From: an uncultured Oscillospiraceae bacterium
Lineage (GTDB): Bacteria > Bacillota > Clostridia > Oscillospirales > Oscillospiraceae
Assembly: GCA_947625945.1 (NCBI GenBank)
Contig: CANQQI010000008.1
Coordinates: 1-33,743 of the forward strand
Reading direction: 5' to 3'
DNA length: 33,743 nucleotides
The notes under the pieces were generated by a model, which was not told the DNA's origin, did not search any database, and saw only the letters and a program-made list of their open reading frames with translations. Numbering within the stretch: position 1 is the first letter of the stretch; the number at the start of each line of letters is the position of its first letter. Below are positions 1 through 33,743 of the stretch, in pieces. The translations under genes and the position numbers were made by a program.

Positions 1-36
1 TTGCTCATCAAATTCAACTACTAAGATACGCCCCAT
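1..36 (-). CDS. N-terminal fragment of an unrecognised protein (cut by the window edge)
   Basis: Reading leftward from an ATG at 36, the twelve visible codons give MGRILVVEFDEQ, after which the window ends. The start is supported by an AGGTGAT ribosome site just upstream and by a good promoter at 93-121. The residues resemble the opening strand of a response-regulator receiver domain (ILVVEDDE), but an F stands where the first acidic residue normally is, so this could equally be an unrelated Rossmann-like protein. It is not in the ORF track because it is too short. The function cannot be called. Confidence 0.5.
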   Translation of the reverse strand, partial: MGRILVVEFDEQ

Positions 37-92
37 ATGATCACCTAAATTAGTTAAAAGTTCCAGAGTGAATTTAATTTCATTTCATTAAT

Positions 93-121
93 ATTATATC
101 TCTGCCCTGCAAATTCGTCAA
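93..121 (-). promoter_or_regulatory. Sigma-70/A-type promoter for the edge gene
   Basis: On the minus strand there is TTGACG, a 17-base spacer and a perfect TATAAT, about 57 bases upstream of the ATG at 36. Five of six -35 bases and all six -10 bases match consensus. Confidence 0.75.
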
Positions 122-263
122 TTACTTAAAAAGGACGCTTCTATAGCATTAAAGAGCGTGCCGCCCCAACAGTCCCCTACCTAGGCCGCGCATTATCAGG
201 TTCGCCCATATGTATAGCCCCCTTATAGATGAGGGGAAATCGCGTAATGGTTCTTTAAATTTA

Positions 264-303
264 GCCGCCCCGTTCCAAAGACGGAGCTCCGGAACGGGGC
301 GGC
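264..303 (-). terminator. Terminator hairpin of the leftward glycosidase operon
   Basis: GCCGCCCCGTTCC pairs perfectly with GGAACGGGGCGGC (13 bp) around a 14-base loop, 46 bases beyond the stop codon of the membrane GH3 gene. On the minus strand it is followed by TAAATTTAAAG, which is AT-rich rather than a clean U-tract, so it is a likely but not textbook intrinsic terminator. Confidence 0.65.
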
Positions 304-348
304 TCGCGAGGGAAGGAAACCAGGAGGTGATTTGGAAAGGTTATTCGG

Positions 349-3300
349 TCATCCCAGATCCTTGGGATCGATGGTAAAGTCCCCGGTGAGCTGGTCGCTG
401 ACCGCGGTGACATAGTGGAGCTTCAACGGGTCGCCCTCGGCGGTGGCCTCCACACCCTTGGAGTTGGTCAGCGTGAGTACGCCGCCTTCAAAGGTGTAAG
501 TACCGGCATCCTCTACGCTGTAGGACTCAAATTTGAATACATAGGTTCCGTCGGAATTGAAGGTCATAGTAGTGGCGCCGTCGTCACTGGTCACGGTGAC
601 GCCCTCGGTCGGAGCGGACGCCTCACCACCGGCGGGAAGATCCTTGGGATCGATGGTGAAGTCCCCGGTGAGCTGGTCGCTGACCGCGGTGACATAGTGG
701 AGCTTCAACGGATCGCCCTCGGCGGTGGCCTCCGCACCCTTGGAGTTGGTCAGCGTGAGCACGCCGCCTTCAAAGGTGTAAGTACCGGCATCCTCTACGC
801 TGTAGGACTCAAATTTGAATACATAGGTTCCGTCGGAATTGAAGGTCATAGTAGTGGCGCCGTCGTCACTGGTCACGGTGACGCCCTCGGTCGGAGCGGA
901 CGCCTCACCACCGGCGGGAAGATCCTTGGGATCGATGGTGAAGTCCCCGGTGAGCTGGTCGCTGACCGCGGTGACATAGTGGAGCTTCAACGGATCGCCC
1001 TCGGCGGTGGCCTCCGCGCCATTGGAATTGGTCAGCGTGAGCACGCCGCCTTCAAAGGTGTACGTGCCGGCGTCTTCTACGCCGTAGGACTCAAATTTGA
1101 ATACATAGGTCCCGTCGGAGTTAAAGGTCAGCGTAGTGGCGCCATCGTCACTGGTCACGGTGACACCGTCGGTCGGGGCTGTTTGGGCAGGCTGGGTCTC
1201 GTCCTGGGCAGGCTGGGTGGTGGTGTCAGTGGGCTCGTCGCTCTGGTCACCCTTGCCGCCGATGGGATTGGGAGCCGCCGCGCCGGTAGTGAGCATCATC
1301 CGGCTGGCCGCGGTATCGTCCAGGCTGACAGTACGGGCAGCGCCGAACTGCACCCAGAAATCCGCCTGCTCGGTCATGACTCCGCCAGGCAGCTCGACAG
1401 GCCAGGAAGCGATCGTGTCAGTATCGTAGGACATATTGTAACCGCCCACATCGGAATAGCCATTATAGACGATCCGGGTCGCCTCGCTGAGCTGGCAGGG
1501 CGTATAGCCGTCGGCGGAGGTGCCCTTGGTGTAGGTGCCGTAGGCGTTGACAACGGTATTGGACAGGAGCATACTGTAGCCGCAGCTGGCGGTAGAGGTC
1601 GTCAACTTATAGGTGCCGTCCTCATACAGCGTCAACTCATATTCCACAAAGTCGTTGTCACCCATGCTGTTTCCGGCAGCCTCGCCGTAGACATAGACGC
1701 CGATGACGTTGGCCCCACCGGCACTGGAGGAGCCGCCCTTCACCAGGAACATGACCAAGACACCGGCGGCCAGGCCGATCACCAGGGCGGCAACCGTCAG
1801 GATTGCTACGATTTTCTTTTTCACAATGCCATCTCCTTCTTCCTGTTTTGCAGTTTTCGGTTTCGATTTCAGAGTTATCACCAGGCGCAGCGTCGTCCAG
1901 ACCAAGAGGATCGCGGCGCCGCCAAATACAAGAATATTCAGAATGATCAGAGCGACCTGCCATGCGGGCATGGATGCGTGCCCAGCCTTTTCCATGGCGT
2001 TGGTGGTGGACACCGCGTAAATAATATTTTTCGCGGCCCGCTGGACATTGGCCATCACGGCGGCATTGCCGGTCCAGTCGGTGACGGTGCCGTCAATTTC
2101 CGCATAGGCATTGAGCTGCCAATAGTTTTTGTTGGTGTTGAGCCACAAGTCTGTGCCGGCGGCCAGACCGGAAACCATATCCTGATAGAACATGGCGGGA
2201 ACGGAGGCCTGGTCTGTGATGACGCAGCCCTCAAAGCCCCATTCCTCCCGCAGCACATTGGTCATCAGACCCTTGTGGGAGCCGGACCAGGTGGCGCCCA
2301 GCCGGTTCATGGCTGCCATCGCGCCGTTGGAGTCGCCCTCGGTAACGGTGTACTCAAAGCCCTTCAGGAAGATCTCTCGGATCGCCTGCTCATTGGCAAA
2401 GAAAGCGGCGCCGTAGCGGTTGCTCTCCTGGTCATTCAGGGCAAAGTGCTTCATATAGGTAAGCACGCCCTTGCTCCGGGTGCCGCGCACCTCGGCGGCG
2501 CTGATCTTACCAGAAAGGAAGCCGTCCTCGGAAAAATACTCGAAATTCCGCCCGCTGTAGGGAGAACGATGAATGTTCACACCGGGGGCATACCAGCCAG
2601 CCACGCCGGTGGCCACGGAGTCGTCGCCCACGCTCTCGCCCAGCCGCTGGATCAGCTCGGTATTCCAAGTGCTGGCCATCACTACTTCGACAGGATAGGC
2701 CGTGGCGCTTTGGCCACCCACCAGAGTCCCGGAAATACCAGAGGGGCCGTCCTTGTCCTGGGTGGCGGGAAGGCCGATGGCATCCATCTGAATGGTAGCA
2801 TAGCCGCCCAAACGGACAAGCCGCATTGCCTGGTCCGGAGTCAGGCGCTCCACCAGCTCCTGCCAGTCTTCATCACTGTAGTCGGTTCCGGCCAGGTCGG
2901 AGACTGTTTTGTCGCTGTCCTGCTCAAACGCGGGCATGGACTCCCCACCGGAACCGATCACCGACACGTCCCGCTTCCATAGCAGGTCCTTCAGCAGCGT
3001 TTCAGGCGCCTCCCAGGAGCCGTTTTGGTAAGTCGTGGGCCAAGTGCCGGTCCAATCGCTTCTGGATAGATAAGTAAAGTTTCCGTCATAGTAACGGATG
3101 TCCACATCGTCAAACTGGTTGACGATGGCCGTACCGGTGGCAAGGGAGACCGAATAAACGGCGTTGTCCTGACTGCTGACCGTGGTTTTCCAGGTCATGG
3201 CCGGATTGCCCTCGGCAGTCATCCCTTGGGAGACCGTATAGCCCTTGGCGGATAGAATATTATTCACCGCGTCATGCGCATCGTGCCCGGCAGTGAGATA

Positions 3301-4695
3301 GTAGTCGCCGGCATCCAGGATGTAGGTCCCCGCGCCCTTGGCGTCATAGGACTTCATCAGCTCCTTGGGCACGGTGATAGTAACGTCTTCGCTGTCGCCT
3401 GGCTCCAGCACCTCCGTTTTGGCAAAGCCTGCCAGGGTCACAGCGGCCTTCTCGATCCCGTTTTCCCGGTCATAGTCGGTATAGGGAGACTGGAGGTAAA
3501 TCTCTACCACATCCTTGCCCGCCTGGCTTCCGGTGTTGGTGACGGTGACGGACACCTCAAAAGCGTCCTCCTTTTCCTCCACCTGGAAATCGGACCAACT
3601 GAACGTGGTATAGGACAGGCCGTAACCGAAGGGGAATTGGACCGTGGCGGCGTAGTCATAGTCCCCGGCGTTGCCTTGGCCCATGACCGTGTCCTCATAC
3701 CTGGTCTCATAGTACCGGTAGCCCACATAGATGCCCTCGGCATAGACCAGATATTTGTTCCCATTTCCGACAGTGCTGTTGGTAATGGTGTAATCGCCCA
3801 GATTCGCCGCCGACGGGGCGCTGAGCGAGTCATAGGCATAGGTGTCCACCAGCTTGCCGGAGGGATTCACCGTACCGGCAAGCGCCTCGCCGATCGCGTA
3901 GATGCCCGTCTGGCCCACGCCACCGCACCAGAGGACGGCCTTGACGTTGGCATATGCAGGATCATCCAGGAAGCCCAGCTCCACTGGGTTGTTGCTGTTG
4001 AGCAGCAGGACCACATTGTCAAAGCTGCCGCAGGCCATGGAGAGCATCGCCAGCTCTTCCGGGTCCAGCTCCAAATACAGCGAGCCGGTCTCCAGCGGTG
4101 TGGTGGGGATGTCCGCGCTTTCGCCGCCGCTGCGGCCAATACAGACTACCGCCGCGTCGCCAAAGGAAGAGAAGCTGCTCTTGACGTCATCGGTGTACAC
4201 CGATACCGGCACTTCGTTCACGGCAAAGACGCCCGCACCAGTCTCGTCGGGGGTCGTCTTCCGGTAGCCCTTGCCCGGACCGGTGGCGTAAAAGTCCCAC
4301 AAGGTGGGATTTACGGAAAAGCCGGCGGCTTCCAGTGCCTGCTTCAGATTCGCGGCCTTGGAAGTATCCACCGCGCCGGAACCGGCACCGCCATAGACAA
4401 AGTCGACGCTGTCCTGGCCGAAGACAGACACCTTCGCCCCGGAGGCGAGGGGCAAACCGCCCTCATTTTTCAGCAGCACCATGCCCTCCTGCTCGATTTC
4501 CTGGCACAGTGCCTCCGATTCCTTGCTGGAAACCGTTCCGGAACCGCTCAAATAGACGGTAATGAGCTCCCGGTATGCATCGGCGAAATAATTGCCCACC
4601 AGCATGGCGGCAATCAGCACCAGGCATACAACGTAGATCACCACCGCTTTGGCGGTACGGATCGGTTTCAGCATCCCGTTTTTCTTCTTATCCAT
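349..4695 (-). CDS. Membrane-tethered permuted GH3 beta-glycosidase with C-terminal repeats
   Basis: A glycoside hydrolase family 3 enzyme that probably removes terminal sugars at the outer membrane face. Domain order is permuted, with the alpha/beta sandwich first (EGMVLLKN near residue 72, GGAGSGAV near 103), then an FnIII-like domain (FPFGYGLSYTTF near 355), then the TIM barrel. The expected nucleophile is the Asp of GCVITDQAS near residue 828. There is one hydrophobic segment near residues 17-40, a second near 915-935 and a third near 958-983, separated by a short Lys-rich loop. This predicts catalytic and C-terminal parts both outside the cell. The C-terminus carries three 94-residue repeats. 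The ATG at 4695 is preferred because AAAGGAG lies 9 bases away; the ATG at 4701 is only 3 bases from it. It is the last gene of the operon. Family call is firm, substrate unknown. Confidence 0.9.
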   Translation of the reverse strand: MDKKKNGMLKPIRTAKAVVIYVVCLVLIAAMLVGNYFADAYRELITVYLSGSGTVSSKESEALCQEIEQEGMVLLKNEGGLPLASGAKVSVFGQDSVDFVYGGAGSGAVDTSKAANLKQALEAAGFSVNPTLWDFYATGPGKGYRKTTPDETGAGVFAVNEVPVSVYTDDVKSSFSSFGDAAVVCIGRSGGESADIPTTPLETGSLYLELDPEELAMLSMACGSFDNVVLLLNSNNPVELGFLDDPAYANVKAVLWCGGVGQTGIYAIGEALAGTVNPSGKLVDTYAYDSLSAPSAANLGDYTITNSTVGNGNKYLVYAEGIYVGYRYYETRYEDTVMGQGNAGDYDYAATVQFPFGYGLSYTTFSWSDFQVEEKEDAFEVSVTVTNTGSQAGKDVVEIYLQSPYTDYDRENGIEKAAVTLAGFAKTEVLEPGDSEDVTITVPKELMKSYDAKGAGTYILDAGDYYLTAGHDAHDAVNNILSAKGYTVSQGMTAEGNPAMTWKTTVSSQDNAVYSVSLATGTAIVNQFDDVDIRYYDGNFTYLSRSDWTGTWPTTYQNGSWEAPETLLKDLLWKRDVSVIGSGGESMPAFEQDSDKTVSDLAGTDYSDEDWQELVERLTPDQAMRLVRLGGYATIQMDAIGLPATQDKDGPSGISGTLVGGQSATAYPVEVVMASTWNTELIQRLGESVGDDSVATGVAGWYAPGVNIHRSPYSGRNFEYFSEDGFLSGKISAAEVRGTRSKGVLTYMKHFALNDQESNRYGAAFFANEQAIREIFLKGFEYTVTEGDSNGAMAAMNRLGATWSGSHKGLMTNVLREEWGFEGCVITDQASVPAMFYQDMVSGLAAGTDLWLNTNKNYWQLNAYAEIDGTVTDWTGNAAVMANVQRAAKNIIYAVSTTNAMEKAGHASMPAWQVALIILNILVFGGAAILLVWTTLRLVITLKSKPKTAKQEEGDGIVKKKIVAILTVAALVIGLAAGVLVMFLVKGGSSSAGGANVIGVYVYGEAAGNSMGDNDFVEYELTLYEDGTYKLTTSTASCGYSMLLSNTVVNAYGTYTKGTSADGYTPCQLSEATRIVYNGYSDVGGYNMSYDTDTIASWPVELPGGVMTEQADFWVQFGAARTVSLDDTAASRMMLTTGAAAPNPIGGKGDQSDEPTDTTTQPAQDETQPAQTAPTDGVTVTSDDGATTLTFNSDGTYVFKFESYGVEDAGTYTFEGGVLTLTNSNGAEATAEGDPLKLHYVTAVSDQLTGDFTIDPKDLPAGGEASAPTEGVTVTSDDGATTMTFNSDGTYVFKFESYSVEDAGTYTFEGGVLTLTNSKGAEATAEGDPLKLHYVTAVSDQLTGDFTIDPKDLPAGGEASAPTEGVTVTSDDGATTMTFNSDGTYVFKFESYSVEDAGTYTFEGGVLTLTNSKGVEATAEGDPLKLHYVTAVSDQLTGDFTIDPKDLG
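357..1180 (-). repeat. Three in-frame tandem repeats of 282 bp in the GH3 gene
   Basis: The marker GATCCTTGGG recurs at 357, 639 and 921, a period of exactly 282 bases (94 codons). The two copies nearest the C-terminus (357-638 and 639-920) are almost identical at the DNA level, while the third (921 to about 1180) has more silent changes. Each unit encodes a beta-rich sequence with NSDGTYVFKFESY and EDAGTYTFEGG, followed by a DLPAGGEASAPTE linker. The pattern indicates recent duplication. Confidence 0.92.
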
Positions 4696-4749
4696 TTGCA
4701 TCTGCTCCTTTCTAGAATGGCCCGCGGCTGCGATCCATCAAAAATATAT

Positions 4750-4782
4750 CGGTAAGCGGTCTGGGCGGACTTGCCTTTACCG
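4750..4782 (-). terminator. Possible weak attenuator hairpin between GH43 and membrane GH3 genes
   Basis: In the 96-base gap between these genes the minus strand has CGGTAA and TTACCG arms (6 bp) followed by ATATATTTTT. The stem is short and the loop large. It could lower expression of the last gene, or it could be chance. Confidence 0.25.
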
Positions 4783-4791
4783 CCTCCCTGC

Positions 4792-6180
4792 TCATTCCCC
4801 GCTGGAAAACTCCTGGAGCCTCCAGCACGCCGACCAGCGGATCTCCGGCATATCAGCGTGGATAGTCACTGGCAGCCACACATAGCCTGCTACGGAGGTG
4901 TCGGCCGTTTCCAGCACATTCGCTTCCAGCATTTCCTGCCGTTCCGCCGGTGTGGCATGATACCGGTCCGGAGCGTCCTTTTCGGCAATGACCCGGGTAA
5001 ACAGATCCGCGATCCGGGCATCCACCGGATAGCCGGGAAGCCAGCGATCCGCCATGGCGATCAGCAGGCCGCTGCCCTCTACCCGGAATACCTTACAGAT
5101 CTGACTGTTGAAGGAGGCGTTGGTCTCGTCCTCCGGGTGTGGATTCCCGATGTGTTCAAAGGGTATATCCCAGGCATCCGAAACGGCGGCGGCGCTTTGG
5201 TTCGGCACATAGCCGGTCATGCCGCTGGTGAGCATATATTTTCTTCCGCCCCGCTCAAAGAGCGCCGGGGCCTCCCGGGTAAAGGGCGGGTGCAAATTCG
5301 GATAGCTTTTCGCAACCTCCCTGCCGGCATGGAGATAATCCTCCGTCAGCTCCATGCAGAGCATGGAACGGTGGTCCGCGTCGAAGTAGAGATACCCCTT
5401 CCCGGTTTTCTCATCGGAGACCAGGTCAAAATCCCCTGCCTTGTGGCCGCCGGGATTATAGAGGTTCTCCACCATCCGGTAGGGACCTAAAAGCCGGTCC
5501 GCCTGCCACACGGTGAAAGCCGCCTCCGGCCCGGAGAGCTTGATCCAGCAGACATACTTCCCGGTGGCGGGACACTTGAGAATGTGGGGCCGGTCCACCC
5601 GCTTTGCCGGGAACAGTGCGGCATTGGGATCGTCCAGCACTGGGGGGATGAGGAATCCCCGGTCCTCCCAATTATATAGATCTGTGGAAGCGTAGACCTT
5701 GATCCCCCAGGTCCAGACGCCGTTCTTTCCGTCGGTATGCTCCTTGTTTTCCCCATACCAATAGTAGACGCCGTCCTCGAAATATACCGCGCCGCCATGG
5801 GCTTGGATCGGTTCGCCCTTGGTATCCAGCCAGGGCTGACCGGGGTAAAACGCGTCTTGCGTATGGGACGCCGTTTTTGCCTTGGGTTTGCTCTGATCCT
5901 GACGGTCCAGTTCCTGAAAGCGCTGGATCAGTGCCCGCTCTGCCGGGCTGATCCGGTTTTCCGGGGTGTTGAGCTTCTCCAACTCCCTGCCCAGAGATTC
6001 CAGGAGCTGCTCTCCCTGCGGGACCCTGGCATATCGCACCAGCTGCTCCAAGGATAAGGAACCGGCCTGGGGGTTGGCCGCTACCATTTTCCTCATACCG
6101 GGAAGAAACCGGTCAAACAGCGCGGCTCCGGCGGGGTCTTCCAGAAGAGCGGAGAGCTTCATGTTGACACTATAAACCAT
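4792..6180 (-). CDS. GH43-like glycosidase with N-terminal helical module
   Basis: Five-bladed propeller glycoside hydrolase of the GH43 type, cytoplasmic because no signal peptide is seen. The recognisable block is PIQAHGGAVYFEDGVYYWYGENK near residues 125-147, with further propeller strands (GIKVYASTDLYNWEDRG, RPHILKCPATGKYVCW). The AHGG...YYWYGE pattern recalls GH43 subfamilies 24/34 (galactan-type exo enzymes), but I cannot fix the subfamily or substrate. Residues 1-100 are not part of the propeller. They form a helical segment (LLEDPAGAALFDRFLPGM) resembling the C-terminus of the neighbouring GH2. The gene starts 9 bases after the GH2 stop, with AGGAAGTGAG as ribosome site. An internal ATG six codons on has no ribosome site, so 6180 is preferred. 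Confidence 0.85.
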   Translation of the reverse strand: MVYSVNMKLSALLEDPAGAALFDRFLPGMRKMVAANPQAGSLSLEQLVRYARVPQGEQLLESLGRELEKLNTPENRISPAERALIQRFQELDRQDQSKPKAKTASHTQDAFYPGQPWLDTKGEPIQAHGGAVYFEDGVYYWYGENKEHTDGKNGVWTWGIKVYASTDLYNWEDRGFLIPPVLDDPNAALFPAKRVDRPHILKCPATGKYVCWIKLSGPEAAFTVWQADRLLGPYRMVENLYNPGGHKAGDFDLVSDEKTGKGYLYFDADHRSMLCMELTEDYLHAGREVAKSYPNLHPPFTREAPALFERGGRKYMLTSGMTGYVPNQSAAAVSDAWDIPFEHIGNPHPEDETNASFNSQICKVFRVEGSGLLIAMADRWLPGYPVDARIADLFTRVIAEKDAPDRYHATPAERQEMLEANVLETADTSVAGYVWLPVTIHADMPEIRWSACWRLQEFSSGE

Positions 6181-6189
6181 CGCTTTATC

Positions 6190-8361
6190 TCACTTCCTGA
6201 TCTGCTGCAAGGCGGCGTTGAGGGATCTTACCATCTCCGCCGGTACCGCGCCGCCGGCCTGCTTGATCAGGCTCTCCAGGGGCAGCCCCGCCATCATACG
6301 CTGAAGGTTGGCATTCCCGGAGGCGCTTTTGGCTACATCGCCCCGGCTGGCGGTCATGCGCTCCATCATCTTTCCCAAGATCGCGGCGGAGCGGGGATTC
6401 TGCATCAGCTCACCCATGGTATCCTTGACAGAATAGCAGTCGGGGTCATAGTCCGCTTTATCGAACCAGTTGACGACCTCCGCTTTCCGGAAAAGATACG
6501 CCCTGTTGGGCTCCGCCGTGCGGCGCAGGATGATCTGATCCCGGCACTCTCCGGCGACGGCCTCAATTTGATGCTCGCCGGTAATGGGGACGGTAAAGGT
6601 GAAAACGGTTTGCCCCGCAATGGAGCCGATCTCATTCCCGTCCACAAAGAGCGCCACGGAGGGCTGGTTGGAATAAACCTTGACCTGGGTAACCCCTTCC
6701 GCCCGGTCAGCGTATCGCCGCCCGCAGATATGTACGAACGGCTCTTGGCTCCATGCCGCCTTGTACAGGTAAAACGTGTCCTTTCGCAGCTTTCGGTCAA
6801 AGGTCACCAGGCCCTTCTGGTTGATGCCCTTTTTTCCACCCTCATCCCGGCCGTCGGCGGCGAAGTCGAACAGATTCCACACATAGGTAGCCCAAAGATA
6901 GGGCCGCTCCCGGATCACCTTCAGCAGGTGCTCATGGTAGAGGCACTGGTACTCCTCGCTGTAGTCTCCCCGCTCGGGCGTGGAGGAATGGAATTGGGGA
7001 TTAGCGTCGGCGCCGTACTCAGAGAAGCCGATGACCCGTCCGGGGAATTTAGCATGGAATTCATCGAAGAATCGGTCGTTCTGCTCCAATTCTCCCAGAT
7101 ACCAGCCAAAGTACAGATTGTAGCTTCCGATATCGGGAATATCAATAAGCGGGCTGTCGGTCTCCAGCATGAACACATGGGCCATGGTGGTGGGCCGGGT
7201 GGCATCCAGCCGATGGCAGAGATCGTTGAGCAGCCGGTGGTTCTCCATCAAGTCCTCTGTCGCCTCGCCGGATGCCGTGATCTCATTGGAAAGTCCCCAG
7301 CACACAATGGAGGGATGATTATAATTTTGCACGATCAGCTCCCGCATCTGACTGAGGGTGTTCTCCCGGCCGTTCGGCATATGCTCCGTGATATAAGGGA
7401 TCTCCGCCCAGACGATGATTCCGTATTCGTCGCACAGATCGTAAAACTCCTGGGCGTGCTGGTAATGGGCCAGCCGCACGGTATTGGCACCAATCTCCCG
7501 GATGATTTCCAGGTCTTCCCGGTGCTCGGCCATGGTGAGCGCGTTGCCCATACCCTGCCGATCCTGATGGCGGGACACCCCGCGGAGGGGGTAGGGCCGA
7601 CCGTTGAGGAAAAAGCCCTTCTCCCGGTCAAAGCGGATTTCCCGACAGCCGAACCGGGTACTGGTCTCATCGCCGCTTTCCAGCTTCGCGGTGGCAGTAT
7701 ACAGGTACGGGTCCTGCACCCCGTCCCAAAGCCGGACGTTCTCCAGCACAAACTCCGCGCTGGCGTAGCCGTCCACAGAGGGAACGGTCCTGTGCTTTCC
7801 ATCTACCGTGATCTCCACATCGCCGCCATTTTGCCAGGTCTCCACCATGACGGTGGCGGAGCGACGCGCCAGGTCTACGACGGACGTGGCCTTGATGCCC
7901 GGCGTGCCGTCCTTTTCCAGTTCAAAGTGCCGTTCCGGGACAACGATCAGCTTCACATCCCGGTACAACCCGCCATAGAAGGTAAAGTCCGCCTTCTGGG
8001 GGTATACCCGGCGATTTTCTCCATTGTCTACCGTCACTTCCAGCAGATTTTCCTGTCGCAACGCATCGGTCATCTCCGCCCGGAAGGTGGAGTAGCCGCC
8101 CTCATGATGGGCAAGAGGGACACCGTTGAGCGTCACATCCGCGGTCATAGCCGCGCCGCTGAATTCAATATAGACCCGCTCTCCATCCTTCAGCAGAGGC
8201 TTGGGGAAGGATTTGGTATACACCGCGGCGCCGCGCCAGTAGTCATTGCCCCCATCCTGACCATCCACGGCATTCCAGGTGTGGGGCAGAGTGACGGAAA
8301 CAGGCGCCTCCCCAGGCTTGGCAAAGGACCAGTTTCCGTTAAAATCAATGCTTTTTCGCAT
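6190..8361 (-). CDS. GH2 beta-glycosidase (beta-galactosidase/beta-glucuronidase type) with C-terminal helical module
   Basis: Glycoside hydrolase family 2 retaining enzyme, cytoplasmic. It shows the sugar-binding jelly-roll domain (NGNWSFAKPGEAPVSVTLPHTWN), an immunoglobulin-like domain, and a TIM barrel with the acid/base Glu in WGLSNEI near residue 358 and the nucleophile Glu in IGFSEYGAD near 447. The barrel ends with WNLFDFAADGR and NQKGLVTFDRK. An N-x-K motif is present at the position used by glucuronidases, but many beta-galactosidases also have one, so activity on galactose or glucuronic acid is open. After about residue 640 a helical tail (MGELMQNPRSAAILGKMM) matches the N-terminal module of the GH43 next door. 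AAGGAGGAG lies 3 bases before the ATG and the gap from the GH3 stop is 10 bases. Confidence 0.93.
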   Translation of the reverse strand: MRKSIDFNGNWSFAKPGEAPVSVTLPHTWNAVDGQDGGNDYWRGAAVYTKSFPKPLLKDGERVYIEFSGAAMTADVTLNGVPLAHHEGGYSTFRAEMTDALRQENLLEVTVDNGENRRVYPQKADFTFYGGLYRDVKLIVVPERHFELEKDGTPGIKATSVVDLARRSATVMVETWQNGGDVEITVDGKHRTVPSVDGYASAEFVLENVRLWDGVQDPYLYTATAKLESGDETSTRFGCREIRFDREKGFFLNGRPYPLRGVSRHQDRQGMGNALTMAEHREDLEIIREIGANTVRLAHYQHAQEFYDLCDEYGIIVWAEIPYITEHMPNGRENTLSQMRELIVQNYNHPSIVCWGLSNEITASGEATEDLMENHRLLNDLCHRLDATRPTTMAHVFMLETDSPLIDIPDIGSYNLYFGWYLGELEQNDRFFDEFHAKFPGRVIGFSEYGADANPQFHSSTPERGDYSEEYQCLYHEHLLKVIRERPYLWATYVWNLFDFAADGRDEGGKKGINQKGLVTFDRKLRKDTFYLYKAAWSQEPFVHICGRRYADRAEGVTQVKVYSNQPSVALFVDGNEIGSIAGQTVFTFTVPITGEHQIEAVAGECRDQIILRRTAEPNRAYLFRKAEVVNWFDKADYDPDCYSVKDTMGELMQNPRSAAILGKMMERMTASRGDVAKSASGNANLQRMMAGLPLESLIKQAGGAVPAEMVRSLNAALQQIRK

Positions 8362-8371
8362 AGGCTCCTCC

Positions 8372-10861
8372 TTACTTACTTGTCAGGACCGTATTCCCCC
8401 GCACCAAGCGCAGGACTCGGGCAGCGCTGCACCGCAGGTCCTCCATGCGGACTGCGCCGGAGTCGACGCCCTTTTTCAGCGCCTCCACCTGATCCGGCCG
8501 GCCGGGGCAGATGAGGTCGCATTGCGCGGCGGGCGCTTTCTGCGCGTCGCCGCTGAGCGCTTTGCAGCAGTCGGTCCGGTCTGCCTTCATGGCATCCCAG
8601 TCGCTCATAACCAGGCCACGGAAGCCCCATTCGTTTCGCAGCACTTTCACCAGCAGATCGTAATTATTGGGGCAGTATATACCATTGACCTTGTTATAGG
8701 CAGCCATCACCGTCATGGGTGCGCTTTCCTTCACTGCAATCTCAAAGCCCCGCAGATACAGTTCCCGCAACGTCCGCTCCGTCATATTGGAGGAGGAGAA
8801 ATTGCGCTGCAGCTCACAGCTGTTGGCGGCGAAGTGCTTCACGCTCATGCCCTTGCCGGGATGGGACTGAACGCCCCGGACGATGGCAGCGGCCATCTTG
8901 CCAGACACCAGCGGGTCCTCAGAGTAATACTCGAAGGTTCGCCCGCACAAGGGGTTGCGGTGGATGTTCATGCCGGGGGCCAGCCAGACCGTAACGCCAA
9001 AAGCTTCCATTTCCGCGCCAACGGCGTCTCCCACCGCTTCCAGAAGCGCGGGATCGAAGCTCTGGGCCAAAAGCTGGCTGCAGGGCCATGCGGTGGCGTA
9101 CTGATAGTGAACGGTTCCATCCTCCGGTCGGGCCATCTGGCTCTTCAGCGCCATGCCGGCAAAGCCAAACAGATACCGGCGGTATGCCTCCAGTGTCTCC
9201 GGCACCCGGGCAGCTTTTACGGAGCCATCCGGGAGCTCTACCACCTGGCTCGTCAGATTCAGCCCCGCGGGGCCGTCGGATAGAATGGCGTTGGGAATGC
9301 CCAGGGTTTCATACAGCTCCGGCGTGGTGGTGCCGGAGGCGCCCATGGCTGTAACCTGGAGTTGCTTGTTGCCGGTGCCGCCGCCCACCACCAGAGTGGC
9401 CAACTGCTCGACAGTCATGGCCTCCACCAGCGGGTCGGACGGTTCCTCTGGGGTTTCATAGGTGTGCCGGATCGGCTCGGGAAGGTATTCGTCCAGAGCC
9501 CATACCGGCAGGCCGGACACATCCTCGGCAGGCCGGGCAGGAGGAACGATTTCTTTTATCTCATGCAAAGGCGGGCAGACGGAAACGCATTGCTCCAGCA
9601 CCGCCTCCGCGCCAAGGGTCAGCGCGGCCACAGGCACAGCCGCATCGGAGGCGTTGCCCAAACGCAGAATGTATTTTCCGGACCAAAGGACCCAGACGGC
9701 CTTCTCCTCGTCATAGCAGGCCAGGTTCTTCATGGGTACGGTCAGTAGGACCTCCTTGCACGCACCGGGAGCCAAATCTTCCGTTTTGGAAAAGGCTACC
9801 AGTCGCTGACGCTCAGCCCCGGTCTGGCCAAAGGGAACGGAGGCGTAGAGCTGAACCACCTCCCGGCCAGGTACCTTCCCTACATTCTTAACCGACGCGT
9901 GGATCTTCAGCGCCCCTGTTTCAACAGATATATCACACAGAGCGATCTGAAACGCGGTATAGCTCAGACCGTATCCAAACGCATATCGAGGCTTCACTCC
10001 GAAGGTATCAAAGAAGCGGTAACCTACATAGATCCCCTCGTTATACTCCTGGTTATATTCATCGCCGCCCAGATAGGAATAAGTCTCGTTGGAGGGCAGG
10101 TCCTCGAACCTGTAGGCCCAGGAGGTGGCCAGTTTTCCGGAGAAATTCACCTTCCCGGACAGCACATCCGCCAGGGCGTTGCCTCCCTCCTCTCCCCCTT
10201 GGACAAAGTAGACCAAGGCGCTGACATGAAGGGTATCCAGGAAGCTCACGTCGATCACACCGCCGGCATTGATCACAACGATCAAATTCTTGTACGCGCC
10301 AGAAACAAATTCCAGATTTTCCCTTTCCACATCGTCCAGACGGTAGTCGCCCTGCACGTCTTTTCGGTCATTTCCTTCACCGGCCTGCCGGGCCAGGACA
10401 TAGACCACCGTATCGCAACCAGAGGCCGCCACGTCTTCCGCTGTCACCGGGATGCCGGTGGGATGCCGGAAGGGCGGGATCTCATGCAGAATCCGGTAAA
10501 ACTCCCGGACCCCCGCCACCTTTTTCTCCATTTCCTGCCGGTACGCCTCGTAGGTATCGGCATAAAACCGGTCGAATCGATCCAGCCAGCCCGTGGTCGT
10601 GATCTCAAATCCCGCGTTTTCCAGTCCCTGGGCAATGGTGACGGAGTATCGCTCCCGCACGGCGCCGGAACCGGTCCCGCCCTTGACGGTCATTCTGGCC
10701 CCTGAACCATATAGCGCGATTTTTTGATCCTTCAGCGGCAGGACACCGTCATTTTCCAGCAGCACAAAGCCCTCCGCCGCAGCTCTGCGGGCCAGCGCAC
10801 GGTTTCTCAGCTCCATCGGGGACGGCTCTCGGTTTGTACCGCCCATAATGATCGTTTTCAT
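8372..10861 (-). CDS. Cytoplasmic permuted GH3 beta-glycosidase
   Basis: Glycoside hydrolase family 3 enzyme of 829 residues, without signal peptide or membrane segment. Domain order is permuted as in the other GH3 here: alpha/beta sandwich (EGFVLLENDGVLPL, GGTGSGAV), FnIII-like domain (YAFGYGLSYTAFQ near 300, VKNVGKVPGREVVQLY), then the TIM barrel from about residue 480. The nucleophile Asp lies in GFRGLVMSDWDA near residue 753. The KHFAANS motif of the barrel is intact. The ORF track begins at a GTG at 10933, but the ATG at 10861 has GGAGGAG 5 bases upstream and matches where family homology begins, so I use it. It follows the symporter by 81 bases that contain a GACAGCTGTC palindrome. It probably trims beta-linked glucose or xylose from imported oligosaccharides. 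Confidence 0.94.
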   Translation of the reverse strand: MKTIIMGGTNREPSPMELRNRALARRAAAEGFVLLENDGVLPLKDQKIALYGSGARMTVKGGTGSGAVRERYSVTIAQGLENAGFEITTTGWLDRFDRFYADTYEAYRQEMEKKVAGVREFYRILHEIPPFRHPTGIPVTAEDVAASGCDTVVYVLARQAGEGNDRKDVQGDYRLDDVERENLEFVSGAYKNLIVVINAGGVIDVSFLDTLHVSALVYFVQGGEEGGNALADVLSGKVNFSGKLATSWAYRFEDLPSNETYSYLGGDEYNQEYNEGIYVGYRFFDTFGVKPRYAFGYGLSYTAFQIALCDISVETGALKIHASVKNVGKVPGREVVQLYASVPFGQTGAERQRLVAFSKTEDLAPGACKEVLLTVPMKNLACYDEEKAVWVLWSGKYILRLGNASDAAVPVAALTLGAEAVLEQCVSVCPPLHEIKEIVPPARPAEDVSGLPVWALDEYLPEPIRHTYETPEEPSDPLVEAMTVEQLATLVVGGGTGNKQLQVTAMGASGTTTPELYETLGIPNAILSDGPAGLNLTSQVVELPDGSVKAARVPETLEAYRRYLFGFAGMALKSQMARPEDGTVHYQYATAWPCSQLLAQSFDPALLEAVGDAVGAEMEAFGVTVWLAPGMNIHRNPLCGRTFEYYSEDPLVSGKMAAAIVRGVQSHPGKGMSVKHFAANSCELQRNFSSSNMTERTLRELYLRGFEIAVKESAPMTVMAAYNKVNGIYCPNNYDLLVKVLRNEWGFRGLVMSDWDAMKADRTDCCKALSGDAQKAPAAQCDLICPGRPDQVEALKKGVDSGAVRMEDLRCSAARVLRLVRGNTVLTSK

Positions 10862-10942
10862 GGCAGCTCCTCCATTTATAATCATGCCGTTGTGGGCGAC
10901 AGCTGTCTGCCGCCGCCCGCATTTTTGCCTCACAATGTGTGG

Positions 10943-12757
10943 TTATTTGCTGTTCTTTTTATTTTCCCGGATGGCCTTTTTTGCGGTCTTCATTGCCTTG
11001 TGGGCAGCTTTCAGCTCGGCCTTTGCCTTTTTTTCCGCCCGTTTGGCCAGTACCTTCTGGTTTTCGGCCTCAAAGTCCAGGCCCTTCTTTTCACATTTCT
11101 CTTTCAGCTCCCGGACGCGGATCTCCTCCGCCATGCGGTCGGCCTCCTCCCGCTCCCGGCGCTCCAGCTCGTCAGCGGGGATATACTCAATACCCAAGGC
11201 GGCGCATTCGGCCACCTTCCGGTCTTGAAGCTCTCGAGACACCTGGGGAAGATGCTTTTCAATGTCGAACAGGAAGAAGAAGATCACGAACACCAGGATG
11301 CCGATAAGGATGTAGCTGCCCTGATAGGCGAAGTTGATCCAGCCGGTGGCAGCCGCGGGCTGGTCTGCATACAGGGCAATATCGCCGTTCATGCCAATCT
11401 GCTGGGGCTGCATATAACCGCTGGCCATCAGGCCTAGGTTGAAGATGCCCTGGGCAATGCCGACGGCAAACATCATGGACGCGCTGGAGAAGCCGCCGGT
11501 AAGCCCGTCGCTGCGGACCTTGGTTTTCCACTCCACATGGTCAATGACATCGCCCATGTAGGAGGTAATGACGTAAGAAAACGAGATATTGCCAATGGCG
11601 GCCAGTGCCGTGCCGATCATAATCATCATACGGCTGCCGGCGTTCATGTAGGCAAATATGGAGCCGAAGACTGTAATGATTGCGCCGCCCCAGATCACCT
11701 TCCGGCGGCCCAGCTTTTTCATCAGCGGCAGGAGCAGCAGAATGCCCGGGCCCATGGGGGACAGCGCGATCATCTGGAAGCTGGCCTGGATCGCGCCAAC
11801 CTCACCGTAAGCGTTGCCCCGGACGACCCATCCGGAGTAGTAGATCAGGGAGATGTTCCGCATATTGGTCAGAATCTCCGTGACCAGCAGCAGGATGATA
11901 AACATCACCCAGTATTTGTCTACAATGCAGGCCTTCAGCTGCTGGAACATGGTTGCCTCGGTGTGAGGGGCAGAAGGCGCGGTAGCATTGGAATCCTCGA
12001 TCCCCACCTGATTGCGGCGCTCCTCCGTGACCCGCTCTCGGGTGTAGAAATACTGCACGAAGGCCAGAGGCACGCTCAGCAGGGCAAAGGCGGACATGGT
12101 CACAAAGTAACCCTGGGCGTTATTGCCGTGCATGGCCGAGCATACAGCGGACAGAATCATGGGGAACAGGATGGACACAAGACCCGTGCCCACATTCGCG
12201 GTGATGCGGGCCGCCATGGCGTTGTTCTTCCGCTGGTTCACATTTCGGGTGGACAAGGCGGCGGACAACTCCTTGGACATATTCCACATGGTGTAGGCCA
12301 CGCAGTAATAGAGGTTGTAGCTGACGATCACCCAAATGGCTTGGGCCATGGTTCCTTGGAATGGCATCCAGAACATCAGAATAATGCTGATGGCCACCAG
12401 CGGAGCGGAGATGATCATCCATGGCCGGACCTTGCCCTGGCGGCAGGTGGTCATGTCGATGAGCTTGCTCATGATGAGGTTCGTCACTGCGTCCAGCAGT
12501 TTGGACACCACGGGGAACAGGACCATAAACGTGGCGATCCAGGCCGCCCGGTCCACCGTAAATCCCAGGATGTCGGTGAGGTACTGGTTGAAGTAGCTGT
12601 TGACGATGGACTGGCCAATGAGCATTCCGTAGGGACCTAAAACGTAGCCCAACCACATCTCTTTGGCAGTGGTGTTGGCGGAAGTGATGCGCGAGTCCCA
12701 TTTGTGGCTGGCAAAGGCCCCGGACAGCAATCCGCGTTTTTCTTTTGCCGCGTTCAT
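10943..12757 (-). CDS. GPH-family sugar:cation symporter (MFS) with basic C-terminal tail
   Basis: Twelve-helix transporter of the glycoside-pentoside-hexuronide:cation symporter family, in the cytoplasmic membrane. Seen in the sequence are TTCRQGKVRPWMI (the GPH loop 2-3 signature), TMWNMSKEL, KYWVMFIILLLV and GGFSSASMMF in the second half. After the last helix comes a charged, probably coiled-coil cytosolic tail (about residues 510-604, LKEKCEKKGLDFEAENQKVL), longer than in typical MelB-like members. GGGAGGAA precedes the ATG. Being directly upstream of the soluble GH3, GH2 and GH43 genes, it probably imports their oligosaccharide or glycoside substrate. It is closely related to the symporter at 19972-21738. 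Confidence 0.92.
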   Translation of the reverse strand: MNAAKEKRGLLSGAFASHKWDSRITSANTTAKEMWLGYVLGPYGMLIGQSIVNSYFNQYLTDILGFTVDRAAWIATFMVLFPVVSKLLDAVTNLIMSKLIDMTTCRQGKVRPWMIISAPLVAISIILMFWMPFQGTMAQAIWVIVSYNLYYCVAYTMWNMSKELSAALSTRNVNQRKNNAMAARITANVGTGLVSILFPMILSAVCSAMHGNNAQGYFVTMSAFALLSVPLAFVQYFYTRERVTEERRNQVGIEDSNATAPSAPHTEATMFQQLKACIVDKYWVMFIILLLVTEILTNMRNISLIYYSGWVVRGNAYGEVGAIQASFQMIALSPMGPGILLLLPLMKKLGRRKVIWGGAIITVFGSIFAYMNAGSRMMIMIGTALAAIGNISFSYVITSYMGDVIDHVEWKTKVRSDGLTGGFSSASMMFAVGIAQGIFNLGLMASGYMQPQQIGMNGDIALYADQPAAATGWINFAYQGSYILIGILVFVIFFFLFDIEKHLPQVSRELQDRKVAECAALGIEYIPADELERREREEADRMAEEIRVRELKEKCEKKGLDFEAENQKVLAKRAEKKAKAELKAAHKAMKTAKKAIRENKKNSK

Positions 12758-12805
12758 TTTGGTTCCTCCCTTTGTTGTTATTCAATTCGCTTTATGGAAT
12801 CGGTA

Positions 12806-13375
12806 TTATGTTTCTACTGCGCTGGAGCGGAATGAATGAATTGCTCCGGCGCACAGATCCATGATCAGCCCGGTCACAGCCTCCGGCTCGTCAGTCATCC
12901 CGTCCCGCACCCATCTGCTGAGAATCGCTCCGCTGCCAAACGACAGATAATCATAGACCAGCCGCTCCCGACCCTGCGGGTGGATCGTAAGGAGCCTTTG
13001 AAAGAGTGGATAGCACTGCTGAAAGCAGGCGGAGAATATTTTGGCGGAGAACGCCGGATCTGCATTGTCCGAGGCCAACACCATGAACCGCCGGCCATCG
13101 TTACGCAGATAGACCAACAGCTCCATCAAAAGCGGCTTGACCTGGGCGGTACCGCCAAAGGCCCCGCAGACTTTTGTGATGAACTGCCGCTCCAGCTTCT
13201 CCAGCAAGTCCGGAATATCCAGATAGTGCTTGTAAAAGGTGGAACGGTTGATGCCGGCACCCGCGCACAACTGCGTAACCGTAATGGCGGAGACCGGCTT
13301 CTCACGCAAGAGGGACAGAAAGGTTTCCTCCACCATATGCTTCGTGTAGTTCACGCGGGCATCGTTGGAATTCAT
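12806..13375 (-). CDS. TetR-family transcriptional regulator
   Basis: A 189-residue DNA-binding regulator. The N-terminal helix-turn-helix is clear: SAITVTQLCAGAGINRSTFYKHY around residues 28-50, with the family's typical FYKHY end. The remaining alpha-helical part is the ligand/dimer domain and is not diagnostic. The ORF track begins at a start codon at 13399, but AGGAG lies 6 bases before the ATG at 13375, which I prefer. It is the first gene of the leftward operon, 48 bases ahead of the symporter, and is divergent from a second GPH symporter. The inverted repeat GGCAAC-N9-GTTGCC between the two is a good candidate operator, so it probably represses both directions until the imported sugar binds. 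Confidence 0.9.
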   Translation of the reverse strand: MNSNDARVNYTKHMVEETFLSLLREKPVSAITVTQLCAGAGINRSTFYKHYLDIPDLLEKLERQFITKVCGAFGGTAQVKPLLMELLVYLRNDGRRFMVLASDNADPAFSAKIFSACFQQCYPLFQRLLTIHPQGRERLVYDYLSFGSGAILSRWVRDGMTDEPEAVTGLIMDLCAGAIHSFRSSAVET

Positions 13376-13446
13376 GATTATCTCCTTCTTTGGCAACAAA
13401 GCCGCCCATTGTGTCGATTATGTAACAAATGTCGGACCATTGACGG

Positions 13447-13482
13447 TTGCGTTCTTCAGGGGGCAACGGTATAATAGTTGCC
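13447..13482 (+). promoter_or_regulatory. Promoter of the divergent symporter with overlapping inverted-repeat operator
   Basis: TTGCGT (13447-13452), a 17-base spacer and TATAAT (13470-13475) form a plausible promoter about 45 bases before the symporter start. The -10 box lies inside GGCAAC-GGTATAATA-GTTGCC (13462-13482), a perfect 6-bp inverted repeat with 9-base centre. A further GGCAAC half site lies at 13392-13397 beside the TetR gene's ribosome site. This geometry suits repression by a TetR dimer. Confidence 0.6.
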
Positions 13483-13520
13483 AAGAAATAGTCGGCACAG
13501 GCGGTTTGGGGGAGAGAAAA

Positions 13521-14933
13521 ATGAAAAAGGAGTTTCCTTTCGGGTCTGTTCTGGATTCCCGGACGGACCCTGAGCAGGTCACACGGCGGGAGCAGATCTT
13601 TGGCTATTTCGTCGGGCCCTGCCTCGTTTACAGCGTCTACAACGCCGTGGCGGGTCACTATCTGACCCAGTTTTATACAGACGTGCTGGGGCTTGCCGGG
13701 GCGTTTTTGACCATGATGCCGCTGCTATCCAAACTTTTCAGCGGCGCTGTAAGCATTTTGATCGGTCGGCTTATTGACCGCACGCGGACCCGCCATGGCA
13801 AGGCGCGGCCGTGGATACTCCTGTCCGGGTTTCTCATCGCCCTGTGCGGCATACTGCTGTACACGGTGCCGGCCCAGTCTTTTCAGGCAAAACTCATTTG
13901 GGTGGTGGTCAGCTACAATCTCTTTTTTTCCCTGGCCTTTTCCACCTATTCTCTGGGGCATTCGCTGATGGTGCCCTTGTCCACCAGGGACGCTAAAAAG
14001 CGGGACAGCCTCGCCATGCTGACCTCCACCGGCACCTCCATGCTGCCCGGCATGATCTCTACCATCGTCATGCCCGTGCTGGTGAGGACTATCGGCGTCG
14101 GCCCTGCGGCTCAAAGCCGGTGGCTGACCGTGATGGGCTGCATTTCAATCGTTGCCATTCCCGCGGCGCTGGTCGAATTTTGGTTCACTCGGGAACGTGT
14201 AGCCGCCCAGGAAAGCACCGGGCAGCCCCAGGCCGTTTCCTTCCGAAAACAGGTTGGTGCCTGCTTTCATGACAAATATTGGATCATGGTAGTCGTTTTT
14301 ACGGCTGTGCTGCATCTGTGCAACGGCCTGACCACAAGCTCCATGCTGTATTACTGCAACTGGGTCCTGGGAAACAGCGTGGATTCCGGCGCGGCAAAGC
14401 AGCTTTTGGTTAATGTGGTCGGCCAAGGCCCTATGGGATTTGGCATAGCGTTGCTGTGGCCGCTGGTGCGAAAGTACGGCAAGCGGCGGGTGACCATTGC
14501 CGGATTTTCGGTTGCCTCCCTGGGCAGCCTGGGCGTGCTGCTGGCAGGAGACCGGCTGCCTCTGGTGCTGGCGGCGCTTTTTGTAAAGTCTGTGGGCTCT
14601 CTGCCGACTTATGTAATGGCGGCTCTGCTGGCAGAGGCGCTGGACCACATCGAGCTGAAAAACGGTTTCCGGGCCGACGGTTTTTCCGCCTCCGTGGCCT
14701 CGATCACCCAGACCACCATAATGGGGCTGAGCCAAACCGTTCTGCTTTTAGGGATTACCCTTTTCGGCTATATTTCCCCGGTCGCCACAGAGCAGAGCAT
14801 TGTCCAGCCGGAGGCCGTGCGGGCCTTTTTCTCAACCTGCTTCGCAGGGTTTCCCCTTGTGGGCTATGCCGTCTGCGCCGGGATCATGGTGTTTTACGAC
14901 ATCGGTGAAAAAGTGTCGGAGACGGCTCCATGA
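13521..14933 (+). CDS. GPH-family sugar:cation symporter lacking the C-terminal tail
   Basis: MFS transporter of the GPH family, 470 residues, cytoplasmic membrane. It keeps the loop 2-3 signature (LIDRTRTRHGKARPWILLSG) and the family's central KYWIMVVVFTAV region. It ends soon after the last helix (YDIGEKVSETAP), so it lacks the long basic tail of the other three symporters here. The ATG at 13521 has GGGGGAGAG upstream; the ORF track's earlier start would run through the promoter and is rejected. It stands alone, transcribed away from the TetR gene, and is followed by a long perfect hairpin. It may import a second inducer or substrate of the same regulon. Confidence 0.9.
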   Translation: MKKEFPFGSVLDSRTDPEQVTRREQIFGYFVGPCLVYSVYNAVAGHYLTQFYTDVLGLAGAFLTMMPLLSKLFSGAVSILIGRLIDRTRTRHGKARPWILLSGFLIALCGILLYTVPAQSFQAKLIWVVVSYNLFFSLAFSTYSLGHSLMVPLSTRDAKKRDSLAMLTSTGTSMLPGMISTIVMPVLVRTIGVGPAAQSRWLTVMGCISIVAIPAALVEFWFTRERVAAQESTGQPQAVSFRKQVGACFHDKYWIMVVVFTAVLHLCNGLTTSSMLYYCNWVLGNSVDSGAAKQLLVNVVGQGPMGFGIALLWPLVRKYGKRRVTIAGFSVASLGSLGVLLAGDRLPLVLAALFVKSVGSLPTYVMAALLAEALDHIELKNGFRADGFSASVASITQTTIMGLSQTVLLLGITLFGYISPVATEQSIVQPEAVRAFFSTCFAGFPLVGYAVCAGIMVFYDIGEKVSETAP

Positions 14934-14949
14934 GCCCTGACGGGCGGCG

Positions 14950-14987
14950 GTCCTATTTCCCGGCGGATTCCCGCCGGGAAATAGGAC
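14950..14987. terminator. Long perfect hairpin between two convergent symporter genes
   Basis: GTCCTATTTCCCGGCGG and its exact complement form a 17-bp stem with a 4-base ATTC loop. It lies 16 bases after the plus-strand stop and 10 bases after the minus-strand symporter's stop. On the plus strand ATCGATTCCTTTATTTTAC follows, which is T-rich but interrupted. It probably ends transcription on the plus strand and may block converging transcripts. Confidence 0.65.
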
Positions 14988-14997
14988 ATCGATTCCT

Positions 14998-16776
14998 TTA
15001 TTTTACTTTCTTTGCCTTTTTGGCGGCCTTCTTGGCTTCCTTAGCTGCCCGCTTGGCCAGCACTTTCTGGTTTTCAGCCTCAAAGTCCAGGCCCTTCTTG
15101 GCGCATTTTTCCTTCAGTTCTTTAATCCGGTTTTCCTCGGCCTCCTGCGCCTGCAGCGCCCGCTCCTGCTTTTCCAGCACGGACTGGGGGATGTACTCGA
15201 TGCCCTGGGCTTCGCATTCCTTGCGCTTCTTTTCCTCCAAGGACCGCTGTACAGTGGGCATATCCCGCTCGATCTTAAAGAAGAACGCGAAAAGGATGAA
15301 GAACAGCACACCGGTGAGCATATTGGCGCCCTGATAAGAGAAGTTGATCCAGTTGGTGGCTGCCTGGGTCTGATCCGCATACAGAAGGATCTGATCCCCG
15401 TCATTGTTGATGAAGGAGCCAACCACTTCCGGCTGGACGTACTTTGTAACGACCAGACCCAGATTGAACAGCGCCTGGCCTATGCCCTTGGAGAACATCT
15501 CCGCGAAGCCGACCACAGCCGCCGTCAGGCCCTCTACCCGCACGCCCCGGGAGTACTCCACATGGTCGATGGCATCGCCCACGAAAGTGAGCATGGAGTA
15601 GATCAGCGCCATAGCGCCGATGGAGTAAATGGCAGTGCCGCCATAGATCGCACCGGTCTGCCCTACGCTCAGAAATGCGGCAAACGCGCCTACCGCCGCA
15701 AAAACCGACCCGACAACGATGACCTTGGTGCGGCCGAACTTTTTGAACAGCGGCAGCAGCAGGAGCAATCCGGGGCCCATGGGCGCCATGGAGATCATGG
15801 TGAATTTTGCCTGAATGGATGCGTATTCGCCGTAGGCGTTGCCATTGACCACCCAGCCGCTGTAATAGACCTGGGCGACGCTTCGCATGGCGTTGAGTAC
15901 CTGATAGATCAGGATCATCAGGATCAGCATGATCCAGTATTTATCCCGAATGCACGCCTTGAACTGCTCGACAAAGGAGGCTTCCTTCACCAGTGTCTGG
16001 CCCTGGGGCTGGCCGGTCACACCGTACTGATTGCGGCGCTCCTCGGTGATCCGCTCCCGGGTGAAGAAGTACTGCACGAAGGTCAGCGGTACGGCGATGC
16101 AGCACATCACCGCCATGCAGACCAGATATCCATCCCGGGTGTTGCCTACCATGCCGCTGATGGCGGTAAGAATGGTGGGGAACAGGATAGAAATAATGCC
16201 GGTGCCGATATTTTTCGTGATCTGGCCGGCCATGGAGTTGTTTTTCCGCTGCTGGAAATTCCGGGTAGACAGCGCAGCGGTCAACTCATAAGACATATAC
16301 CACATGGTATAGCCCACGGAGTAGAACAGATTGTAGGCCACAATGATCCAAATCGCCATGACCACCGGGTTGGAAAACGGAATCCAGAACAGCATCATCA
16401 GGCTGACGACCATGATGGGCAAGCTCAGGATCAGCCAGGGGCGGAGCTTACCCTGGCGGCAGGTGGTGTTATCCAGGACCTTGGCCATCAAAACATTGGT
16501 GATGGCATCCAGGATCTTGGAGAACAGGGGGAACAGGACCATAAAAGTGCCGATCCAGAGCCCCATACTGGAGGTGAAGCCCAGAACGTCGGTCAGATAC
16601 TGGTTGAAGTAACTGTTGACGATGGATTGCAGCAGCATGGCTCCGAAGGGACCGGCCACATAGCCCAGCCACAGCTCTTTTTTGCCTACGTTGGCGGATG
16701 TAATGCGGGTGTTCCAGAAGCTGCCCCGAAAGGCATTTTCAAGAAGCCCATTTTTGGTTTTCGTCGGTTCTGACAT
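14998..16776 (-). CDS. GPH-family sugar:cation symporter (MFS) with basic C-terminal tail
   Basis: Twelve-helix GPH symporter of 592 residues with TTCRQGKLRPWLI in loop 2-3, TMWYMSYEL, and KYWIMLILMILI opening the second half. The cytosolic tail (about residues 500-592) repeats the LKEKCAKKGLDFEAENQKVLAKRA pattern seen in two other symporters here and ends in a Lys/Ala-rich run. AAGGAGAG lies 5 bases before the ATG. It is the most divergent of the three tailed paralogues. No enzyme gene follows it, so its cargo cannot be inferred from an operon. It has its own AT-rich upstream region, which contains a 16-bp palindrome. Confidence 0.92.
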   Translation of the reverse strand: MSEPTKTKNGLLENAFRGSFWNTRITSANVGKKELWLGYVAGPFGAMLLQSIVNSYFNQYLTDVLGFTSSMGLWIGTFMVLFPLFSKILDAITNVLMAKVLDNTTCRQGKLRPWLILSLPIMVVSLMMLFWIPFSNPVVMAIWIIVAYNLFYSVGYTMWYMSYELTAALSTRNFQQRKNNSMAGQITKNIGTGIISILFPTILTAISGMVGNTRDGYLVCMAVMCCIAVPLTFVQYFFTRERITEERRNQYGVTGQPQGQTLVKEASFVEQFKACIRDKYWIMLILMILIYQVLNAMRSVAQVYYSGWVVNGNAYGEYASIQAKFTMISMAPMGPGLLLLLPLFKKFGRTKVIVVGSVFAAVGAFAAFLSVGQTGAIYGGTAIYSIGAMALIYSMLTFVGDAIDHVEYSRGVRVEGLTAAVVGFAEMFSKGIGQALFNLGLVVTKYVQPEVVGSFINNDGDQILLYADQTQAATNWINFSYQGANMLTGVLFFILFAFFFKIERDMPTVQRSLEEKKRKECEAQGIEYIPQSVLEKQERALQAQEAEENRIKELKEKCAKKGLDFEAENQKVLAKRAAKEAKKAAKKAKKVK

Positions 16777-17093
16777 AATGCTCTCCTTCCTTTTTCTTTT
16801 CTTATTGTAAGATCCGGTTAGATTTTGGAGCTTACAAGCTTATGATACCGCGCCGCGATTCTTTTGAAAATTCAAAATTTAGTTATTCTATTCATTAATT
16901 AGATAAATTAAAAAACAGAACGATTTTACAAATAATTAAGCAAATATGTGGATATCATGCTTTTTCGTATCCCTTACAGCTGATTTGTTCACCTACCCGC
17001 CCGCCAAAGACAGTCGAGATTCATTCCAACTCTTGACCAAGACAGACGTCTATCCTTCTTTACAATTCTGGAAAGGCATTGGAGGTTGTTGCC
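16777..17093. other. AT-rich divergent intergenic region
   Basis: These 317 bases separate the leftward symporter and the rightward epimerase and contain no credible gene. The ORF 16989-17579 on the minus strand is a shadow of the epimerase. The first 200 bases are very A+T-rich and hold the perfect palindrome at 16862-16877. I could not find a -35/-10 pair with normal spacing for either gene. The best plus-strand candidate, TTGACC and TACAAT at 17032-17066, has a spacer of 23. Confidence 0.6.
16862..16877. promoter_or_regulatory. 16-bp perfect palindrome, candidate operator
   Basis: TTTTGAAAATTCAAAA is self-complementary over its whole length and lies 86 bases upstream of the symporter start. 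A dimeric repressor could bind it, but in such AT-rich DNA chance palindromes are not rare. Confidence 0.35.
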
Positions 17094-18086
17094 ATGATTG
17101 AGCAGTTTTTTATCACCGGAGCAACAGGCTTTTTGGGCAGTACATTGACCAAAGCGCTCGTTGACAGAGGAAAAAAGGTAGTTGGCCTGCGGCAGCCACA
17201 GGACCAAAGCAAACTGCTTTCTGGGGTGGAGTATCGGACCGGAGATATCACGGAGCCCGATACGCTTGGAGATTTCCTGGCGGGTGCCGATGGCCAGTCG
17301 GCGGTCCTCATCCATTGCGCAGGGCTGGTCTCCATTGGGTCGGGGCAAGAGGAGCGGGTCCGGAAGGTCAATGTGGAAGGAACAAAAAACCTTGTTGACC
17401 TGGCAATGCGGAACAATATCGGCAGGTTCATCTATGTTAGTTCCGTTCACGCCATTCGTGAGCAGCCGGACGGCATGGTAATCCGGGAGACCTTGCATTT
17501 TTCCCCGGATGAGATCATCGGTTCTTACGGAAAAAGCAAAGCAGAGGCGACCGCCTATGTGCTGAATGCCTCGATGCACGGTCTAAATGCGACGGTCGTG
17601 CATCCTTCCGGAATGATCGGTCCCGGAGATCTGACCGGCGGCTATATGACGGAAACGATCCGGGCGTTTTTGAAAGGCGGCTTTCCGGTCGCGATCGAGG
17701 GGGGATATGACTTTGCGGATGTACGGGATGTAGCGGAGGGGATTATTCAATGCGTAGAACACGGAAAATCGGGAGAGACTTACATTCTGTCCAACCGGTA
17801 TATTACCGTGAAAGAGATTTTTGAATGCCTCAGCGCATTCAAAGGGACCCCCCGGGCATACAAAACCATTCCTTTGAAACCTTTGATCCTATTTGCGCCG
17901 CTGCTTGAGTGGGCAGCGAAAAAGCTGGGGCTTCCAAAGCTGCTTACGCCGTATTCCCTTTATACCTTGGGTAGCAACGGGCACTTCAGCCATGAAAAGG
18001 CGGACAGAGAGCTTGGCTATTCAGTGCGTCCCCTGGAGCAGACCTTGATCGATACGGCAAAATGGCTGGTAAACGGTACTCCGTAA
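17094..18086 (+). CDS. NAD-dependent epimerase/dehydratase (extended SDR)
   Basis: Extended short-chain dehydrogenase/reductase acting on a nucleotide sugar or a related alcohol/ketone. Residues 6-13 give the NAD-binding TGATGFLG motif. YGKSKA near residue 145 holds the catalytic Tyr and Lys, and YVSSVHA near 120 the Ser. At 330 residues it is of usual length. The ATG at 17094 is chosen because TTGGAGG lies 8 bases upstream; the track's ORF begins inside that ribosome site. Its base composition is visibly lower in G+C than the glycosidase operon. The next gene starts 45 bases later and is probably co-transcribed. Substrate is unknown; the C-terminal half resembles dihydroflavonol-reductase-like SDRs more than UDP-sugar epimerases, with low certainty. 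Confidence 0.87.
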   Translation: MIEQFFITGATGFLGSTLTKALVDRGKKVVGLRQPQDQSKLLSGVEYRTGDITEPDTLGDFLAGADGQSAVLIHCAGLVSIGSGQEERVRKVNVEGTKNLVDLAMRNNIGRFIYVSSVHAIREQPDGMVIRETLHFSPDEIIGSYGKSKAEATAYVLNASMHGLNATVVHPSGMIGPGDLTGGYMTETIRAFLKGGFPVAIEGGYDFADVRDVAEGIIQCVEHGKSGETYILSNRYITVKEIFECLSAFKGTPRAYKTIPLKPLILFAPLLEWAAKKLGLPKLLTPYSLYTLGSNGHFSHEKADRELGYSVRPLEQTLIDTAKWLVNGTP

Positions 18087-18131
18087 AAATCTAAACATTC
18101 GCATGTTGCACATTACTTGGAGGTATTTGAA

Positions 18132-19835
18132 ATGAAAGGCAAAAAAGAAAAAACCAAAATGAGGTTCAGATGGTGGCAGATCATAATGATCATTTTGGCT
18201 GCGGTCATCACATTTATGGTTGTCGCTGGTGTCATTGGTTACAGCATCTCTCGTGCCCGGCGGGGAAATATCTATGTCTATACCCAGGAGGTGCGGCAGA
18301 TCAAGGACCCGGAGGGATTCGGTACCGTGGAGGTCTTTACAATGCCCTTAGACCCTGCGGTCCCGGTGGATCGAGCCTGCTACACGCCTTCCGGCAGAGT
18401 CCTTTTAAGTTATGACGAAGGCCAAGACACCGTGATCTGTACCATGAACGATGACGGCACCGCCTGTTTAGAGCTGTTCCGCGGAAAGGTGCCAGGAAAA
18501 TACCGGCTGATGCTTTGCCAGGACAATGCTAGGGTGCTTCTGGGCGATGCCATGCTGGAGTGCCCTGAAGGACAAACGCTGGATACCTGTGCCCCAGGCG
18601 CCGCCATATTGATTCCCGTGGAGTTTCCCGCTGCATTTGCTGACGATCCCGCTGTGACCAGCAAATGGACGGAGATCATTTTTTCACCTGACGGCCAATA
18701 TATCGCTTGGACCATCCGACGCAGTGACTGCGGAGCTGCTAACGCCATTGGACGGCTGGTGCGCTATGATGACCGCTATGTAATCGAGGACGCCAAATAC
18801 ATCAGCGCCATGAATGCATATTCCCCGGACCCGGAGCATGATGGCCAGCTTCTTTACAGTCCTGTTATCGGCGGCGAGGTCAAGCAATTTGTCCACGGTG
18901 GGGCAGCAATTTCCTTAGTGGGCGCTGATCCCTGCGGTATGGGAGATTCTGTCATACAAGATATTGCCACCGGCGAGGTCCTTCAGGTGACCCACTGCCC
19001 AGGTTATGACGAAACGACCCTGCTGTCCCCTGACGAGAAGCTGGGTATTGTCATGACCAGCCGCTTTTCTAAGTCTTCCGATCTGGCCGTGCTGGGCCTG
19101 GTTCCCAGGCCCTACGGTGACCCACTTCACAACATCATGGCTCAGATCTATATGTATAGCATCACAGGTGTTCGCAACTCGCGCCAGGGCAATATCGGTC
19201 CGGCGCTCATCGATATGGCACGTTCCATGGAGGAGCCCGGCTATGTCGGAGTGGATCTTAGCGACCCGGAGGGGAACTGGGTGTACCACTCTCCCATGTC
19301 CTGGAAGAATGACAGTACGCGCGCAATGTGGATGGAGCGGCAGCGAAATGGAAACGGCATCCGCATCCAGATCGTCTCGCTGCCGGAATACCAGCCCGGT
19401 CCTCCGGTGGCGACGGTGGAAACGCCCCAGGCTGGTGATTACGGCGATACCTCGATCGGAGATCCCACTGTTCACGGCAGGATTCCGGGTAAGGTTTCCG
19501 GGTATGCGGAGATCACCAAGGAGAGCGGGTTTCTGGGCGTAACGACTGTGACGGTCACCTATGAGAATTACAGCGACGACGGCAGGTATTATTTCAACGG
19601 CACGGAGCGCTCCAGCGGTTCCGTCATAACGGCTACCAGCTACACTTCCCATATCCGCGTGACCAATGCGGACGGAAAGGAGCTTGGCGGCATGGATGTG
19701 GAGCTTCGTTTTAGTGCGGCATACCGGCTTTCTTCCATATTTAAGGGTGCCACGCCAGAGCTGGATCTGAGCCAAAGCTCCGGTACCGCCACATGGGACA
19801 CGGTCACGGAAGATATTTCCGTTCTTGCCCCGTGA
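18132..19835 (+). CDS. Membrane-anchored protein with possible beta-propeller, function unknown
   Basis: A 567-residue protein I do not recognise. The first residues are very basic (KGKKEKTKMRF), followed by one hydrophobic segment about residues 13-38, so it should be anchored with the bulk outside the cell. The extracellular part is beta-rich and includes FSPDGQYIAWTI and LSPDEKLGIVM, which resemble TolB/WD40-type (PD40) propeller strands. The final 110 residues (VTVTYENYSDDGRYYFNGTERSSG) look like a separate beta-sandwich. No catalytic motif is apparent. TTGGAGG lies 8 bases before the chosen ATG. It follows the epimerase and is closed by a strong hairpin. A sensing or binding role is possible but is only a guess. 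Confidence 0.8.
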   Translation: MKGKKEKTKMRFRWWQIIMIILAAVITFMVVAGVIGYSISRARRGNIYVYTQEVRQIKDPEGFGTVEVFTMPLDPAVPVDRACYTPSGRVLLSYDEGQDTVICTMNDDGTACLELFRGKVPGKYRLMLCQDNARVLLGDAMLECPEGQTLDTCAPGAAILIPVEFPAAFADDPAVTSKWTEIIFSPDGQYIAWTIRRSDCGAANAIGRLVRYDDRYVIEDAKYISAMNAYSPDPEHDGQLLYSPVIGGEVKQFVHGGAAISLVGADPCGMGDSVIQDIATGEVLQVTHCPGYDETTLLSPDEKLGIVMTSRFSKSSDLAVLGLVPRPYGDPLHNIMAQIYMYSITGVRNSRQGNIGPALIDMARSMEEPGYVGVDLSDPEGNWVYHSPMSWKNDSTRAMWMERQRNGNGIRIQIVSLPEYQPGPPVATVETPQAGDYGDTSIGDPTVHGRIPGKVSGYAEITKESGFLGVTTVTVTYENYSDDGRYYFNGTERSSGSVITATSYTSHIRVTNADGKELGGMDVELRFSAAYRLSSIFKGATPELDLSQSSGTATWDTVTEDISVLAP

Positions 19836-19852
19836 CAGGTAAATAGAACGAA

Positions 19853-19896
19853 CCCCGGTAAAAGCGGCACATTTCCTGCTTTTACCGGGGCTTTCT
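19853..19896. terminator. Bidirectional terminator between convergent transcription units
   Basis: CCCCGGTAAAAGC pairs with GCTTTTACCGGGG (13 bp, 12-base loop), followed by CTTTCT on the plus strand and by TTCGTTCTATTT on the minus strand. It probably ends both the epimerase unit and the leftward seven-gene operon whose last stop is at 19972. Confidence 0.8.
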
Positions 19897-19971
19897 ATAA
19901 CAGATTCTTTCTCCACCAAAATCGGTGCTTCCGCAGACGCCAGGGGTGATAGACTGGACCGTTACCTGCTT

Positions 19972-21738
19972 TTAATGGTTCTTCCTCTTGGCCTTCTGTG
20001 CTTCTTTCTTTGCGCGTTTGCTCAAAACCTTATTGTTCTCCGTCTCAAAGTCCAGGCCTTTCCGGGCACAACGCTCTTTTAACTCCCGGATACGGGTCTC
20101 CTCCGCCAGGCGCTCCTGCTCTGCAATTTCCAGACGTTCCTGTTCGTCAGCCGGAATGTACTCGATACCCAAGGCGGCGCACTCCGCGACCTTTCGTTCC
20201 TGAAGCTCTTTTGAAACTTTTGGAAGATACTTTTCCAAATCGAATATGAAGAAAAACACGACAAACATCATCACACCAATGATGATATAGCTCCCTTGAT
20301 ATGCAAAATTGATCCATGTCGTAGCGGCGGCCGTTTGATCTGCATACAGCGGGATGTTATCTGTGGAAATCCCGATCTGCTGAGGCTGTGTATAGCCTGA
20401 CAACATCAGTCCCAAATTGAATAGGCCCTGCGCGATTCCGACGCCGATCATCATGCCCGCACTGGTAAATCCACCTGTCAGGCCGTCACAACGGACACCT
20501 GTTTTCCATTCCACATGGTCAATGACGTCTCCCATATAAGAGGTGATCACATACGCGACACCGATGTTGCCGATGCCGCCCAATGCGGTGCCTATGTAAA
20601 TCATCATTCTGCTTCCTGCATTCATAAACGCGAACACGGAGCCCAGCGCAACAAGGATCGATCCGCCCCAAATACAGGTGCGCCGTCCAAATTTCTTCAT
20701 AAGCGGCAGCAGCAGCAAGATGCCGGGTCCCATAGGCGACAGTGCGATCATTTGAAAGCTCGCCTGAATGGTAGCAAACTGACCATAGGCATTGCCCTGC
20801 ACGACCCATCCGGAATAATAGACCAGGGAAATGTTTCTCATATTTGCCAAGATCTGCTGGACGATCATGACCAGAACAAAACTGATCCAGTACTTGTCCT
20901 GGACACATGCCTTGAGCTGTTCCAGCAGAGACGCTTCCCGTTGCGATTCGGTAAGCAGTGACTTTCCAGTTGAATCTTTGATACCGGTCATATTCCGGCG
21001 TTCTTCTGTCACCCGCTCACGGGTATAGAAATACTGAACAAAAGCCAACGGAATCGCCAGGAGCGCAATTGCCGACATACATACGAAGTAGCCCTTTGCG
21101 TTATCACCGTTTACAGCCGCCGTTGCAGCGGAAAGTACCATTGGGAACAGGATCGATGCCAAACCGGTCCCAACATTCAGCGTAATCCGGTCCGCCATGG
21201 CATTGTTCTTCCGCTGATTCACATTTCTTGTAGACAGTGCGGAGGACAGCTCCTTGGACATATTCCACATGGTGTAGGCGACACAGTAGTATAGGTTATA
21301 GGAAATAACGACCCATACCGCCTGCACAACCGGATTACTTACCGGAATCCAGAACATGAGAATAATACTGATCGCAACAATCGGCGCGGAAATAATCATC
21401 CATGGCCGGACCTTGCCCTGACGGCAGGTGGTATGGTCGATGACCCAGCACATGACCAAATTTGTTATGGCATCTAAAATTTTGGAAATTACCGGGAAAA
21501 GCACCATGAATGTGGCGATCCATGCTGCCCGATCAACTGTAAACCCGATAATGTCTGTAAGATACTGGTTAAAATAACTGTTTACAACAGATTGGCCCAG
21601 CAGCATTCCGTATGGTCCGATGACATAGCCCAACCACATTTCTTTTTTAGTCGTGTTGGCGGATGTGATCCGAGAGTTCCATTTCGGACTGCTGAAGGCA
21701 TTCGCAAGCAGTCCACGTCTTTCTTTTACAGCATTCAT
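19972..21738 (-). CDS. GPH-family symporter (MFS) closing the FdrA/AllG operon
   Basis: Twelve-helix GPH-type cation symporter of 588 residues, cytoplasmic membrane. It has TTCRQGKVRPWMI in loop 2-3 and is near-colinear with the 10943-12757 protein (both open MNA-KE-RGLL and share long identical runs), yet its DNA is visibly richer in A+T. It also carries the tail pattern LKERCARKGLDFETENNKVLSKRA. AAGGAGGAG precedes the ATG by 4 bases. It starts 22 bases after the DUF6282-type gene, so it belongs to the leftward FdrA/AllG operon and likely imports that pathway's substrate. The GPH family mostly carries glycosides, pentosides and hexuronides, which suggests a sugar- or sugar-acid-containing substrate. 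Confidence 0.92.
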   Translation of the reverse strand: MNAVKERRGLLANAFSSPKWNSRITSANTTKKEMWLGYVIGPYGMLLGQSVVNSYFNQYLTDIIGFTVDRAAWIATFMVLFPVISKILDAITNLVMCWVIDHTTCRQGKVRPWMIISAPIVAISIILMFWIPVSNPVVQAVWVVISYNLYYCVAYTMWNMSKELSSALSTRNVNQRKNNAMADRITLNVGTGLASILFPMVLSAATAAVNGDNAKGYFVCMSAIALLAIPLAFVQYFYTRERVTEERRNMTGIKDSTGKSLLTESQREASLLEQLKACVQDKYWISFVLVMIVQQILANMRNISLVYYSGWVVQGNAYGQFATIQASFQMIALSPMGPGILLLLPLMKKFGRRTCIWGGSILVALGSVFAFMNAGSRMMIYIGTALGGIGNIGVAYVITSYMGDVIDHVEWKTGVRCDGLTGGFTSAGMMIGVGIAQGLFNLGLMLSGYTQPQQIGISTDNIPLYADQTAAATTWINFAYQGSYIIIGVMMFVVFFFIFDLEKYLPKVSKELQERKVAECAALGIEYIPADEQERLEIAEQERLAEETRIRELKERCARKGLDFETENNKVLSKRAKKEAQKAKRKNH

Positions 21739-21760
21739 GGTTCTCCTCCTTACTTTGAAA

Positions 21761-22618
21761 TTATCCGATTAAGCAAGCCGGATTATCGTGGGTCATGATG
21801 TACACCTGCCTATGATTGAATCCCCGGTCTAGCATCGCATCCATAAACATCATCAGGCTCTCCACAGGATATTCAGCCCGAATCTGCCCACGGTCTGTGG
21901 AGAGAAATACATTCTCAGCACCCAACTCCCGAATTGTAAGGGCCATATAATCCGCTGAAACAAGATTGTGCCCAATATCCAGCCAGAGTTTTTCGACCAT
22001 CGCGCCTTTTTTGACAAAGGCCTTTTGGACTTCTATGGGCAGACTCGTACAATTCCAATCTGGGTGGGTCAAGACGCACTTCACTCCCATGTCGCAGGCT
22101 GCATAGATCACTGCCGCGGATTCCCCAAGACTGATATGACCCGTGGCCACCACAGCGCCGTACTGCTTAATTAACTCCAGGATCTCATATACTTCGGGCT
22201 TTAGAGTCCCATCTTCATTCAACACTCTGATTCCGGAGGCAGCCTGCTTGCCCCCGACGGCAGCTACATACTCGATATGGTTGTGTGCCTGGATCGTTGG
22301 CATCCAAACCATTTTCGCCCCAAGCCGCAGGCTGGTCTCAACGGCCTGTGGGTTTAAGCCGCCCACAGAGCTGTTTAGGACGATAGAGCCATATGCTTTG
22401 GTATTGAACTTACCGCAGCTGTTTACCAACGCCGCTCTTGCGGCAGTGGAACCACTGTGATTTTTAAGCATGACGCCTGCCATCCCGTAATCATTCGCCA
22501 TGGCTGTTAATTCAAAGTCATTGACAATTCGCGGTAAAGTGTCCGGCGCTGTGTGGGTATGCAGGTCATACGCGCCTGCCATCAATTCCAAGACGGCTTC
22601 ATGCTGGGGTTGGTACAT
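21761..22618 (-). CDS. DUF6282-type metal-dependent hydrolase (amidohydrolase-like)
   Basis: A 285-residue cytoplasmic protein resembling the DUF6282/amidohydrolase-like TIM-barrel group. DLHTHTAPD near residue 18 supplies the HxH metal ligands; further candidate ligands are ATGHISLGES, LTHPDWN and FLSTDRGQ, in the order expected for a metal-dependent hydrolase. It would hydrolyse a C-N, C-O or lactone bond, but the substrate is not readable from sequence. GGGAGGAG lies 8 bases before the ATG. It sits between the acyl-kinase gene (34-base gap) and the symporter (22-base gap). Its base composition matches the symporter rather than the GC-rich genes upstream. The family name is from memory. Confidence 0.8.
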   Translation of the reverse strand: MYQPQHEAVLELMAGAYDLHTHTAPDTLPRIVNDFELTAMANDYGMAGVMLKNHSGSTAARAALVNSCGKFNTKAYGSIVLNSSVGGLNPQAVETSLRLGAKMVWMPTIQAHNHIEYVAAVGGKQAASGIRVLNEDGTLKPEVYEILELIKQYGAVVATGHISLGESAAVIYAACDMGVKCVLTHPDWNCTSLPIEVQKAFVKKGAMVEKLWLDIGHNLVSADYMALTIRELGAENVFLSTDRGQIRAEYPVESLMMFMDAMLDRGFNHRQVYIMTHDNPACLIG

Positions 22619-22652
22619 ATCCGTTTCTCCTCCCTATGAACAATAATAGACC

Positions 22653-23834
22653 TTATTTTATTTCATACGTCCTTCGGGCAATGCCCAGCTCCTCATCGGT
22701 GGGGATCACCCGCACGCAGACTGCGGAATCCGGCGTGGAGATCACCGCCATTCCTTGGCAGCCTTCGTTTTTTGCTTTGTCCAACCGGACACCCAGGGGG
22801 GCCAATTTTTCGCAGACCATTTTCCGGATCAGCGGGGCGTGTTCCCCGATCCCGGCGGTGAACACCAGATCGTCCAGCCGCCCCAGGTCCAGATAAAAAG
22901 CACCGATATAGTGAACGATGCCGGATACGAACACGTCGATGGCCAATTTGGCCCGGGCATTTCCGGCGGCGGCAGCCTCCTGAATATAGCGCAGGTCGCC
23001 GCTGACCCCGGAGAGCCCTAAAAGACCGCCCTTTTTCTGGAAGCCATCCATAATTTCTTCTTCGGTGAGACCTTGACTGCGCAGGAAAGACACCATGCTG
23101 GCGTCCATGTCGCCTACCCGGTTGGCGTGGATCAGGCCAGACTCCAGAGACATCCCGAAGCTGGTATCCACGCTTTTCCCATTCAGGATCGCGCAGACGG
23201 AGCAGCTTCCGCCCAAGTGGCAGGAAATGGCGGCATATTCCCGCTTTTCTCCGTTGAGGACATCGGCGATATAACTGTGAGACGCGCTGTGATAGCCAAG
23301 ACGCTGCACGCCGTACTTTTCGTACCATTCGTAGGGAACGCCGAAAAGCCGCCGCTCCAAGGGGATGTCCCGGTGAAAAGCGGTTTCGAAGGCGCCGACG
23401 AACCGAGCGTGGGGCAGCGCCTCCCGCATCACTTCGATAGCCTTGATATAGGCGGCGTTGTGTACCGGCGCCAGGGGCAGCCAGTCCCGCATTCCCCGCA
23501 AAACCGGCTCGTCGATCTCATGGACACCGAAAAAGCCCTTTGACAAGGTCGCTTTGAAGCCCACCCGTTCGATCTCCTCTACACGGGAAAGAACTGCTCC
23601 TTCGCCCTCTGTCAAGCATCCCAGGAACCGCCGGATTCCGGTCTGATAGTCAGGGATATCCTGACCGGTAAGGGTATAATCGATACCGGACGCGTAGCTT
23701 TGAAAGCCAAAGATGGCGTCATTCCGGCTGCCGACCCGCTCTGTCCAGCCCCGGGCCAGCACCCGGGCCTCCGGCATCTCATAGAGCTTGAATTTCAGGG
23801 AGGTGCTGCCCACGTTGCAAACCAGAATTTTCAT
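22653..23834 (-). CDS. Acetate-kinase-family acyl kinase with altered substrate pocket
   Basis: ASKHA-fold kinase of 393 residues, the length of acetate kinase, expected to exchange phosphate between an acyl phosphate and ADP. Family marks are CNVGSTSLKFKLYE at the start, ETAFHRDIP, GYHSASHSYI near residue 183, HANRVGDMDASMV near 235 (catalytic Arg kept) and VIPTDEEL near the end. Two conserved blocks differ. The acetate-kinase HRVVHGGE region reads FKATLSKGF, losing the substrate-binding Arg, and HLGNGAS reads HLGGSCS. This suggests an acyl group other than acetate. The track's ORF starts upstream inside the preceding gene; the true ATG at 23834 is one base after its stop. In E. coli the equivalent operon position is held by a carbamate kinase. 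Confidence 0.87.
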   Translation of the reverse strand: MKILVCNVGSTSLKFKLYEMPEARVLARGWTERVGSRNDAIFGFQSYASGIDYTLTGQDIPDYQTGIRRFLGCLTEGEGAVLSRVEEIERVGFKATLSKGFFGVHEIDEPVLRGMRDWLPLAPVHNAAYIKAIEVMREALPHARFVGAFETAFHRDIPLERRLFGVPYEWYEKYGVQRLGYHSASHSYIADVLNGEKREYAAISCHLGGSCSVCAILNGKSVDTSFGMSLESGLIHANRVGDMDASMVSFLRSQGLTEEEIMDGFQKKGGLLGLSGVSGDLRYIQEAAAAGNARAKLAIDVFVSGIVHYIGAFYLDLGRLDDLVFTAGIGEHAPLIRKMVCEKLAPLGVRLDKAKNEGCQGMAVISTPDSAVCVRVIPTDEELGIARRTYEIK

Positions 23835-23835
23835 C

Positions 23836-24021
23836 TCAGTCCAGCCCTCCCAGTACCGCCAAAATCTCCTGCATTTCCCGGTCTCCGCCGGCAACGGGCT
23901 TCCAGTCCACCTGCACGGTTTGATAGCCCTGCTTTTCCAGCGCCTCGGCAAAGAGTTTCGGCCCCACATTCACCGTTATCAATTCCGAACGGAACAGGCT
24001 CAAAATTTTATCACAATTCAT
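23836..24021 (-). CDS. Stand-alone FdrA C-terminal domain (61 residues)
   Basis: A small ORF not started correctly in the track. From the ATG at 24021 it reads MNCDKILSLFRSELITVNVG and ends VDWKPVAGGDREMQEILAVLGGLD. As I recall it, E. coli FdrA ends with the same pattern (VINIGLRSF, then QWSPVAGGNKKLARLLERL), so this is the FdrA tail as a separate ORF. It overlaps the end of the FdrA ORF by 11 bases in another frame, with AGAGGGATC as a moderate ribosome site, and its stop is one base before the kinase ATG. That tight packing suggests translational coupling. A frameshift in a once-continuous fdrA gene, or a sequencing error, is the alternative. Confidence 0.8.
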   Translation of the reverse strand: MNCDKILSLFRSELITVNVGPKLFAEALEKQGYQTVQVDWKPVAGGDREMQEILAVLGGLD

Positions 24022-25582
24022 GTTGATCCCTCTCTTGCTTCTGACGGATGATCTCACCGGCCAGCATGGCCGCCCGGCGGTTGGTTTTGCATACCAGCAC
24101 CCCAGCATCCTCCAGCTTTTTCCTCTGATCATTTACATTTTGAAAATCTGCGTCAGTACCTAAAACGGACGCGACAAACACGATTTGCCGTCCCGCGGCT
24201 GCCGTCTGAGCCTGGGCTTTTCGGATATCGTCCAGCACGAATCCCACCGGGTCCATGTGCCCCGGGGGCGTCAGAATAAAGTCCAGCAGGATGACCGCCG
24301 TCTCCGGATCGGCCGCCTCCCGCAGAATCGCAGGCCGGCGGACGCCGGGATCGATGGCCGGATGGGGCCGCCCCCGGGTAAACTCCTCCTCGCCATAGTC
24401 TACGCAGGCGTTGCAAACGCTTCTGTGGGAATCTGGCAACCGCCACTGCTCTTTCAGAGGGCAGTTGGAATAAACCGGACCGATTCCCTCCACCAGGGTG
24501 TGCATGGCCTCGTCCATGAAGGTGCCTCCGCTGAAGGCGCCCCGGACATACTTCTGCTCCCTTGCCAAGCATGGCACGACCTGTGCCGCCCGCTCCCGGA
24601 TCTGAGCCTCCGTTTCTAAAGGATAGTCTTTTCCAATCAGCCGGAGGCATTTTTGCGCACAGTCATCCAGGTCTGCCGCCCAGATAGCGCCGGTCCGTTC
24701 CACAGCCGCCCGGTCGCTGCTCATAAACATGGCTACCACCGGCTTTTTGCACCGGGAAACCCGGTCCAGAATGGCCGGTTCCACCTGATTGCCGATGCGG
24801 CGGGCAATGAGGGCAATATAGGCCGTCTCCGGATCTGCCTCCAGAGCGTCGATGCCCATGAGCATCATGATACCGCCCACCTCATTTTTCAGATCGTTGC
24901 CGCCGGTGCCGATGGTCTGCGAAACGCCGCTGCCGGCCTCGTGCAAAATGGCTGCCACATGCTGGATGCCCACGCCGGAGGCTCCACAAATTCCAAAGGG
25001 GCCCCGATTGTTCACGCTTGCCAGCACCAGCGCCGCGCCATTGATATTGGCAACGCCGCAGTCCGGTCCCATGCACAGCAGGCCCTTTTCCCGGGCCAGC
25101 TCCTTCATCTCCCGCTCCTGGGAAAGCGGAACATTATTGCTGAATACCACGCAGTGCAGTCCGGCGTTCAGTGCCTTTTTGACCTCCGCCAAGGCATACT
25201 CCCCGGGCACGGCAACGGAACACAGGTTTGCTCTGGGGCAGGCTTCCACCGCCGCCTTGATGGAGGGGTAGGCTTTCGGCAGGTCCTCCCCTTCCCCGTT
25301 TTCCTCCTGCTTTGGCGCCAGATTGGCCTCCACCGCCGCCACGGCGGCGTCAAAAGCCGCCTGGGATTCCGCTCGGGCCGCCACCACATAGCAGCTACCG
25401 TCGCAGCCCTTGATTTCCTCAGTCAACAGGCAGATGTCCGCAAGGATGTCCTTAAACGGCTCTGTTGCCATGCCGGCATAGCCGATTTCCAAGCCTGGCT
25501 GCTCGTTGAGAATGCTGGCGGCCAGCAGCGTTTCCAGAGAATCGATATATCTGCCTCGCTCTACTTTCGTATAGTTGTTCAT
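24011..25582 (-). CDS. fdrA: FdrA/AllF-family protein, main part
   Basis: FdrA-family protein related to the succinyl-CoA-synthetase alpha fold. In E. coli FdrA (AllF) is a subunit of the carbamoyltransferase that cleaves oxalurate with phosphate to oxamate and carbamoyl phosphate. Here 523 residues include the nucleotide-binding-like GICGASGVGIQHV near residue 195, GVSQTIGTGGNDLKNEVGG, AREKGLLCMGPDCG and TRGRPHPAIDP, all in the order of the family. The protein stops after EIIRQKQERDQHEL, about 50 residues short of E. coli FdrA, and the missing tail is encoded by the next ORF. GAGGAGG lies 7 bases before the ATG. The DUF1116 gene ends 12 bases upstream, as expected for partners of one complex. 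Confidence 0.9.
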   Translation of the reverse strand: MNNYTKVERGRYIDSLETLLAASILNEQPGLEIGYAGMATEPFKDILADICLLTEEIKGCDGSCYVVAARAESQAAFDAAVAAVEANLAPKQEENGEGEDLPKAYPSIKAAVEACPRANLCSVAVPGEYALAEVKKALNAGLHCVVFSNNVPLSQEREMKELAREKGLLCMGPDCGVANINGAALVLASVNNRGPFGICGASGVGIQHVAAILHEAGSGVSQTIGTGGNDLKNEVGGIMMLMGIDALEADPETAYIALIARRIGNQVEPAILDRVSRCKKPVVAMFMSSDRAAVERTGAIWAADLDDCAQKCLRLIGKDYPLETEAQIRERAAQVVPCLAREQKYVRGAFSGGTFMDEAMHTLVEGIGPVYSNCPLKEQWRLPDSHRSVCNACVDYGEEEFTRGRPHPAIDPGVRRPAILREAADPETAVILLDFILTPPGHMDPVGFVLDDIRKAQAQTAAAGRQIVFVASVLGTDADFQNVNDQRKKLEDAGVLVCKTNRRAAMLAGEIIRQKQERDQHEL

Positions 25583-25594
25583 ATCCTATCCTCC

Positions 25595-26863
25595 TCACAT
25601 CCGCGCCGGTGTAAGCCGGAGCGCCTCCCGGTAGATTCCACGCAACGCATCCTTGAAGCATTCCATAGGCAGCTCCGCCGCTCCGGCGCCACCCTGCCCG
25701 CCGCGCTTCAGAGCGGAACCTCCGTGGCTGATAGGCAGAATGTTATAGCCCACCACCTTGCGGGCATCCAGACCCACCGGAAAGCCTCGGAAGTCATCCC
25801 AGGGAATGGGGGCAAAGGTATGCTCCCCCAGGGATACCGCCCGGGCCTTTTCCGTCCGGTCCCGCGCCTCGGCGATATTGGAGCCGGTCATCCGCATATA
25901 GGCCGGACCAGCGATGGCGGACATCCCACCCAAGCCGTAGACCTCCGTGACGCAGCTGTCCCCCAGGTAGCCCAGCAGATCCGCCTCTGTATAGGACGGA
26001 TTCAGGAATGTGCCCTTGATTACAGGCGCCGGGGCGGTGTACCACCGATTTCCGGTCCCCGCAAGCTGAATGCCAAATTCCACGCCGTTGCCGCCCATGC
26101 CTGCCAGAACCGTGGACAGGGGCACCTGCTTCATGGTTGCGGTCAGGCTCTCCACGCCTGCCATCATGGGATGCAGGAAGAATCGGTCGTTGGCGGCGAA
26201 ATGCCGAATCATGGCGTCCCGCTCCGAATCCTCCTGGTCCAGCATCCAGGGAATGACCTGTAGCGCCAGATACATGGATGCCGCCGGTTGGCGATTGTGA
26301 TTTTCGTCGCCCATGCCGGCGGTCTTTGCCAGCACAGTCACCAAATCGATTCCACCGGCAGCCCGAACCGCCCTGCCCAGAGCGGGACCGTAGTGATCCC
26401 GGAACCAGCATAGGTCTCGCTCCACATCTTCGTCATAAAAGCCCCAGCGCAGGCATTTGGGATTGGGGCCGGGGTGAATGGGGGCGTAGCCCCTTCCGCC
26501 GAAAACCCGGTCCTGGGCGATCATCACCGGCATACTGGCGGACACCACCATGCTGGCGGCGCAGCCGCACTGATGGTCCTGGGCAGGTTCCACGGTGATT
26601 TCTCCCCGCAGGACCATCTGCCAGGCCTCTTCCGAGGTCGTGGCCAGTTTTTCATGAACGGCCGCGCCGCAAACCGCGGTACGGATGGGCGTGGTGAGCC
26701 GCTCCACAGGAAGGGGTGGGCCAGGCACGAGAATCCTGGTCCGGGTCATCCCGGGGATGACCTCCAACGCCGGCCGGACATCGATCCATACCGGCCGGCC
26801 CTTGAGGAGGATCTCCATCACTCGGTCATTGGCAGCGTTGACTTGTTGCTCGATGGTCATCAT
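25595..26863 (-). CDS. allG: AllG/YlbE-family protein (DUF1116)
   Basis: DUF1116 protein of 422 residues, the length of E. coli YlbE/AllG. Matching blocks include PVWIDVRPALEVIPG near residue 29, AASMVVSASMPVMI, RWFTAPV-like RWYTAPAPVIKGTF, GDSCVTEVYGLGGM and the ending FPVGLDARKVV. In E. coli AllG works with FdrA (AllF) and AllH as the oxamate carbamoyltransferase of anaerobic allantoin use. No AllH (DUF2877) is present in this window, so the complex is either smaller or completed elsewhere. The ATG overlaps the stop of the esterase gene as ATGA, showing coupling, with AAAGGA as ribosome site. A second ATG follows immediately. The family call is firm; the actual substrate here is inferred to differ. 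Confidence 0.92.
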   Translation of the reverse strand: MMTIEQQVNAANDRVMEILLKGRPVWIDVRPALEVIPGMTRTRILVPGPPLPVERLTTPIRTAVCGAAVHEKLATTSEEAWQMVLRGEITVEPAQDHQCGCAASMVVSASMPVMIAQDRVFGGRGYAPIHPGPNPKCLRWGFYDEDVERDLCWFRDHYGPALGRAVRAAGGIDLVTVLAKTAGMGDENHNRQPAASMYLALQVIPWMLDQEDSERDAMIRHFAANDRFFLHPMMAGVESLTATMKQVPLSTVLAGMGGNGVEFGIQLAGTGNRWYTAPAPVIKGTFLNPSYTEADLLGYLGDSCVTEVYGLGGMSAIAGPAYMRMTGSNIAEARDRTEKARAVSLGEHTFAPIPWDDFRGFPVGLDARKVVGYNILPISHGGSALKRGGQGGAGAAELPMECFKDALRGIYREALRLTPARM

Positions 26864-27753
26864 TTTCCGTCCTTTCTATCGGTTCTCAGCATCGTGCGCA
26901 TGGCGTTCAAACGTCTTTCCAGAACAGCGGGCGCAGGCGGAGCGCCGGTCTCCACGTCAAAGCCATGATAGGAACCGGGGATCAGATTCACTTCCACCGG
27001 CACACCCGCCTGGCCCAGCCTTTGCCCGTAGGCAACCGCCTCATCCCGCAAAATATCCAATTCCTGGGGCTCCACATAGGCCGGGGGCAGTCCCGTCAAA
27101 TTCTTGCGGCGCATTGGAACCGCGTAGGTTCCCTCCCCCGGGTCCTTCCTGAGGTATTCCTTCCACATAAATCTGTTGGAGCTGGCGGACCAGGCAGCGT
27201 TAGGATATGCCGCCGCGGAGGGATAACGCTCAAAGTGGTCGTCCAGCGCCGGATAGATCAACACCTGTCCGGCAAGCTCCCCTTCACCACGATCCGTCAG
27301 GCACTGGGCCAGCCCAGCGGCAAGGGTTCCTCCGGCGCTCTCCCCGTAGAGAAGGCTTCTCCCGGGCATGGCCTGCCAAACCTCCAGGCAGTCCTGAAAG
27401 GGCGCGGGATAGGGATCTTGCGGCAGCAGCCGGTATTCCGGCAGAAACACCCGTATCCGGAGCCGCTGGGCATATAGAGCCGCAAGGGCCAGAGAGCCGG
27501 TCTGTACCGGCAGCAGGAACCCGCCGCCGTGGCAGTAGAGCATTTCCGGAAGCGCCTCCTCGCCTACCGGCGCCAGAACAAAGCATTCCGTCGATCCGAT
27601 TTTCGTGCGGTCCAGCGTGACTCCGGCAGGCGGCGTCCAGGCCCGGGCGCCGGCCCGGAGATTTCCCGCCAGTGCCCGGATCACCGGCGTCAGCTTGGGA
27701 TTCCCAAAATCGATGGCCGGGAGCCGCCCCGGGGGATGTGTCCAGCCTTCCAT
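26860..27753 (-). CDS. Alpha/beta-hydrolase, HSL-type (family IV) esterase
   Basis: Cytoplasmic alpha/beta-hydrolase of 297 residues in the hormone-sensitive-lipase-like group. The oxyanion motif HGGG (YCHGGGFLLPV near residue 74) and the nucleophile elbow GESAGG near 138 are intact. ELDILRDE supplies the Asp and GSYHGFDV the His. It would cleave a small ester. It is the first gene of the leftward operon and overlaps the AllG gene by 4 bases (ATGA), so ester cleavage is probably the first intracellular step of that pathway. AGGAGG lies 9 bases before the ATG. An out-of-frame ATG sits closer to it but leads to a shadow ORF only. Confidence 0.9.
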   Translation of the reverse strand: MEGWTHPPGRLPAIDFGNPKLTPVIRALAGNLRAGARAWTPPAGVTLDRTKIGSTECFVLAPVGEEALPEMLYCHGGGFLLPVQTGSLALAALYAQRLRIRVFLPEYRLLPQDPYPAPFQDCLEVWQAMPGRSLLYGESAGGTLAAGLAQCLTDRGEGELAGQVLIYPALDDHFERYPSAAAYPNAAWSASSNRFMWKEYLRKDPGEGTYAVPMRRKNLTGLPPAYVEPQELDILRDEAVAYGQRLGQAGVPVEVNLIPGSYHGFDVETGAPPAPAVLERRLNAMRTMLRTDRKDGK

Positions 27754-27852
27754 GGGACATTTCCTCCTGATCTGATGTTTTTCTTATTGTATCGGTAAAA
27801 CGGAAACCGTGATAGCTAATAATTTGTGTTTTTATTTTTGAATTTGCTTATT

Positions 27853-27882
27853 TTGTTTTTTTCGCTATTTTTTAGTTATAAT
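27853..27882 (+). promoter_or_regulatory. Candidate garR promoter with embedded AATAGCGAAAAAA site
   Basis: TTGTTT (27853-27858), an 18-base spacer and TATAAT (27877-27882) form a possible promoter 79 bases before garR. On the minus strand, 27857-27869 reads AATAGCGAAAAAA, identical over 13 bases to a site in the AraC/GHL6 intergenic region. An alternative extended -10, TGGTATGAT, ends at 27925. Confidence 0.45.
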
Positions 27883-27960
27883 ATTGAATTTAAGAATAGA
27901 AAGAAACGGGGAATCCTGGTATGATAGGCGTGAAAAAGAGCCCATAAGGAGGAACTGCAA

Positions 27961-28839
27961 ATGAAAATCGGAATGATCGGCCTGGGCATTATGGGAAAGC
28001 CCATGGCGATGAATCTGCTCCGGGCAGGCTATGACCTGACCGTTTCCAGCGCCAACCGGGCCGCTTCGGAGCTGGCGGCGGCGGGGGCCAAGACCGCCGA
28101 CAATCAGCAGATCGGGCGGACCTGCGATCTGGTTCTGACCATGCTCCCCAATTCTCCCCAGGTCCGGCAGGTCATGCTGGGCGAGGACGGCGTGGGAGCC
28201 CAGATGAAGCCCGGTTCGACCTATATCGACATGAGTTCCATCGACCCCATGACCTCCAAGCAGGTCGCCGCCGCCCTGGCGGAACGGGGGGTGGAAATGT
28301 TGGACGCCCCCGTCTCCGGCGGGGAGCCCAAGGCCATCGAGGGCACGCTGGCCTTCATGGTCGGCGGCAAGCAGGAGGTCTTCGACCGGTGCAAGCCGGT
28401 GCTTCTGGCCATGGGTGCCTCCGTGGTGCGCTGCGGCGAGGTGGGCGCCGGAAATACCGCCAAGCTGGCCAACCAGATCATCGTGGCCTGCAACATCCAG
28501 GCGGTGGCGGAGGCCCTGACTCTGGCCCAGAAGGCGGGGGTAGATCCGGCGGTGGTCTTTGACGCCATCAAGGGCGGTCTGGCCGGTTCCACGGTACTCA
28601 GCGCCAAAGCGCCCATGATGCTCTCCGGTAACGACCGGCCGGGCTTCAAGATCGACCTGCATATCAAAGACCTGAATAACGCCCTGGACTGCGCCCACGC
28701 GGTGGGTGCGCCAGTGCCCATGACCGCCCAGGTGCAGGAGGTGTTGCAATGGTTGCACCACCATGAGGGCGGCCAGAAGGACCACAGCGCCATCGCCCAG
28801 TACTATGAAGCCCTTGCCGGCATTCAACTGGGAAGATAG
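27961..28839 (+). CDS. garR: 2-hydroxy-3-oxopropionate (tartronate semialdehyde) reductase
   Basis: Beta-hydroxyacid dehydrogenase of 292 residues that reduces tartronate semialdehyde to D-glycerate with NAD(P)H. The N-terminus has the Rossmann motif GMIGLGIMGKPMA. DAPVSGGEPKAIEGTLAFMVGG near residue 117 binds substrate, and GNTAKLANQ near 165 contains the catalytic Lys. GGLAGSTVL, GFKIDLHIKDL and DHSAIAQYYE agree closely with E. coli GarR/GlxR, so the call is stronger than for a generic family member. AAGGAGG lies 7 bases before the ATG. It is divergent from the esterase/AllG/FdrA operon and followed by a D-2-hydroxyacid dehydrogenase. No glyoxylate carboligase or glucarate enzymes are in view to supply its substrate. 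Confidence 0.93.
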   Translation: MKIGMIGLGIMGKPMAMNLLRAGYDLTVSSANRAASELAAAGAKTADNQQIGRTCDLVLTMLPNSPQVRQVMLGEDGVGAQMKPGSTYIDMSSIDPMTSKQVAAALAERGVEMLDAPVSGGEPKAIEGTLAFMVGGKQEVFDRCKPVLLAMGASVVRCGEVGAGNTAKLANQIIVACNIQAVAEALTLAQKAGVDPAVVFDAIKGGLAGSTVLSAKAPMMLSGNDRPGFKIDLHIKDLNNALDCAHAVGAPVPMTAQVQEVLQWLHHHEGGQKDHSAIAQYYEALAGIQLGR

Positions 28840-28845
28840 TATTTT

Positions 28846-28867
28846 CCGCCCGGCTCACGCCGGGCGG
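28846..28867 (+). other. Intercistronic GC-rich hairpin
   Basis: CCGCCCGGC pairs with GCCGGGCGG (9 bp, 4-base TCAC loop) 7 bases after the garR stop and 33 bases before the next start. No T-tract follows, so it more likely protects the upstream message from decay or tunes read-through than ends transcription. Confidence 0.55.
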
Positions 28868-28899
28868 CAGCCCTACAGCTAAAATTGGAGGCGCGGAAC

Positions 28900-30006
28900 A
28901 TGCCAAAAATTCAAAAGGTCGTGACAACGGTCTGGTACAACCGGGAGAATATGTCCGCTTTGCGCCGGGTCTTTCCTCAGGCATCGTTTTGCTATGTAGA
29001 TTTTTATGACAAGGAAAAACTGGCCCGGGAAGCCAAGAATGCGGACGTCGCTATTTTGATGGGGGATGTGGACCCCTGCCTGCTGGGGGAAAATACACTA
29101 AAATGGATTCACTGCGACCACGCCGGGCTAAACGGCTCTGCCCGCCCGGAGGTCTTTGAGAAAGGAATCCCGGTCACCGGGTCTGCGGGCCGCAGCGCCC
29201 CGGTGTTGGCGGAACACTGCATTTATTTCATGCTGCAAAGCTGCTACCACACACGGGCACTTTTGGAGGCCCAGGACGCGCGGCATTGGGGCGTGGCCGG
29301 GTCAGAGCAGTGGCGGGGACTCTACGGTCGAACGGCGGGGATCATCGGCATGGGGCACAATGGCCAGGCGCTGGCCCAACGGCTCCACGCCCTGGGCATG
29401 AAGCTGATTACCTACAATCGATCGCCGGTCCTAGGCTTTGATTATGTGTATAAAAAGCTGACCGCCGCCAATGGAGATCCCTTAGAACCGCTTTTGGCGG
29501 AGTCGGATTTTGTGATTCTTTGCGTCGCCCTGAATGACGAGACCTTCCACCTCATGAACGCGAAAACCTTTGCCCAGATGAAGCCGGGAGCGTTCCTGGT
29601 CAATATGGCCCGGGGCGGCGTGGTCTGCACGGAGGATTTGATCCAGGCTCTGAAAGACGGCAGGCTCGGCGGCGCGGGATTAGACGTTTTTGAAACCCAG
29701 CCTCTGGAGCCGGACAGCCCGCTCTGGTCCATGCCGGAGGTCTATATCACGCCCCACTGCACCCCTCAGGTGCAGGACCGGGCAGCCAGAAGCATCGAGA
29801 TCATCCGGGAAAACGCCCGCCGCTTTGAGGCGGGGCAGCCGCTACTGAATCAGCTTCGGCCATCGGACGCCATGACGGAAGGAAAGGCGGAGGGCGGCTG
29901 GGCCCGGATGATGAATACCAAGCTAACCAAGGAACAGATCGAAAAAATGGACCTGGAAAAATATCTTGGGAAGCGGGGATGGAAGGACCCCTCCGAGTGG
30001 ATGTAA
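28900..30006 (+). CDS. D-2-hydroxyacid dehydrogenase
   Basis: NAD-dependent D-isomer 2-hydroxyacid dehydrogenase of 368 residues, reducing a 2-keto acid such as glyoxylate or hydroxypyruvate. GIIGMGHNGQALAQRL near residue 147 is the NAD-binding motif. The catalytic residues lie in NMARGGVV (Arg), DVFETQPLEPDSP (Glu) and ITPHCTPQ (His). After the usual end of the fold (about residue 322) there is an extra tail of some 45 residues rich in Lys, Glu and Trp, ending WKDPSEWM, which I do not recognise. The track starts at a TTG at 28885; the ATG at 28900 with TTGGAGG 8 bases upstream is preferred. Together with garR it suggests conversion of C2-C3 oxo acids toward glycerate. Exact substrate unknown. 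Confidence 0.9.
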   Translation: MPKIQKVVTTVWYNRENMSALRRVFPQASFCYVDFYDKEKLAREAKNADVAILMGDVDPCLLGENTLKWIHCDHAGLNGSARPEVFEKGIPVTGSAGRSAPVLAEHCIYFMLQSCYHTRALLEAQDARHWGVAGSEQWRGLYGRTAGIIGMGHNGQALAQRLHALGMKLITYNRSPVLGFDYVYKKLTAANGDPLEPLLAESDFVILCVALNDETFHLMNAKTFAQMKPGAFLVNMARGGVVCTEDLIQALKDGRLGGAGLDVFETQPLEPDSPLWSMPEVYITPHCTPQVQDRAARSIEIIRENARRFEAGQPLLNQLRPSDAMTEGKAEGGWARMMNTKLTKEQIEKMDLEKYLGKRGWKDPSEWM

Positions 30007-30022
30007 CCTCCTAAAAATAGAA

Positions 30023-30073
30023 GCACACCGCATCTTCGACCGGATCTCCGGCGAAGATGCGGTGCGCTTTTTT
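30023..30073. terminator. Strong bidirectional intrinsic terminator
   Basis: ACCGCATCTTCG and CGAAGATGCGGT, extended by flanking pairs, form a long GC-rich stem with ATCT at the tip, followed by CTTTTTT on the plus strand. The minus strand continues TTCTATTTTT. It ends the garR unit and the convergent GHL6-like gene. Confidence 0.9.
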
Positions 30074-30084
30074 CACAAACGGGG

Positions 30085-32034
30085 TCACTGGATCACGATT
30101 GCTTCATAAGAATTTAAAACATCCAGCCGAATCTCCAGATCGCCATCGTCATCCCGGCAGGAGATTTGGCCCCCGGACAGGGTGCGGACACTGTGCCCCG
30201 CCAGTCCGGGCAGGCGCAGATGAAGATCGCCGATAGGGACCGGCGGGAAATAGTGGCCGTCAAAGCAGCCGCTCTCGTTGACAAGCTGAACGACGGCGCA
30301 GCCTTCCTTCTTGGCCAGGGTCAGCTCCACCATGGCGGATACGCCGGGCACCAATTCCGGGAGCCCGCACAGTCCGAACAGGAGATCCTGCATGAAATTG
30401 AGGGTGTTCTGCCAGCCCTCTCGGTAATAGAGGCTGCCCAGCAGCGCCGGAACGTAGATTCCCCTGCCCGCGCCGTAAGGATGGACAGCAACTCCAGGCT
30501 GGTCGCAGGAGGGCACCGGATAGCACCGTTCCGGCGGGCCGTAGGGATGCTCCGGAATCAGACGCAGATAGGTTTTTGCCTCCGGCGCAAACGCTACCAT
30601 TCGGAAGTCTCCGCCGATCGCGATGACCGGCGCATCCGCACAGCGGGCAAATACTGCCCGGTCTGCCTCGGAAACCTCCAGTGCGGTGGACATCAGTCCC
30701 TTTTGACGCGCGCCGACCGCCGTTATTCCCAGGCATTTCAGCGCAATGGCATTACCCGCAATGCCGGTGTCGCCGGTGGCCAGCACCGTTCCGCCGTTTT
30801 CCGCGAAAGCATCCAGCAACTCAGCCTGACCGGCGCTGAGGGGCCGGACATCCCCCAGCAGCACCACCGATTTGCCGTCCAGCGCTTGGGCAGTCAGCTC
30901 CTGTAGCTTGCAGGTATCGAAGGGGACGTGGCTCTGGGTCAGGCTGTGGACCCAGCCGTATACCTCCGGGTCCTCCCGGCTCATACCGCCCTTCTCCACC
31001 ACCAGCACCGAAGCCGCCGAGCGCAGTCCAGCGTATACCTCTTCATTCCGCTTATGAAAGGCAAAAACCTTTTGGACCCGTTCATAGCCTGAGACATCCC
31101 GATGGTTGTCCAGTCTGCCCATGATGTAATAGCTCAGTCCGCCGCCGTTCGCCAGGCTCTGCCATAGCCGCAGCTCCGTGAGCGCCGGTGAAACGGAAGT
31201 GTCCCGATAGCGGAAGCCGACGAAATCCACACAGGCATTGTCCACGATCTGCCGCCGGCCGCCGGAGCGGGCGTTTGCCGAGGAACAGTACACCCATGCG
31301 CCCCGACCGATGTCCGTATTGCATTCCGTCCGCAGGTAATCAAAGCCGTTGACGGCCACCTCCGGATTGATGTCTCTGATGAAGCGCATCTGTCGGGCTT
31401 TATTGATGGCAATCTGCTTGGACTGGAAGCCCACATAGCGCATAAATCCCGGGTCCCGGAGCCCTGCCGCCGGAGGTTCCAGCCCAGTCTGCTCCCGATA
31501 CAGCCTTTTGCAGGTATCGCACATACATGGGCCGTATAAGGTCCCGTCATAGCCGGTCACAAATGCCCCGCTCATATTAAAGAAAATGCCGTCAAAAGGC
31601 AGGGCGGTCAATAATTCTTTTACAATGTCGTACAGGACCTGACGCTGGTAGGCGCTGTTGGGGCACACCTGAATATCACCGTTACAGTCAAACACCTTGC
31701 CTTCCGCGCTGCGGTAGAGCCAGTCGGGATGTCGGTCCGCAATGGGGTGGCGGATCTTTGAAAAATCCGTCCGGGCGATGACCCGAATCCCGGCTTTGTG
31801 GCACGCGTCCAGCAGACTTTTCAGACTGTCGCCGTGTAAATGCGCACTTTGGGTATGGTCAGGAATCGCCGTAAAATAGCTGGCAACGATTCCGGCGGCA
31901 TTCACCATCACTACGGTTGCGTCGAACTTCTGTAGATCCCGAACAAAGCGTTCCGCATCCAGGTCCTCCATATCCTGTTCCCGCAAATTGGTCTGGATCA
32001 TGCGCCAAGGATGATTTTCCCACCAATGGCTCAT
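30085..32034 (-). CDS. Putative glycoside hydrolase (GHL6-like barrel plus beta-galactosidase trimerization-like domain)
   Basis: A 649-residue cytoplasmic protein resembling the hypothetical glycosyl hydrolase 6 group. The first 330 residues look like a TIM barrel (HPWRMIQTNLREQDMEDLDAERFVRDL at the start, ARTDFSKIRHP, FDGIFFNMSG near 165, PCMCDTCKRLY near 185 with a Cys-x-x-Cys pair). A second part from about residue 350 (VLVVEKGGMS, VVLLGDVRPLSAGQAELLDAFAENGGTVLATGD) fits the glutamine-amidotransferase-like trimerization domain of GH42-type enzymes. Catalytic residues cannot be assigned with confidence. The track's ORF starts upstream; the ATG at 32034 has AAAGGGGGC 6 bases away. It is divergent from an AraC regulator that probably controls it. 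Confidence 0.78.
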   Translation of the reverse strand: MSHWWENHPWRMIQTNLREQDMEDLDAERFVRDLQKFDATVVMVNAAGIVASYFTAIPDHTQSAHLHGDSLKSLLDACHKAGIRVIARTDFSKIRHPIADRHPDWLYRSAEGKVFDCNGDIQVCPNSAYQRQVLYDIVKELLTALPFDGIFFNMSGAFVTGYDGTLYGPCMCDTCKRLYREQTGLEPPAAGLRDPGFMRYVGFQSKQIAINKARQMRFIRDINPEVAVNGFDYLRTECNTDIGRGAWVYCSSANARSGGRRQIVDNACVDFVGFRYRDTSVSPALTELRLWQSLANGGGLSYYIMGRLDNHRDVSGYERVQKVFAFHKRNEEVYAGLRSAASVLVVEKGGMSREDPEVYGWVHSLTQSHVPFDTCKLQELTAQALDGKSVVLLGDVRPLSAGQAELLDAFAENGGTVLATGDTGIAGNAIALKCLGITAVGARQKGLMSTALEVSEADRAVFARCADAPVIAIGGDFRMVAFAPEAKTYLRLIPEHPYGPPERCYPVPSCDQPGVAVHPYGAGRGIYVPALLGSLYYREGWQNTLNFMQDLLFGLCGLPELVPGVSAMVELTLAKKEGCAVVQLVNESGCFDGHYFPPVPIGDLHLRLPGLAGHSVRTLSGGQISCRDDDGDLEIRLDVLNSYEAIVIQ

Positions 32035-32095
32035 AGAAAAGCCCCCTTTCACTACTTGTATCATATCACGCAATTCCGTATTGGTATATATTGAT

Positions 32096-32167
32096 ATTAG
32101 CGAAATATTTCTTAAATTAGCGCTCAATTACGGTTGTGTAAAAAGATTATATACAATAGCGAAAAAA
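32096..32167. promoter_or_regulatory. Three helically spaced TAGCG repeats, candidate AraC-type binding sites
   Basis: ATTAGCGAAA, ATTAGCGCTC and AATAGCGAAA place TAGCG at 32098, 32118 and 32157, spacings of 20 and 39 bases, all in one orientation. Direct repeats about two turns apart are typical of AraC-family sites. The third copy, AATAGCGAAAAAA, recurs exactly (opposite strand) at the garR promoter. Confidence 0.5.
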
Positions 32168-32214
32168 CATGATATATTATTTATAATAAGCAGAGATATG
32201 GAGGTGCCGGTAAA

Positions 32215-33432
32215 ATGTCCATCCTGTCCCAACCCATCGACGAGCGGATCGCGTGCCTGCGAGAACTGCTGGAGTGTAACGGGAATCTGTTCAGCTGGAC
32301 CTACGATCCAGAGGGGACCCTCCTGGATGCCAGCAGCGAGGAGCTGGTCCTTAACACGCTGTTTTCCTCCACCGGGAGTATGCAATATATGCTGGAATAC
32401 AGCCGGAGCAATCATGCGCCGCTGATTCTCAGTATCCCTTACAACCTGGTATGGAGCGCGGTATTTGAAACAAAGGACGATGAAGTCACCCGCATCCATG
32501 TATTCGGGCCCTTCTCCACCAGGGAGACGCTGTCAACGGAGATTCGGCGCGCCATCGCCCGGGCACAAGTGCCCCGGGCCTGGCTGCCAAAGCTGATGCG
32601 GAATTTGGAACGCATTCCCACGGTCATGGTTAATCAGCTCTTTCAGTACACCCTGATGCTGCACTACTGCGTGGCAGGCGAACGGCTCAGTACCGGCGAC
32701 ATCCACTTTCAGCGTGCGGAGCTTGCCAGCCAAAAGACAGCCGACCATCCAAAGGGCGACCGGATGCAGACCTATATGGCGGAACGAGCGCTGCTGAAAA
32801 TGGTGCGGGAGGGAGATCCAAACTATAAAGCGGCGCTGTCTCAGGCATCTTCCATCAGCGGCGGCGTGGGGATTCAAAGCAGCGATTCTCTGACCCAGGC
32901 AAAAATCTCTGCCTCGGTATTCACCTCCCTCTGCACCCGGGCGGCTATTGAAGGCGGTATTTCACCCGAAGCGGCCTACTCCCGTGGGGATGCCTATATT
33001 CAAGATCTCATTGAATGCCATACCATGACTGATGTGGTGTTCGTCAATCACAAAATGTATGAAGACTTCATCATGCTGGTTCGCAAAAGCCGCATCAATC
33101 CCCACTGGTCCAAGCAGATTCAAAGCTGCTGCGATTATATCGAGCTTCATTCCGAAGAAAAACTCACCCTTTCCTTCTTGGCAGGGCGGATCGGTTACGC
33201 GAATTACTACCTGTCCAGAAAATTCAAGGAGGAAACCGGCGTCAGCATCAACACCTATATCAAGATCGTGCGGGTGGAACGCGCCAAAATGCTCTTGACC
33301 ACCACCCAGCTGAGTATTCAGGAGATCAGTGAGCGTCTTTGCTTTGGCACCCGCAGCTTTTTCGATGATACCTTCAAAAAAATAACAGGCGTAGCCCCTG
33401 CTGCTTACCGGGCGCAGAATCAGAAGCTATAA
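32215..33432 (+). CDS. AraC-family transcriptional regulator
   Basis: A 405-residue regulator with a C-terminal double helix-turn-helix of the AraC/XylS type from about residue 302: LTLSFLAGRIGYANYYLSRKFKEETG is the first unit and LSIQEISERLCFGTRSFFDDTFKKITGVAPAAYR the second, both intact. The first 300 residues are a sensor region without a motif I can name. It contains a PAS-like beginning (ECNGNLFSWTYDPEGTLLDAS) and a helical stretch. TGGAGG lies 8 bases before the ATG. It is divergent from the GHL6-like glycosidase with TAGCG direct repeats between them, so it probably activates that gene in response to a sugar, and perhaps the garR unit as well. Confidence 0.92.
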   Translation: MSILSQPIDERIACLRELLECNGNLFSWTYDPEGTLLDASSEELVLNTLFSSTGSMQYMLEYSRSNHAPLILSIPYNLVWSAVFETKDDEVTRIHVFGPFSTRETLSTEIRRAIARAQVPRAWLPKLMRNLERIPTVMVNQLFQYTLMLHYCVAGERLSTGDIHFQRAELASQKTADHPKGDRMQTYMAERALLKMVREGDPNYKAALSQASSISGGVGIQSSDSLTQAKISASVFTSLCTRAAIEGGISPEAAYSRGDAYIQDLIECHTMTDVVFVNHKMYEDFIMLVRKSRINPHWSKQIQSCCDYIELHSEEKLTLSFLAGRIGYANYYLSRKFKEETGVSINTYIKIVRVERAKMLLTTTQLSIQEISERLCFGTRSFFDDTFKKITGVAPAAYRAQNQKL

Positions 33433-33463
33433 GGGACGAAATATCTCGGTTTGTCCACAAAAA

Positions 33464-33490
33464 CACAGCCACCTGCAACCGGTGGCTGTG
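33464..33490 (-). terminator. Intrinsic terminator, best oriented for the right-edge leftward gene
   Basis: CACAGCCACC pairs with GGTGGCTGTG (10 bp, 7-base loop). The minus strand continues TTTTTGTGG, a proper U-tract, whereas the plus strand continues CTTGTCAAG. It therefore suits the leftward gene entering from the right, and may also end the AraC message. Confidence 0.75.
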
Positions 33491-33638
33491 CTTGTCAAGA
33501 ATCCTCTCTATAAACTCAAACTAGTAAAAACAGGGATTTCTTTGTAAATTATGGAAAAAACAAGGTATTTTGGCAAAACGGAGTATGGCGCCGAGGGAAT
33601 CGCTCCTTATGAATCCCACATTCTTCACCAGTGTGGGT

Positions 33639-33743
33639 TTATGCCCAGGGGTTCTCCGTGGGATAGGGCAGGCTCTTGGGCTGGTTGTAGGAGATGTCCT
33701 GGATGCCCAGGAATTTGAACACCTCAAACAGGGCCTTGCCGTA
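33639..33743 (-). CDS. C-terminal fragment of an unrecognised protein (cut by the window edge)
   Basis: Reading the minus strand from the edge gives 34 codons, YGKALFEVFKFLGIQDISYN through SLPYPTENPWA, then TAA at 33641-33639. Codon choice is strongly GC-biased at third positions, as in neighbouring real genes, and a terminator with U-tract lies downstream. It is missing from the ORF track because it has no start codon in the window; the track's 33521-33727 ORF is in a different frame. I do not recognise the protein family. Confidence 0.7.
   Translation of the reverse strand, partial: YGKALFEVFKFLGIQDISYNQPKSLPYPTENPWA

Follow-up and report, generated by a model that had tools for sequence, protein, structure and literature searches.

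The last 85 or so residues of a GH2 enzyme and the first 70 or so residues of the GH43 enzyme encoded next to it are homologous copies of one helical module, as confirmed by independent sequence profiles and by predicted fold. The two genes lie in a stretch of 33,743 nucleotides from an uncultured Oscillospiraceae bacterium, referred to here as the window. A preliminary description of the window had proposed that the two enzymes share this module and that it may bring the enzymes of the operon together, and the first of these proposals is borne out. As to function, we favor a flexible accessory module that flanks the active site and, we infer, acts in cis (probability about 0.45); docking between enzymes ranks second and ligand binding third. 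Sequence and structure models together are best explained by a promiscuous six-helix accessory domain, about 65-85 residues long, whose fold probably resembles that of DUF1858.

Both genes belong to an operon-like run on the minus strand that comprises a GPH symporter (10943-12757), a GH3 (8372-10933), the GH2 (6190-8361), the GH43 (4792-6180) and a membrane-anchored GH3 (349-4701). The GH2 catalytic part (residues 1-600, 6562..8361) matches Pfam PF02836 and PF00703, has 7kgz as its best PDB match and falls into the gut FMN-binding beta-glucuronidase group. Its C-terminal module, which includes a GH2-specific insertion, occupies residues 638-723 (6193..6450) and was placed by profiles, AlphaFold, Foldseek and homology to 7kgz. 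In the GH43 the module comes first (residues 1-70, 5971..6180), as placed by profile matches to standalone and GH2 modules, AlphaFold and Foldseek, and is followed by a linker (residues 71-108, 5857..5970) that is partly conserved in a full-length alignment (LNTPEN.ISPAE...F.ELD..D; 54-70% identity). The catalytic propeller (residues 109-462 and stop, 4792..5856) matches Pfam PF04616 and the solved structures 6eug, 6euf, 3vsf, 5flw and 7bys. No secretion signal is evident in the window's GH2 or GH43. The two share a reading frame, with the TGA stop codon of the GH2 and a 9-nt spacer (three codons) as the only separation from the GH43 ATG (6181..6192, minus strand); as judged from its sequence, this spacing is typical of translational coupling. 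Programmed readthrough of the GH2 stop codon into the GH43 was rejected as a conserved mechanism because two near-identical strains (L198 and L200) carry a second in-frame stop codon, TAA, in the same interval.

The similarity of the two modules lies below pairwise sensitivity, since a two-sequence BLASTP comparison of the GH2 and GH43 segments was not significant (E 0.058) and was in the wrong register. Profiles of the separate segments, however, matched each other. A profile of the GH43 module with three standalone small proteins (A1) and one of 11 C-terminal modules, mostly from GH2 (A2), aligned by hhalign with a probability of 96.5 and an E-value of 7.8e-10, in register over 69 columns. 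The strictest comparison, of four GH43 modules with 16 GH2 modules, gave a probability of 81 and an E-value of 1.2e-5, and larger profile sets reached 3.1e-16, a value that is not fully independent because profile A5 includes two GH2 rows. Reversed and column-shuffled controls gave E-values of 0.07-0.8. Standalone modules bridge the two groups, matching the GH43 modules at E 1.7e-12 and the GH2 modules at E 7.7e-12. In a scan of 297 genomes, A1, which contains no GH2 sequence, matched the C-terminus of the window's GH2 over the whole module (E 4e-7) as well as other GH2 ends. These alignments consist of hand-selected search matches, and most of the genomes are MAGs. The preliminary description had also stated that the segments align over their length with shared spacing; the common register held, but identical spacing did not, as the GH2 copy is about 12 residues longer in the middle of the module, where it carries a conserved 'ASRGDVAKS..' stretch.

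Structure prediction points the same way. The isolated modules were modeled with AlphaFold, and both models were confident (pLDDT 93.5 for the GH43 module and 86.4 for the GH2 module), with six helices in the same order. When queried separately against the PDB with Foldseek, both modules retrieved the C-terminal modules of the solved GH3 enzymes 7MS2 and 8J9F/9LQL; the Foldseek E-values are weak by themselves (0.1-0.2) and count only alongside the sequence evidence. Chance similarity between two alanine- and leucine-rich helical ends, with which the misregistered BLASTP result would agree, is refuted by the profile and Foldseek results with their controls, and we give it a negligible probability.

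The module is unnamed in public family libraries: Pfam and NCBIfam models stop before both segments, neither segment alone is credibly matched, and no model in either library covers the module. In fold and length, the predicted models of the window modules may resemble the small helical domain DUF1858 (PF08984 / TIGR03980; structures 2K53 and 2K5E). Foldseek aligned the GH43 module with 2K53 at a probability of 0.85 and a TM-score of about 0.52, with a weak E-value of 0.17, and for the GH2 module only 2K5E was retrieved, at a probability of 0.13. Membership of DUF1858 by sequence was rejected, leaving at most a similarity of fold: hhalign comparisons were not significant (E 0.14 and 0.23), the window modules had no match at the curated cut-off, and one of 34 module-family members matched at E 0.036 only. 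The CxxC redox motif of DUF1858 is also absent; the GH43 module has no cysteine, and the GH2 module has a single one.

A family profile matches several solved proteins (7KGZ, 7MS2, 6MVF-6MVH, 8GES/8GET and 8J9F), among them gut beta-glucuronidases (GUS) and GH3 enzymes. Residues 1-723 of the window's GH2 match residues 1-733 of Roseburia hominis Rh3 GUS (7KGZ; 1087 bits, the best PDB match), and the module profile matches 7kgz residues 652-731 (E 1.7e-15). These matches identify the GH2 copy with the C-terminal domain (CTD) of FMN-binding gut beta-glucuronidases (7KGZ; also 6MVF, 6MVG and 6MVH). The CTDs of these enzymes had stayed mobile and unresolved in crystals, and the Rh3 CTD is important for triclosan-glucuronide processing (PMC8748916). 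In AlphaFold models the CTD lies next to the active site, with a docked drug glucuronide at a distance of about 3 A (PMC9377255). The CTD influences the reactivation of drug glucuronides, and in 2022 its structure was still described as unresolved. Both papers describe it for GH2 only, and we found no link in either to GH43, GH3, GH78, GH13 or standalone proteins (PMC8748916, PMC9377255). On the profile evidence, the GUS CTD belongs to a larger family of modules, which has matches in solved GH3 structures and further members on the GH43 N-terminus, on several other enzymes and as standalone proteins. The GH3 beta-glucosidases 7MS2 (Clostridium thermocellum) and 8J9F/9LQL (PSTG1) differ from the window enzymes in their catalytic domain, but their C-terminal modules match both window modules in profile (E 2.8e-13 with profile A4, which includes GH3 rows; E 0.074 with A3, which has no GH2 or GH3 rows) and in fold (Foldseek probabilities 0.93 and 0.92). 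No published role for these C-terminal modules was found in the literature searched. The solved GH3 enzymes provide templates for a domain that has been studied as a GUS peculiarity, and the standalone modules of about 70 residues are small enough for NMR.

The module is widespread in Clostridia, occurring in 99 of 301 genomes of the bacterium's own family and in 21 of 291 of its class; a phylum-wide draw found it in 9 of 300. With partner names outside the window read from the sequences rather than from domain searches, the module is C-terminal on GH2, GH3 and GH78 and N-terminal on GH43 and GH13, and it further occurs on a short-chain dehydrogenase (SDR), on alpha/beta hydrolases (esterases) and on a STAS/kinase protein. 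Standalone copies are proteins of about 70-80 residues, some of them outside GH operons. The bacterium's own genome has three clear copies: the GH2, the GH43 and one standalone protein on contig C44. Neither of two close relatives, G036 and G101, yielded the standalone copy, though contig C44 may be misbinned. In one locus the gene for an SDR whose C-terminus carries the module is directly followed by a standalone module gene (L176 / G160:C67:1566-2163). A second group of standalone proteins, of the type NNQITVGELLDNP.. (L084-L090, L098, L100, L104-L122), recurs across many of the family's genomes, as a rule in a single copy, and had no Pfam match among the members scanned.

On the GH43 side, a detectable module is present in 52 of the 80 relatives kept, from Lachnospiraceae, Oscillospiraceae and related bins as well as Sphaerochaetaceae-labelled bins. 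All 52 copies fall within one clade of the GH43 tree (support 100/99), with three exceptions inside it, among them a sequence cut by a contig end (L227) and one whose module lies in a separate frame (L250). In relatives from Streptomyces and elsewhere, the match begins only near residue 107, and the N-terminal module is absent. As one clade holds all the carriers, the tree is most simply read as a single gain of the module at the GH43 N-terminus followed by its retention. The modules show purifying selection, with dN/dS of about 0.07-0.32 where dS could be estimated, although the dS values are near saturation.

The hhalign E-values given above place the GH43 module closer to standalone modules (1.7e-12) than to GH2 modules (1.2e-5), and on this basis it more likely came from a standalone-like ancestor than from a copy of the GH2 module. 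A different origin is suggested by the position of the two copies, which adjoin in the DNA and share a reading frame, with one stop codon between them: the GH43 module could be a functionless tandem duplicate of the adjoining GH2 module, split off by the stop codon. We consider this very improbable. The GH43 copy does not have the GH2 insertion, its closeness to standalone modules disfavors an origin by tandem duplication, and it has been kept under selection across a deep clade, even where no GH2 is near. The GH43 catalytic part matches the exo-beta-1,3-galactanase group (3VSF, 5FLW, 7BYS) among other solved relatives; unlike the window's GH43, relatives outside the module clade have no N-terminal module. 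These matches, together with the beta-glucuronidase-type GH2 and the presence of GH78 in related operons, make type II arabinogalactan side chains a plausible substrate.

The favored reading is that the module would be flexibly tethered and would pack beside the active-site mouth, either in its own enzyme or in a second subunit of the homo-oligomer, and there shape the access of an oligosaccharide or aglycone. The homology of the window's GH2 to 7KGZ over its full length, CTD included, supports this reading, as do the effect of the Rh3 CTD on triclosan-glucuronide (PMC8748916) and the position of the CTD in published models (PMC9377255). It also agrees with the distances among GH43 modules, which track those of their own catalytic domain (r 0.92), with the retention of the module in a single GH43 clade under purifying selection, with its closeness to standalone rather than GH2 modules, and with a genome that shows a single module protein (G017, 84% complete). 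However, a module found on GH2, GH3, GH43, GH78, GH13, SDR, esterase and kinase proteins and also alone is hard to square with one particular active site, and the published evidence concerns GH2 and not the GH43 copy.

The same distribution resembles that of carbohydrate-binding modules (CBMs), which likewise occur N- or C-terminally on unrelated catalytic domains. A CBM-like or other small-molecule-binding domain working in cis would account for the occurrence on several GH families and esterases at both termini, and the GUS CTD lies near the ligand in the published models (PMC9377255). On the other side, the module is also found on the STAS/kinase protein and as standalone proteins outside GH operons, and no Pfam CBM model matches it. 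Ligand binding as its main role is in our view improbable.

The proposal that the module is a docking or oligomerization element was supported only in part. It would have the modules of one operon's enzymes interact, with each other or with a standalone module, so that GH2, GH43, GH3 and GH78 form a cytoplasmic complex that dismantles one imported oligosaccharide. One line of support comes from natural single-chain GH2-module-module-GH43 proteins in two Lachnospiraceae bins, which also weigh against the favored active-site role in suggesting that both enzymes work together. One is a 1226-residue open frame (L238, 5664-9341), and the genes after it encode GH3 and GH78 enzymes that carry modules; the other is a 1363-residue open frame (L239, 5268-9356), followed by a GH78 gene with a module. 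Gene neighborhoods agree: in clostridial loci 10 kb or longer, a GH2 with the module lies within about 8 kb in 26 of 41 GH43 loci with the module versus 1 of 13 without it (Fisher p 9e-4), counts that are not independent because GH43 gained the module once, the p-value being uncorrected for this single origin. In 15 loci the GH2 gene lies directly next to the GH43 gene with a coupling-type junction, and each of the seven whole genomes checked that has a GH43 module also encodes a GH2-size module protein. A docking element would also fit the way in which the module turns up promiscuously, at the N- or C-terminus of unrelated folds and as standalone copies.

Several results stand against docking. 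In the window's operon the module is on only two enzymes; neither the GH3 at 8372..10933 nor the membrane-anchored GH3 at 349..4701 (both minus strand, from Pfam and a scan of the own genome) had a module match at E <= 1. In 15 of the 41 GH43 loci with the module there is no GH2 with the module within about 8 kb. There was no co-evolution between GH2 and GH43 modules beyond that of the catalytic domains (paired distances, partial r -0.18, permutation p 0.96). The G017 genome has its single module protein, two others (G045 and G057) have only a standalone one each, and the own-genome standalone copy has no counterpart found in close relatives. The published data speak of a domain that is mobile in crystals of FMN-binding GUS and that affects substrate processing in Rh3 (PMC8748916). 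We retain docking as a possible but unlikely second choice. Whether the module serves assembly or is an active-site accessory is now directly testable, with the natural GH2-GH43 fusion proteins among the material.

A more specific form of docking, which we regard as doubtful, would make the module the DUF1858-fold connector of an undescribed cytoplasmic glycosidase assembly (GH2, GH43, GH3 and GH78 enzymes that share one imported plant oligosaccharide as their substrate) in Lachnospiraceae and Oscillospiraceae. If true, this assembly would be an intracellular counterpart of the cellulosome. The idea is like that of cohesin-dockerin cellulosomes, in which a small module likewise recurs on unrelated glycoside hydrolases. 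The system itself differs, in that Pfam scans of the window proteins and of the modules matched no dockerin or cohesin domain, including the duplicated calcium-binding dockerin repeat, and the window's GH2 and GH43 have no evident secretion signal. We know of no scaffold protein for the module.

Two further features of the window concern the ends of neighboring proteins. At its C-terminus the membrane-anchored GH3 has a series of near-identical lipocalin-like repeats, each about 80-95 residues long, and the protein differs in length among near-identical strains (1450 residues in the window and in L057, 1356 in L178), as if the number of repeats varied between strains. Three GPH-type symporters (10943-12757, 14998-16776 and 19972-21738) carry lysine-rich, probably helical C-terminal extensions of about 80-100 residues past the transporter domain, with common motifs (e.g., EYIP and ELKE.C.KKGLDFE.EN.KVL).
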